Positions 1-53,738 of a stretch of 53,738 nt of DNA are shown here, in pieces (the first letter of the stretch is position 1; every line of letters starts with the position of its first letter). Under the pieces are notes generated by a model that had not been told where the DNA came from, made no database searches, and was given only the letters and a program-made list of their open reading frames with translations. The translations under genes and the position numbers were made by a program. The stretch covers positions 1 through 53,738 of the IMG/VR virus record IMGVR_UViG_3300020578_000107; one strand, 5' to 3'. Origin of the DNA: a virus.

Positions 1-1
1 G

Positions 2-247
2 TTCTACTATGTGTTCGACCTGATCGCATGTTCTGATTTTCGCAATGAAGAATTCGGTCGGATCTTTGATGCCTATGAGTATGAGCAATCAACGCAAATC
101 CTAGGGTTCATTAACTACTTGGGTATGACAGGTCAGTTAGATCTACCTGAGAACTTTGACCTGTTCGCTGATGTTGAAACTCTAGAGCAAGCAGTAGAGA
201 AGTGGAATGATTATCAGGACTTGATGAACACTTCCACGCTGGCATAG
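2..247 (+). CDS. hypothetical protein, 5'-partial
   Basis: The reading frame is open from the left edge to a TAG stop, so the gene begins outside the window; the GTG at 11 is probably internal. The visible 81 residues are acidic and rich in Phe and Tyr (FYYVFDLIACSDFRNEEF near the start), with no signal peptide, membrane segment or motif I recognise. The bias towards Asp, Glu and aromatic residues resembles small cyanophage proteins of unknown function. No role is proposed. Confidence 0.5.
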   Translation, partial: FYYVFDLIACSDFRNEEFGRIFDAYEYEQSTQILGFINYLGMTGQLDLPENFDLFADVETLEQAVEKWNDYQDLMNTSTLA

Positions 248-326
248 GTAACAACAAAGGGGAATGAGATGCGCCTCTATAAAGACACTCACTGTTCCAC
301 ACTTATTCTAACATAAAACACGAAAA

Positions 327-452
327 ATGTCCAAGTCTGTGATGCTTTCTCTTCTTGCTCAGGGTAACACTGGCAGCGAGATTCTGTCGATTCTTGATAC
401 TCTCGCTGCTGAATCTGTGAGTGATACTGAGGAGAGCACTATCGAGTTCTGA
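327..452 (+). CDS. small conserved phage protein, 41 aa
   Basis: A 41-residue ORF opens at ATG 327 and ends at TGA 450-452. It begins MSKSVMLSLLAQGNTGSEIL and ends in an acidic Ser/Glu tail. The N-terminal two thirds look like one amphipathic helix (LLAQGNTGSEILSILDTL). From memory, short proteins with a similar 'LLAQGNTG.EIL.ILD' core are common in T4-like cyanophages, always of unknown function. There is no clear Shine-Dalgarno sequence. It is the last gene before the 412-bp non-coding stretch. Confidence 0.55.
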   Translation: MSKSVMLSLLAQGNTGSEILSILDTLAAESVSDTEESTIEF

Positions 453-477
453 TTGTTAACAACTGTGCGTCCCCTGG

Positions 478-506
478 TTGACACTGGGGGGCGTTTATGT
501 TATACT
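478..506 (+). promoter_or_regulatory. sigma-70-type promoter
   Basis: TTGACA at 478-483 and TATACT at 501-506 are separated by exactly 17 bp, a near-consensus host-type promoter. Transcription would start near 513 and first enter the GC-rich hairpin patch, with the nearest ORF about 350 bp downstream. The -35 box sits inside the loop of the 468-493 hairpin. Confidence 0.65.
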
Positions 507-784
507 CGTAGATATCAGTGCGGGCCAGTGTTTTGCCGCCCGTTGTTGATGGCGTCGTGGCGGCGTTGCGTTAATTAACCCCCGTATTAAAAAAAGCAAA
601 CATCCCTAATCTATAACAACTCCGTACCACGGCATCGATATATTTCTCTTATAAAAAAATTTTCCGGAATTATAATGAGACACAAAAACCCCCCGCCACC
701 CCTATTGGAACTTTTGGAAGGTTGTTTTTGTTGGTTGGTTAATACGACATCCCGATAAGGTTTTCCGAATCATTGGAATACCTA

Positions 785-813
785 TTGGGATTCTTATTGT
801 AATGATATATAAT
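785..813 (+). promoter_or_regulatory. sigma-70-type promoter for the 865 gene
   Basis: TTGGGA (785-790), a 17-bp spacer and a perfect TATAAT (808-813) lie 52 bp before the ATG at 865. The -35 matches consensus at four of six positions. This fits early transcription of the small gene at 865 by host RNA polymerase. Confidence 0.55.
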
Positions 814-864
814 GCGGTAATCAAATAAAAGAGTTAGAAAAAATTTCCCGGAAAAAAAATTTAT

Positions 865-1056
865 ATGGAAAAGATTTATCACATATATGCAAAGGATAAG
901 TGTATATCTCATTCAGTAAAAGAAGAAGACTTTGATAAGGTTTGGAAAGAGATAAAAGGTATGATTGGTCTTATGAAAACTGACTATTCAGTAGAGGATC
1001 TTTCTTATGAGGAAGTGGTCATAAACAAAGAAGTAATACTTAACTCTTCCCATTGA
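865..1056 (+). CDS. small conserved cyanophage-type protein, 63 aa
   Basis: The protein starts MEKIYHIYAKDKCISHS and alternates Lys-rich and acidic segments, with a YSVEDLSYEEV stretch near the end. It looks soluble and globular (beta then helix). I recall similar 'KIYHIYAKD.CI.HS' proteins in T4-like cyanophages without a known function. The ATG at 865 follows an A/T-rich leader with no clear ribosome binding site, and promoter 785-813 lies just upstream. Its stop codon overlaps the -35 box of the next promoter. Confidence 0.65.
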   Translation: MEKIYHIYAKDKCISHSVKEEDFDKVWKEIKGMIGLMKTDYSVEDLSYEEVVINKEVILNSSH

Positions 1057-1082
1057 CAAACACATATATAAACTGATAAAAT
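1053..1082 (+). promoter_or_regulatory. sigma-70-type promoter for the 1107 gene
   Basis: TTGACA (1053-1058) overlaps the stop codon of the preceding gene. TAAAAT (1077-1082) follows after 18 bp, leaving a short leader to the ATG at 1107. Confidence 0.5.
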
Positions 1083-1106
1083 TGATTTTGAAGGTTATTT
1101 CAACTT

Positions 1107-1874
1107 ATGGCAAAAGGATTTACTGTTAAAGCAACTGCACCAAAGCCCAGTGAACAGACATGGGACTATGATGCAATTAAAGAAAGGATGCGAGGAAAGT
1201 CAATTGTATTCTGCCTGCCTGGTAGAGGATGCTCGTTTATTTTTCTGAAAGCATTTGTACAACTATGCTTTGATATGGTACAGAATGGAATGAGTATTCA
1301 AATTTCTCAGGACTATTCTTCTATGGTGAACTTTGCACGTTGTAAGGTACTTGGTGCAAATGTTCTTCGTGGACCAAAGCAAATTCCTTGGGATGGAAAA
1401 CTGCAATATGATTATCAACTTTGGATTGACTCGGATATTGTCTTTGACACTAACAAGTTCTGGCAACTCTGTGATCTTGCTCTGAATGAAGAAGGAGAAG
1501 AGAAGGAGATTGTTGCTGGATGGTATGCAACAGAAGATGGTCACACAACCTCTGTCGCACACTGGTTAGAAGAAGATGACTTCCGCAAGAATGGCGGGGT
1601 GATGAATCATGAAACCGTTGAGTCTATCTCAAAGCGTCGGAAGCCATTTACTGTGGATTACACTGGATTTGGTTGGGTTCTGATTAAGAATGGCGTCTTT
1701 GAAAATCTCGAATACCCTTGGTTTGCTCCTAAGATGCAAGTCTTTGAATCTGGTGCAGTTCAAGATATGTGTGGAGAAGATGTTTCATTCTGTCTTGATG
1801 CAAAAGAGGCAGGTTTTGAAATTTGGTGCGATCCTCGGATTCGAGTGGGACATGAAAAAACTCGCGTAATCTGA
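1107..1874 (+). CDS. glycosyltransferase-like protein (GT-A type)
   Basis: This 255-residue soluble protein has features of a GT-A nucleotide-sugar transferase. There is a hydrophobic beta strand after residue 30 (SIVFCLPGRGCS), a DxD-type motif in YQLWIDSDIVFD (about residues 103-114) that would bind metal and nucleotide-sugar, a GW/GFGWVLI segment, and an acidic CGEDVSF motif (about 224-230) where such enzymes often carry the catalytic base. Cyanophages commonly encode enzymes of this kind; the acceptor (virion glycan, host surface or DNA base) cannot be told from sequence. A GAAGG ribosome-binding-like sequence lies about 12 bp upstream. It is the only enzyme-like gene in this accessory block. 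Confidence 0.6.
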   Translation: MAKGFTVKATAPKPSEQTWDYDAIKERMRGKSIVFCLPGRGCSFIFLKAFVQLCFDMVQNGMSIQISQDYSSMVNFARCKVLGANVLRGPKQIPWDGKLQYDYQLWIDSDIVFDTNKFWQLCDLALNEEGEEKEIVAGWYATEDGHTTSVAHWLEEDDFRKNGGVMNHETVESISKRRKPFTVDYTGFGWVLIKNGVFENLEYPWFAPKMQVFESGAVQDMCGEDVSFCLDAKEAGFEIWCDPRIRVGHEKTRVI

Positions 1875-1904
1875 TTAAACATTATATAAAGGAGAAAAGA
1901 TTAA

Positions 1905-2045
1905 ATGGCAAAAGGTGGATCTAACAAAGTAGTATTTGAGCCTGGTACTCCTAAGAAGACTCGTCAGGGACGTTCATCACGTACATTATTGAGTGCAACG
2001 TCTCGTAATGGACGTAAGAAAAAATATCGTGGTCAAGGTAAATAA
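1905..2045 (+). CDS. small basic protein, 46 aa
   Basis: The ORF follows a good Shine-Dalgarno sequence (AAAGGAGAA) and opens MAKGGSNKVVFEPGTPKKTR, then continues with many Arg, Lys and Ser residues. The net charge is strongly positive with almost no acidic residues, so nucleic-acid binding is plausible, like a small virion or nucleoid protein. Similar tiny 'GTPKKTRQG.S' proteins occur in T4-like cyanophages, function unknown. The strong terminator at 2054 begins nine bases after its stop. Confidence 0.7.
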   Translation: MAKGGSNKVVFEPGTPKKTRQGRSSRTLLSATSRNGRKKKYRGQGK

Positions 2046-2053
2046 TAATATTC

Positions 2054-2087
2054 AGAGTGCTTAAATAGACTTAGGCACTCTTTTTTT
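2054..2087 (+). terminator. rho-independent terminator
   Basis: An 11-bp stem with one G-T wobble (AGAGTGCTTAA paired with TTAGGCACTCT), a 6-base loop and seven or more T form a strong intrinsic terminator. It ends transcription from the 1107-2045 pair. The T tract runs directly into the ATG at 2088. Confidence 0.9.
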
Positions 2088-2612
2088 ATGTTTTCAGAAA
2101 AAGAACTTCATATTTTAAATTGGATTCAAAAAGTTTCGAAAATTAGAACTGAATTAAAAGGTTTTGCAATTTGTCCTTTTGCAGCAAAGTCAAAATATCG
2201 CATTGTAGAGTGCTCTGCAAGCGCCATAGAGCCCATTCAAGACATGGATGTGGTAATCTACATCATAGAAGATGCATTTAATCTCAATGAGGTTCAGCAA
2301 TGGGTTGGTGTTTGCAATTCAAAGTATGAAGGATGGAAGTTTTTTGAAGATTGTGGTGCATATAAGACATACATTAATGGGATTCAGACAAACAATGGTA
2401 AATATAACTTGATTTTAGGGCAACCAACTAAGAAATTGCGTAAATTTAGAGAAAACTTAGCAAAAACATCATACTATGAGATGTGGGATAAGAACTATTT
2501 GAAGGAAATACTTGAAGATGATTATGATATCATTGAAACACGGGATAGCAACCCCGTAAAAAGTTCTGATTTAACAAATCAGGAGCAAAACAATGACCAA
2601 ACAAGTCGATAA
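2088..2612 (+). CDS. hypothetical protein, 174 aa
   Basis: A soluble mixed alpha/beta protein of 174 residues. An early LKGFAICPFA segment (about residues 24-33) is followed by a hydrophobic strand (DMDVVIYIIED) and a charged, Gln/Asn-rich C-terminus. I cannot assign it; the 'CPFA' stretch faintly recalls DUF1415 proteins but too little else matches. The start codon touches the T tract of the preceding terminator, so there is no room for a ribosome binding site on a separate transcript. Its 3' end overlaps the next gene by 20 bases. Confidence 0.65.
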   Translation: MFSEKELHILNWIQKVSKIRTELKGFAICPFAAKSKYRIVECSASAIEPIQDMDVVIYIIEDAFNLNEVQQWVGVCNSKYEGWKFFEDCGAYKTYINGIQTNNGKYNLILGQPTKKLRKFRENLAKTSYYEMWDKNYLKEILEDDYDIIETRDSNPVKSSDLTNQEQNNDQTSR

Positions 2613-2841
2613 AGACGAAACTTTTATGAAAAATGAGTGGGGAACTCAGTATTTGTCAAGTGAATATGGTTGGGAGACTAAAATTCAGAAGCCAAAAATG
2701 CTTCGTGAGATCGCAAATGATGATTTGACTCCCAAAAAACACGATTTTTATCATCAAAATGAAATTCATGAAAAAATTCGCAATGATGAGGACTATGATG
2801 ATTGGGAATATGGCACAGAACCGCTTTATGAATCTAAATAA
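2593..2841 (+). CDS. hypothetical protein, 82 aa
   Basis: A hydrophilic protein starting MTKQVDKDETFMKNEWGTQY, rich in Asp, Glu, Lys, Trp and Tyr. The C-terminal half (HEKIRNDEDYDDWEYG) is very acidic. No membrane segment or known motif is visible. The AGGAG at 2581-2585, inside the previous gene, gives a good ribosome binding site eight bases before the ATG and supports this start. The 20-base overlap suggests translational coupling. It is the last accessory gene before the baseplate operon. Confidence 0.65.
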   Translation: MTKQVDKDETFMKNEWGTQYLSSEYGWETKIQKPKMLREIANDDLTPKKHDFYHQNEIHEKIRNDEDYDDWEYGTEPLYESK

Positions 2842-2853
2842 CGCTAATAAATA
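2834..2853 (+). promoter_or_regulatory. late promoter-like boxes before gp25
   Basis: CTAAATA (2834-2840) and AATAAATA (2846-2853) lie 30-50 bp before the gp25 start. They resemble the T4 late promoter TATAAATA and the cyanophage variants read by gp55-loaded polymerase. Confidence 0.55.
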
Positions 2854-2882
2854 ATATAGATTTTATAAAATTTATAAATTTT

Positions 2883-3284
2883 ATGCCTGTCGAACGGGTA
2901 AGTAAAGGTTTTAAAGATTTAAGTATGACTTTTCAGGTTAATCCTGTTAGTTTTGACATGATTGCAATTAAAAATGAAAATGCAATTGCCCGTTCAATCA
3001 GAAATTTGGTTTTTACTCTTCCCGGAGAAAGATTTTTTAATCAAAATTTGGGATCAAGAGTAACTCAATCTCTTTTTGAGAATATGGATGGCATTAATGC
3101 ATCTATCATTAGAGATGAAATTGAAAATACAATCAAAAATTATGAGCCAAGAGTGAAGTTAATAGATGTAATCGTAGAACCTAATTACGATGATAATGAA
3201 TTTAATGTGATCATAAACTTTCGTATTATTGGAATTGAAGCTCTTCCACAACAATTATCATTCGCACTGCAGCCAACACGATAA
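2883..3284 (+). CDS. 25: baseplate wedge subunit gp25
   Basis: At 133 residues this matches T4 gp25 (132 aa), the lysozyme-like-fold wedge protein that with gp6 and gp53 starts sheath assembly. Seen in the sequence: the conserved AIARSIRNLVFTLPGERFF segment (about residues 35-53), then the LGSRVTQSLFE stretch and C-terminal strands ending in VIINFRII. It heads the baseplate operon, and its TAA overlaps the ATG of gp6 by one base (TAATG), indicating coupled translation. No Shine-Dalgarno sequence is visible, but late promoter boxes sit just upstream. Confidence 0.93.
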   Translation: MPVERVSKGFKDLSMTFQVNPVSFDMIAIKNENAIARSIRNLVFTLPGERFFNQNLGSRVTQSLFENMDGINASIIRDEIENTIKNYEPRVKLIDVIVEPNYDDNEFNVIINFRIIGIEALPQQLSFALQPTR

Positions 3285-5200
3285 TGGCATTAGTTAATTT
3301 CACAAGTCTAGATTTTGATCAAATAAAGACTTCGATCCGTGAGTATCTCAGATCGAATTCTGATTTTACTGACTATGATTTTGAAGGATCAAATCTTTCA
3401 GTATTAATTGATATTCTAGCATATAACACATATATCTCCTCATATAATGCTAATATGATTAGCAATGAGGTTTTTATTGATAGCGCAACACTGAGAGAAA
3501 ATGTAGTTGCTCTTGCTAGAAATATTGGTTATGTTCCCAAATCCAGAACAGCAGCAAGGGCATCAATTTCATTCTTTGTAGATACTACAAACTTCTCCAT
3601 AAAACCACTTACTTTAACATTAAATAAAGGTGTTGTATGTGCATCGGCAAATGTGTTTGGAAATGAAAGTTATAGTTTTGCTATTCCAAATGATATAACA
3701 GTTCCAGTTACTAATGGAATTGCTTTTTTTGAGGGTGTCGAAATTTATGAGGGAACATTTTTAACTTCAAACTTTGTAGTCCCCTCTGGTACATCTTTTG
3801 AAACCCAAAGATACATTCTTGATAATGCAAACATTGATACATCAACTATTTCAGTAACAGTCAGAGACACCCAATCAAGTACATATTCTAGAAAATTTGT
3901 TTTATCCAATAATTTACTTTCGGTAAATTCAAAATCAAGAGTATTCTTTATACAAGAAATAGAAGATCAAAGATATGAGTTAATTTTTGGTGATGGTATA
4001 TTTGGGGAAAAACTATCTGCTTTAAATTATATTAATGCCTCTTACATTATTACGAGTGGAGAATCAGGAAATGGAATATCTTCATTTACATTCAATGGTA
4101 GAATTGTAGACAATAACAATGGTCTCGTCACTAATGGAATTTCTCTGGTAACAACAAATACTGCATCTCAGGGAGGAAAAGAAATTGAATCCTTGGATTC
4201 AATTAAAAAGTATGCTCCAAGAGTTTATTCATCTCAAAATCGCGCAGTAACTGCAATGGATTATGAAACCATTATACCAAGAATTTATCCAGAAACTCAA
4301 TCAGTATCAGTATTTGGTGGAGAAGATCTAGATCCACCTCAGTTTGGAAAGGTGTTCATTACTATCAAACCATCTTCTGGGTCATACATTCCAAGTTCAA
4401 TAAAAGATAATTTAAAAAAAGAACTTAGAAAATATAGTGTTGCGGGAATTGTTCCAGAAATTCTTGACATAAAATACCTTTATGTTGAAGCTGACATTAC
4501 TGCCTACTACAATCCCAATCTTGCACCAAATTCAGAGTATGTTAAAACTTTAATATCAAATAATATTAATTCATATACAAATTCTACTGAATTGAACCGC
4601 TACGGTGCGAAATTTAAATATAGCAAATTCCAAAAAATTATAGATGATAGTCATGAATCTATTACTTCTAATATTACAAAAATTCAAATTAGAAGAAATT
4701 TAAATCCAAATCTAAATCGGTTTGCTAATTATGAACTTTGTTATGGAAATTCTTTTCATATTAAGAGTATGGGAGGATATAATATAAAATCCTCTGGATT
4801 TACAATAAGTGGAATACAAGAAACTTGCCATCTATCAGATCTACCAAATTCGAATAAAAAGACAGGCACAATTTTTATATTTACGAACCCCGACTCAATT
4901 AATCCAGTAATTCAAAATAAATCAGTTGGAACCATAGATTATGAAAAAGGTGAGATTATACTTAATGAAATTCAAATAATATCTACATCAAAAACTTTTA
5001 ATGGAGAACCTATAATTGAAATTGCTGCGATTCCATCTTCGAATGATGTTATCGGAAAACAGGATCTTTATTTGGAACTAGATATTAATAACACAACCTT
5101 AAACATGAAAATTGATGATATTTCTTCTGGTGCAGATATTTCTGCATCTTTATATGATTCCACCATAAGTTACACAAACGGTAGTCGCGTAAGAAAATAA
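3284..5200 (+). CDS. 6: baseplate wedge subunit gp6
   Basis: This 638-residue protein is close to T4 gp6 (660 aa), which forms the ring of the baseplate wedge. The N-terminus (LVNFTSLDFDQIKTSIREYL, then LSVLIDILAYNTYISSYNANM) is the typical baseplate-J/gp6 start, and a conserved core follows around residues 300-400 (KKYAPRVYSSQNRAVTAMDY). The C-terminal third is beta-rich. It overlaps gp25 by one base and is followed after five bases by the giant gp7-like gene, so the three are one transcription unit. Confidence 0.93.
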   Translation: MALVNFTSLDFDQIKTSIREYLRSNSDFTDYDFEGSNLSVLIDILAYNTYISSYNANMISNEVFIDSATLRENVVALARNIGYVPKSRTAARASISFFVDTTNFSIKPLTLTLNKGVVCASANVFGNESYSFAIPNDITVPVTNGIAFFEGVEIYEGTFLTSNFVVPSGTSFETQRYILDNANIDTSTISVTVRDTQSSTYSRKFVLSNNLLSVNSKSRVFFIQEIEDQRYELIFGDGIFGEKLSALNYINASYIITSGESGNGISSFTFNGRIVDNNNGLVTNGISLVTTNTASQGGKEIESLDSIKKYAPRVYSSQNRAVTAMDYETIIPRIYPETQSVSVFGGEDLDPPQFGKVFITIKPSSGSYIPSSIKDNLKKELRKYSVAGIVPEILDIKYLYVEADITAYYNPNLAPNSEYVKTLISNNINSYTNSTELNRYGAKFKYSKFQKIIDDSHESITSNITKIQIRRNLNPNLNRFANYELCYGNSFHIKSMGGYNIKSSGFTISGIQETCHLSDLPNSNKKTGTIFIFTNPDSINPVIQNKSVGTIDYEKGEIILNEIQIISTSKTFNGEPIIEIAAIPSSNDVIGKQDLYLELDINNTTLNMKIDDISSGADISASLYDSTISYTNGSRVRK

Positions 5201-5205
5201 AAAAC

Positions 5206-8200
5206 ATGGTAGTTACAAGAATCAAAATTAGTTCAGTTGTTGAAAATCAACTTCCATCTTTTGTAAGAGATGAATTTCCACTTGTAAATGAATTTTTATC
5301 TGAATATTATAGTTCACTTGAATATCAAGGTGGTGTATTAGATCTTTTGCAAAATATAGATCGATACATTAAATTAGATCAACTTACTAATCTTGTAGAT
5401 TCCACAACGATTACATCTGAAATTAATCTTGGCGATGCCACAATAAATGTACAATCGACAAAAGGATTTCCGGATTCTTATGGATTATTAAAAATTGGGT
5501 CCGAAATTATTACGTACAAATCCAAAACCAATACTTCATTTAATGAATGTGTTAGAGGATTTAGTGGGGTAATTTCTCACCAAAATCCATTAAAACCAGA
5601 TAATTTGATTTTTACAACATCAGCAAGAGAAGAACATGTGAATGGTTCTTCTGTTTTGAATTTAAGTATTTTATTTTTAAAAGAATTTTATAAAAAAGTA
5701 AAAAAACAATTTTCGCCAGGATTTGATGAAAGAGATTTATTTTCAAATTTAAATCAGAGTCTTTTTATAAAGCAAGCGAAGGACTTTTATTCTTCAAAAG
5801 GGACCGACCAATCCTTTGAAATTCTTTTTAGATCTTTATATGGAGAAGATGTTGAGGTAATTAAACCAAGAGATTATTTGTTTACTCCATCGGATGCACA
5901 ATATAGAATTACAAAAGATTTGATTGTAGAAGAAATTGAAGGTAATCCTTTTGATCTTCTCAACAGAACTCTTTATCAAGATGAAGATTCTTATTTTAAA
6001 TCGACTTTTGGATCGGTTAATAATGTTGAGAAAGTATCTAGGGGTGGAAAAGATTATTATGCTATTAGTTTAGATTATGATCCCAATGTAGATTTAGAAA
6101 AAGATTCTCAACGTTCTGATTTTTCTATTCACTCACAAACAAAATTAGTTACATCTTGCTCAATTGGATCAGATGTTATAGATGTTGATTCTACAATAGG
6201 ATTTCCAAATTCTGGATTTTTAGTTGCAGATTTATCTAACGGAACATCTCTTACCATTTCATACACATCAAAGTCATACACACAATTTTATGGATGTACT
6301 GGAATAGATCAGGAGTTAATTTCTGGGCAAAATATTAGAATTAATTCATATGCCTATGGATTTGTTGGATCAGACGTTGTTAAAGTAAGAGTCACCGGAG
6401 TTTTATCTAATTTAAATTATGGTGTTGATACCAAGTATCATGATGAAGGAGAGTCTATTCAAATAAAAACTATTGGAAAAGATTCTAATGATGTAAGAGC
6501 AAATAACTGGATTTTTAATATTGCCACAACATATGATATTGACACTCTAACATTAACAGATTTAGTAAATTTTTCTTATAGAATTGTAACAATAGATAAT
6601 CATAGCATATATGTTGGGGATAGTGTAAAGTTAATTTTCACCGATAGTACCGAAGTAGTATCTTCGGTAGTTGAAGTTTTAAATCAAAAATCTTTCATTA
6701 TTGCAGATCAAGGACAAATTGACGTAAACAAAAAATATAAGGTTCAAAAATTAATATCCAAGACAAATGCTTTAAATTTTTCATCATCTAATATTTACAG
6801 CACTAATGTACAGAATACATATCAAGATGGAAAAAACTCTTTTTATGTAACTTCATCTTCTCTACCAAGTTACTTGAATCAGTCATTATTGGTAAAAGAT
6901 AGGTCTGTAACTTTCTCCGGATTCTTTAATGGTGTAGATTTAGTAATCGGAAATCATGGATTCTATACAGGAGATGCTGTTTTTTATTCTGCAGAGTCAG
7001 TCTCTAATAGTCTAGGTATTCAAGATCAAATTTATTTTGTCAATAGAGTAAATTCAACAACAATTAATTTATCTAGAAGTAGATCTAACCTTTACGAAGA
7101 CAAATTTATTTCATTTAATGCTACTGTCACAAATAATAAATTAGTTTTTAATGATTTTTATAACCAAACTCTTGATAATCAAAAATTAGTAAGAAATATT
7201 TTATCGCCAGAAATTGCGTCAAATTCTACTGAGACCTCCCCAGGACCGATAGGAATTTTAGTTAATGGAGTTGAAATATTAAATTATAAATCAAGAGACA
7301 GTCTTTTTTATGGACCATTGGAGGAGATAAATGTTTTATCTCCTGGATCAAATTATGATGTTATAAATCCTCCCATTCTTTCAATATCAGACCCTGTTGG
7401 ATTTGGAGCAACTGGATTTTGTGAAGTTGAAGGGGAGTTTGAAGAAATACAAGTTATTGATGGTGGTTTTGATTACATAACAGAACCTGTAATTAGTGTT
7501 ACTGGTGGTTCTGGGTCGGGAGTTCAAGCAAAGGCTCAACTCATTGATTTTAGTCATGCTGTTTCTTTTAATGCAACATCTTTCGGAGATGTTAATCTCA
7601 CCAATGACACAATTACATTTTCAAATAACCACAAATTTAGAAATGGTGAAGTAGTTATCTATGACCCAGAAGGTCAACAGTCTGTTGGTGGATTGAGCAC
7701 AAATTCCACTTATTATATCTCAACGCAAACAGAAAAGCAGATAAAAATTCATACTAATGCAAATGATGCACTTACAAATACAAATCCAATAAATCTCACC
7801 TCATATGGTGTTGGTAATCATAGACTTATTTCGGTTCAATTAAAGAAAAAGATTTCTTCTGTTATACTAACTAATAAAGGAACAAAGTATAAGAATAGAA
7901 AAATTTCAATAAGTCCAGTAGGAATTAATACATTTTCAAATATAATTGAAGCAAAAAACCATGGATATTCAACGGGAGATATAATTGTTTATTCCACAAC
8001 CGGCAGTGAAATTGGTGGGTTGCAAAATGGAAAATCTTATTTTGTAACTTCTCTTGATGAAAATTCCTTTAAACTATCTAATGTTGGAACATCAAGCACT
8101 ATTGGAATAGGGTCAGCTATTGTTGGTGTATCAACTTCCCTAGATTTCTATTTTAAAAATAAACAGTATGTTAATCTCTCAGGTAAAGGAACAGGAAATC

Positions 8201-11200
8201 ATATTTTTAACTATCCACAAATTAATGTATCGATTAGTGGAAAAATAGGAGTCTTCTCTCCATCGGGAACAGATTATCAAGCTGTTTTACAACCAATTGT
8301 AAGGGGACAAATTAAATCTGTATTTTTAGAGTCTGGTGGAACTAATTATGGATCTGAAAAAATTCTAAACTTTAATAGACAAGCCTCAATAACACTCAAA
8401 AGTGGTCAAGGTGCTGAGGTAATTCCAGTTTTATCGAATGGAAAAATAGTACAAGTTTTAATCACAAATCCTGGATCTGGTTACAATTCTCCACCAACTT
8501 TAATTGTTTCTGGTCCTGGAATTGGAGCAAAACTAACTCCCATTATTTCAAATGGATCTTTAACAGAAGTAAAGGTTATAAATGGTGGAGTTGGGTATGA
8601 TACTGCATTAATTAATGTTGTTTCCTCTGGAACAGGCGCAGAATTTAAATCTGTCCCCCAAAAATGGACTGTGAATTTGGTTGAAAGAAATATTCAAAGC
8701 AATCAAATTACAGATGATGATGGAATAATTGATACTGGGATCAATTCAAATTATGGGTTACAATATACACATCTATATGCTCCAAGAAAATTAAGACAAA
8801 CTATTTTTTCCCGTGAAGTTATAAATGGTCAAATTTCATATTTACCTGACTTAAAGATAGAAAATGGAAAAGAATCTCTTTCAAATACACATTCACCAAT
8901 TATTGGGTGGGCATATGACGGCAATCCAATATATGGACCATATGGATATTCAACAATAAATGGAGGATCTGTAAAACCAATAGAATCTGGATATTACCTA
9001 TCTTTAAAACCAAATAGACCATCAACTTCAATTTTTCCAGAGGGATTTTTTGTCGAAGACTACTCATACAGGTCAAGAGGAGACTTAGATGAGTACAATG
9101 GTAGATTTTGTGTAACTCCGGAATTTCCAAATGGAGTTTATGCTTATTTTGCAACTATTGATGGGTCTGGCGTTGAATCATCTCCACCTTTTAGAAATTA
9201 TAGAAAACCAGTTTTTCCATACTTTATTGGTAACAGTTACAAATCAAAACCAAATCAGTATAATTTTTCTCCTCTGTCAAATCAAGATAATATTGATCTG
9301 AAAAATACTACATTTTTTAGAAACACTACTCCATATAATTTATTGGATAAAAATAGTGGATATGACTTTATAGTAAATTCAAATAATATTAAGAGACAAA
9401 ATTCTATTGTAAGGTATGTAAAACCAGGAATTGTGGATTCTATTGGTATTAAAACCGGGGGATTCAACTATAAAATTGGAAATAAAGTTATTTTTGACAA
9501 TTCAAAATCTGGGGGACAGGGAGTATCAGCTGAGGTTAACTTACTAAACGGAAAACAAATAAGAAACATCAGTGTTAACTCGGTTTCCATTAGTGGAGTT
9601 GAATTTATTTCAAATCCACAAGGTATTATTGGGTTTGCTACATCACCACACAATCTTTCTATTCCATCTAATAATGTTATAATTACAGGATTAAACACTT
9701 CTACCTCAAATCTAAATGGAAATAATGTTGTTGGTGTTAGATCTGAGACCTTTTTACTTTCTGTTGGAGTTGGAACAACAGGATCTACTGGTATAGTAAC
9801 TTATTTCAGTGTTTTTGGTCCTCTCGATTTTCCTAATATTAGAGAAAATGATGTTTTAAAAATAGATTCTGAGAAATTAAAAGTATTAAATATTGATCGT
9901 GAATCATCAAGAATAAGAGTTTTAAGAGAATATGAAGGGTCAACTGGATCTTCTCATACAGTATCATCTTTAATATATGAAGATTCTAGAAAATTTACAG
10001 TTTCTTATAATCCAAGAATTGATTTAAAATCAACAAAATATAATAAAGAGATTTATTTTAATCCCCCAGAATCTATTGGAATTGGAACAACATCAGGAAT
10101 AGGAATAGGTGCAACTTTATTTTTCTCAAATCCAGGAGTTGGTGCATCATCTCTCTTCATCCCAACTAGAACAATATACTTGCCAAATCATAATTTATCT
10201 ACGGGAGATGAATTAATTTACTCATCAAATGGTGGTAATCCAATAACAGCGTCTACAAATGGAATATCAACTTTCCAATTAGTAGATGATCAGATTGTTT
10301 ATGTAGCCAAAGTAAACGATAGTTTAATTGGAATAGCAACAAATCAGGTTGGAGTAGGTTCTACTGGTATTTTTGTGGGTATAAACAGTTCTGTTACCAC
10401 AGAAATTTTATATTTTACAGATCCTGGACTTGGAGAAATTCATAGTTTTACAACAAACTATAAAGATATTGTAGTTGGAGAAGTTAATAAAAATTTAGTT
10501 ACAGTTTCCACTGCTGAGACTCATGGGTTAAATGTTAACGATATCGTAAATATTTCTTGTTTGTCTGGAATATCTACTACTTATGTTATCAAATATGATG
10601 ATTACAATAGAAGAATGGTCATTGATCCAAAATCATTTATATCCGGAGATGTAGATGCTTCTAATGACACGATTCAAATTCTTTCTCATGGGTATATTAC
10701 CGGACAAAAAGTTATTCATACTTCATCTTCCCCTGCCGGTGGTCTTGAAAATGGAGAAATTTATTTTGTTGTAAAAGTAGATAATAATAGATTAAGACTA
10801 GCAAAAACTTATTATGATTCGACATTAAGCGATCCGAATTATGTTAATATAACTAGTGTTTCCTCTGGAACATTATCGCTTGTAAATCCTCCAATTACAG
10901 GAACCAGAAATCAGCAAATTATTTTTGATGTATCAGATTCATCTTTATCATATAATATAAGTTTTAATAAGTATCCAGCATTTAAATTTGATATATACAC
11001 AGATTCTTCTTTTGATACTACTTTTGATTCTAGAAAAAAGACTGGTGAATTAAATATTATTAGAAATGGTATATTGGGAGTAGATGCAAATGCTACTGTT
11101 ACAATCAATCTTTCAAATGATGTTCCAAATACACTTTATTATCAACTGACTCCCGTTGATTATGATACAAATAATATTACAAAACTAGAAATAATATCTG

Positions 11201-14200
11201 ATTCTGAAAATATTTTAGATAATAATAAAATACTTGTAAATCCAAGTATTTATAGTGGTAGACATTCAATTTCAGGAATCGGATCAACTACATTTTCATA
11301 TACTATTTTTAATAAACCAGAAAAGTTATCATACACGGATTCAGAAGCTACGCTTTCATATACAACAAATTCTTTAACAGCATCGGGTGGAATTTCTAGT
11401 ATTAGAATAAATTCTGGTGGATATGGATATGAAAGTTTGCCTGCTATCGTAAGAATAGATTCCTTAGATGGATCTGGCGCTGTAATAGAACCATCAGGAT
11501 CTACCGTAGGAAGAATTTCTTTAACGGAGATACTCGATATTGGATTTGAGTACTCATCGGATCCATCAATAAGACCTATTGCAAAAATTCCACAAGTTTT
11601 AAAATTAAAAACAACATCATCATTTGAAAGAATAGGTATTTCTTCAATAGGAAAACAATATAACATATCTCCGGATCTAATTGTCATAGATTCGATTACA
11701 AAACAAATTGTTTCCGATGTTGATCTAAGATATAAACTTGGAGATAAAGAAGTTACTATCTTAAAAAATACAGGTGGAATTAGTAATTCAATTCCAGAAA
11801 TTATACCAATCAATAATCCAAATGGTGTTGGAATTAATTCAATATCTTATAATGAATCAACAAAAGAAGTTACTGTTGGATTAGCAGTAAGTTATAGTTC
11901 TTCTAATGATTATCCATTTTCGGTTGGTGATAAAGTAATTATTGAAAACACTAGAGTTGGATTTTCAACCTCAGCAAAAGGATATAATTCCTCTTCATAT
12001 GGATATGCTTTGTTTACCTTGAAGGCAATAGATCCAAATATTGGTGGAGCAAATGGAACTGTAACTTATAGTCTAGGAGAATATCTATCATCTGGAGAAA
12101 ATCCAGGAGTATTTAATTTATCTCTTTCTGCGGGAAGAATTACTCCACAAAAGTTTTTCCCAATATTTGATGTTAAGTTGAAAAAAAATGAACTTAGAAT
12201 TGGAGAAATAGTTTCTACCGAAACTGCAAGTGGCACAGTTGAAAAATGGTATTTTGATAATGATATATTGGTAGTTTCTACAACTCAAGATTTTAAATCT
12301 GGTGATATATTAGTAGGATCTTCATCAAAAACAAAATGCTCAATTGAATTAGTTTTCTCAAATGATGCTGACTATAATATTTCTGCAACATCATTAGTTA
12401 AGAGGGGTTGGAACTTAGAGTCTGGATTTTTAAATAATGATTACCAAAGAATACACGATAGTGATTATTATCAATATTTTTCATACTCTTTAAAATCAAA
12501 AATTGAGTATGAAGATTGGAAAGATCCTGTCAGTTCAATGAACCACACTGCAGGATTTAAAAAATTCTCAAATTTAATCATTGAATCAAATGACGCATCT
12601 TTTAGTGGAATATCAACCGAACAAAACTTGGGAGATTTCACTGCAACTGCGGATATTATTAATGTTGTTGGATTAAACTGTGTTAATGACTTCGATCTTG
12701 CAAGAGAAAACAAATTGACAATAGGATCTGATATTATTTCAGATGAAATAATATTAAATTCATCTTCAATTCAAGATTATTTTGAATCTGTTGGAAATAG
12801 AGTTTTAGTAATTGATGACATTAGCAGCAGATTTAATAGTAATCCAAGGCCAACTCCTTTTAGTGCAGTAGATTCGTTTGATCTATCAACTGTAAGATCT
12901 AAAAAATACATATCATATATTGTAGATAGAAGATTCACTGGAGAAAAACAAATAAGTGTTACTACACTGTTGCATAATGATCTTTTTGGATTCTTAAATC
13001 AATATGGAAGAGTTGAAACCGCAAATGATCTTGGTTCATTTGATTTTATCATTAGTGGAAGTGAAGGGCAACTTTTATTCTATCCAACAAAATTCCAAGC
13101 AAATGATTATAGTATAAATCTATTCTCATATGATATAAAGAATACTGTCTCTGGAATAGGCACTATCAATCTAGGAGATACTGTAAAAATAAACAGTAGC
13201 ATCAAAACAATTCCAGTGGGATTTAGCACAACAACTAATTTAGTCAGCTTTGCTTCCACATATAGAGCATCAAAAATTATTGTTCAATATGCAGCGATAG
13301 ATAATTCTTATTTCGAATATGATGAACTTACTATTATTCACGATGGATCATCTGCTAATATTCTAGAATATGGACAACTATCTACTAATATTTTATCCCC
13401 ACTTGGATCAAGTGGGATAGGAACTTATAGTGCATATCTTTCGGGGTCGGAGGTAAAGTTAGATTTTACTCCAAATGTAGGATTATCTACATCTTATCAT
13501 GTCAATTCAATTTTGGTTTCAATAGCAAATACCTCATCATCAGGAATTTCTTCAACAACTCTGAGAACTGGCAAACTAGAATCAGCAATAACTTCTATTG
13601 CTTCTTCAACATCACCAACACCCACAGTAGTTTCCGAGTATGAAAATACTTATTCGGCAGCTTATTATATTGCAAGTGTAGAAGATACTACAAATAATCA
13701 ATATCAAATATCTGAAATTATTGTTGTGGATGATGGAACAACACCATCAATAACTGAATTTGGTATTTTGCACACATCTTCAAATATTGGAAATTTTGAT
13801 GCTAGCATTTCTGGTGGAAAAACAAAATTAACATTTACTCCAATAGCAAATTCAAATGTTGAAGTAAGAGTTTTCCAAAATTCACTAAGATTTTTTGATG
13901 AAAATCTTACAGAATTAATTGATTTTACAAATGCTTTAATTGATACAGGAAGCGGAACTTATGATGGAACAGAATCTGATATAAGAAGAATTTTTGAGTT
14001 AACACATAAAGGACTTCCAATATTCAGAAGAAATATTTTAGGAAATTCTTCAACCGTTGTTGATTTGACAAATAACCTTATTAAAATTCCCAACCATTAT
14101 TTTGTAACTGGCGAAGAATTGAGGTATACCCATTCCGGACAAGGAACTTCACAATCTATTGGTATTTCAACAGAAACAATAGTTGGAGTGGGAACAACTG

Positions 14201-17184
14201 ATAAGTTGCCTCAAACTGTATATGTCATAAAAGTTACCGATGCGGCAATAAGATTAGCATCATCAGCAGAAAATGCTCTTAAAACTGTTCCAATACCTCT
14301 TATTATTTCATCTGTTGGAATTGGCACATCTCATGCATTAACTTCTAAAAAACAAAATACAAAAGTTCTGATATCGATCGATAATGTAATACAATCACCT
14401 GTTGTATCATCAGCATTGACTTCTATTTTACTGAAAGAAATTTCGTCTATTGATCAAATAATAACAGTTTCTGGAATCACTTCTTTCTTCAGTGGAGATT
14501 TGATTGAAATTAATAATGAGATTATGAAAGTTGATGCTGTTGGATTTGGTAGTACTAATGTTTTCTTAGTAAAACGTCCATGGATGGGAACAGGAATATC
14601 TTCTCATGCCAATGGATCTCTTGTTAAGAAAATTGAGGGTGATTATAATATAATTGACAATACAATAAACTTTGTTACTGCTCCATATGGATTAGTTCCA
14701 ATTGGAACATTTACTGATGGACCAAATAATATCGATTATTTGGGAATAAGCACATATTCTAATTTTAGTGGTAGGAGTTTTATAAGATCTGGTATACCAG
14801 ATACTGATAAAGAACCATATACTAATAACTATATTTTCAATGATATCTCACCACAATTTACCGGATATTCAACTTCATTTATTTTAAAATCAAATGGACA
14901 AAATATAACAGGAATTTCGACAGATAATGCTATTATTTTAGTAAATCAAGTTTTCCAAGGTCCAAAGAAACTTGATGCTCCAGTTAGTTTTGTTAGTGAT
15001 TATGTTCTCAGAGAAAATTCTGGTATAACAAGCATTCAATTCAGTGGATTCATATCTACTACATCATATGATGTAAACAACAATAACTTACCTCGCGGTG
15101 GAATAATTGTTTCCGTTGGAGCATCGAAAGGATTTGGGTATCAACCAATTGTAGCAGCTGGTGGAACTGCTATTATTTCTGGATTAGGAACAGTAGCATC
15201 TATTAGTATAGGAAACAGTGGGTCAGGATACAGATCAGGTTTACAAGTTGTTAAAGTTGGAGTAAAAACAGAAAATCTGGAAAATGTACAAATTACATAT
15301 GTTGGAACAGCAACAATCTCCGATGGAAATGTTGTAAGCGTTGCAATTACAAATCCAGGAACAGGATATACAACATCAAATCCACCCTTTGTAGTTTTTG
15401 ACGATCCTTTAAATTATTTTAATCTACCATTAGTTTATAGCTCTTTAAATCAAGGAATTGGAATTGGTACTGGTGCAAGAGTAAATGTTGTAGTTGGTCA
15501 GGGATCAAGTGTCATAGACTTTGAAATCACAAATTTTGGGTATGGATATGGTCAAGGAGAAATTTTAACTGTTGGGGTAGGTGGAACTGTTGGAATACCA
15601 ACGAACACCTCTTTATCATACAGTGAATTCAATATTACAGTTGATAGAACATTCTCAGATACATTCTCAGGATGGACATTCGGAAATCTTCTTGTCTTAG
15701 ATTCATTTGACAACTTATTTGATGGTATCAAAAAGTCTTTCCAAATTACTTCCAATGGATCCCCAAGATCTATTAGATCAAGATCTGGTTCTAATATTGA
15801 TGTTGAATCAACCCTTTTAGTCTTTATTAATGATATTTTACAAGTTCCCGGAGAGGGTTACATATTTGATGGTGGCAGTTTTATCGATTTTACAGAAGCT
15901 CCAAAATCAGGAGATAAATCAAAATTACTCTTCTACCAGGGAACTTCTTCTGTCGATGTCACTAATGTTGACATATTAGAAACTATTAAACCAGGAGATA
16001 TTGTAAGATTGAATGATGACAACATTTCTTATAAACAAAATGATAGACTTGTCACTGATATTATTTCAATCGATACTCTAAAAACTAATCCATATAAGAG
16101 TCCAGGTTTATCTGATGATCAAGCATATGTACGTCCTATAATTTGGTGCAAACAAACTGACGATTTATTCATTAATGGAAAAGAGGTTGGAAAAGATAGA
16201 GTTTTATATGAACCATTGATTTATCCAAATACAAGGATTATACAGACAGTTGGATCTGCCTCGACGATAATTTTTGTTGAAAGTGTAAAAACTTTCTTTG
16301 ATAGTAATAAAGAAAATTATTCGGGACAAAACAGAATTAGATTAGTTTCACAAGAAAATATTGTGGGAGCATCAGCAACTGCAATCGTATCGATTGCAGG
16401 GACTATTTCCTCAATTTCAATTACAAATTCTGGACTTGGATATACATCTGCACCAACTGTTATTGTTGGTAATCCAGTTGGTCTTGGATCTACACAAAGA
16501 GCATTAGCAACCTCAACTATATTTGATGGATCTGTAACTTCTATTCAGGTATCTTTCCCTGGAACTGGATATACTTCTTCAACTCCACCATCAGTTTTGA
16601 TAGATTTTCCAAGATCTTCATATTTTATAGAAGACATATTATCAATTTCTTACAGCGGTGATTTTGGAATTATTTCTGGAATTTCAACAACTACTGTTGG
16701 AGTAGCATCAACAGGAATTATTTTTGATCTTGTAATACCACAAGATTCTTTCCTAAGAGATACCTCTATTGTTGGTACTGCACTGACAGTAAGTGGAATT
16801 CAAACTGGATATTATTTTGTTGTTTATAATTCAAATGTTGGCAGTGGAGTTACTTCACTAAGATCTGATGGTTCTATTGTAAGCATTGGAAGTTCATTCC
16901 TAGATAATGTCTATTATGCATCCAAAGTTTCAATTGCACAAACAAGTGTTTCCGGATTTGGAGTAACTTATGTTGCAAAAGTAACTGTCAGTGTTAGTGA
17001 TTACAACGGACTCAGTGGAATTGGTTATAGTAGTTTCTTTGGAGAGTATAGTTGGGGTAGAATTTCTGCACCATCTAGACCAAATCCCAAAAACTTTACT
17101 TATTATAATAATGGACTACTGGGAATTTCTACTTCTCCAATCGTTGAAAGATTTAACCCTCTTAAATATTCAAATTATAATTAA
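5206..17184 (+). CDS. 7: giant gp7-like baseplate wedge protein with YHYH-like domain
   Basis: This 3992-residue ORF is about four times the length of T4 gp7 (1032 aa). Position between gp6 and gp8 and the N-terminal 250 or so residues (SSVVENQLPSFVRDEFPLVN; GTDQSFEILFRSLYGEDVEV) mark it as the gp7-position wedge protein of cyanophages. The rest is Ser/Gly/Asn/Ile-rich beta structure with repeated modules. HG-x-x-TGD modules start near residues 583, 808, 918, 1660, 1825 and 2962; 'GxGYxxPP' modules lie near 720, 1090, 3340 and 3750; a duplicated 'HDG...EYG' module occupies about 2690-2890; and 'GxEI...RGxxGxxxxH' modules lie near 100, 1550 and 3110. A YHYH-type domain (GWAYDGNPIYGPYGY from residue 1234) is embedded. 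The frame is open throughout. It probably forms both wedge and peripheral baseplate extensions. The gp7 homology of the N-terminus is my recollection, not a search result. Confidence 0.82.
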   Translation: MVVTRIKISSVVENQLPSFVRDEFPLVNEFLSEYYSSLEYQGGVLDLLQNIDRYIKLDQLTNLVDSTTITSEINLGDATINVQSTKGFPDSYGLLKIGSEIITYKSKTNTSFNECVRGFSGVISHQNPLKPDNLIFTTSAREEHVNGSSVLNLSILFLKEFYKKVKKQFSPGFDERDLFSNLNQSLFIKQAKDFYSSKGTDQSFEILFRSLYGEDVEVIKPRDYLFTPSDAQYRITKDLIVEEIEGNPFDLLNRTLYQDEDSYFKSTFGSVNNVEKVSRGGKDYYAISLDYDPNVDLEKDSQRSDFSIHSQTKLVTSCSIGSDVIDVDSTIGFPNSGFLVADLSNGTSLTISYTSKSYTQFYGCTGIDQELISGQNIRINSYAYGFVGSDVVKVRVTGVLSNLNYGVDTKYHDEGESIQIKTIGKDSNDVRANNWIFNIATTYDIDTLTLTDLVNFSYRIVTIDNHSIYVGDSVKLIFTDSTEVVSSVVEVLNQKSFIIADQGQIDVNKKYKVQKLISKTNALNFSSSNIYSTNVQNTYQDGKNSFYVTSSSLPSYLNQSLLVKDRSVTFSGFFNGVDLVIGNHGFYTGDAVFYSAESVSNSLGIQDQIYFVNRVNSTTINLSRSRSNLYEDKFISFNATVTNNKLVFNDFYNQTLDNQKLVRNILSPEIASNSTETSPGPIGILVNGVEILNYKSRDSLFYGPLEEINVLSPGSNYDVINPPILSISDPVGFGATGFCEVEGEFEEIQVIDGGFDYITEPVISVTGGSGSGVQAKAQLIDFSHAVSFNATSFGDVNLTNDTITFSNNHKFRNGEVVIYDPEGQQSVGGLSTNSTYYISTQTEKQIKIHTNANDALTNTNPINLTSYGVGNHRLISVQLKKKISSVILTNKGTKYKNRKISISPVGINTFSNIIEAKNHGYSTGDIIVYSTTGSEIGGLQNGKSYFVTSLDENSFKLSNVGTSSTIGIGSAIVGVSTSLDFYFKNKQYVNLSGKGTGNHIFNYPQINVSISGKIGVFSPSGTDYQAVLQPIVRGQIKSVFLESGGTNYGSEKILNFNRQASITLKSGQGAEVIPVLSNGKIVQVLITNPGSGYNSPPTLIVSGPGIGAKLTPIISNGSLTEVKVINGGVGYDTALINVVSSGTGAEFKSVPQKWTVNLVERNIQSNQITDDDGIIDTGINSNYGLQYTHLYAPRKLRQTIFSREVINGQISYLPDLKIENGKESLSNTHSPIIGWAYDGNPIYGPYGYSTINGGSVKPIESGYYLSLKPNRPSTSIFPEGFFVEDYSYRSRGDLDEYNGRFCVTPEFPNGVYAYFATIDGSGVESSPPFRNYRKPVFPYFIGNSYKSKPNQYNFSPLSNQDNIDLKNTTFFRNTTPYNLLDKNSGYDFIVNSNNIKRQNSIVRYVKPGIVDSIGIKTGGFNYKIGNKVIFDNSKSGGQGVSAEVNLLNGKQIRNISVNSVSISGVEFISNPQGIIGFATSPHNLSIPSNNVIITGLNTSTSNLNGNNVVGVRSETFLLSVGVGTTGSTGIVTYFSVFGPLDFPNIRENDVLKIDSEKLKVLNIDRESSRIRVLREYEGSTGSSHTVSSLIYEDSRKFTVSYNPRIDLKSTKYNKEIYFNPPESIGIGTTSGIGIGATLFFSNPGVGASSLFIPTRTIYLPNHNLSTGDELIYSSNGGNPITASTNGISTFQLVDDQIVYVAKVNDSLIGIATNQVGVGSTGIFVGINSSVTTEILYFTDPGLGEIHSFTTNYKDIVVGEVNKNLVTVSTAETHGLNVNDIVNISCLSGISTTYVIKYDDYNRRMVIDPKSFISGDVDASNDTIQILSHGYITGQKVIHTSSSPAGGLENGEIYFVVKVDNNRLRLAKTYYDSTLSDPNYVNITSVSSGTLSLVNPPITGTRNQQIIFDVSDSSLSYNISFNKYPAFKFDIYTDSSFDTTFDSRKKTGELNIIRNGILGVDANATVTINLSNDVPNTLYYQLTPVDYDTNNITKLEIISDSENILDNNKILVNPSIYSGRHSISGIGSTTFSYTIFNKPEKLSYTDSEATLSYTTNSLTASGGISSIRINSGGYGYESLPAIVRIDSLDGSGAVIEPSGSTVGRISLTEILDIGFEYSSDPSIRPIAKIPQVLKLKTTSSFERIGISSIGKQYNISPDLIVIDSITKQIVSDVDLRYKLGDKEVTILKNTGGISNSIPEIIPINNPNGVGINSISYNESTKEVTVGLAVSYSSSNDYPFSVGDKVIIENTRVGFSTSAKGYNSSSYGYALFTLKAIDPNIGGANGTVTYSLGEYLSSGENPGVFNLSLSAGRITPQKFFPIFDVKLKKNELRIGEIVSTETASGTVEKWYFDNDILVVSTTQDFKSGDILVGSSSKTKCSIELVFSNDADYNISATSLVKRGWNLESGFLNNDYQRIHDSDYYQYFSYSLKSKIEYEDWKDPVSSMNHTAGFKKFSNLIIESNDASFSGISTEQNLGDFTATADIINVVGLNCVNDFDLARENKLTIGSDIISDEIILNSSSIQDYFESVGNRVLVIDDISSRFNSNPRPTPFSAVDSFDLSTVRSKKYISYIVDRRFTGEKQISVTTLLHNDLFGFLNQYGRVETANDLGSFDFIISGSEGQLLFYPTKFQANDYSINLFSYDIKNTVSGIGTINLGDTVKINSSIKTIPVGFSTTTNLVSFASTYRASKIIVQYAAIDNSYFEYDELTIIHDGSSANILEYGQLSTNILSPLGSSGIGTYSAYLSGSEVKLDFTPNVGLSTSYHVNSILVSIANTSSSGISSTTLRTGKLESAITSIASSTSPTPTVVSEYENTYSAAYYIASVEDTTNNQYQISEIIVVDDGTTPSITEFGILHTSSNIGNFDASISGGKTKLTFTPIANSNVEVRVFQNSLRFFDENLTELIDFTNALIDTGSGTYDGTESDIRRIFELTHKGLPIFRRNILGNSSTVVDLTNNLIKIPNHYFVTGEELRYTHSGQGTSQSIGISTETIVGVGTTDKLPQTVYVIKVTDAAIRLASSAENALKTVPIPLIISSVGIGTSHALTSKKQNTKVLISIDNVIQSPVVSSALTSILLKEISSIDQIITVSGITSFFSGDLIEINNEIMKVDAVGFGSTNVFLVKRPWMGTGISSHANGSLVKKIEGDYNIIDNTINFVTAPYGLVPIGTFTDGPNNIDYLGISTYSNFSGRSFIRSGIPDTDKEPYTNNYIFNDISPQFTGYSTSFILKSNGQNITGISTDNAIILVNQVFQGPKKLDAPVSFVSDYVLRENSGITSIQFSGFISTTSYDVNNNNLPRGGIIVSVGASKGFGYQPIVAAGGTAIISGLGTVASISIGNSGSGYRSGLQVVKVGVKTENLENVQITYVGTATISDGNVVSVAITNPGTGYTTSNPPFVVFDDPLNYFNLPLVYSSLNQGIGIGTGARVNVVVGQGSSVIDFEITNFGYGYGQGEILTVGVGGTVGIPTNTSLSYSEFNITVDRTFSDTFSGWTFGNLLVLDSFDNLFDGIKKSFQITSNGSPRSIRSRSGSNIDVESTLLVFINDILQVPGEGYIFDGGSFIDFTEAPKSGDKSKLLFYQGTSSVDVTNVDILETIKPGDIVRLNDDNISYKQNDRLVTDIISIDTLKTNPYKSPGLSDDQAYVRPIIWCKQTDDLFINGKEVGKDRVLYEPLIYPNTRIIQTVGSASTIIFVESVKTFFDSNKENYSGQNRIRLVSQENIVGASATAIVSIAGTISSISITNSGLGYTSAPTVIVGNPVGLGSTQRALATSTIFDGSVTSIQVSFPGTGYTSSTPPSVLIDFPRSSYFIEDILSISYSGDFGIISGISTTTVGVASTGIIFDLVIPQDSFLRDTSIVGTALTVSGIQTGYYFVVYNSNVGSGVTSLRSDGSIVSIGSSFLDNVYYASKVSIAQTSVSGFGVTYVAKVTVSVSDYNGLSGIGYSSFFGEYSWGRISAPSRPNPKNFTYYNNGLLGISTSPIVERFNPLKYSNYN

Positions 17185-17190
17185 TAAATA
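17183..17190 (+). promoter_or_regulatory. late promoter-like box before gp8
   Basis: AATAAATA overlaps the end of the giant gene and lies 17 bp before the gp8 ATG at 17207. Confidence 0.5.
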
Positions 17191-17206
17191 GATAAAAAAT
17201 CGCAAA

Positions 17207-18760
17207 ATGTCTGCAATTATAACTGATCAACTTAGAATTTTAAACGCTAAGAATTTTGTAGCGGCTGCAACCTCAGATACTAATAATTATTATTCTTTTG
17301 TTGGGTTGCCGAACGCTACTGATTATTCTTCAACCTGGGATGCAAATCCTCCTGCACCTAAAGATAGTTTTGAGCAAGAAAATGATTATTGGGACACTAT
17401 GGTAGCCCTTAAAAAAATTCCTGCTGGCAATGTTAATCAAGTTGTAAGAAAAAATACTTGGACATCTGGCATAACATATGATATGTATCGTCATGATATA
17501 AGTAGAACAAACACATCAAAACCATCAGAAGCAACTAATTTATATCTCGCAAATTACTTTGTAATTAATGATGACTTTAAAGTTTATATTTGTTTGCAAA
17601 ATGGAACTGATCCAGGAAACCCATCTGGTAGACCTTCACTAGACCAACCAACATTTGTAGATCTAGAACCCAGAGCAGCTGGTGATAGTGGAGATGGATA
17701 TATTTGGAAATACTTATACACAATTAAACCAAGCGAAATTGTAAAGTTTGACTCAACAAATTATATTCCTGTTCCAAAAAATTGGGATACTAGTTTAGAA
17801 AATTCAGCAATAAGAAATAATGCAGCAACTAGTGGTCAATTAAAAATAGTAACAATAAAAAATCGTGGAGTTGGACTAGGAACAGCAAATAGAACTTATA
17901 CAAGAGTTCCTATTAAGGGAGATGGGCAGGGAGCAGAGGCAACAATTGTAATAAACAATGAATCAAAAGTAGATTCAATAACTGTCTCTAACGGAGGTTC
18001 TAATTATACGTATGGAACAGTAGATTTAGTTGCTGGGGGAGTTCCAACAGGATCAACTTCTCCAATTTTTGATGTCACAATTCCACCCAAAGGTGGACAT
18101 GGATATGACATTTATAGAGAACTAGGTGCATATAATGTTCTTATTTTTTCTAGAATAGAAAATGATATTGAAAATCCCGATTTTATTACAGGTAATCAAA
18201 TATCTAGAATTGGAATCGTTGAAAATCCAGAAAGTTTTGGATCATCTTCACAATTAACAAGCGACAAAGCCAGCGCACTTTATGCAATTCGATTAGTTGG
18301 GTCTGGTTATAGTTCGGCTGTTTTTACTCCCGATTCTAGAATTACGCAAACGATTGGAATAGGGTCAACTGCTGTTGGTAGAGTAGTTTCTTATGATCAA
18401 ACAACAGGTGTTTTAAAATATTGGCAAGATAAATCTTTGGTTGGATTTAATAGTAATGGAACGCAAAATTCATCCCCAATATATGGATTTAATGTTAATA
18501 GATTTACAGCATTTCCATCTAATGGAGGTTCTATAAACGTAGTTGGTGGGTCTTTAACTTTACAGATAGGAACAAGTTTTTCTGGTGTATCTACCACAAT
18601 AAATAGTAGAACATACTATCTTGGCCAATTATTTGCCAATGGACTTTCAAATCCAGAAGTTAAAAAATATTCTGGCAATATAATTTATATTGACAATAGA
18701 CCTTCGATAACAAGGTCTGCAAATCAAAAAGAAGATATTAAAGTTATTTTGCAATTCTAA
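17207..18760 (+). CDS. 8: baseplate wedge subunit gp8
   Basis: At 517 residues it is longer than T4 gp8 (334 aa). The N-terminus (SAIITDQLRILNAKNFV, then YYSFVGLPNATDYSSTWDAN, then DYWDTMVALKKIPAGNV) and the DGYIWKYLYTI segment near residue 165 are typical of cyanophage gp8. The extra length includes a Gly/Ser beta module (VDSITVSNGGSNYTYGTVDL, about residues 253-272) of the kind repeated in the gp7-like protein. gp8 joins gp7 and gp10 in the T4 wedge, consistent with its place here. A late promoter-like box lies just upstream, and the next gene starts six bases after its stop. Confidence 0.85.
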   Translation: MSAIITDQLRILNAKNFVAAATSDTNNYYSFVGLPNATDYSSTWDANPPAPKDSFEQENDYWDTMVALKKIPAGNVNQVVRKNTWTSGITYDMYRHDISRTNTSKPSEATNLYLANYFVINDDFKVYICLQNGTDPGNPSGRPSLDQPTFVDLEPRAAGDSGDGYIWKYLYTIKPSEIVKFDSTNYIPVPKNWDTSLENSAIRNNAATSGQLKIVTIKNRGVGLGTANRTYTRVPIKGDGQGAEATIVINNESKVDSITVSNGGSNYTYGTVDLVAGGVPTGSTSPIFDVTIPPKGGHGYDIYRELGAYNVLIFSRIENDIENPDFITGNQISRIGIVENPESFGSSSQLTSDKASALYAIRLVGSGYSSAVFTPDSRITQTIGIGSTAVGRVVSYDQTTGVLKYWQDKSLVGFNSNGTQNSSPIYGFNVNRFTAFPSNGGSINVVGGSLTLQIGTSFSGVSTTINSRTYYLGQLFANGLSNPEVKKYSGNIIYIDNRPSITRSANQKEDIKVILQF

Positions 18761-18766
18761 AGACTC

Positions 18767-21700
18767 ATGCCACAAGAAACGAACCTTAACGTCTCCCCCT
18801 ATTTTGACGATTTTGATGAAGATGAATCATATCATAAAGTTCTTTTTAAACCAGGATATCCTGTTCAGGCAAGAGAGTTAACAACTTTACAATCAATATT
18901 ACAAAACCAAATTGAAAAATTTGGAACTCATTTTTTTAAAGAGGGATCTGTTGTTATTCCCGGTAATGTAACATATAAAAATGATCTCAATAGTGTTAAA
19001 CTGGAAAATACATTCGGTGGAATATCATCAGATTTTTATTTGAGTGTATTAGTCAAGAAAAGAATAAGAGGCGAAAGAAGTGGCATTACTGCTGTAATTG
19101 AAGACTTTTTACCAGTAGGACCTGGTATTGATAATGTAACAATTTTTGTCAGATATTTATCGTCCGATTCACAAAATAATTCGGATAAAACTTTTTATGA
19201 TGGGGAAAATTTAGTAGTTGATGAAGATGTAACTCAATTAAAATTTGAAGTTGATGTTAATACATTTAAACAAATAGAAAAACCACCTATAATTTTAGGA
19301 ACGGGAGAAGCATTTGCTACTACTGTTGCAAATGCAAGTACATCAAAAGGATCAGCAGTTTTATTGCAAGAAGGAGTTTATTTTATTAGAGGAACTTTTG
19401 TAAATGTTCCAGATTCTAGGGCATATATTAACCCATATTCTAATATATCAAGTGCAAAAGTAGGTTTTAGAGTTTTTGAAAGAATTGTAAATGCTTTTGA
19501 AGATGAAGATTTGTATGATAATGCCCAAGGATTTTCCAATTTTGCTGCTCCGGGTGCAGATAGACTTAGCATTACTACAAAGTTAGAAGTACTGCCATTA
19601 GAAACTGTTGATGCAGAAAATTTTATTCAATTAATTGAAATTAGAGACGGTGAAATTGCAAGTATAACAAAGAATACCTCATATAATATAGTAGCTCAAG
19701 AATTTGCGAGAAGAACATATGATGAATCGGGAGACTATTATATTGATCCCCCAATTATTAAGGCACAAGAAACTTTAAATGATTTAAGAGGAAATGATGG
19801 AATATTTAGTGAAGGGCAATTAACATATGATGCACAAATTCCAGCAAGCGATGAAGTTGGAACATATAATATTTCTCCAATGAAGGCTTATGTTCGAGGA
19901 TTTGAAGTTGAAACCGTAAGTCCTGTATTTTTAGATTTTCCAAAAACAAGAACTACAAAAACATTAGAAAATCAAAGCATAAATTATTTTTCCGGGTCTA
20001 CATTTACTCTTAATAGAGTTCATGGGTCCCCAATTGTAAGCACCGCTTCAACTTATTTTGTAAGTCTCCGAGATTCTAGAGTAGGAACCTCTCAAACAAC
20101 TCCACCGGGTAATGAAATTGGAGTTGCTCGTGTTTATGATTTTGCATTAGAATCTGGATCATATTCTACATCAAATCCAAATGAAAATGAATGGGATATT
20201 TCTCTTTATGATGTCCAAACATATACAAATATAACTTTAAATGAACCCATAACATTAACAACTCCAACCCATATTAGAGGAAAGGAGAGTGGTGCTATTG
20301 GATTTCTTAGATATAATGTATCTGCTGGAACAGCATTGACTGTTTATGATTCAAAAGGAAAATTTTCTCTTGGAGAAAAATTAATATTTGATGGCGTAGA
20401 AAATACTAGGGTTATTAGAACAATTAGATCATACGGAACTAGCGATGTAAAATCCATATATGGAATAGTAGGGACAGCATATACTTTTACTGCTGATACC
20501 ATCCAAAAAACTTCTATACCAGTAGGTCAAGTTAGAATAACTGCGGCTGATGCTACACTTGGAATAAGCACCGTCACCTCTACCAGTGCATTTTTTGTTG
20601 GGATTGCTACTGTTGGAAATTTAGTTGCTTTTTCAAATCAATCTACAAGCATTTCTGGATTATCTACTGTTACATTTGCAAGAATTCAATCAGTATCGGA
20701 TAGATCAATAACAATAGCTGGAGTAACTTCTGTTACTGGTGTATGTGATGGAGCTTTACCTACAACTGCAATTACTCCATCAGATTTTAGAATTGTATCA
20801 ACAAGTTTACAAGAATCACCTGATAATTCACTGTATACTAGACTACCTAAAAGTTATGTAGCAAGTGTAGACTTAACGGATTCCAATTTAATAATCAGAA
20901 GACAATTTGATGTAGTTATTACTTCTAATTCTACTGGGGCAATAAATGCAGGTCCAGACGAAACATTTCTTCCATTTGACGAAGAAAGGTATGTATTGGT
21001 TGGAGAAAGTGGATTAGTAGAGTCTTTAAGTCAAGATGAGTTTTCTTTTACAAATGGATCAAAAACTCTAACGATTAATGGTCTTTCCGGAAGTGGCAAT
21101 GCCAAGTTAATTGCAACTTTGAGAAAGACTAATGTAAAATCAAAAATTAAAAATAAAAATAGAATAAGAACACTTATAATCGACAAATCAAGAAATTCTT
21201 CATCTGGAATAGGATCAACTACCTTAAATGATGGATTATCTTATGGAAATTATCCATATGGAACGAGAGTTCAAGATGAAGAAATTTGTCTACTTGTTCC
21301 CGACGTTATGGGAGTTTATGCAGTTTATGAGACAACAGATACCAATGATCCAACTCTACCATCGCTAGTATTAACTTCTTTAAGTGGACCAACTAATAAA
21401 ACAGGAGATCTTCTACTCGGGGAAGAATTTATCGGAGAAACTAGCCAAGCGATTGGAGTTTATACTGAAAAAATTAATGATTTGAAGGTAGAGTTTAGTT
21501 ATCTAAACTCAAATAACTTTATTGCGGGAGAAAAGATAACTTTTAGAGAGTCTAAAATCACTGCATTTATTTCATTGATTGATGAAGGTGATACGAACAT
21601 AAGTTCGTCATTTGCATTAGATGCAAATCAAAAAGAAACCATATATGACTATTCGAAACTAATTAGAAATAAAAACTCAAAGGAACCAACTAGAAAATTA

Positions 21701-24379
21701 AAAATTGTTTTTGAATCTGCAAGTTTTTCAGATTCAGATACAGGAGATTTAACCACTGCAAATTCTTATGAGCAGTTCGATTATTGTTCAATTAAAAGTG
21801 TATATGATACTGTTGGAAACACTGATATTATTGATGTTAGACCAAGGGTATCGCCAATTTCACCAACAGTAAATTCAAGATCTCCATTTGAATTCTTGTC
21901 TAGATCATTTACTGCGTCAGGTAACTCTGCTAGAAATATTTTAGCTTCGGATGAATCAATACTTTTATCTTATTCGTTCTATTTACCAAGAATTGATAAG
22001 ATTGTTCTGGACAAAACAGGATTTTTCCAACTAGTAACTGGAATTCCTGATGAAAATCCACAAATTCCTTTTATAAATGACACTGTTTTAGATGTAGCAA
22101 CAGCATATCTTCCTCCATATATTTGCAATATCAATGAAGTTGATATTCAAATGAGAGAGCATAAGAGATATACGATGGCGGATATAAGCAGACTTGAAGA
22201 TAGGATAGAAACATTAGAATATTATACATCGTTGTCATTGTTAGAAACTAACACTGCTACGTTTAATGTAACTGATTCAAATGGTATAAACAGATTTAAG
22301 TCTGGATTTTTTGTAGACAATTTTTCTACAACAGAAAGACAAGATAAATCCACTATCGTTAAAAACTCCGTTGACATCAATAATTTAGAACTTAGACCAA
22401 CTCATTATACAACCTCAGTTGATTTACTTCTTGGAACAAATTCCTTACTCGGTATTGGTAATTCAGTTAACACACTAGCAGATCCTAGAACTGATACTAG
22501 TTTAATTGGAACAGGAGTAAAGAGAACAGGGCAACTTGTCACTTTGGATTATGACCAAGTTCTTTTGCTAGATCAACCATATGCATCTAGAGCAGTAAAT
22601 GTAAATCCATATGCAGAAGATTTTTATAACGGAACAATACAACTATTCCCATCATCTGATGTATGGGTAGATCAAGTTAGATTGTCTGCAAATACACTAT
22701 TAGTTGAATCAAACTTTATTGAGTCTTTGGGTCAATTTGATATTAATCAACAATCTGGATTCTCGCCAATAACTTGGAATAGTCATGAATCTGCATGGGC
22801 TGGAAATGGTTCTATGGGCACAAAGGTATTAGATACAAAACTAATACCTTTTATGAGATCAAGAAATATTGAATTTATTGCAAAAAGATTAAAACCACTA
22901 ACAAGAGTTTATTCATTCTTCGGCGGAATAGATGTCAATAAATTTATTGTTCCAAAACTTCTTGAAATAACAATGACTAGTGGAGTTTTTCAAGTCGGAG
23001 AAGATGTTATAGGAACTTTTGATACTCCCGGCACTTCATCACCTAAAATATTTTTCAGAGTAGCTAAACAAAATCACAAGTATGGAACTTACGATAATCC
23101 ATCGGATGTTTATGTAAAAAATCCATACAATCAAAATATTAATATTCCAGATTCATACTCTGCCACTTCAACAATTCTTAATGTTGATACATATACTCTT
23201 TCAAATCAACCAAATGGTTTATATGAAGGATATATCGCTGTCGGAATGAAATTAAGAGGATTGACCAGCAAAGCTGAGGCAAGAATTAGTGATATTAGAT
23301 TGATAACTGATCAATCTGGTGCTATTCTTGGATCTTTCTTTATTCCAGATGGAAATATCACGGCAAATCCAAAGTTTGAATGTGGATCAAAGGTTTTCAG
23401 ACTTACATCTAGTAGAACAAACTCTACTATATTTGGCACATATTCAACTAGCGCGGAAGAAAAGTTCTTAGCGGAAGGAAAAGTTAATGTTGTTCAGGAT
23501 AACATTATTGTTACAAGACCTCCTAGATATGAAGCACCTCAAGATGCACCTTATATTTCCTCAGGTGGTGGTGGATGGGCACCATCATCTGAACCAGTAG
23601 ATAATGGTGGTGGTTTTATTGGACCAGAACCCCCACCACCAGTACCAGTAGATACTAGAAGAGAAGCATATTTTAATAAAGGAAAACCTGGTCTGAGTAA
23701 AGGAGATCAAAAGAGATTGATAACAGATCTAATGGCAGCAGGTATGAACAAGAAAGACGCTAAGGCTCTTGTAAATAATAAATCAACACCATCTGATATT
23801 GCTTCTGCTGTTGAGTGGTTTAATAATACCCAGTATTCAAAAGATATTAATAAGAAACTTATCAATGAAACTTATGTAAATGGAGTAAAAACAAAGGTAG
23901 AAACCTCAGCACAAGAGACATTTAAAGGAGATAAACGATATCAAACTATGATTACAGCGGGGGATAAAACAATTGTTGGAGGAACAGATAAAAAGGGAAC
24001 GGCGGGCAGAAAAGCTGAGCCAACAGTTGGTCCGGGTGCTGTGTTGGCGCGACTATCTCTACCAACATCCGCACCAACATCAAGAGCGTTTGCTAAATCA
24101 AATCCACAACACACAGTCAAAAATCCCCCAGCTCCTGCACCAGCACCAGCAGCAAAACCAAGTTCTCCACCTTCTTCTCCACCTAGCGGTGGCGGCGTGT
24201 TTGGTGGCGGTCGTGGCGGCGGTGGCGGCGGCGGTGGCGGTGGCGGTGGCGGCGGTGGCGGTGGCGGTCGTGGCGGCGGCGGTGGCGGCGGCGGAGGCAA
24301 AAAATCCGATATCCGCTTAAAGAGGAATATAACTGCAATCAACTCCGCACTAAATATGATTATTAACTTATCAAAATGA
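18767..24379 (+). CDS. large DUF4815-type virion protein ending in a truncated S74 domain
   Basis: The 1870-residue protein starts with the DUF4815-type signature (NLNVSPYFDDFDEDESYHKV; PGYPVQARELTTLQSILQNQ). A coiled-coil stretch near residue 1130 (YTMADISRLEDRIETLEYYT) precedes beta-rich sequence. After NIIVTRPPRYE (about 1580) the sequence changes to Pro/Gly-rich linker, a Lys-rich helical segment, an Ala-Pro repeat and a 37-residue tract of Gly with a few Arg (1808-1844). It ends KKSDIRLKRNITAINSALN..., the opening of a peptidase-S74 intramolecular chaperone, but stops within it. The rest of S74 is in the next ORF, which overlaps by four bases (ATGA). It is a likely baseplate or tail-fibre component; S74 domains help trimeric fibres fold and then cleave themselves off. 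The DPLAQSF section usually continuous with this protein is in a separate gene at 24651. Confidence 0.8.
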   Translation: MPQETNLNVSPYFDDFDEDESYHKVLFKPGYPVQARELTTLQSILQNQIEKFGTHFFKEGSVVIPGNVTYKNDLNSVKLENTFGGISSDFYLSVLVKKRIRGERSGITAVIEDFLPVGPGIDNVTIFVRYLSSDSQNNSDKTFYDGENLVVDEDVTQLKFEVDVNTFKQIEKPPIILGTGEAFATTVANASTSKGSAVLLQEGVYFIRGTFVNVPDSRAYINPYSNISSAKVGFRVFERIVNAFEDEDLYDNAQGFSNFAAPGADRLSITTKLEVLPLETVDAENFIQLIEIRDGEIASITKNTSYNIVAQEFARRTYDESGDYYIDPPIIKAQETLNDLRGNDGIFSEGQLTYDAQIPASDEVGTYNISPMKAYVRGFEVETVSPVFLDFPKTRTTKTLENQSINYFSGSTFTLNRVHGSPIVSTASTYFVSLRDSRVGTSQTTPPGNEIGVARVYDFALESGSYSTSNPNENEWDISLYDVQTYTNITLNEPITLTTPTHIRGKESGAIGFLRYNVSAGTALTVYDSKGKFSLGEKLIFDGVENTRVIRTIRSYGTSDVKSIYGIVGTAYTFTADTIQKTSIPVGQVRITAADATLGISTVTSTSAFFVGIATVGNLVAFSNQSTSISGLSTVTFARIQSVSDRSITIAGVTSVTGVCDGALPTTAITPSDFRIVSTSLQESPDNSLYTRLPKSYVASVDLTDSNLIIRRQFDVVITSNSTGAINAGPDETFLPFDEERYVLVGESGLVESLSQDEFSFTNGSKTLTINGLSGSGNAKLIATLRKTNVKSKIKNKNRIRTLIIDKSRNSSSGIGSTTLNDGLSYGNYPYGTRVQDEEICLLVPDVMGVYAVYETTDTNDPTLPSLVLTSLSGPTNKTGDLLLGEEFIGETSQAIGVYTEKINDLKVEFSYLNSNNFIAGEKITFRESKITAFISLIDEGDTNISSSFALDANQKETIYDYSKLIRNKNSKEPTRKLKIVFESASFSDSDTGDLTTANSYEQFDYCSIKSVYDTVGNTDIIDVRPRVSPISPTVNSRSPFEFLSRSFTASGNSARNILASDESILLSYSFYLPRIDKIVLDKTGFFQLVTGIPDENPQIPFINDTVLDVATAYLPPYICNINEVDIQMREHKRYTMADISRLEDRIETLEYYTSLSLLETNTATFNVTDSNGINRFKSGFFVDNFSTTERQDKSTIVKNSVDINNLELRPTHYTTSVDLLLGTNSLLGIGNSVNTLADPRTDTSLIGTGVKRTGQLVTLDYDQVLLLDQPYASRAVNVNPYAEDFYNGTIQLFPSSDVWVDQVRLSANTLLVESNFIESLGQFDINQQSGFSPITWNSHESAWAGNGSMGTKVLDTKLIPFMRSRNIEFIAKRLKPLTRVYSFFGGIDVNKFIVPKLLEITMTSGVFQVGEDVIGTFDTPGTSSPKIFFRVAKQNHKYGTYDNPSDVYVKNPYNQNINIPDSYSATSTILNVDTYTLSNQPNGLYEGYIAVGMKLRGLTSKAEARISDIRLITDQSGAILGSFFIPDGNITANPKFECGSKVFRLTSSRTNSTIFGTYSTSAEEKFLAEGKVNVVQDNIIVTRPPRYEAPQDAPYISSGGGGWAPSSEPVDNGGGFIGPEPPPPVPVDTRREAYFNKGKPGLSKGDQKRLITDLMAAGMNKKDAKALVNNKSTPSDIASAVEWFNNTQYSKDINKKLINETYVNGVKTKVETSAQETFKGDKRYQTMITAGDKTIVGGTDKKGTAGRKAEPTVGPGAVLARLSLPTSAPTSRAFAKSNPQHTVKNPPAPAPAPAAKPSSPPSSPPSGGGVFGGGRGGGGGGGGGGGGGGGGGGRGGGGGGGGGKKSDIRLKRNITAINSALNMIINLSK
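24188..24298 (+). repeat. GGC/GGT repeat tract coding for poly-Gly
   Basis: A 111-bp run of glycine codons (mainly GGC and GGT, with two CGT and one Val-Phe interruption) encodes residues 1808-1844 of the preceding protein. It is by far the most GC-rich spot in an AT-rich window, and such simple repeats change length easily by slippage. It probably forms a flexible linker before the S74 domain. Confidence 0.85.
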
Positions 24380-24630
24380 CAATTTTGAATAAATTATGTG
24401 AGATTAATGGATATCATTATAGCTGGAACGATAAAATGAAAGAATTGACTGGGGTTAACGGATCAGAATATGGTGTCATAGCTCAGGAAGTACAAAAAGT
24501 ATTTCCTGAGATTGTAAAAACTGGTTCTGATGGGTATTTGGAAGTAGATTATATTCAGATAATACCTATTTTAATAGAAGCAATAAAGGAATTAAAGGAA
24601 GAATTGGACCACTTAAAACAAAATAAATAG
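24376..24630 (+). CDS. peptidase S74 chaperone domain, split-off C-terminal part
   Basis: The 84 residues match the main body of an S74 (chaperone of endosialidase) domain: NGYHYSWND, then GVIAQEVQKVFPEIV, GYLEVDYIQIIPILIEAIKEL and a final Lys/Glu coiled coil. The opening of the domain (SDIRLKRNI, with the Ser-Asp cleavage site) is on the previous ORF in another frame. The ATG overlaps the previous stop as ATGA and sits in a small hairpin (TCAAAAT/ATTTTGA, 24371-24388). Deleting 35 bases at 24356-24390 would restore one continuous domain reading ...SALNKLCEINGYHYSW. So it may be a broken gene, a coupled two-chain chaperone or a -1 frameshift product. I cannot tell which. Confidence 0.75.
   Translation: MTILNKLCEINGYHYSWNDKMKELTGVNGSEYGVIAQEVQKVFPEIVKTGSDGYLEVDYIQIIPILIEAIKELKEELDHLKQNK
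24622..24629 (+). promoter_or_regulatory. late promoter-like box before the DPLAQSF protein
   Basis: AATAAATA overlaps the stop of the S74 fragment and lies 21 bp before the ATG at 24651. It would allow this part of the split tail protein to be transcribed on its own. Confidence 0.45.
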
Positions 24631-24650
24631 AAAATAATAGTAAAAGTAAA

Positions 24651-27155
24651 ATGAAAGTTATAGATCCATTAGCACAATCATTTTATGTTGAAAATGAAAG
24701 GGGAGTTTTTGTAACTTCGGTTGATTTATATTTTAGTACAAAAGATCCAATTATTCCGGTAACAATTCAACTCAGGTCAATGGAACTTGGGTTGCCAACA
24801 CAAAAGGTTTATCCTTTTAGCGAAGTTGTTGTTGATCCAAAAGATATTATTGCATCTGAGGACGGAAGATCTCCAACCAGAATTACATTTCCATCTCCTG
24901 TTTATTTGCAAGGATCAAAATTTCATGCATTAGTAATACTATCAAATTCTCTTGAATATAACGTTTGGGTGTCAAGACTTGGAGAAATTGATGTCTCTAC
25001 CGCAACGCAGGTAGAATCAAAACAAATTTTGGTCACTAAACAACCAACATTAGGTGGATTATTTAAATCACAAAATGCACTGACTTGGAATGAAAGTCCA
25101 TATGAAGATTTAAAGTATACATTATACAGAGCAAACTTTAAAACAAGCAATGGCAATTTTAATTTTTATAATCCAGAATTGTCAGTAGGAAATAATCAAA
25201 TTGCAAAATTAAATGATAATCCTCTGGAATTTGTTTCAAAGAAAATAAGAGTAGGGTTAGGAACTACGGTACAAGATAATAATTTACAACTGGGAAATAC
25301 AGTATTTCAATATGCAAGTAATGCAACAGGAAATTATGTTGCATCAGCAGGAATTGCAACAGGAACTTTAAGAGTTATAAATGCAGGTATTGGATACACT
25401 CCGTCATCCGAAGTTGCAACTTATGTTGGTGTTGCTTTAACCAGTATAACTGGAAATGGAAGAAATGCCACAGCAAACGTAGTAATTACTAATGGATCAG
25501 TTACTTCTGCCACCATTTTAAATGGGGGAACTGGTTATGTAGTTGGTGATGTTTTAACCGCAAGTCAAGTAGGATCCCAAACTCTGGGAAGAAATTTACA
25601 ACTATCAATTTCTTCTTTAAGAGGAATAAATGAATTAGTCTTAGATAATGTTCAAGGAGATTTTATAACGGGAACAGGAAGTACAATTAGATATATTAAC
25701 AGTTTAGGTATATCAACCGATCTAAATGCATCTGTTGGCGGAAATGTTTTAGTCGCAACTGATGGTATTCAATCAGTAACTGATGGTTTAAACATTAAAG
25801 TTAATCACAGAAATCATGGGATGCACGCTGGCGAAAATATAGTCAGAATATCTAATGTCTATACTAACATAAAGCCAATAAAACTAACATCAGATTATGG
25901 AAAAGATTCAAATGGCGATATTTTAGTAGACAATACTATTAATTTTGCCACATTTGAGAATGTTGGAGTAAGTAGCACTAATCCAGGATATATTTTGATT
26001 GGAAATGAAATTATTGCATATGAAGGTTTGACTGCAAATTCATTGACAGGTATTACGAGACAGATTGATCAAACGTTAGGGTTCTCATATTCTTCCGGAA
26101 CTTCTGTTTATAAGTACGAATTAAATGGAGTTTCTTTGAGAAGAATTAATACAACACATACTTTACAAGATTCTACTGATCCAGATCCAATAGATTTTGA
26201 TTATTATAATATAAAATTAGATATGTCCCAAGATGGGAAAACAAGTACTTTACCTTATGGTCAAGTTGATAGAAGTGTTGGAAGCGTTTTTCCAAAATTA
26301 TATGCAAATGAATCAAAATCTCTGGGTGGTCCTTTTATTAATGCAACGCAAAATATTCAATATGAAATTGCAAGACCAAACATTCAAACACTTGCCATTC
26401 AGGGAACAAATATTAGTGCTAACGTAAGGACTGTTTCTGGAACTAGTGTTGATGGAAATGAAAATTCATTTGAAGATAAAGGATTCCAACAAATATCCTT
26501 AACCTCTAATAATTATTTTGATTCTCCAAGACTAATATGCTCAAGAGTTAATGAAACTGAAAGACTTACTACATTGCCTGGAAACAAGTCGTTAGTTGTT
26601 AACCTAACATTAGAATCTTCAAATGGATTTTTATCCCCCGCTGTCGATTTAGATAGGGCATCAATGATATTTGTTTCCAATAGAATCAATAGTCCCATTC
26701 AAAATTATGCGACAGATAATAGAGTTTCTACTATTGAGGATGACCCATCATCTTTTGTTTATGCTACAAATTCTATTCAACTTGAAATTCCAGCAACTTC
26801 GTTGAAAGTTCTTGTCAGTGCTTATGTAAATGTTTTTAGCGACTTTAGAGTTTTATATTCAGTAAAGAATGATCCAAATGAAAAGTCAATATATTATCCA
26901 TTCCCAGGATATTCAAATACAGCAAATGCAGACATAGTAGTTCAAGATGCTAGAAGTGATGGAACCTCAGATAAAAAAGTCGTGAAGAGCGGTGCTTTTG
27001 GGTTTGAAAGTAATCAAATAACTTTCAATGAGTATGAATTTACTGTATCAAACTTACCATCATTTAAGTTTTTTAGCATTAAAATAATTGGATCTGGAAC
27101 AAATCAAGCATTCCCACCAAGATTAAAAGATTTAAGAGTTATTGCTTTGGCATGA
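24651..27155 (+). CDS. virion structural protein (DPLAQSF-type tail protein)
   Basis: The 834-residue protein starts MKVIDPLAQSFYVENERGVF and continues TSVDLYFSTKDP, PSPVYLQGSKFHALVILSNS and LGGLFKSQNALTWNESPYED. From memory, this block follows the DUF4815 part within one long polypeptide in other T4-like cyanophages; here it is a separate gene with its own ATG. Inserted modules include GxGY repeats (about residues 240-310), an HG-x-x-AGE module near 384 and a 'GNEII.Y' module near 445. The C-terminus (PSFKFFSIKIIGSGTNQAF, then PPRLKDLRVIAL) is the usual end of this family. Baseplate or fibre-attachment role inferred. Confidence 0.8.
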   Translation: MKVIDPLAQSFYVENERGVFVTSVDLYFSTKDPIIPVTIQLRSMELGLPTQKVYPFSEVVVDPKDIIASEDGRSPTRITFPSPVYLQGSKFHALVILSNSLEYNVWVSRLGEIDVSTATQVESKQILVTKQPTLGGLFKSQNALTWNESPYEDLKYTLYRANFKTSNGNFNFYNPELSVGNNQIAKLNDNPLEFVSKKIRVGLGTTVQDNNLQLGNTVFQYASNATGNYVASAGIATGTLRVINAGIGYTPSSEVATYVGVALTSITGNGRNATANVVITNGSVTSATILNGGTGYVVGDVLTASQVGSQTLGRNLQLSISSLRGINELVLDNVQGDFITGTGSTIRYINSLGISTDLNASVGGNVLVATDGIQSVTDGLNIKVNHRNHGMHAGENIVRISNVYTNIKPIKLTSDYGKDSNGDILVDNTINFATFENVGVSSTNPGYILIGNEIIAYEGLTANSLTGITRQIDQTLGFSYSSGTSVYKYELNGVSLRRINTTHTLQDSTDPDPIDFDYYNIKLDMSQDGKTSTLPYGQVDRSVGSVFPKLYANESKSLGGPFINATQNIQYEIARPNIQTLAIQGTNISANVRTVSGTSVDGNENSFEDKGFQQISLTSNNYFDSPRLICSRVNETERLTTLPGNKSLVVNLTLESSNGFLSPAVDLDRASMIFVSNRINSPIQNYATDNRVSTIEDDPSSFVYATNSIQLEIPATSLKVLVSAYVNVFSDFRVLYSVKNDPNEKSIYYPFPGYSNTANADIVVQDARSDGTSDKKVVKSGAFGFESNQITFNEYEFTVSNLPSFKFFSIKIIGSGTNQAFPPRLKDLRVIALA

Positions 27156-27156
27156 T

Positions 27157-27384
27157 ATGGATTATTTAAAAGTTGAGGGGCATCCAAATCTAGTGAGAGA
27201 TGAAAAATCAAAAGCTATTTTAAACACAGATATGAACGAATATGAAAATTACATGAGATTAAAAAAATCAAAGGAATTTGAAATCAAAAGAATTGAAAAT
27301 TTAGAAAGTGATATGAATAGTATTAAAGATAATATTGAAGAAATAAAAAATTTACTGAGGAATTTGTCAAATGGATCCAAATAA
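27157..27384 (+). CDS. small coiled-coil protein, 75 aa
   Basis: The likely start is ATG 27157 (MDYLKVEGHPNLVRDEKSKA), one base after the previous stop; an upstream TTG in the same frame at 27142 is less likely. The first 25 residues are a short globular region. From about residue 30 the sequence is a charged heptad-like helix (RIENLESDMNSIKDNIEEIK), predicted coiled coil. Similar 'YLKVEGH.NLVRD' proteins are found next to neck genes in cyanophages, function unknown. It overlaps the next small gene by 14 bases. Confidence 0.7.
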   Translation: MDYLKVEGHPNLVRDEKSKAILNTDMNEYENYMRLKKSKEFEIKRIENLESDMNSIKDNIEEIKNLLRNLSNGSK

Positions 27385-27535
27385 AATTACTTTAGAAGAC
27401 TTAAATAAGTCTTTTGAATATGAAAAACTTTCTAGGGATATAGATAGTATAGATGATATTGAAACTTTGCGTAATTATGTAAAGTCGTATGTGAAACTTT
27501 ATCTTAAACAACAAGAAGTCATATCTAAATTCTAA
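27371..27535 (+). CDS. small hypothetical protein, 54 aa
   Basis: A 54-residue ORF from ATG 27371 (MDPNKITLEDLNKSFEYEKL) to TAA 27533-27535. It is acidic and helical, ending in a Lys-rich helix (NYVKSYVKLYLKQQEVISKF). It overlaps the preceding gene by 14 bases, and its stop overlaps the ATG of gp13 by one base (TAATG), so it fits the coupled operon well. No function is recognised. Confidence 0.65.
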   Translation: MDPNKITLEDLNKSFEYEKLSRDIDSIDDIETLRNYVKSYVKLYLKQQEVISKF

Positions 27536-28380
27536 TGGCACAACCATCTACCCGACAAGAACTTATTGATTACTGCAAAAGGCAGTTGGGAGCACCAGTT
27601 CTTGAAATCAACGTTGCAGACGAGCAAATAGAAGATCTGGTTGATGATGCAGTTCAATATTTTCAAGAAAGGCATTTTGATGGTGTTGCACAAACTTTCT
27701 TAAAATATCAAATAACACAAGATGATATTGACAGAGGAAGGGCTCCTGGAAATAATAAAACAGTAGGTATTGCAACTACATCCGCAACAGCAATAATTGA
27801 CGGAACTCCAACTACTTTTGCATATAAAGAAAATAGTAATTTTCTACAAATTCCACCTTCTGTAATCGGAATTACAAAAATATATCACTTTGATGGTACG
27901 AATACTACAACAAATAATATGTTTAGTATTAAGTATCAGTTGTTCCTTAATGACATTTATTATTGGGGATCAATGGAAATTTTAACTTACGCTATGGTAA
28001 AAAGATATTTGGAGGATTTGAATTTCCTTTTGACAACGGAAAAGATGATTAGATTTAATAAAAGGCAAGATAGATTGTATTTAGATATTGATTGGGGTAG
28101 TGTTAAGGTTGGCGATTATTTAATTATAGACTGCTATCGAGCATTAGATCCAAACGATTTTTCAAGAGTTTGGAATGATTCTTTCTTAAAAAGATATCTT
28201 ACTGCTCTCATTAAACGTCAGTGGGGACAAAATCTAATTAAATTCCAAGGGGTTAAACTTCCAGGTGGAGTTGAGTTAAATGGGAGACAAATATATGATG
28301 ATGCACAGAAAGAACTTGAATTAATAATGGAACAAATATCGAATACTTATGAACTTCCACCATTAGATATGATTGGTTAG
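27535..28380 (+). CDS. 13: neck protein gp13
   Basis: The 281-residue protein is close in size to T4 gp13 (309 aa), part of the neck that closes the packaged head and connects it to the tail. The N-terminus (TRQELIDYCKRQLGAPVLEI, then EDLVDDAVQYFQERHFDG) and the central IYYWGSMEILTYAMVKRYLE segment are typical of cyanophage gp13, as is the C-terminal WGQNLIKFQGVKLPGGV block. It overlaps the small gene before it by one base and gp14 after it by eight bases. Confidence 0.88.
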   Translation: MAQPSTRQELIDYCKRQLGAPVLEINVADEQIEDLVDDAVQYFQERHFDGVAQTFLKYQITQDDIDRGRAPGNNKTVGIATTSATAIIDGTPTTFAYKENSNFLQIPPSVIGITKIYHFDGTNTTTNNMFSIKYQLFLNDIYYWGSMEILTYAMVKRYLEDLNFLLTTEKMIRFNKRQDRLYLDIDWGSVKVGDYLIIDCYRALDPNDFSRVWNDSFLKRYLTALIKRQWGQNLIKFQGVKLPGGVELNGRQIYDDAQKELELIMEQISNTYELPPLDMIG

Positions 28381-29803
28381 TCATATGCTTAATCCATTTT
28401 TCATTCAAGGAACCAAATCAGAACAAGGACTCATTCAAGATCTGATTAATGAGCAACTTAGAATGTATGGCGTGGAAGTTTATTATCTACCTCGAACATA
28501 TGTTACAGAAAGAACTGTAATACGAGAAGTTATTGAGTCTAATTTTGAGAATGCATATCCAATAGAAGCTTACGTAAACACATATGAGGGTTATAGTGAT
28601 AATCCAACAATTTTGTCAAAATTTGGTATCCAAGCACTGAATGAAATAACTTTGATTATTTCTCGAGAAAGATTTAAAAACTATATTTCTCCTTTAATTA
28701 AGAATAAACAAAATATAAAATTATCAACAAGACCAAAAGAAGGAGATCTAATTTATTTTCCTCTGGGCGAAAGACTATTTGAAATTAAATATGTTGAGCA
28801 TGAAAAACCATTCTATCAACTTCAAGGATTATATACATATGAACTAAGATGTGAACTGTTCAGATATGAAGATGAACTTATTGATACTGGAATTGATGAG
28901 GTTGATAGTCTCATTACCGGAGATGACTCTTTGGAATCTGAGCAATCTCCAATTGGAAACATGGTAAGTCTAACAATGGTTGGAGTTGGAGTTACTGCAA
29001 CTGCAATTGCAAATATTGTTAATGGTGGTGTTAGAAGAATAACTATTACCAACAGAGGAGGAGGATATACAAGTGTTCCTCAGGTAGGAATATCAACTGC
29101 ACCGATAGGAGGAAAAACAGCAACAGCTGTCGCAGAAATGATTGGAGGTATTGTTGTATGTAACGACAACACAAATCCAAATGCAAGATCTGTTCAAAGT
29201 GTACGAATTACAAATGCTGGATTTGGTTATACAACTAGACCAGGAGTGAGATTTATTGGTGGAGGTGGTAGCGGAGCAACTGGTGTTGCAGAAATTGCCA
29301 ATGGAGTAATTGGCATTATTACAGTTACAAATGGTGGTTCTGGATACACAATTCCACCAACTGTGACAATTACTGGTATTTCGACTGTTATTACCTCAGT
29401 TGCTGCAACTGCGATTGTTTCCGCAGCAGGAACAATTTCTTCAATTCAAATTCTGAACGGAGGAATTGCATTTACGTCCACCCCCACAATTCAAATAGGT
29501 AATCCATCACTCAATTCTACTGGAAACTTTGTATTCAATGAACTGGTCACAGGTTCTCAAAGTGGTGTAACTGGAAGAGTTAAATCGTGGAATTCTGTTA
29601 CAAATATTCTAAAACTGTCTCAGGTTAGTGGAGAGTTTATAGCAGGAGAAAATATTGTTGGGGCAGCATCAAGTGCATCTCATTATTTACGTTCTATTGA
29701 TGTTGATCCTGTTGATGACGGATATGCATCGAATAAAGAAATAGAGATTGAAGCAGACAAAATAATTGATTTTAGCGAAAAGAATCCATTTGGAATGCCA
29801 TAA
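28373..29803 (+). CDS. 14: neck protein gp14 with inserted beta modules
   Basis: gp14 works with gp13 at the head-tail joint. Residues 1-190 carry the family core (LNPFFIQGTKSEQGLIQDLI, then YYLPRTYVTERTVIREVIES and YPIEAYVNTYEGY), and the last 40 residues carry the usual end (EIEADKIIDFSEKNPFGMP). Between them, about residues 197-390, lie Gly-rich repeats of the form 'ITNxGxGYTxxPxVxIxG...ATAIV', as in the gp7-like protein. This raises the length to 476 against 256 for T4 gp14. The modules are therefore an internal insertion and probably decorate the neck surface. Confidence 0.88.
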   Translation: MVSHMLNPFFIQGTKSEQGLIQDLINEQLRMYGVEVYYLPRTYVTERTVIREVIESNFENAYPIEAYVNTYEGYSDNPTILSKFGIQALNEITLIISRERFKNYISPLIKNKQNIKLSTRPKEGDLIYFPLGERLFEIKYVEHEKPFYQLQGLYTYELRCELFRYEDELIDTGIDEVDSLITGDDSLESEQSPIGNMVSLTMVGVGVTATAIANIVNGGVRRITITNRGGGYTSVPQVGISTAPIGGKTATAVAEMIGGIVVCNDNTNPNARSVQSVRITNAGFGYTTRPGVRFIGGGGSGATGVAEIANGVIGIITVTNGGSGYTIPPTVTITGISTVITSVAATAIVSAAGTISSIQILNGGIAFTSTPTIQIGNPSLNSTGNFVFNELVTGSQSGVTGRVKSWNSVTNILKLSQVSGEFIAGENIVGAASSASHYLRSIDVDPVDDGYASNKEIEIEADKIIDFSEKNPFGMP

Positions 29804-29807
29804 CTTT

Positions 29808-29815
29808 CATAAATA
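29808..29815 (+). promoter_or_regulatory. late promoter-like box before gp15
   Basis: CATAAATA lies 35 bp before the ATG at 29850 in a short A/T-rich gap. One base differs from the T4 late consensus. Confidence 0.45.
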
Positions 29816-29849
29816 TTAGTTATTAGTTTGATTATAATAGGTCACTATC

Positions 29850-30851
29850 ATGTTTGAATACTTTTATCACGAAATTTTAAGGAGGACTGTTATTTCTTTC
29901 GGTTCTCTATTCAACAACATCACAATTAAGCATAAAGACAATTCTGATGATGTTGTGAGTGTGATAAAAGTTCCTTTGGCATATGGACCAACTCAAAAAT
30001 TTCTGGCAAGACTAAATCAATCCCCAGATCTAAGCAAAGCCGTTCAAATGACCTTGCCAAGAATGTCATTTGAATTTACTGGATTGACATATGACCCATC
30101 AAGAAAGTCAACAACGACTCAAACTTTTACAACTAAACAAGTAGATAACAGTCAAGAAACAAAGAAAGTCTATCTGCCTGTTCCTTATAACATGCAGTTT
30201 GAACTAAGCATAATGTCAAAATTAAATGATGATGCTTTGCAGATTGTAGAACAAATTTTACCATATTTTCAACCAGCATACACAATGTCAGTTGAGTTAG
30301 TTGATGTTATTAATGAAAAAAGGGATGTTCCAGTCGTTCTTGAAAATATTACGATGCAGGATGATTATGAGGGTGACTTTAATACAAGAAGAGTTTTAAT
30401 TCATACTCTTAGATTTACAGTAAAAACATATCTATTTGGACCTGTTCCATCTGCAACAAAAGATATCATCAAGAAAACAACAATCAGTTACATTGCTGGA
30501 GATGCCACAAATACTCCTACAAGAGAAGTTGTTTATTCGGCGGAAGCAAGAGCGATCAAAAACTATACTGGAATTGTTATAACAAATCTAACAAAAGATA
30601 TTTCCAAGGAAGATTTACTTATTACGGTAAATGATGGCAATACTATTACAACAAACACATATATTGATCTTGAAGGTGAAGAATTATATGTAAAGGCAAA
30701 ATCTGGAAATATTATTACGGTTGAAAGAGGAAAAGATAATACAACTATTACTCCACATTTAGCAGGTGCTCAGATAAAATCAATTACTAACGCAGATAAC
30801 GATCTAATTGAATCTGGTGATGATTTTGGTTTTAGTGGAACTGTCTCTTGA
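29850..30851 (+). CDS. 15: tail sheath stabiliser gp15
   Basis: At 333 residues it is longer than T4 gp15 (272 aa), the hexameric ring that caps the sheath and joins the tail to the head. Family features are FEYFYHEILRRTVISFGSLF at the start, VPLAYGPTQKFLARL near residue 45, and TLPRMSFEFTGLTYDPSRK. The extra C-terminal 80 or so residues contain one 'LEGEELYV...VERGKDNTTITPH' module (about 271-305) of the type found in the gp7-like protein. Upstream is a late promoter-like box. Confidence 0.9.
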   Translation: MFEYFYHEILRRTVISFGSLFNNITIKHKDNSDDVVSVIKVPLAYGPTQKFLARLNQSPDLSKAVQMTLPRMSFEFTGLTYDPSRKSTTTQTFTTKQVDNSQETKKVYLPVPYNMQFELSIMSKLNDDALQIVEQILPYFQPAYTMSVELVDVINEKRDVPVVLENITMQDDYEGDFNTRRVLIHTLRFTVKTYLFGPVPSATKDIIKKTTISYIAGDATNTPTREVVYSAEARAIKNYTGIVITNLTKDISKEDLLITVNDGNTITTNTYIDLEGEELYVKAKSGNIITVERGKDNTTITPHLAGAQIKSITNADNDLIESGDDFGFSGTVS

Positions 30852-30857
30852 TAAGAT

Positions 30858-31295
30858 ATGAAAATGAGTAAAAAATTTGACGATCTGAATGAAACTTTTA
30901 ATGTTAAAGCAGAGATAATCCCAGTTGAAAAAAAATCAGACATTGAAAAAATTGAAAAGATTAGTTCTGATATTAATGATGTTAAAAAAGATTATGAATA
31001 CACAAGAGGAAATCTTTATTCTTTAATAGAAAAGGGGCAAGAAGCTATTAATGGAATTCTCGAACTAGCACAAGAAAGTGAGATGCCGAGAGCTTATGAA
31101 GTTGCTGGCCAGTTGATAAAAAATGTTGCTGATGCAACTGATAAATTGATGGATTTGCAAAAGAAATTGAAAGATATTGAAGAAGAAAAGACAAAAGGTC
31201 CAACAACAGTAAACAACGCACTTTTTGTTGGATCAACAGCAGATCTAACAAAATTGTTAAAACAACAATCCCAAACTAACGATGAAGACATTTAA
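30858..31295 (+). CDS. 16: terminase small subunit gp16
   Basis: A 145-residue, mostly helical protein, similar to T4 gp16 (164 aa), which regulates DNA packaging by gp17. The central helix pair (NLYSLIEKGQEAINGILELA, then PRAYEVAGQLIKNVADATDK) and the C-terminal NNALFVGSTADLTKLL segment are characteristic. A second ATG at 30864 is an alternative start. It follows gp15 by six bases, and the next small gene begins inside its last codons. Confidence 0.9.
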   Translation: MKMSKKFDDLNETFNVKAEIIPVEKKSDIEKIEKISSDINDVKKDYEYTRGNLYSLIEKGQEAINGILELAQESEMPRAYEVAGQLIKNVADATDKLMDLQKKLKDIEEEKTKGPTTVNNALFVGSTADLTKLLKQQSQTNDEDI

Positions 31296-31410
31296 GCAAT
31301 TTCAAGAAGACTGGACTAATAAATATAAAAAGAGTATTGATTGCTCAAATCCAAAAGGATTTTCTCAACGCGCTCATTGTGCGGGAAGAAAAAAAAAGAG
31401 CAAAAGGTGA
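31282..31410 (+). CDS. 42-aa Cys/basic protein
   Basis: The ORF opens at ATG 31282, overlapping the gp16 end by 14 bases, and stops at TGA 31408-31410. It begins MKTFKQFQEDWTNKY and contains SIDCSNPKGFSQRAHCAGRKKK, with two Cys and a His framed by basic residues. The Cys module recurs in cyanophage structural proteins (recollection). The MKTFKQF start resembles the T4 capsid-targeting leader MKTYQEF, though no clear gp21 cleavage site follows. It is probably a small nucleic-acid-binding or zinc-binding virion protein; the function is unproven. Confidence 0.6.
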   Translation: MKTFKQFQEDWTNKYKKSIDCSNPKGFSQRAHCAGRKKKSKR

Positions 31411-31434
31411 AAGCACTAAGTCAAAACCAGTTGA

Positions 31435-33330
31435 ATGAAGAAAAACGGTCGCTGTCCTAAAGGAGAATATTATTGCTACACTAATAAAATGTGTAAAGCA
31501 ATTCCTGCTGGATTTATGGTTGATCCTGAGGGAATGCTTCGTAAAGAAAATGGTGCGTCGATTGATGAGGGTGCTCGTATTCCAAAAAAACCAGGACAAC
31601 CAGATAAATCTGATAAGCACTCAGATCTCTATACAGATGAAGATCCAAAAGGAACAATTCATGGTCTCGGTTTTAAAGATGTTCAGACTGCGAGACAGAG
31701 TGTATCAAAAATAAGAAACTCTGGAAGATCTCATGCTCATAAAATCCAAGCAGCAATTGCTATGGAGCAAAGAGCAAGAGTGGCAGGAAAAACTTCGGAA
31801 GCTGCTGTTTACAGAAAATTCATTAACTCGATGAAAAAGAAAACAAAATCAATGAATGAAGAAGGTCTCCGTGATTGGTTTGGTAAATCCAAATCAAAAG
31901 ATGGTAAAGGTGGTTGGGTTAATGTTGTAACTGGTGGCACTTGTGCGAGCGATGAACCAGGTGAGGGAACACCAAAATGCGTCTCCTCTGCAAAAAGAGC
32001 AAGTATGACACCAGCAGAAAGACTATCCGCTGCAAGAAGAAAAAAGGCAGCAGATCCTGGACAGCAACAAAAGACAGGTGCTGCAAAGCCAACTTATGTC
32101 TCAACTGATTCACCTAGAGAAAAAACACGTAAAGAAGAAATAGATTTAGTAAGTTTAATTGAAAAAAAACTTTGTAATCATACCAAAGAAGGTGTTGATT
32201 GTCCATGTCACGGAAAAAATAGGTGTCCAGTAGTGTTAAAATCAAAAGATCACGAGTACTCTATGGTTCGTTCAGAACTCTCTACAATTATGAGTGCTGC
32301 TAAGAGACTTAAATCCAAAATGGCAAAAGGTGAGGGTAATGTGGAGGCATGGGTGCAGTCAAAAATTACAAAAGCTGCTGATTACCTAGATAGTGCAGCA
32401 GACTACGTTGATAGTGGAGAAATGAACGAAGAGTCGGATAAAAAAGGTAAAGGTAGCGGTACAAAAGATGCTTGCTATCATAAGGTTAAATCAAGATACA
32501 GCGTTTGGCCTTCTGCATATGCCTCTGGAGCACTCGTAAAGTGTCGCAAGGTAGGTTCTGCCAACTGGGGAAATAAATCTGAAGAAAAAATCACAGATAG
32601 AATTCTAAATGATATTTTATCCGAAAAGTGTTGGCCTGGTTATAAAAAGAAAGGCATGAAAACGATGTTTGGAAAGCGTTATCCAAATTGCGTAAAAAAA
32701 GAGGATGTGACAATTGAAGATGCAGAAGGAAATACTTTTGCAGAGGTTGTTGATCTGATTAAACCAAAACCGATTAAAGGATTTAAATCTCAAATAGAAG
32801 AAGCAACAAGACTTCAGGCACAAACTGGAAACGTAGTTGCAGTAACTTTATCTTGGAGAGGAAAATATTATTCTCTTAAAATGTTTTTCCCCCAAGTAAA
32901 AACCCCAACTAAAAAAGAAATAAATGATGAACTTCAAAAAGTCTACCCAGGATCTATAGTTTTATATCATACTATTTCAGAAATTCAACCTGGACAACCA
33001 TTGATACAAGCATTTGGTCCTCAAGGAAGAAGTTTTGCATCTCCAGGTCCAAGTAAAAATTATGTGAAGACAATGGGGGAAGAAGTTGCAGCATGGCAAC
33101 GTTCTGCTGGCAAGAACAAGGAAGGTGGACTCAACGAAAGGGGGCGCAAATCTTATGAACGTGAGAATCCAGGAAGTGACCTTAAAGCACCATCAAAAAA
33201 AGTTGGAAATCCCCGTAGAAAAAGTTTTTGCGCTCGTATGTCCGGAATGAAAAAGAAACTAACATCATCAAAAACAGCAAACGATCCCAATTCGAGAATT
33301 AATAAATCACTTAGAGCCTGGAACTGTTGA
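31435..33330 (+). CDS. mosaic Cys-rich basic protein between the terminase genes
   Basis: This 631-residue, very Lys/Arg-rich protein is a string of short modules. Residues 1-40 have three Cys (GRCPKGEYYCYTNKMCKAIP). About 72-140 contain DPKGTIHGLGFKDVQTARQS and a helical HAHKIQAAIAMEQRA segment. About 145-225 contain RDWFGKSKSKDGKGGWVNV with two Cys, resembling DUF5872. A CNHTKEGVDCPCH cluster starts at 247 and KDACYHKVKSRYSVWPSAYA at 344. CWPGYKKKGMKTMFGKRYPNC spans 399-419. A globular beta/alpha segment covers about 440-525. The C-terminal 83 residues (AAWQRSAGKNKEGGLNERGR ... RRKSFCARMSGMKKK) resemble DUF6321. Such modules occur singly in many phage proteins. Its place between gp16 and gp17 suggests a DNA-associated or packaged role, which is inference. 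I see no catalytic motif. Confidence 0.72.
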   Translation: MKKNGRCPKGEYYCYTNKMCKAIPAGFMVDPEGMLRKENGASIDEGARIPKKPGQPDKSDKHSDLYTDEDPKGTIHGLGFKDVQTARQSVSKIRNSGRSHAHKIQAAIAMEQRARVAGKTSEAAVYRKFINSMKKKTKSMNEEGLRDWFGKSKSKDGKGGWVNVVTGGTCASDEPGEGTPKCVSSAKRASMTPAERLSAARRKKAADPGQQQKTGAAKPTYVSTDSPREKTRKEEIDLVSLIEKKLCNHTKEGVDCPCHGKNRCPVVLKSKDHEYSMVRSELSTIMSAAKRLKSKMAKGEGNVEAWVQSKITKAADYLDSAADYVDSGEMNEESDKKGKGSGTKDACYHKVKSRYSVWPSAYASGALVKCRKVGSANWGNKSEEKITDRILNDILSEKCWPGYKKKGMKTMFGKRYPNCVKKEDVTIEDAEGNTFAEVVDLIKPKPIKGFKSQIEEATRLQAQTGNVVAVTLSWRGKYYSLKMFFPQVKTPTKKEINDELQKVYPGSIVLYHTISEIQPGQPLIQAFGPQGRSFASPGPSKNYVKTMGEEVAAWQRSAGKNKEGGLNERGRKSYERENPGSDLKAPSKKVGNPRRKSFCARMSGMKKKLTSSKTANDPNSRINKSLRAWNC

Positions 33331-33347
33331 TTTAGAGTTGATTCATT

Positions 33348-34994
33348 ATGTCAAATGATGTTTATCTTGGTAATCCGCTTTTAAAGAAAGCAAATACACC
33401 TATCGAATTTACGCAAGAACAAATTCTTGAATTTGTCAAGTGTAAAGATGATCCTGTTTACTTTGCAAATAATTATGTAAAGATTGTAACTCTGGATCAC
33501 GGTCTGCAAACTTTCAAACCGTATCATTTCCAAGAAAAGTTAATTAATAATTTTCACAATCACAGATTTAATATCTGTAAGATGCCAAGACAAACTGGTA
33601 AGTCTACCACTGTGATATCTTTTTTATTGCATTATGCTGTTTTTAACGATAATGTCAATATAGGTATTCTTGCAAACAAAGCTGCAACAGCAAGGGAACT
33701 TCTGGATAGGCTCCAAACTGCATACGAAAATCTTCCAAAGTGGATGCAACAGGGTATTATATCTTGGAATAAGGGATCTCTTGAACTTGAAAATGGATCT
33801 AAAATATTAGCAGCATCTACTTCGGCATCTGCTGTCCGAGGAATGTCATTTAACATTCTATTTTTGGACGAATTTGCTTTCGTTCCAAATCATATTGCAG
33901 ATTCTTTCTTTGCGTCAGTTTATCCGACTATTACTTCTGGTAAGCAAACCAAAGTTATTATAGTTTCAACTCCACACGGTATGAATCATTTCTACCGAAT
34001 GTGGCATGATGCCGAAAAAGGAAAAAATGAATACGTTTTTACTGATGTTCATTGGAGTGAAGTTCCAGGTAGAAATGAAGAGTGGAAAAAACAAACAATT
34101 GCTAACACATCAGAGTCTCAATTTAAAGTTGAATTTGAATGCGAATTTTTGGGGTCAGTTGATACTCTGATAGCACCATCTAAACTTAGAAATTTAGTCT
34201 ACGATCAACCAAAGACTCGTAGTGCTGGATTGGATGTTTATGTAGATCCAGAAGAAAACCACGACTATCTAATTACGGTTGACGTTGCAAGAGGGGTTGG
34301 TAATGACTATTCGGCATTTGTTGTATTAGATATAACTCAATTTCCACATAAAGTTGTTGCAAAATACAGAAATAATGAGATAAAACCAATGCTATTTCCA
34401 AGCATTATTCATGAGGCAGCTACTGCATATAATAATGCATATATTTTATGTGAAGTAAATGATGTTGGAGATCAGGTTGCTAGCATTCTGCAATATGATT
34501 TGGAATACACAAACTTATTGATGTGTTCAATGAGAGGAAGGGCTGGGCAAATCGTAGGACAAGGTTTTTCTGGAAAGAAAACTCAACTTGGAGTTAAGAT
34601 GTCAAAAACAGTGAAAAAGGTAGGATGTCTCAATCTTAAAACAATGATTGAGGAGGATAAATTATATCTCAATGATTATGAGATAATTGCAGAATTGACA
34701 ACATTTGTCCAGAAACATAACTCATTTGAAGCTGAGGAAGGATGTAATGATGATTTGGCAATGTGCTTAGTGATATATGCATGGATAGTTGCCCAAGATT
34801 ATTTTAAAGAATTGACGGATCAAGACGTTAGAAAAAGGTTGTATGAAGAACAGAAAAATCAAATAGAACAAGATATGTCTCCATTCGGATTTATCTCAGA
34901 TGGTTTAGATAGTAGTAGTTTTGTTGATGCAGATGGTGATAGGTGGTTTGTTGATGAATATGGCGATCGTTCTTACATGTGGGAATATATGTAA
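33348..34994 (+). CDS. 17: terminase large subunit gp17
   Basis: The packaging motor ATPase and headful nuclease; 548 residues against 610 in T4. The ATPase domain has Walker A RQTGKST (residues 81-87), Walker B NILFLDEFAFV (169-179, with the catalytic Glu after Asp) and the coupling motif VSTP near 207-209. The RNase-H-like nuclease domain starts with the metal-binding Asp of DYLITVDVARG (Asp312) and includes the late acidic GCNDDLAMCL segment. It should act with gp16 at the portal gp20. The gene order 16-17 is interrupted here by the two Cys/basic genes. Confidence 0.96.
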   Translation: MSNDVYLGNPLLKKANTPIEFTQEQILEFVKCKDDPVYFANNYVKIVTLDHGLQTFKPYHFQEKLINNFHNHRFNICKMPRQTGKSTTVISFLLHYAVFNDNVNIGILANKAATARELLDRLQTAYENLPKWMQQGIISWNKGSLELENGSKILAASTSASAVRGMSFNILFLDEFAFVPNHIADSFFASVYPTITSGKQTKVIIVSTPHGMNHFYRMWHDAEKGKNEYVFTDVHWSEVPGRNEEWKKQTIANTSESQFKVEFECEFLGSVDTLIAPSKLRNLVYDQPKTRSAGLDVYVDPEENHDYLITVDVARGVGNDYSAFVVLDITQFPHKVVAKYRNNEIKPMLFPSIIHEAATAYNNAYILCEVNDVGDQVASILQYDLEYTNLLMCSMRGRAGQIVGQGFSGKKTQLGVKMSKTVKKVGCLNLKTMIEEDKLYLNDYEIIAELTTFVQKHNSFEAEEGCNDDLAMCLVIYAWIVAQDYFKELTDQDVRKRLYEEQKNQIEQDMSPFGFISDGLDSSSFVDADGDRWFVDEYGDRSYMWEYM

Positions 34995-35228
34995 ATGGAC
35001 TTAGATAAACAAATACGACTTGGACACTTACTTCTTACAGATAGAAAATGTAGATCTTGTGGTGAGGTCAAAAACCTAATCGATTGTTTTTATAGAACAA
35101 GAAAGGATAGAGGTCCAGTTGCATCATCTTTTGCTTATGAATGCAAAGAATGTTCAATAAAAAGAATTATAGAAAATAAAAAACAATTTCCATCATCAGT
35201 CAGAGAATGGGAATATCCAGACTGGTAA
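34995..35228 (+). CDS. small zinc-finger protein, 77 aa
   Basis: The ATG follows the gp17 stop with no gap. Two CxxC pairs are visible, C19-R-S-C22 and C50-K-E-C53, separated by a basic segment (RTRKDRGPVASSFAYE), as in zinc ribbons of phage endonuclease VII or HNH-type proteins. There is no nuclease catalytic core in this short protein, so it is probably a DNA-binding zinc ribbon or the remnant of a longer enzyme. Direct abutment to gp17 implies co-expression with the packaging genes. Confidence 0.7.
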   Translation: MDLDKQIRLGHLLLTDRKCRSCGEVKNLIDCFYRTRKDRGPVASSFAYECKECSIKRIIENKKQFPSSVREWEYPDW

Positions 35229-35234
35229 TAAATA
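35227..35234 (+). promoter_or_regulatory. late promoter-like box, first before gp18
   Basis: AATAAATA overlaps the end of the zinc-finger gene and lies 80 bp before gp18. Confidence 0.45.
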
Positions 35235-35257
35235 TAATTCACGGCCCATTTCCGCCA

Positions 35258-35305
35258 CGTAAACTCATTTTTTAATAAATAATTTTTAGTTAACTGAGAT
35301 TTACG
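35258..35305 (+). promoter_or_regulatory. gp18 leader: inverted repeat around a late promoter box
   Basis: CGTAAACTCA (35258-35267) pairs with TGAGATTTACG (35295-35305), ten base pairs with one bulged A. The 27-base interval holds the second AATAAATA box (35274-35281). The right arm touches the GGAG ribosome binding site (35305-35308) of gp18. A read-through transcript could fold this hairpin next to the site, whereas a transcript started at the inner promoter would lack the left arm. Confidence 0.5.
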
Positions 35306-35314
35306 GAGAAAAAC

Positions 35315-37507
35315 ATGGCGACTCCTCAATTATCTCCAGGCGTACTCGTCCGAGAGGTTGATCTAACAGTAGGAAGAGCTGATAATGTTTTAGATAATAT
35401 TGGAGCAATTGCGGGTCCTTTTGCTCTTGGTCCAGTTGAAGAACCTATTGACATTACCACAGAACAAGAACTTATCAATGTCTTTGGAAAGCCTCTTTCC
35501 ACGGACTCACAATATGAGTATTGGATGAGTGCATCGTCTTTCCTTTCATATGGCGGTGTTCTTAAAGTAGTTAGAGCCGATGATACCTCACTTGTGAATG
35601 CAAATGCTATTCGCAATTCTTCTGGCGTCTCAACTGCCGGAGAACCAACACTTAAAATTAAGAATTTTGATGATTATGAAGCAAATTATGCAGATGATAT
35701 TGCTAACTATATTTTTGCAGCAAAGAACCCAGGAACATGGGCAAATAACTTAAAGGTTTGTGTCATTGACGATAAAGCAGATCAAATTCTTCAAGTTGGT
35801 GCTGCTGCTACCGCTGCTGTAACAGTTGGAACTGCAGTAACAACATCACTTACTAATGTTGTTTCTGCTGGTGTCGGAAATACTTCACTTTTCAGTGGAT
35901 ATCTAAAAGGAATTGTTACTGGAATTGGTGCTAGCACAGTTGATGTGAAGATAACTTCACTTGTTGCAACAAATGGAACTCAAACAGCAGTTACTTATGC
36001 ACCAAATTCAAGACTACAATCATTTAAAGCTGCTACAAGTGGTGGCAACCTAACGGTTTCCTTTATCAATAGTGGTGGATCTGGAATTGCAACAGCCACA
36101 ATTAATACTGGCACTACTCCAATTTTAGATTGGTATGATGAACAAGTTCTAACACTAACCAATGGATCCATCTATTGGAACTCAATTGCTCCTAAACCAG
36201 GAACAACCCAACATGCTGTAAATAGAAATGGTAAGAGTGACGAAATTCACGTAGTTCTTGTAGATGATCTTGGAACAGTAACTGGAATTCAAGGTAATCT
36301 TTTAGAAAAACACATTGGACTATCAAAAGCATCAGATGCTATCTCGGCAGTAAATTCTCCACAAAAAATATGGTGGAAAAATTATCTTGCAGTATATTCA
36401 AACTATGTTTATGTTGGAGACAACCCATCCGATGATCTAAATGTTAATGAAGATGTGGTTCCTGTTGGATTTAGTGGTGGATTTACTCCATTCACGACTG
36501 CACAGGGTCTCTGGAATCAGGATGCCCAAAGCAGAACTTATAGTGCTATCGGTAACGTCACTTATACTTTAAGTGGTGGAAATAACTATACTAATGGAAT
36601 GACAGCTACCCTAGGAAATCTGATCACAGCATACAATCTCTTCTCAAATAGAGATGAGGTACAAGTTGATTATCTGATCATGGGTCCTGGATTGGGAAAT
36701 AAGTTTGAATCACAAGCAAAAGCAAATCATCTGATTTCTATTGCCAATCAAAGAAAAGATTGTATTGCCGTAATTTCACCACATCGCGCAGATGTTGTGG
36801 ATATTACCAATTCAGATACCCAAACTGATAATATTCTAGAATTCTTCTCTCCACTTTCTTCTTCATCATATACAGTATTTGATAGTGGATATAAGTACAC
36901 TTATGATAGATTTAACAATAGATTCCGTTACCTTCCCTGTAACCCAGATGTTGCTGGATTGATGGTTAGAACAAGTATTGCCGCATATCCATGGTTCTCT
37001 CCCGCTGGACAGCAAAGAGGAATTCTGAACAATGCGATCAAACTTGCATACAATCCATCAAAAGCACAGAGAGACCAACTTTATCCACTAAGAGTTAATT
37101 CGATTATTAACAAACCCGGAATTGGAATTCTACTTTTTGGCGATAAAACCGCACTTGGATATGCGTCTGCCTTTGACAGAATTAATGTTCGCCGTCTCTT
37201 CTTGACCGTTGAACAGGCTCTCGAAAGAAGTGCTCAGGCTCAACTATTCGAACTGAATGATGAAATTACCAGAGCAAATTTCAGAAACATTGTTGAGCCA
37301 TACCTCCGCGATGTTCAAGCAAAGCGCGGTCTTTACGGATTCTTGGTAGTTTGTGATGCATCAAACAATACTCCTGATGTTATTGATAATAATGAATTCA
37401 GAGCTGATATTTACCTGAAACCCGCCAAGTCTATTAACTATGTCACACTTACCTTTGTTGCTACTAGAACAGGAGTAAGTTTTGAAGAAGTTGCTGGTAC
37501 TGTTTGA
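35315..37507 (+). CDS. 18: tail sheath protein gp18
   Basis: The contractile sheath subunit; 730 residues against 659 in T4. The N-terminus (ATPQLSPGVLVREVDLTVGR, then IGAIAGPFALGPVEEPIDIT and LINVFGKP) is the standard sheath start. The C-terminal half has YPWFSPAGQQRGILNNA, VRRLFLTVEQALERS and the terminal strand region (INYVTLTFVATRTGVSFEEV) that links neighbouring subunits. A variable Ala/Thr/Val-rich insert lies at about residues 160-270. A GGAG ribosome binding site lies seven bases upstream, in a leader with two late promoter boxes. Confidence 0.96.
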   Translation: MATPQLSPGVLVREVDLTVGRADNVLDNIGAIAGPFALGPVEEPIDITTEQELINVFGKPLSTDSQYEYWMSASSFLSYGGVLKVVRADDTSLVNANAIRNSSGVSTAGEPTLKIKNFDDYEANYADDIANYIFAAKNPGTWANNLKVCVIDDKADQILQVGAAATAAVTVGTAVTTSLTNVVSAGVGNTSLFSGYLKGIVTGIGASTVDVKITSLVATNGTQTAVTYAPNSRLQSFKAATSGGNLTVSFINSGGSGIATATINTGTTPILDWYDEQVLTLTNGSIYWNSIAPKPGTTQHAVNRNGKSDEIHVVLVDDLGTVTGIQGNLLEKHIGLSKASDAISAVNSPQKIWWKNYLAVYSNYVYVGDNPSDDLNVNEDVVPVGFSGGFTPFTTAQGLWNQDAQSRTYSAIGNVTYTLSGGNNYTNGMTATLGNLITAYNLFSNRDEVQVDYLIMGPGLGNKFESQAKANHLISIANQRKDCIAVISPHRADVVDITNSDTQTDNILEFFSPLSSSSYTVFDSGYKYTYDRFNNRFRYLPCNPDVAGLMVRTSIAAYPWFSPAGQQRGILNNAIKLAYNPSKAQRDQLYPLRVNSIINKPGIGILLFGDKTALGYASAFDRINVRRLFLTVEQALERSAQAQLFELNDEITRANFRNIVEPYLRDVQAKRGLYGFLVVCDASNNTPDVIDNNEFRADIYLKPAKSINYVTLTFVATRTGVSFEEVAGTV

Positions 37508-37542
37508 TTTTAATTAAAACAAAAACAAGGAGGAACTAAAAA

Positions 37543-38109
37543 ATGGCAAACTCTATTCAGGATTTCAAATCAGCACTTATTGGTGGTGGTGCTCGTCCCA
37601 ATTTATTTGAAGTAACTATTCCAACTCCACCCAGTGGAGTAACTCTAACTGCCAACTTCCCTATTCTATGCAAAGCAGCAAATCTTCCTGCATCAACTAT
37701 TGGATCTATTGATGTTCCATTTAGAGGAAGAGTATTTAAGGTTGCTGGTGATAGAACATTTGATACTTGGTCCATTACTGTCATCAATGATCAAGATTTT
37801 CTTATCAGAGATGCTATGGAAGCTTGGATGCAATCAATTGGACAATATGCAGATGGCAGTGGTGCAACTGATCCAAGTACTTATATGTGCAACGCATATG
37901 TTAAGCAGTTTAGGAGAGGTAATAGCACCGTTGGAAAAAATACCCAAACTGGTTCTGGTTTAGAAACTGCTGCCACATATAAATTCTACGATATTTTCCC
38001 AACAAACGTCAGTGCAATCGACCTCTCATATGATAGCTCTGATCAAATTGAAGAGTTTACTGTCGAATTCCAAGTTCAATACTGGACTCCCTCTACTGAG
38101 GAATCATAA
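37543..38109 (+). CDS. 19: tail tube protein gp19
   Basis: The inner tube subunit; 188 residues against 163 in T4. The start (IQDFKSALIGGGARPNLFEV) and FRGRVFKVAGDRTFDTWSIT are typical, with a C-terminal IEEFTVEFQVQYW strand. It has one of the best Shine-Dalgarno sequences in the window (AAGGAGGAA, about 37527-37535), consistent with the large amounts needed. It follows the sheath gene by 35 bp and probably shares its transcript. Confidence 0.95.
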   Translation: MANSIQDFKSALIGGGARPNLFEVTIPTPPSGVTLTANFPILCKAANLPASTIGSIDVPFRGRVFKVAGDRTFDTWSITVINDQDFLIRDAMEAWMQSIGQYADGSGATDPSTYMCNAYVKQFRRGNSTVGKNTQTGSGLETAATYKFYDIFPTNVSAIDLSYDSSDQIEEFTVEFQVQYWTPSTEES

Positions 38110-38115
38110 TAAATA
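38108..38115 (+). promoter_or_regulatory. late promoter-like box before gp20
   Basis: AATAAATA starts at the gp19 stop codon and is followed by a GAGGAAGG purine stretch; the gp20 ATG is at 38143. Confidence 0.45.
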
Positions 38116-38142
38116 GAGGAAGGTAAAATTAAAAAATAAATT

Positions 38143-39816
38143 ATGGCAAGACTGTTTGGTTTTTCAATTGAAGATAAAGAGCCATTGCCTCAGACTGCGG
38201 TTTCCCCCGTTCCTCCCAATAATGAGGACGGGGTTGACCACTACATGAGTAGTGGCTTTTTTGGTTCATATGTAGATCTGGAAGGTGTTTATAGAACAGA
38301 ATTTGAATTAATTAAAAGATATCGTGAAATGGCGCTTCATCCAGAAGTTGATAGTGCCATTGAAGATATTGTAAATGAAGCGATTGTTTCGGATAGCAAT
38401 GATGTTCCGGTGCAAATTGATCTAGACAATCTAAATGCTAGTGATGGGATAAAGAAAAAAATACGTCAAGAATTTAAATATATTTTAGATCTTTTAGATT
38501 TTGATAAAAAATCTCATGAAATTTATAGGAATTGGTATATTGATGGTAGAATCTTTTACCATAAAATTATAGATTTTAAAAATCCTCAAGAAGGGATTAA
38601 AGAACTTCGATACATTGACGCAATGAAAATGCGTTATGTAAGGAAAGAAAAGAAAAAAGATAATGATAGTAGATTAAGAAATATTCAAGTTATTCAAACT
38701 GATAATCCTATGGATTATGAGTTTCCTGAACTAGAAGAATATTTTATTTACAATCCAAGAACAATTTACCCATCAGCAAATCCAGGTCAAACTGGTGCTA
38801 GTCAGGGAATTAAAATTGCAAAGGACGCCATTACCTATTGCACATCTGGACTTGTAGATAGAAATAAAGGAAATACATTATCTTATCTACACAAAGCAAT
38901 TAAATCTCTCAATCAACTTCGCATGATTGAAGACTCTCTGGTTATCTATCGTCTGTCACGCGCACCAGAAAGAAGAATTTTCTACATCGATGTGGGTAAT
39001 CTTCCCAAGGTCAAAGCAGAACAATATCTGCGTGATGTCATGATGCGTTATCGTAATAAGTTAGTTTACGATGCAAGTACTGGCGAAGTTCGTGATGATA
39101 AAAAAATGATGGCGATGCTTGAAGATTTCTGGCTTCCAAGACGTGAGGGTGGTAGAGGAACGGAAATTACAACTCTCCCCGGTGGACAAAATCTTGGGGA
39201 AATCACTGACATTAATTATTTTCAAAGTAAACTTTATAGATCTCTAAACGTTCCACCATCTAGAATGGATGGAGAAGGTGGATTTAATCTTGGCAGATCA
39301 TCCGAAATTCTACGGGACGAGTTAAAGTTCACCAAATTTGTTGGTCGTTTGAGAAAAAGATTCTCAAATGTGTTTAATGATATGCTAAAAACTCAACTGA
39401 TTCTCAAAAATATAGTAACCACAGAAGATTGGGAAATCATGAGTCAGCATATTCAATATGACTTCTTATATGATAATCATTTCTCTGAATTAAAAGATGC
39501 GGAATTGATGAACGAAAGACTGACGATGGTTGCAACAGCAGAATCATATGTTGGAAAATATTTTTCTCAGGACTATGTGCGTAGAAAGATTCTTCGCCAA
39601 ACTGATGAAGAAATCATTGAACAAGATAAGTTGATCGAAAAAGAAATTAAAAATGGTATTATTCCAGACCCAAATACTTTAATCGATCCAACAACTGATG
39701 CCTCAATGAATTCAAATGCATCTATGGATTTGGGAGCACCTATTATGGAACCAGATCTAGAATCCCAATCAAAGGTGGTTAAACCGCCAGAAATGCCCAA
39801 CGGGGGTGAAATATAA
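38143..39816 (+). CDS. 20: portal vertex protein gp20
   Basis: The portal protein, 557 residues against 524 in T4, forms the ring through which gp17 pumps DNA. Typical segments are FGSYVDLEGVYRTEFELIKR and EMALHPEVDSAIEDIVNEAI (about residues 40-85), IDGRIFYHKIIDFKNPQEGI, LRYIDAMKMRYVRKEKK and RLSRAPERRIFYIDVGNLP (about 275-293), then NVPPSRMDGEGGFNLGR. The variable acidic tail ends in PPEMPNGGEI. A late promoter-like box lies upstream and another overlaps its stop. Confidence 0.96.
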   Translation: MARLFGFSIEDKEPLPQTAVSPVPPNNEDGVDHYMSSGFFGSYVDLEGVYRTEFELIKRYREMALHPEVDSAIEDIVNEAIVSDSNDVPVQIDLDNLNASDGIKKKIRQEFKYILDLLDFDKKSHEIYRNWYIDGRIFYHKIIDFKNPQEGIKELRYIDAMKMRYVRKEKKKDNDSRLRNIQVIQTDNPMDYEFPELEEYFIYNPRTIYPSANPGQTGASQGIKIAKDAITYCTSGLVDRNKGNTLSYLHKAIKSLNQLRMIEDSLVIYRLSRAPERRIFYIDVGNLPKVKAEQYLRDVMMRYRNKLVYDASTGEVRDDKKMMAMLEDFWLPRREGGRGTEITTLPGGQNLGEITDINYFQSKLYRSLNVPPSRMDGEGGFNLGRSSEILRDELKFTKFVGRLRKRFSNVFNDMLKTQLILKNIVTTEDWEIMSQHIQYDFLYDNHFSELKDAELMNERLTMVATAESYVGKYFSQDYVRRKILRQTDEEIIEQDKLIEKEIKNGIIPDPNTLIDPTTDASMNSNASMDLGAPIMEPDLESQSKVVKPPEMPNGGEI

Positions 39817-39819
39817 ATA
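39812..39819 (+). promoter_or_regulatory. consensus late promoter TATAAATA
   Basis: An exact match to the T4 late promoter overlaps the gp20 stop codon, 27 bp before the gp67-like gene. Confidence 0.6.
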
Positions 39820-39845
39820 CAACAGTCATTCATTAATGAATTAAA

Positions 39846-40016
39846 ATGGAAGAACTCTTAGATATGATTGTTACTGATGAATCCCCCATTCAAATCAGTG
39901 ATAAAATTAAAGAACTTCTCTTTGCAAAATCAGCGGAGAAAATCGATTCTTTTCGTCCATCAGTAGCATCTAATATGTTTGATGAGGATGAAATTGAAGA
40001 TTTTGGGGAAGAATAA
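39846..40016 (+). CDS. 67: prohead core protein, gp67-like
   Basis: A 56-residue acidic protein starting MEELLDMIVTDESPIQISDK and ending MFDEDEIEDFGEE. In T4 the genes between portal 20 and protease 21 are 67 and 68, of which gp67 is an 80-residue, very acidic prohead core component. Position, size class and the acidic tail support a gp67-like role; sequence similarity alone would be weak. It would be packed inside the prohead and degraded by gp21. Confidence 0.62.
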   Translation: MEELLDMIVTDESPIQISDKIKELLFAKSAEKIDSFRPSVASNMFDEDEIEDFGEE

Positions 40017-40024
40017 TAATAATT

Positions 40025-40032
40025 AATAAATA
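40025..40032 (+). promoter_or_regulatory. late promoter-like box before the 40057 gene
   Basis: AATAAATA lies 24 bp before the ATG at 40057. Confidence 0.5.
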
Positions 40033-40056
40033 ACTAAAAGTGTACTATAAAAAATA

Positions 40057-40608
40057 ATGGCTCATAGACCAGTTGGATCTGGATCCTCGTTTGCATTTAC
40101 TGCAGGTGCTGCATCCACATCATCTTCTTTTTCAGTTCAATCAAGTGTTTTGAGAGTTACTGCTGTTAGTGGTGCCGCCCATGTTTTAATTGGAGGTAAT
40201 CCATCAGCGACAAATGCAGACTATTTTGTAGCATCAGGGCAAACAGTTACTCTTGCTCTTACCAAAGCATCAAATCGTGTTGTTGGAGTTACAACAGGAT
40301 CCACGACAACCATTGTCGTTCCAGAAGGAACACAAGTTCCTTTTGGTGTAGGTGATTATGTAAGTCTATCTGCAAGTGGACAATCATATTATGATTTTAC
40401 TCACAAACAAGTTTTGTCAGTTGATACTTCTTCTGGTGTCAATGGGTATTTCCAGACAAGAATGATCGTTGATCATAACAGTACCGGTATTGCAACGGCA
40501 TTTGTATCACCAGATTCAACCGTTTCTTTATCAAACAAAATTTCTGCATATGGGGTCGGTTCAGGAACTTTATACCATCAACAAGTTCAAATCACAGGAG
40601 ACGCTTAA
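40057..40608 (+). CDS. virion structural protein, possible capsid decoration
   Basis: A 183-residue Ser/Thr/Gly/Val-rich, beta-type protein starting MAHRPVGSGSSFAFTAGAAS, with segments SGAAHVLIGGNPSATNADYF and ASGQTVTLALTKASNRVVGV. There is no signal peptide. Proteins with this pattern stand between gp20 and gp21 in other cyanophages and are listed as structural (recollection). The beta-only composition and capsid-gene location make a head decoration or head-vertex protein plausible, but this is inference. Confidence 0.65.
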   Translation: MAHRPVGSGSSFAFTAGAASTSSSFSVQSSVLRVTAVSGAAHVLIGGNPSATNADYFVASGQTVTLALTKASNRVVGVTTGSTTTIVVPEGTQVPFGVGDYVSLSASGQSYYDFTHKQVLSVDTSSGVNGYFQTRMIVDHNSTGIATAFVSPDSTVSLSNKISAYGVGSGTLYHQQVQITGDA

Positions 40609-40609
40609 A

Positions 40610-41260
40610 ATGAAACTTATTAGAGAAGAGATCGAAAAAGTAGAAGTTCTTACTGAAACAGTAAACGGCAAAAAAACTCTCTATATTCAAGGACCTTTCC
40701 TACAAACTGAACAACCAAACAGGAACAATAGAATCTATCGTATGCCTGTTATGGAAAGAGAGGTAAAGCGTTATACTGAACAATATGTAAACAAGGGTCG
40801 TGCTCTTGGAGAACTTGGTCACCCTGATGGACCTACTGTAAACCTTGATAGAGTCTCGCACAAAATTGTTTCTCTTGAACAAAGAGGAAATGATTTTATT
40901 GGAAAAGCACAAATCCTATCAACTCCAATGGGTAAGATTGCAGAGTCACTTCTTAAAGAAGGAGTTACTCTTGGCGTTTCTTCTCGTGGTATTGGTTCAG
41001 TAAGACCAACAAAAGAAGGATATAATGAAGTTGGTGAAGATTTTATGCTTGCAACTGCTGCTGATATTGTTGCTGATCCTTCTGCCCCTGATGCTTTTGT
41101 TCAAGGTATTATGGAAGGCAAAGAGTGGGTATGGGATGGTGGCATCCTAAGAGAAAAGTATGCAGAAAGGGCACAAAGACGTATTAATACGCTTGTAGAC
41201 CAAAGAAAACTTGAAGAGCATAAATTAAACTTATTTAATGATTTCTTAAATAGTCTTTGA
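40610..41260 (+). CDS. 21: prohead core protease gp21
   Basis: The maturation protease, 216 residues against 212 in T4. The longer frame from 40469 is a shadow; the ATG at 40610 (MKLIREEIEKVEVLTETVNG) follows a CAGGAG ribosome binding site and gives the family length. Catalytic features are His71 in ALGELGHPDGP and Ser124/125 in TLGVSSRGIGS, with ADIVADPSAPDAFV behind them. In T4 this enzyme cuts scaffold and capsid proteins after (Leu/Ile)-x-Glu; a matching site is visible in gp23. Confidence 0.93.
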   Translation: MKLIREEIEKVEVLTETVNGKKTLYIQGPFLQTEQPNRNNRIYRMPVMEREVKRYTEQYVNKGRALGELGHPDGPTVNLDRVSHKIVSLEQRGNDFIGKAQILSTPMGKIAESLLKEGVTLGVSSRGIGSVRPTKEGYNEVGEDFMLATAADIVADPSAPDAFVQGIMEGKEWVWDGGILREKYAERAQRRINTLVDQRKLEEHKLNLFNDFLNSL

Positions 41261-41271
41261 AATTATTAAAA

Positions 41272-41279
41272 TATAAATA
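41272..41279 (+). promoter_or_regulatory. consensus late promoter TATAAATA before gp22
   Basis: An exact TATAAATA, followed by an overlapping AATAAATA (41276-41283), lies 36 bp before gp22 and probably drives gp22 and gp23. Confidence 0.65.
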
Positions 41280-41315
41280 AATATAGATTTCATACAGGAA
41301 AATCGGAGAGTTCAA

Positions 41316-42455
41316 ATGTCTCGTGGTAAAAATTTACAAGAAATGGAAGTAGGCACTAAGCAATCCAAAACTGCTGTCAATGCCAGTGCGAAGCCAGCAG
41401 ATTCAATGGATACGTCAGGTGCCGGATCTTATGAAGATCTAGGAGGTCCTACCCCACAAAACTATAAGCCAGATGATGATTCAGCAAAGTTGAAAACACC
41501 TGGCACAACTTTAAAGCAAGTTAGAGATGTGGTTAATAAGGGCGCATCTGCTGCAGACCCAATCAAGGGTATGAAAGAAGAAGAAGAACTTGAAGATGAA
41601 GATCTTATTGAAGAAGAAATTGATGAAGATGAAGAAATTTTAGAGGATAAAGAAGAAGAGGAAGATGAGGAAGAGGGAGAAGAGGAAGATGAGAACGAAG
41701 AAGAGGAAGAAGTGGTAGAGGAAGAGTTTGACATTGAAGAAGATGTTAATGCTCTCCTAGAAGGTGAAGATCTTTCCGAGGAATTCCAAGAGAAAGCACG
41801 CATTATCTTCGAAGCTGCTCTTCGCTCAAAAGTTTCCGACATTAAGGAATCCCTAGAAGAGCAGTATGCAGCTGCTCTTCTAAAAGAAGTAGAAGTAATT
41901 AAAGAAGCACTTTCAGAGCGTGTAGATTCTTATCTAGAGTACGTCTCTGATGAGTGGTTCGCTGAGAACGCACTTACAATCGAGCACGGTCTCAAAACTG
42001 AAATGACTGAATCATTCCTCCAAGGAATGAGAGGACTTTTTGAAGAACATTATGTAACAATCCCTGAAGATAAATATGATGTGCTTGAGAGCATGGTAGA
42101 AAAACTTGATGAAATGGAAGAAAAACTCAACGAGCAAATCGAGAAAAACGTCTCCCTTAACAAGCGTCTCGCAGAGTCGGTTGCTGATGGGATTTTAGAT
42201 CAAGTCTCCGAAGGTCTCGCACAGACACAGAAAGAGAAGCTAGCTTCACTTGTTGAAAGTGTTGAGTTTGAAAGTGAAGAAGAATATCGTGAAAAACTGG
42301 AGACTTTAAGGGAATCATATTTCCCAACAAAGGGCATCTCTCCATCAGCTAAAACAGAAACCTTGTCTGAAGGTGTAGATTCTGCACCTGAAACTTACTC
42401 TGGTTCTATGGAAAGATATCTAAGAACTCTTGGTAGTTTTAGCAAAAATAACTGA
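41316..42455 (+). CDS. 22: prohead scaffold core protein gp22
   Basis: The major scaffold, 379 residues (T4 gp22 269 aa). Residues about 88-146 are almost entirely Glu and Asp, and the remainder is predicted long helix and coiled coil (AALRSKVSDIKESLEEQYAA; MVEKLDEMEEKLNEQIEKNV). Several (Leu/Ile)-x-Glu sites, such as LSE near the C-terminus, could be cut by gp21. The position between gp21 and gp23 is the T4 order. A GGAG sequence 9-12 bases upstream supports the start. Confidence 0.92.
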   Translation: MSRGKNLQEMEVGTKQSKTAVNASAKPADSMDTSGAGSYEDLGGPTPQNYKPDDDSAKLKTPGTTLKQVRDVVNKGASAADPIKGMKEEEELEDEDLIEEEIDEDEEILEDKEEEEDEEEGEEEDENEEEEEVVEEEFDIEEDVNALLEGEDLSEEFQEKARIIFEAALRSKVSDIKESLEEQYAAALLKEVEVIKEALSERVDSYLEYVSDEWFAENALTIEHGLKTEMTESFLQGMRGLFEEHYVTIPEDKYDVLESMVEKLDEMEEKLNEQIEKNVSLNKRLAESVADGILDQVSEGLAQTQKEKLASLVESVEFESEEEYREKLETLRESYFPTKGISPSAKTETLSEGVDSAPETYSGSMERYLRTLGSFSKNN

Positions 42456-42500
42456 ATTTAATATTAGTCAAACGTAAACATTCACAAAAGGTAAACGCAA

Positions 42501-43910
42501 ATGTTCCATTCAGAGCATCTGCAGGAAAAGTGGGCTCCACTCCTCAACTATGAGGGTCTTGATCCAATCAAAGATTCCCATCGTAAGGCGGTAACCGCTG
42601 TCCTGCTAGAAAACCAAGAAAGATTTTTAAGAGAGCAATCCTCTTTTGAGAGCGCAGGTTCATTCCTAACAGAAGCACCAACCAACGCAGTTGGTAATGG
42701 TGGATTCACCAGCGCAGGTGGAACCAACACCGCAGGTTTTGATCCAGTTCTAATCTCACTCATTCGTCGTTCAATGCCCAACTTGGTCGCTTATGACCTC
42801 GCTGGCGTTCAACCAATGAGTGGTCCTACTGGACTCATCTTCGCAATGCGTTCACGCTACACCAGTCAGAGTGGCACCGAAGCTTTCTACAACGAAGCAG
42901 ATACCGCATTCTCTGGTCAGCCTGCTGGTCTGGACGACGCTAATGGTTTCAGCGATGCTATCGCTGGTATGGGTACTACTGCACAGGCAGGTTCAAACCC
43001 AGCACTGCTCAACCCAGTTGGCAGCGCAAACTCAACCGGTTACAACGTTGGTCAGGGTCTAAGAACTGATTCAGCTGAGAACCTTGATGGTGTTGGTGCA
43101 GATGCATTCAACCAGATGGCATTCTCGATCGAGAAAGTCACCGTTACTGCAAAGTCACGCGCTCTGAAAGCTGAGTACTCACTAGAACTCGCTCAGGACC
43201 TCAAGGCTATTCATGGTCTGAATGCAGAAGCTGAGTTGGCAAACATTCTGTCAACTGAGATTCTTGCAGAAATCAACCGTGAAGTCATCAGAACCATCTA
43301 CAAGGTTGCTGAGCAAGGTGCAGTTCAAAACGTTGCAACTGCTGGTGTATTCGACCTCGACGTTGACTCCAACGGTCGTTGGTCAGTTGAGAAGTTCAAG
43401 GGTCTACTCTTCCAAATCGAGCGTGATGCTAACGCAATCGCACAAAGAACTCGTCGCGGAAAGGGCAACATCATCATGTGCTCTGCTGACGTTGCTTCAG
43501 CACTGACCATGGCTGGTGTTCTCGATTACACCCCAGCACTCAACGCTAACCTCAACGTTGATGACACTGGCAACACCTTCGCAGGTGTTCTCCAAGGTAA
43601 GTACAGAGTATACATCGATCCATATTCTGCAAACCTCACCGCCAGCAACACTGCTCCTTCTAACCAGTACTATGTTGTTGGTTATAAGGGTTCCAGCCCA
43701 TATGATGCTGGTCTGTTCTATTGCCCATATGTTCCTCTCCAAATGGTTCGTGCCGTTGGTGAGAACTCCTTCCAGCCCAAAATTGGCTTCAAGACTCGTT
43801 ATGGTCTTGTTGCTAACCCATTCGCTGAAGGAACTAACCAAGGTGGTGGTGCTCTTCGTGTTAACCAAAACCGTTACTACAGAAGAGTTGCTGTTAAGAA
43901 CCTCATGTGA
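42501..43910 (+). CDS. 23: major capsid protein gp23
   Basis: The HK97-fold head protein, 469 residues (T4 521). The N-terminus (LQEKWAPLLNYEGLDPIKDS) and PVLISLIRRSMPNLVAYDLA, then GVQPMSGPTGLIFAMRSRY are highly typical. A gp21 cleavage site is visible as FLTE-A (after Glu58), matching the T4 cut after Glu65 in position and type. C-ending codons (AAC, TTC, ATC, CTC, ACC) are much more frequent here than in neighbouring tail genes, as expected for the most abundant virion protein. No gp24 vertex gene is seen in the window, as in other cyanophages. Confidence 0.97.
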   Translation: MFHSEHLQEKWAPLLNYEGLDPIKDSHRKAVTAVLLENQERFLREQSSFESAGSFLTEAPTNAVGNGGFTSAGGTNTAGFDPVLISLIRRSMPNLVAYDLAGVQPMSGPTGLIFAMRSRYTSQSGTEAFYNEADTAFSGQPAGLDDANGFSDAIAGMGTTAQAGSNPALLNPVGSANSTGYNVGQGLRTDSAENLDGVGADAFNQMAFSIEKVTVTAKSRALKAEYSLELAQDLKAIHGLNAEAELANILSTEILAEINREVIRTIYKVAEQGAVQNVATAGVFDLDVDSNGRWSVEKFKGLLFQIERDANAIAQRTRRGKGNIIMCSADVASALTMAGVLDYTPALNANLNVDDTGNTFAGVLQGKYRVYIDPYSANLTASNTAPSNQYYVVGYKGSSPYDAGLFYCPYVPLQMVRAVGENSFQPKIGFKTRYGLVANPFAEGTNQGGGALRVNQNRYYRRVAVKNLM

Positions 43911-43932
43911 TCCAATTTCACATGTAAATTCT

Positions 43933-43960
43933 GGGGGGTCTCAAAGACTCCCCTTTTTTT
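43933..43960 (+). terminator. strong rho-independent terminator after gp23
   Basis: A 9-bp stem with one wobble (GGGGGGTCT/AGACTCCCC), a CAA loop and seven T form a textbook terminator 22 bp after the capsid stop. It ends the highly expressed head operon. Confidence 0.93.
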
Positions 43961-43962
43961 AT

Positions 43963-43969
43963 CTAAATA
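43963..43969 (+). promoter_or_regulatory. late promoter-like CTAAATA before gp3
   Basis: CTAAATA directly follows the terminator and precedes the ATG at 43981 by only 11 bp. This is closer than at other genes, so it is a weak call. Confidence 0.35.
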
Positions 43970-43980
43970 TTTAAAAAAAC

Positions 43981-44529
43981 ATGACCAGGGCACAGATTGA
44001 TAATAGAAACTTTTTATCACCTACTGGGTTTAAGTTTACTTTAACAAGAACACCTAAGGTTGCATTTTTTTGCAATCAAGCAAATATTCCAGACTTGACA
44101 CTGGGAGTTGCAGTTCAACCAACATATCTAAAAGATATTGATACACCAGGAGATAAAATTTCTTTTGGTGATTTATCACTTAGATTTCTTGTTGATGAAA
44201 ATTTAGAAAACTACATGGAAATCCAAAATTGGATTCGTGGATTGGGATACCCAGAAAAACTAAGTGAGTTTGCAGATTTGCAAAATTCAGGAACAGTTCA
44301 AGGAAATTATGCAAAAGATCGCCAAAACATATATTCTGATGGAACTTTACAAGTATTAACTAGCAGTCAGATTCCAAATTTCCAAATATCATTTAAAGAC
44401 TTATTTCCATATTCTTTATCAACAATGACATTTGACGCAACAGATACTGATATACAATACTTTACAGCAGACGTAAGTTTCAAGTATACTATCTACAATA
44501 TAGTAGATCTTAGTGGCAATTCTCTATGA
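43981..44529 (+). CDS. 3: tail completion protein, gp3-like
   Basis: A 182-residue protein starting MTRAQIDNRNFLSPTGFKFT, with RTPKVAFFCNQANIPDLTLG and a beta-rich middle (KISFGDLSLRFLVDENLENY, then WIRGLGYP). It looks like the tail-tube fold, and its size is close to T4 gp3 (176 aa), the tube-end terminator. Cyanophages encode such a gene between gp23 and uvsY, annotated as gp3 from memory. Its stop overlaps the uvsY start by four bases (ATGA), suggesting coupled translation. Confidence 0.68.
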   Translation: MTRAQIDNRNFLSPTGFKFTLTRTPKVAFFCNQANIPDLTLGVAVQPTYLKDIDTPGDKISFGDLSLRFLVDENLENYMEIQNWIRGLGYPEKLSEFADLQNSGTVQGNYAKDRQNIYSDGTLQVLTSSQIPNFQISFKDLFPYSLSTMTFDATDTDIQYFTADVSFKYTIYNIVDLSGNSL

Positions 44530-44963
44530 GTTTAGACCTTGATATGATTCAAAAAATGTGGGAGCAGGACTCTAAGATTGATATGGACAATCTTCACACA
44601 GAGTCTACAAATATTCCAGTTCTCCATTCAAAATATTTTGACTTATATAATACCATTTTTCTTTTAAGAAAAAAAGCAGAGCAACAAAAAAGAAATATTA
44701 GACACGAAAGATATGAGTACTATTCTGGAAAAGCAGATCCTGATGTTTATGTGGAGAATCCATTCCCTAAAAAAATTAGGGATAAGGACACTATGCAAAA
44801 GTATTTGGACGCGGACGAAAAACTTTCAACGGTTTGTTTAAAGATTGACTACTATGACACGATGCTTGTTTATATTGAAAGCATCTTAAAAATGATACAG
44901 AATAGAACCTATCAAATTAAAAATGCTATTGAGTTTATGAGATTCAACTCTGGACTAGGGTAA
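44526..44963 (+). CDS. uvsY: recombination mediator UvsY
   Basis: The 145-residue helical protein matches T4 UvsY (137 aa), which loads the recombinase UvsX onto gp32-covered single-stranded DNA. Features are LDLDMIQKMWEQDSKID at the N-terminus, HSKYFDLYNTIFLLRKKAEQ, KRNIRHERYEYYSGKADPDV and a C-terminal YIESILKMIQNRTYQIKNAI helix. It overlaps gp3 by four bases. Confidence 0.92.
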   Translation: MSLDLDMIQKMWEQDSKIDMDNLHTESTNIPVLHSKYFDLYNTIFLLRKKAEQQKRNIRHERYEYYSGKADPDVYVENPFPKKIRDKDTMQKYLDADEKLSTVCLKIDYYDTMLVYIESILKMIQNRTYQIKNAIEFMRFNSGLG

Positions 44964-44970
44964 ATAAATA
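44963..44970 (+). promoter_or_regulatory. late promoter-like box before uvsW
   Basis: AATAAATA begins at the last base of uvsY and lies 21 bp before the uvsW ATG. Late expression of uvsW is known in T4, so this site fits. Confidence 0.5.
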
Positions 44971-44990
44971 TTCATAGCAATTATGATGCT

Positions 44991-46463
44991 ATGAGTGACG
45001 TAATAATTGAAAAGAAAAATGAAGTTTTTTTAAAGCTTCATTGCGAACCACATATTTTATATGAACTTCAACCATACTTCACTTTTGAGGTTGAGTCGGC
45101 AAAATTTATGTCCCAGTATAGAAGCAGACACTGGGATGGTAAGATTAGATTGCTCAGCACTCATACCGGAGAAATATACGCCGGATTATTAGATAAGATA
45201 ATCGATAAAATTTCTCTTCACAATTATCAATACGAGTTTAAAGAAAATAAATTTTATGGGAAACCTTTTGAGATAGACCAAGGAATCTCGTATGAGGGTG
45301 TAAAAGATTATATGAAATCTATTTGTTCTCATTCTCCACGGGAATATCAAGTAGAGGGAGTATACGATGCTCTAAGACATAATAGAAAATTATTGATATC
45401 ACCCACAGCCTCAGGTAAATCCTTAATGATTTATTCCCTTGTAAGGTATTATGTAGATAAAGGACAAAAAATTCTTTTAGTTGTTCCAACGACATCTCTT
45501 GTAGAGCAGATGTACAAGGATTTCGAAGATTATGGTTGGGATGCTGAGTCATATTGTCACAAAATCTATTCCGGTAGAGAAAAAACAAATGAACATCCTG
45601 TAACGATTACTACTTGGCAGTCTGTATATAAATTAGAACGTTCATTCTTTGAAGAATATAATTGTATTATAGGCGATGAGGCTCATCTTTTCAAGAGCAA
45701 ATCTTTAATAGAAATTATGACAAAACTTCATCATGCAAAATATCGTTTTGGATTTACTGGAACTCTTGATGGAACACAAACTCATAAATGGGTTTTGGAA
45801 GGTTTGTTTGGACCATCATATAAAGTAACAAAAACTGATGAACTAATGCGACAAGGACATCTTTCGGAATTAGAAATTCAATGTATTGTTCTAAAACATC
45901 CACCACAAAAATTTGAAAACTATGAAGATGAAATTCAATATTTAATATCTCACGATCAGAGAAATAAATTTATTACAAATCTTGCTTTAGATTTAAAGGG
46001 AAATACTCTTGTTCTTTTTTCTAGAGTAGAAGCACATGGAGCAATACTCTATGAGAAGATAAATAACAACAAAGGTGAAAACCGCAAAGTATTTTTTATA
46101 CATGGTGGAGTGGTCACTGAAGAAAGAGAACTAGTTAGAGAAATTGCAGAAAGAGAAAACAACGCTATTATCGTGGCATCTTATGGGACTTTTTCTACCG
46201 GTATTAATATTCGTAACTTACATAACGTTGTGTTTTCGTCACCATCAAAATCAAGAATTAGAAATCTTCAATCTATCGGAAGAGTTCTCAGAAAAGGAAA
46301 AGACAAAGTAAAAGCAACACTTTATGATATTGCTGATGATTGTTCATACAATTCAAGAAAAAATTATACATTGAATCATCTCATAGAAAGAATTAAGATA
46401 TACAATGAAGAAAATTTCAACTATGAAATAATAACTATACAACTTAAAAAAAATGGGAATTGA
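44991..46463 (+). CDS. uvsW: RNA-DNA and DNA-DNA helicase UvsW
   Basis: An SF2 helicase, 490 residues (T4 UvsW 503), which unwinds R-loops and D-loops and switches replication from origin to recombination mode. Motifs are Q-region REYQ (117-120), Walker A SPTASGKS (137-144), GDEAH (228-232), FTGT (255-258) and the C-terminal lobe with GTFSTGINIRNLHNVV and QSIGRVLRKGK. An N-terminal RNA/DNA-binding domain covers about residues 1-100. It overlaps the following gene by 11 bases. Confidence 0.95.
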   Translation: MSDVIIEKKNEVFLKLHCEPHILYELQPYFTFEVESAKFMSQYRSRHWDGKIRLLSTHTGEIYAGLLDKIIDKISLHNYQYEFKENKFYGKPFEIDQGISYEGVKDYMKSICSHSPREYQVEGVYDALRHNRKLLISPTASGKSLMIYSLVRYYVDKGQKILLVVPTTSLVEQMYKDFEDYGWDAESYCHKIYSGREKTNEHPVTITTWQSVYKLERSFFEEYNCIIGDEAHLFKSKSLIEIMTKLHHAKYRFGFTGTLDGTQTHKWVLEGLFGPSYKVTKTDELMRQGHLSELEIQCIVLKHPPQKFENYEDEIQYLISHDQRNKFITNLALDLKGNTLVLFSRVEAHGAILYEKINNNKGENRKVFFIHGGVVTEERELVREIAERENNAIIVASYGTFSTGINIRNLHNVVFSSPSKSRIRNLQSIGRVLRKGKDKVKATLYDIADDCSYNSRKNYTLNHLIERIKIYNEENFNYEIITIQLKKNGN

Positions 46464-46848
46464 AGAAGACTTTTATGCAACTCTTAAATTAAAAACAGGC
46501 GAAGAAATATTTGCCAAAGTGGCAGCATCTGAGGAAGAAGATAGAACTGTTCTTATTGTTACAAATCCAATTATCGTAAATGAAATAAGAACAAGGCAAG
46601 GTATTTCGGCATATAAAATAGAACCATGGTTGAAAACAACCAAAGATGATATGTTTATTATTAATTTAGATGATGTGTTAACAATGTCAGAGTCTTCTGA
46701 TATAGAAATGATAGTACTATATCAAAATTATGTTAGACAATCAAATAAAGAAGCAAATAAACATTCGAAGATAAGTCGTCAAATGGGTTACATTTCAAAT
46801 GTAAATGATGCTAAGGAAATATTAGAAAAGATCTTTAAAAATAGCTAA
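46453..46848 (+). CDS. hypothetical protein, possible Sm-like fold, 131 aa
   Basis: The 131-residue protein begins MGIEEDFYATLKLKTGEEIF, and the next strands (AKVAASEE, RTVLIVTNPIIVNEI, DMFIINLDDVLTMSES) form a five-strand pattern like Sm/LSm barrels, where 'L.TGEEI.AKV' is a typical opening. The C-terminal 35 residues are a Lys-rich helical tail. Cyanophages keep such a gene between uvsW and gp55. If truly Sm-like it may bind RNA; this is inference from strand pattern alone. It overlaps uvsW by 11 bases. Confidence 0.6.
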   Translation: MGIEEDFYATLKLKTGEEIFAKVAASEEEDRTVLIVTNPIIVNEIRTRQGISAYKIEPWLKTTKDDMFIINLDDVLTMSESSDIEMIVLYQNYVRQSNKEANKHSKISRQMGYISNVNDAKEILEKIFKNS

Positions 46849-46899
46849 AATACATCTTATGAACCTCCACAAAGGTTATTATATACAGTTTGTTATACC

Positions 46900-46928
46900 T
46901 TGTCAACTATTTCTGAAAGTGTTATAAT
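46900..46928 (+). promoter_or_regulatory. sigma-70-type promoter for gp55
   Basis: TTGTCA (46900-46905), 17 bp and a perfect TATAAT (46923-46928) lie 25 bp before the gp55 ATG. No ATAAATA box is present here, so host-type polymerase probably makes the late sigma factor first. Confidence 0.72.
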
Positions 46929-46953
46929 ATCTACATAATAATGATAAAAACTT

Positions 46954-47493
46954 ATGATAACTACGGCAGTCATGACCAAAAGAAAGAGGTCAGAGCATTA
47001 CGTTAACAACAAAGAGTTTCTTACTGCTCTCATTAAGTATCGTGAGGATGTTGAAATAACATTTATTCAAAAGTATGGCAGAGAACCTACGAAAGATGAT
47101 CGTTCTCAAAGATGGGACACAAAACCTCCTATTCCTCGCTACATTGGAGAGTGTTTTCTGAAAATTGCTAATCATTTGTCTTTCAAACCAAACTTCGTGA
47201 ACTATATGTTTAAGGAGGATATGATCTCTGATGGAATCGAAAATTGCGTTCAATATGTTCATAATTTTAATCCTGAGAAATCCCAGAATCCTTTTGCTTA
47301 CTTTACACAGATTATTCATTATGCGTTTCTCCGCAGAATTCAAAGAGAAAAGCGTCAGTTAGAAATCAAAAACAAAATCCTAGAAAGATCTGAATTCTCC
47401 GAAGTGTTTACAGACGACAATACAGTTGACGGTGGGAACTATTCCGATTACAATAGTATCAAAGACGGAGTTCACAGTAAGTTAAGGTATTGA
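46954..47493 (+). CDS. 55: late sigma factor gp55
   Basis: The 179-residue protein matches T4 gp55 (185 aa), the minimal sigma factor that directs RNA polymerase to TATAAATA late promoters with gp33 and the gp45 clamp. Sigma region-2-like features are PPIPRYIGECFLKIANHLSF, YMFKEDMISDGIENCVQYVH, FNPEKSQNPFAYFTQIIHYA and FLRRIQREKRQ (about residues 50-135). An in-frame ATG at 46972 (MTKRKRSEHYVNNKEF) is an alternative start. gp47 starts directly after its stop. Confidence 0.94.
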   Translation: MITTAVMTKRKRSEHYVNNKEFLTALIKYREDVEITFIQKYGREPTKDDRSQRWDTKPPIPRYIGECFLKIANHLSFKPNFVNYMFKEDMISDGIENCVQYVHNFNPEKSQNPFAYFTQIIHYAFLRRIQREKRQLEIKNKILERSEFSEVFTDDNTVDGGNYSDYNSIKDGVHSKLRY

Positions 47494-48528
47494 ATGAAAG
47501 TCGCTATCATTACAGACACTCACTATGGTGCAAGAAAAGGTTCAAAACTTTTTCATGATTATTTTGAACTTTTTTACAAGAATGTGTTTTTCCCGACGCT
47601 GGAACAGTACGAGATTGATACAATCATTCATATGGGTGATGCTTTTGATAGTCGTAAGTCAATCGATTATCAAAGTTTAGAGTGGGCTAAAAGAGTTGTA
47701 TTTGAACCTCTTAAAAAATATGAGGTCCATATGATTGTGGGTAATCATGACAGTTACTACAAGAATACTAATAATACAAATTCTCCTCAACTTTTGCTGA
47801 AGGATTATTCTAATATTTGTACATATTCTTCTCCAACAGAAATTAAAGTTGGAAATCTTGATGTTCTTTTGCTTCCATGGATTTGTATGGAGAATGAAGA
47901 ACAGTCTCTCCAGATGATTAAAAAAACCAAAGCAAAGGTTGCAATGGGACATCTTGAGTTTCAAGGTTTTCGCATAAATCGTCAAATTATCATGGAACAT
48001 GGACTGGAAGCAAATCTTTTTACAAACTTCAAAAAGGTATTTTCTGGTCATTACCATACTCGTTCTGATAATGGAACCGTTTTCTATCTCGGAAATCCTT
48101 ATGAGATTTACTGGACGGATGTAAACGATACTCGCGGATTTACTATTTTTGATACTGAAACGCTAGAACATACTCCAATCAATAATCCCTATAAAATGTT
48201 TTATAACATTTACTATGAGGATACTAACTATCAAACGTTTGATACCCGTGAGTATGAGAACAAGATTGTAAAAATTGTTGTTCGTAAAAAATCAGATATT
48301 AAAAAATTTGAAAAGTTTATTGACAAACTTTATGCCTCAAATATTGCTGAGTTAAAAATTATTGAAAACTTTGGTATTCAAGAACCTCAGGATTTTGAAG
48401 CATTTGAATCAGAAGATACTCTTTCCATCTTGAATAGATATATTCAAGAGGCAGAAATAAATCTTGATAAATCAGTAGTTCAAAAATTAATACAAGAAAT
48501 ATATCAAGAGGCATGTGAGATTGTTTAA
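47494..48528 (+). CDS. 47: recombination endonuclease subunit gp47 (Mre11/SbcD-like)
   Basis: The nuclease half of the gp46/47 complex, 344 residues (T4 339). Metallophosphoesterase motifs appear in order: DTHYGAR (Asp8, His10), IHMGDAFDSR (Asp49), GNHDSYY (Asn84, His85), GHLEFQG near 150 and SGHYHTRS near 185. With gp46 it resects double-strand ends to start recombination-dependent replication. The stop overlaps the next ATG by one base (TAATG). Confidence 0.96.
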   Translation: MKVAIITDTHYGARKGSKLFHDYFELFYKNVFFPTLEQYEIDTIIHMGDAFDSRKSIDYQSLEWAKRVVFEPLKKYEVHMIVGNHDSYYKNTNNTNSPQLLLKDYSNICTYSSPTEIKVGNLDVLLLPWICMENEEQSLQMIKKTKAKVAMGHLEFQGFRINRQIIMEHGLEANLFTNFKKVFSGHYHTRSDNGTVFYLGNPYEIYWTDVNDTRGFTIFDTETLEHTPINNPYKMFYNIYYEDTNYQTFDTREYENKIVKIVVRKKSDIKKFEKFIDKLYASNIAELKIIENFGIQEPQDFEAFESEDTLSILNRYIQEAEINLDKSVVQKLIQEIYQEACEIV

Positions 48529-48800
48529 TGTTTATCTTAACAATTAATGGCAGAGAAACTGAGGGTGCATATTCTGTATTGAATGAAGAAGGAGAACATA
48601 TTCTTTATTTGTTTGAAGAGGAAGATGATGCAGTTAGATATGCTATGATGTTAGAAGAAGATGACTATCCAGAAATGCATATTATTGAAATTGAAGATGA
48701 AGTGATGATAAAAACTTGCGAACTTCATGGATATCAATATACAATTATTACACCAGATGACATTGTAATTCCTCCAAACACTGATCATGATTTTATTTAA
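48528..48800 (+). CDS. DUF3110-like protein between gp47 and gp46
   Basis: The 90-residue acidic protein begins MFILTINGRETEGAYSVLNE and continues HILYLFEEEDDAVRYAMMLE, then EDDYPEMHIIEIEDEVM. This matches my memory of DUF3110, a family widespread in cyanobacteria with a 'NEGIH... VLMFE.EDDATRYALLLEAQDFP' pattern. The gene is fused into the operon by a one-base overlap with gp47 and a 14-base overlap with gp46, so its product should be made in step with the nuclease. Function unknown; a host-derived regulator or cofactor of the complex is possible. Confidence 0.7.
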   Translation: MFILTINGRETEGAYSVLNEEGEHILYLFEEEDDAVRYAMMLEEDDYPEMHIIEIEDEVMIKTCELHGYQYTIITPDDIVIPPNTDHDFI

Positions 48801-50499
48801 AATAATTCGTTGGAAAAACTTTCTAAGCACTGGTAATCAATATACCGAAGTTGACTTTACAAAGAATAAGACTAATTTAATTGTTGGTACAAACGGTGCA
48901 GGTAAGAGTACTGTTTTGGATGCCCTTACTTTTTCTTTGTTTGGAAAACCATTTCGCAAAATTAATAAACCTCAACTCATCAATTCTGTAAATGAAAAAG
49001 ATTGTAGAGTTGAGGTGGAGTTTAGTATTGGTAATGTTGAATGGAAAGTTGTAAGAGGAATTAAACCTACTTTGTTTGAGGTGTGGAGAAATGGTTCTGT
49101 TCTAGACCAATCTGCTGCTGCATTAGACCAGCAGAAATGGTTGGAGCAGAATGTTATAAAGATGAATTTCAAAAGTTTTACTCAAATCGTTATTTTGGGT
49201 TCAAGTACTTTTGTTCCTTTTATGCAACTTTCTGCTGCTCATCGTCGGGAAGTGATTGAAGACCTTCTTGATATTAAAATTTTCTCTTCCATGAATATGG
49301 TCATTAAAGAGAAAATCCGTCAAGCAAAGGAAGAGATTAAAGTTCTTGAGTTGAAAAAAGAATCTTTACTTGACAAGGTAAAGATGCAGGAGAGTTTTAT
49401 TGAAGAACTTGAGAACCGAGGAAAGGAAAATATTAAAGAAAAAGAAGAGAAAATTGGTCAGCTTCTTTCGGAAGAAAATAACTGGATAAATGTTAATCAG
49501 TGTAAAAATGAAGAAGTTGAAAGTTTACAGAATCATCTAGAAAAATATATTGGAGCATCGGACAAACTTCGTAAGTTGGGAAATCTTAAAGGAAAGATTT
49601 CTCAGAAAGTATCTACTATTACTAAAGAGCATAAATTCTTTACAGAGAATACGGTTTGTCCTACCTGCACACAGTCTATTGAAGAGATCTTCAGAATAAA
49701 TAGAATTAACGACGCTCAAAATAAAGCAAAAGAGTTGCAATCTGGTTACGAAGAACTAGAACAAGCAATTAAAGAGGAAGAAGAGCGAGAGCGTCAATTC
49801 ACCTCTCTATCGAAGGAGATCTCACAACTAACGAATGACATTTCTCAAAACAATACTAAGATCGCTGGATGTCAGAGACAAATCAGAGATCTTGAACATG
49901 AAATTCAAGTTCTTACCAAGAACCTTGCAAACCGAAATTCTGAACATGAGAAGTTAGAATCCTTCAAAAACAACTTAAAAACTACATACGACGACCTCGC
50001 TTCTAAAAAAGACGCAATTAACTATTACGACTTTTCGTATAGTTTACTTAAAGACGGTGGAGTAAAGTCCAAAATCATTAAGAAGTATCTACCGCTGATT
50101 AATCAGCAAGTTAACCGTTATCTTCAGATGATGGATTTCTATATTAACTTCACACTTGATGAGGAGTTTAACGAAACCGTCCAGTCACCTATTCATGAAG
50201 ATTTCTCATATGCTTCTTTTAGTGAAGGTGAGAAAATGAGAATTGACCTTGCACTTCTGTTTACTTGGAGAGAAGTTGCAAGATTCAAAAACTCAGTCAA
50301 TACAAATCTTTTGATTATGGATGAAGTGTTTGATAGTTCCCTGGATGGATTCGGAACAGAAGAGTTTCTTAAAATTATTCGTTATGTGATCAAAGATGCT
50401 AATATTTTTGTAATTTCTCATAAGACTGGTATGGAAGACAAATTTGAATCTGTCCTACGATTCGAGAAAGTCAAAGGTTTTTCGCGTATGGTGGTCTAA
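48787..50499 (+). CDS. 46: recombination endonuclease subunit gp46 (Rad50/SbcC-like)
   Basis: The SMC-type ATPase partner of gp47, 570 residues (T4 560). Walker A GTNGAGKST (34-42) lies in the N-terminal lobe. Two long coiled-coil arms flank the zinc hook C291-P-T-C294. The C-terminal lobe carries the signature FSEGEKMRIDLALLF (from 478), Walker B LLIMDE (508-513) and the D-loop SSLDG. A Q-loop-like FTQIVILGSSTF segment is near 131. It is translated from an ATG inside the DUF3110-like gene. Confidence 0.96.
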   Translation: MILFKIIRWKNFLSTGNQYTEVDFTKNKTNLIVGTNGAGKSTVLDALTFSLFGKPFRKINKPQLINSVNEKDCRVEVEFSIGNVEWKVVRGIKPTLFEVWRNGSVLDQSAAALDQQKWLEQNVIKMNFKSFTQIVILGSSTFVPFMQLSAAHRREVIEDLLDIKIFSSMNMVIKEKIRQAKEEIKVLELKKESLLDKVKMQESFIEELENRGKENIKEKEEKIGQLLSEENNWINVNQCKNEEVESLQNHLEKYIGASDKLRKLGNLKGKISQKVSTITKEHKFFTENTVCPTCTQSIEEIFRINRINDAQNKAKELQSGYEELEQAIKEEEERERQFTSLSKEISQLTNDISQNNTKIAGCQRQIRDLEHEIQVLTKNLANRNSEHEKLESFKNNLKTTYDDLASKKDAINYYDFSYSLLKDGGVKSKIIKKYLPLINQQVNRYLQMMDFYINFTLDEEFNETVQSPIHEDFSYASFSEGEKMRIDLALLFTWREVARFKNSVNTNLLIMDEVFDSSLDGFGTEEFLKIIRYVIKDANIFVISHKTGMEDKFESVLRFEKVKGFSRMVV

Positions 50500-50513
50500 A
50501 CTACCCAAGAACA

Positions 50514-50720
50514 ATGCAAGTCCCAAATTGGAAGCACCATTCCAAGAAAGAACAAAAACGAAAACTGAAACCACAAGCACTGAGGCAAGCCAAAGCACGA
50601 CTTGCCCAGTTCAAAAAGCGTCACATGGGTCGTCCAAAAGGCGACCTTTCTTTGTATGATGGTCTCATACGAAAAAAGATTCATGTCTGTCCGTCACGAA
50701 ATCAAGTCCCAACTTGCTAA
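50514..50720 (+). CDS. small Lys/Arg-rich protein, 68 aa
   Basis: The ORF starts MQVPNWKHHSKKEQKRKLKP 15 bp after gp46 and runs into the start of the next gene. Residues 10-45 form a strongly basic helix, and GRPKGDLSLYDGLIRKKIHV follows. The GRPKG segment resembles an AT-hook core, so DNA binding is possible. Support for it being real is its position in an otherwise empty 160-bp gap in a tightly packed genome. The overlap with the downstream start is unusual and no ribosome binding site is obvious, so this remains a moderate call. Confidence 0.5.
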   Translation: MQVPNWKHHSKKEQKRKLKPQALRQAKARLAQFKKRHMGRPKGDLSLYDGLIRKKIHVCPSRNQVPTC

Positions 50721-52863
50721 ACTGCTTGCCACTGAGGACTTAGTGGTGGAGCACAAGAAAGTAACAACTGCTTGCTTTAACGTACATACTCGTGTCTTGA
50801 CTCTGCCTCTGTGGGAAAAGGCAAGTGGACTGGTATACGATTTACTTGTTGGTCATGAGGTTGGTCATGCTCTGTTCACTCCCGATGAGGATTGGACTGA
50901 AACGGTAAAAGTTCCCCCTCAGTTTGTGAATGTGGTTGAGGATGCTCGCATTGAGAAACTGATGAAGCGTAAGTATGCTGGTCTTGCAAAGACTTTTTAT
51001 AATGGATATAAAGAACTAAACGAAGACGACTTCTTTCAAGTCGCTGATGAAGATATTTCTACTTTTAATCTTGCCGATCGTATTAACCTTTATTTCAAGA
51101 TTGGAAATTTTATTTCTCTCGATTTTAATCCAGAGGAAAAAGAAATTGTAAATTTGGTTAATGCATGTGAAAGCTTTGCAGATTCTCTGATTGCTGCCGA
51201 AGAACTTTACAAGTATTGTAAGAAAGAAAAGGAGCAGCAGCAGAAGGTTTCTGATTTTGATTCTCACGAGACTCAGGGAAATTCGGGATCTCCTGCAAGT
51301 GATTTTGTGGAGACTAATGACTCCTCTTCTGAACAAGAAGGGGAGAGTGATAACTCTTCTGAAAAAGAGTCTTCTGAATCCTATGGTGGAATCGCTCAGG
51401 GAGATAAAACTTCTTTCAATTCTTCTGAAACTGAACCAGATATCCGAACTGCGGATTCACTTGAAGAAAAAATTCGCAATCTTGTCGGAGAGCAGTCTGA
51501 TGAAAACGTTTACGTTGAGATTCCTCAGGTAAATCTTGATACCATTATTGGTACTAATTCGAAAGTTCATGTGGACATTGATAATTCGTTTTCGCATCAA
51601 CAGAAAATTCATAATGAACATGCAAAAGAAAGGGGATATTCTCAAATAAATCTTTATAAAGAGTCTGATATTTCTTTTAAAAAATTTAAGTCTTCTACCC
51701 AAAAGGAAGTTAATTATCTTGTAAAAGAATTTGAGTGCCGTAAGTCGGCGGATCAATATGCTCGTGCATCAACTGCCCGTACAGGAGTTCTTGATACTAC
51801 TCGTCTTCATACTTACAAATATAATGAGGATCTATTCAAGAAAGTTTCTGTAATTCCTGATGGTAAGAATCATGGTCTAGTCTTTGTTTTGGATTGGAGC
51901 GGTTCTATGGCAGACGTGATGCTTGATACTTGCAAGCAACTGTTTAATCTTGTTTGGTTCTGCAAGAAAGTTTCTATTCCTTTTGAGGTTTATGCTTTTA
52001 CCAATGAGTGGCGACGTGGTGAGTATGATTATGAAAATGATCGTTATCTGGCATCTGATCGTACTCCCCATTATCAGAAAAAGGATGGTTTGATCTGTGT
52101 AGATGAAACCTTTTCTATGATGAACATTCTTACCAGCAAAGTTTCTGGTAGTGTTCTCGAAAACCAAATGTTGAATATTTGGCGTCTTGCTTATTGCTTT
52201 GAGAATCCATATCGTTGTTCTTATACTCATCCAAATCGTCTTTGTCTTTCTGGAACTCCTCTTAATGAAGCTTTGATTACTCTTCATCAAATCCTTCCAA
52301 AATTTCAAAAAGAAAATAAGTTGCAGAAAGTTCAATGTATTGTTTTAACTGATGGAGAAGCAACTCAACTTATTATGCATAAAGAGTCTAAACGACATCC
52401 TCAGGGAGGAACTTACATTGGAACTGGATACATTTATCCAGGAACTACTTTTCTTCGTGATCGTAAGGTTGGAACAACTTATAAGTTTGGGTATGGATAT
52501 CATCAGTTTACTGATGTTCTTCTCAGGAATTTGAAAGATAAATTCTCGTCAATTAATTTCATTGGTATTCGTGTTCTTGAAAGTCGAAATTTTAGTCGAT
52601 TTGTCAACATGTATCATGATAATGATACTAAGGAGTATCAAAAAATTCAGAATGATTGGAAAAAACTAAAGAGTTTTACCATCACCAAGTCTGGATATGA
52701 TGCATACTTTGGTATGTCTGCAACTGCACTTTCACAAGATACTGAGTTTGAAGTTGCTGAGGATGCCACTAAGTCACAAATCAAATCTGCTTTTGTCAAG
52801 TCTTTGAAGACTAAGAAACTAAATAAAAAACTTCTTGGTGAGTTCATTTCTCTTGTTGCCTAA
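50683..52863 (+). CDS. CobT-like metallopeptidase/VWA protein
   Basis: The preferred start is ATG 50683 (MSVRHEIKSQLAKLLATEDL), giving 726 residues; ATGs at 50656 and 50659 would lengthen it slightly. Two domains are clear. A zinc-peptidase-like N-terminus has HEVGH (58-62) and a downstream NVVEDARIEK (83-92) whose Glu fits the third ligand. A C-terminal von Willebrand A domain has the MIDAS motif DWSGS (about residues 405-409) and a later TDGEA. A Ser/Glu-rich linker of about 90 residues separates them. CobT-type cobaltochelatase subunits and MoxR-partner VWA proteins share this design. The start of a CobS-like ATPase gene at 53438 supports a working AAA+/VWA pair. The substrate is unknown. 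Confidence 0.82.
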   Translation: MSVRHEIKSQLAKLLATEDLVVEHKKVTTACFNVHTRVLTLPLWEKASGLVYDLLVGHEVGHALFTPDEDWTETVKVPPQFVNVVEDARIEKLMKRKYAGLAKTFYNGYKELNEDDFFQVADEDISTFNLADRINLYFKIGNFISLDFNPEEKEIVNLVNACESFADSLIAAEELYKYCKKEKEQQQKVSDFDSHETQGNSGSPASDFVETNDSSSEQEGESDNSSEKESSESYGGIAQGDKTSFNSSETEPDIRTADSLEEKIRNLVGEQSDENVYVEIPQVNLDTIIGTNSKVHVDIDNSFSHQQKIHNEHAKERGYSQINLYKESDISFKKFKSSTQKEVNYLVKEFECRKSADQYARASTARTGVLDTTRLHTYKYNEDLFKKVSVIPDGKNHGLVFVLDWSGSMADVMLDTCKQLFNLVWFCKKVSIPFEVYAFTNEWRRGEYDYENDRYLASDRTPHYQKKDGLICVDETFSMMNILTSKVSGSVLENQMLNIWRLAYCFENPYRCSYTHPNRLCLSGTPLNEALITLHQILPKFQKENKLQKVQCIVLTDGEATQLIMHKESKRHPQGGTYIGTGYIYPGTTFLRDRKVGTTYKFGYGYHQFTDVLLRNLKDKFSSINFIGIRVLESRNFSRFVNMYHDNDTKEYQKIQNDWKKLKSFTITKSGYDAYFGMSATALSQDTEFEVAEDATKSQIKSAFVKSLKTKKLNKKLLGEFISLVA

Positions 52864-52866
52864 ATA
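52860..52866 (+). promoter_or_regulatory. late promoter-like CTAAATA before the 52887 gene
   Basis: CTAAATA overlaps the stop of the VWA gene and lies 20 bp before the ATG at 52887. This suits late expression of a virion-bound protein. Confidence 0.4.
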
Positions 52867-52886
52867 TCTAAAAAGTATCTACTGAT

Positions 52887-53186
52887 ATGAAAACCTTTCA
52901 AGAGTTTATGATGATCGCCGAAGGAATGACGATGAGGGACTTCAAACAACAAAGAAGTCGCCAGAAGCAAAAAGAAAAGAGAGCAGCAGATAAGATTGCT
53001 CCTAATCGCAGAAAGGATATTCATACTGATAGATATTCTCCTGAGAGAGCAGCAAGACATCGTTTTAATGTAGATCCTGATTTTGATGAGGGCCCAGCAG
53101 CAGACGAAAGAAACTATCCTGGTGGTAAGTTGAAGAATCCTAAGAAGATTCGCAAGGCAAAAGCACTTGGAGAACTTGGTGGATAG
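52887..53186 (+). CDS. basic protein with T4-like capsid-targeting leader, 99 aa
   Basis: The protein starts MKTFQEFMMIAEGMTM, very close to the T4 capsid-targeting sequence MKTYQEFIAEA of internal proteins and Alt. I-A-E (residues 10-12) fits the (Leu/Ile)-x-Glu site of protease gp21, which would leave a mature protein from Gly13. The rest is highly basic (RDFKQQRSRQKQKEKRAADK) with an acidic patch (DPDFDEGPAADE) and a Lys-rich end. This suggests a DNA-associated internal head protein, inferred from the leader and charge. A CTAAATA box lies just upstream. Confidence 0.7.
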   Translation: MKTFQEFMMIAEGMTMRDFKQQRSRQKQKEKRAADKIAPNRRKDIHTDRYSPERAARHRFNVDPDFDEGPAADERNYPGGKLKNPKKIRKAKALGELGG

Positions 53187-53190
53187 TGGC

Positions 53191-53376
53191 ATGAAACAAA
53201 AATTTCCACTCGAACACTTAATCAAATACGATACCAAAGAAGTGTGGGTGATTTGTAACAGCGCAATTACTGCTATGGGTATTCCTGCGATAGTAGAGAA
53301 GTTTTATCCTGGTTATAAAGGAAAAATTGCCAACAGAGAATCCTTTGAAAAATTGAAGAACCAGTTGGCAAACTGA
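53191..53376 (+). CDS. small hypothetical protein, 61 aa
   Basis: The best start is ATG 53191 (MKQKFPLEHLIKYDTKEVWV), four bases after the previous stop; a longer TTG start at 53167 would overlap it. The protein has a short hydrophobic stretch (VWVICNSAITAMGIPAIV) and a Lys-rich C-terminal helix (KLKNQLAN). No motif is recognised. A terminator follows its stop at once, so it closes the VWA-52887-53191 group. Confidence 0.6.
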   Translation: MKQKFPLEHLIKYDTKEVWVICNSAITAMGIPAIVEKFYPGYKGKIANRESFEKLKNQLAN

Positions 53377-53382
53377 CCACTG

Positions 53383-53405
53383 GGGGTCCTAGTGACCCCT
53401 TTTTC
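53383..53405 (+). terminator. rho-independent terminator
   Basis: A perfect 6-bp stem GGGGTC/GACCCC (53383-53388 with 53394-53399), a CTAGT loop and a run of T form a clear terminator six bases after the stop of the 53191 gene. Confidence 0.85.
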
Positions 53406-53409
53406 GTTT

Positions 53410-53415
53410 TATAAT
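53410..53415 (+). promoter_or_regulatory. -10-like TATAAT before the CobS-like gene
   Basis: A perfect TATAAT lies 22 bp before the ATG at 53438, directly after the terminator. No good -35 box is seen at the normal spacing, so it is a weak or activator-dependent promoter at best. Confidence 0.35.
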
Positions 53416-53437
53416 GACTTTAGTTAAAAACTCCATT

Positions 53438-53738
53438 ATGTCTCGCACCAAAATGAACGACGATCAGATTCTCACCGATCTTCGAAATACTTTCGGTAAA
53501 GAATTTACTGCCGCAGATGTTCGTGGATATTGTGCGTCAAAAAATGTTTCTTATCCTACTGTAACCAAGCGTCTTGATCCCTTCAAAGTCGGTCGTGGTA
53601 AGTGGAATCTAGAAGTGACTCCAACCGTCATTGGTAAAATGGAGAAGGCATATCAAGCACCTGCCGCTCTGCCTGCTATCGAACAAAATCTCATTCCCGA
53701 TAAAGATGATACCTTCGTCAAGTTTGGTAACTTTAATG
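53438..53738 (+). CDS. cobS: CobS-like AAA+ ATPase, N-terminal part only
   Basis: The frame starts MSRTKMNDDQILTDLRNTFG and stays open to the window edge, about 100 residues. It begins with a winged-helix-like region (FTAADVRGYCASKNVSYPTV). The last visible residues (PDKDDTFVKFGNF) match what I remember immediately before the ATPase core of cyanophage CobS, the AAA+ cobaltochelatase-type subunit; Walker A would follow outside the window. It follows the CobT-like VWA gene with a terminator between, so the two may be separately controlled partners. Confidence 0.68.
   Translation, partial: MSRTKMNDDQILTDLRNTFGKEFTAADVRGYCASKNVSYPTVTKRLDPFKVGRGKWNLEVTPTVIGKMEKAYQAPAALPAIEQNLIPDKDDTFVKFGNFN

Follow-up and report, generated by a model that had tools for sequence, protein, structure and literature searches.

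A shuffling mosaic protein between the terminase genes of T4-like cyanophages: a proposed polyprotein of head-internal mini-proteins

We analyzed a 53.7-kb virus contig from a T4-like cyanophage relative, and refer to the whole stretch of 53,738 nucleotides as the window. ORF and profile matches confirmed the two reading frames that an initial annotation had placed between gp16 and gp17: a large ORF of 631 aa, preceded by a small one of 42 aa. The genes and features of this gap, the head genes further along, and a related gene near the end of the contig are as follows (here and below, a slash marks a proposed or known cleavage position).

30858..31295, plus strand: gp16, terminase small subunit, left edge of the gap (phrog_445, E 1.2e-56; PF11053)
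31282..31410, plus strand: 42-aa ORF beginning MKTFKQFQEDWTNKYKK..., with a SNKYKR module and an N-terminus like that of T4 ipI (MKTFKEF)
31389..31397, plus strand: A9 run that cuts the 42-aa ORF short
31435..33330, plus strand: 631-aa mosaic protein of the phrog_727/DUF6321 family
33348..34994, plus strand: gp17, terminase large subunit, right edge of the gap (PF03237 and PF17289, Terminase_6N/6C)
40610..41260, plus strand: gp21 prohead protease (Peptidase_S77; PF03420, E 1.4e-33), the proposed cutter
41316..42455, plus strand: gp22 scaffold (PF25623, E 4e-80)
42501..43910, plus strand: gp23 major capsid protein (PF07068), with a predicted cut LTE/A after residue 58
52887..53186, plus strand: 99-aa free-standing GMTMKD module behind a T4-like targeting peptide, MKTFQEFMMIAE/GMTM

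The initial annotation regarded a gene of this kind between gp16 and gp17 as unusual. The family is present in nearly all T4-like cyanophages. In an occurrence set anchored on gp17, and not on the mosaic protein itself, a family protein lies in the gap in 28 of the 28 contigs that also show gp16, and PMC3037559 describes the gap as a hot-spot for variable genes. For a cyanophage this is an ordinary location, and what stands out is the architecture. Because tail-fibre-like and metabolic genes share the gap in other phages, position says little about function, and position was the sole support for the packaging-motor role suggested earlier. Relatives of the mosaic protein were found by tblastn in 542 phage records, and DUF6321 searched alone was found in 555. 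In P-SSM4 (locus L004) the family gene (5493-6878) lies near gp61/nrdA, outside the gp16-gp17 gap, and its neighbor (3518-4492) holds further modules. Elsewhere in the window, the gp14 neck protein (28373-29803) is 476 aa long and has a glycine-rich repeat extension (residues ~250-375), whose matches include repeat families of baseplate and virion proteins as well as the connector family.

The 42-aa ORF does carry an additional module, SNKYKR, as had been proposed, but comparison with relatives indicates that it is itself the shortened form of a conserved 51-aa SNKYKR gene, produced by a homopolymer indel. Eleven relatives have A8 and an open 51-aa frame, which runs up to the large ORF's start codon, and one contig otherwise identical to the window at that spot has A10. 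Programmed slippage at the A run was rejected, since four relatives that lack the run encode the same 51-aa protein, and was further disfavored by the in-frame A8 of other relatives. The difference in run length is more likely an assembly or population indel.

The 631-aa protein matches PHROG 727 over residues 47-631 (E 8.9e-133), and its relatives S-SM2_109, S-SM1_115 and P-SSM4_160 are annotated T4-GC119. Formally it thus falls in one continuous family, a result that the initial annotation had named as speaking against a mosaic, but the cluster is one of mosaics and not of a single fold. The sole Pfam domain is a C-terminal DUF6321 (PF19846) at residues 559-629 (E 6e-22), scoring 78.5 bits against a gathering cut-off of 28.5. 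A DUF5872-like identity had been proposed for the RDWF region; Pfam gave no DUF5872 match at E<=1 for the window protein, nor at E<=0.01 for any of 59 relatives, and we dropped the assignment. Solved structures searched by sequence with the family profile gave no match. Starting at MKKNGRCPKG, the protein is a chain of about ten short modules.

31444..31560, plus strand: CYTDKKC, residues 4-42, three Cys
31576..31848, plus strand: HGLGF, residues 48-138, helical and basic
31867..32115, plus strand: RDWF, residues 145-227, two Cys, not Pfam DUF5872
32173..32229, plus strand: CNHT, residues 247-265, Cys/His cluster, possible metal site
32245..32424, plus strand: DHEYSM/AWVQSKITKAADY, residues 271-330, helical, without Cys
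32464..32580, plus strand: CYHKVK, residues 344-382, two Cys
32626..32697, plus strand: CWKGY, residues 398-421, two Cys
32707..32793, plus strand: NTFAEV, residues 425-453, acidic, usually without a site before it
32809..33006, plus strand: WRGK, residues 459-524, strand-strand-helix-strand fold, with free-standing relatives forming phrog_1742
33121..33327, plus strand: DUF6321, residues 563-631, family mean charge +13, two Cys, nearly always last

The mosaic character claimed in the initial annotation turned out to be stronger than stated. Apart from the DUF5872 assignment, its named parts are all present (the three-Cys N-terminus, the helical module, CNHT.., KDACYHKVKSRY, CWPGYKKKG and the DUF6321 end), and it had missed DHEYSM, NTFAEV and WRGK. 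Its description of every module as basic does not hold for DHEYSM and NTFAEV, whose mean charges are -2.2 and -2.8, though the whole protein has a charge of +49 and a pI of 9.7. Searching 19 seed modules over 173 loci gave 116 complete relatives with more than 40 architectures, among which modules duplicate, swap position or drop out, and DUF6321 is nearly always C-terminal. The recurrence of re-ordered modules in these relatives, together with the weakly structured beads of an AlphaFold2 model built with 59 relatives (pLDDT ~60-80 in the beads and below 50 in the linkers, pTM 0.20), establishes a modularity beyond chance. The whole model is too loose for structural comparison, and Foldseek against the PDB gave no match below E 0.001. 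The WRGK fold is well predicted; it had no significant PDB match, with weak resemblances to phi29 p6 and YkzG (E 0.2-0.3) on which we do not rely, and its matches in BFVD belong to its own family, with an S-SCSM1 'virion protein' on top.

The RDWF, CYHKVK and DUF6321 modules are strongly conserved, and CYHKVK, CWKGY and RDWF were found almost exclusively in T4-type cyanophages. Apart from DUF192 and DUF5661, both in relatives, we found no known families among the modules. Where modules contain Cys, usually only two are conserved, compatible with a disulfide or an intermolecular site; a metal-like residue pattern is seen only in CNHT (C,H,C,H,C) and in RYCPLC, a three-Cys module of relatives. 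Of the zinc-bound DNA condensation proposed earlier, the metal-like appearance survives for these two modules; a zinc-finger reading for every module is unsupported, most having two conserved Cys or none.

The modules are joined by linkers that make up 112 of the 631 aa. Per 100 aa, linkers carry a net charge of -5.6 and modules of +8.1, so that acidic linkers alternate with basic modules. The motif [LIMVF]-x-E-[AGSEK] occurs seven times in the protein, each time in a linker and never in a module (chance ~6e-6):

31561..31572, plus strand: candidate protease site IDE/G, Glu45
31852..31863, plus strand: candidate protease site MNE/E, Glu142
32155..32166, plus strand: candidate protease site LIE/K, Glu243
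32422..32433, plus strand: candidate protease site MNE/E, Glu332
32617..32628, plus strand: candidate protease site LSE/K, Glu397
32794..32805, plus strand: candidate protease site IEE/A, Glu456
33073..33084, plus strand: candidate protease site MGE/E, Glu549

Across 95 relatives, 566 sites fall in 11,428 linker residues versus 109 in 44,258 module residues. The form [LIMV]xE[AGSEK] was found in 71% of 64 junction types versus 20% after composition-preserving shuffling, a test whose z-scores are inflated because junctions share ancestry; for the same reason the count by module type is the fairer statistic (binomial ~1e-5), and for 17 of 18 module types, 81% or more of the unique linkers in front of them contain a site. 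The exception, NTFAEV, mostly comes after CWKGY. Relative to the linker Glu, hydrophobic residues are most frequent at -2, where they reach 45% versus a background of 19%, and they are underrepresented at -1. Replacing Glu by Lys in the junction test gave no enrichment, and replacing it by Asp only a slight one.

The candidate linker sites resemble the site of the T4 prohead protease gp21, which is described as cutting after L/I-x-E (PMC9026906). The strict L/I-x-E form is weakly enriched (35% versus 23% of junction types), and polyprotein sites often have V or M at P3 and E or K at P1', unlike the L/I of T4; in the window protein, P3 is L or I at four sites (IDE/G, LIE/K, LSE/K, IEE/A) and M at three. 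Cyanophage gp23 in the analyzed loci has L-x-E right before a conserved PTN, the expected site, with P3 always L, and at orthologous leader sites M occurs at P3 and V does not. According to PMC9026906 phiKZ uses S/A-x-E; P3 preference therefore varies among phages. The window's gp22 is rich in PHI-x-E motifs, with 5.3 [LIMV]xE[AGSEK] per 100 aa. Cutting the 631-aa protein at the seven candidate sites would give eight predicted fragments of 5.1-10.8 kDa with pI 8.4-10.7.

PMC9026906 describes the internal proteins of T4 as basic proteins of the head that are targeted by a 10-residue leader; in the T4 record, ipII and ipIII start MKTYQEFIAE/A and ipI starts MKTFKEF. No capsid targeting leader is present on the 631-aa protein itself, and since this defining leader is absent we did not file the protein as a member of the T4 internal protein family. 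Only the neighboring 42/51-aa gene and free-standing module genes carry one. Modules that also exist as separate genes are WRGK-like (phrog_1742), SNKYKR, GMTMKD, NTFAEV and DUF6321, and several of them follow a T4-like targeting peptide such as MKTFQEFMMIAE/G or MKTFKQFMSE/S. Module genes of cyanophages, both inside the gp16-gp17 gap and outside it, start MKTFKQF, MKSFKQFISE/S, MKSFQQFMSE/S or MKTFQEFMMIAE/G, and WRGK-like domains are preceded by MK[ST]F[KR]QF[ILM]SE/S. The window's 99-aa GMTMKD gene starts MKTFQEFMMIAEGMTMRDFKQQ... and has no match in Pfam or PHROG; it is 76% identical to a copy within the polyprotein of relative L077, and the two have an E/G junction in common, MKTFQEFMMIAE/GMTM in the window gene and VEIEE/GMTM inside the L077 polyprotein. 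In S-SM2_108 (3064-3492 of locus L001), a leader MKTLKQFLKE/ is fused to a gp23-like stretch that spans the gp23 cut site (31 aa, 77%), followed by an unknown domain, an internal KTFEEFRE/SW and then the SNKYKR module; this internal joint is the former leader of SNKYKR. T7-like phages encode DUF6321 by itself, adjacent to the capsid gene; in P-SCSP1i, HTVC104P and S-CBP4 the stand-alone gene is 83-94 aa long and sits adjacent to, or not far from, the gene for the major capsid protein or the scaffold. Its presence in podoviruses unrelated to T4 suggests a head role that would not need gp21.

An uncut virion protein, a beads-on-a-string chain binding DNA or capsid in a flexible and multivalent manner with the acidic linkers as spacers, would accommodate the weakly predicted domains and disordered linkers (pTM 0.20), the joining of basic modules by acidic linkers, and the single module order common to many relatives. 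Spacers do not explain, however, the hydrophobic residue at -2, the depletion at -1, the near-absence of the motif from modules, or the recurrence of the same E/G junction in a separate gene, where it follows a targeting leader, and we consider an uncut chain rather unlikely.

Homologues of the protein occur in virions. The S-SCSM1 homologue (ORF29) is labelled 'virion protein' in its record, from a study that used mass spectrometry (PMC9602691), and S-CREM2 gp136 and gp137, both encoded between gp16 and gp17, were detected by mass spectrometry with 8 and 4 peptides (PMC10665884, Table 3), the 4 gp137 peptides amounting to a low coverage of 4%. gp137 ends in DUF6321, and gp136 carries the leader MQTFSMFFSE/DA. 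A virion location is thus supported through homologues in published proteomes; of the earlier proposal of a virion or injected protein, this part stands, and ejection is a step that we would add by analogy. A cofactor that acts with the terminase in packaging or assembly, loading or condensing DNA and never becoming a stable virion part, would fit the retained position between gp16 and gp17 (28/28 contigs) and the basic modules. It sits poorly with homologues in purified virions, when the terminase is absent from the S-CREM2 virion protein list, and with a P-SSM4 family gene that lies elsewhere, near gp61/nrdA; we regard such a cofactor as highly improbable.

We applied the leader pattern to the complete genomes of S-CREM2, S-SCSM1 and S-SM1, all with proteomes. 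Five annotated genes match it, and the products of four have been detected in virions (S-CREM2 gp136 and gp154, the S-SCSM1 NMNAT and the S-SM1 T4-GC190 cytidylyltransferase), three of the four being adenylyl/cytidylyltransferases; the fifth, S-SCSM1 ORF30, matches the leader and is without a virion label. For S-CREM2 and S-SCSM1, finding three or more of the four leader genes in virions has a chance probability of 0.025, on small numbers. By this pattern, leaders resembling capsid targeting sequences appear to predict virion content in cyanophages, and our literature search found no paper tying such sequences to cyanophages. The virion NMNAT/cytidylyltransferase genes (S-SCSM1, MK867354 88819-90048; S-CREM2, OR473000 124608-125468; S-SM1, GU071094 148256-149419) encode enzymes starting with the capsid-targeting-like MKSFLQFLKEA, MKNFSSFLTEA and MKKFSAFLNEA. 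Such leaders could explain why these enzymes are in the particle.

The family is real and ordinary in its location, and the mechanism we propose is a polyprotein of head-internal mini-proteins cleaved in the prohead. Building on the observed module shuffling, site placement, near-constant location, virion homologues and the presence of gp21, gp22 and gp23 on the same contig, we infer a capsid-interior location, cleavage itself, DNA binding and ejection. In this reading, to which we assign a probability of roughly 0.55, the 631-aa product would be the precursor of virion proteins of the head interior, and gp21 would cut it into some eight basic proteins of 5-11 kDa. The chain would be built of small folded domains, most of them basic and many with conserved Cys or His, separated by short, acidic, disordered linkers with gp21-type sites (hydrophobic-x-Glu, then a small or charged residue). 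It would enter the prohead core, and gp21 would cut the linkers upon head maturation, in the window phage into eight proteins of 5-11 kDa with pI 8.4-10.7. These would remain among the packaged DNA and probably be ejected along with it; after packaging they may serve in DNA packing, in ejection or in effects on the host. Because each module would bring its own cut site, modules would be exchangeable: they could be added, dropped, re-ordered or relocated to single genes with a leader. We give roughly even odds to the broader picture of a shuffling polyprotein of head-internal mini-proteins with their own sites, whose cargo moves to and from leader-tagged genes and whose leader also serves the virion NMNAT/cytidylyltransferase enzymes.

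The modules might also be head-internal effectors, one per module, that act after ejection in anti-restriction or host take-over, like T4 IPI. Cleavage would then free the modules to pass the tail, which extends rather than excludes processing of the precursor by gp21. The rapid module turnover resembles that of arms-race cargo, T4 IPI blocks a restriction enzyme according to PMC9026906, and some leaders carry enzymes; set against this, DUF192 and DUF5661 in relatives are the only modules of known family, and the strong conservation of RDWF, CYHKVK and DUF6321 is more like that of structural or DNA-binding roles. We consider effectors of this kind improbable.

If true, gp21 processing of the mosaic protein would assign a role to a gene family of unknown function that is among the most widespread in T4-like cyanophages, with members in hundreds of genomes. 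It would also account for the mosaic look of the proteins, and would show that tailed phages can supply capsid cargo as a polyprotein. The leader motif linked to it would offer a simple rule for predicting cyanophage head contents, and would account for the virion NMNAT and cytidylyltransferase.

Among known families, PHROG 727/T4-GC119 contains the 631-aa ORF by sequence, and its S-SM1, S-SM2 and P-SSM4 relatives are so labelled, but the family is listed as of unknown function, without modules, linkers or cleavage sites being described. DUF6321 (PF19846) corresponds to the C-terminal module, and in T7-like cyanophages and in HTVC104P it is a gene of its own, adjacent to capsid genes; Pfam gives no function for it, and the domain covers 71 of the 631 residues. 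The head proteins and prohead proteases of phiKZ and SPN3US likewise involve head-internal cargo cut after a short Glu-ending motif, but the available part of PMC9026906 describes the removal of propeptides and not the splitting of one chain into many domains. The T4 gp22 scaffold, and gp67, are similar in that one chain receives many gp21 cuts and leaves small internal fragments (PMC9026906). Unlike the mosaic pieces, which are predicted to be folded, mostly basic and often Cys-containing, gp22 is an acidic scaffold that is mostly degraded and lost. T4 IPI, IPII and IPIII are, as described in PMC9026906, small basic head cargo that varies between phages; their leader reads MKT[YF]xxF..E, and they are cut by gp21 after PHI-x-E, as we propose for the mosaic family. 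Each T4 internal protein has its own gene and its own leader, whereas the mosaic protein has many modules per chain and the large protein is leaderless, and the searches we ran found no homology of the modules to the T4 proteins. The proposed mechanism thus amounts to that of the T4 internal proteins combined with multiple cutting in the style of gp22.
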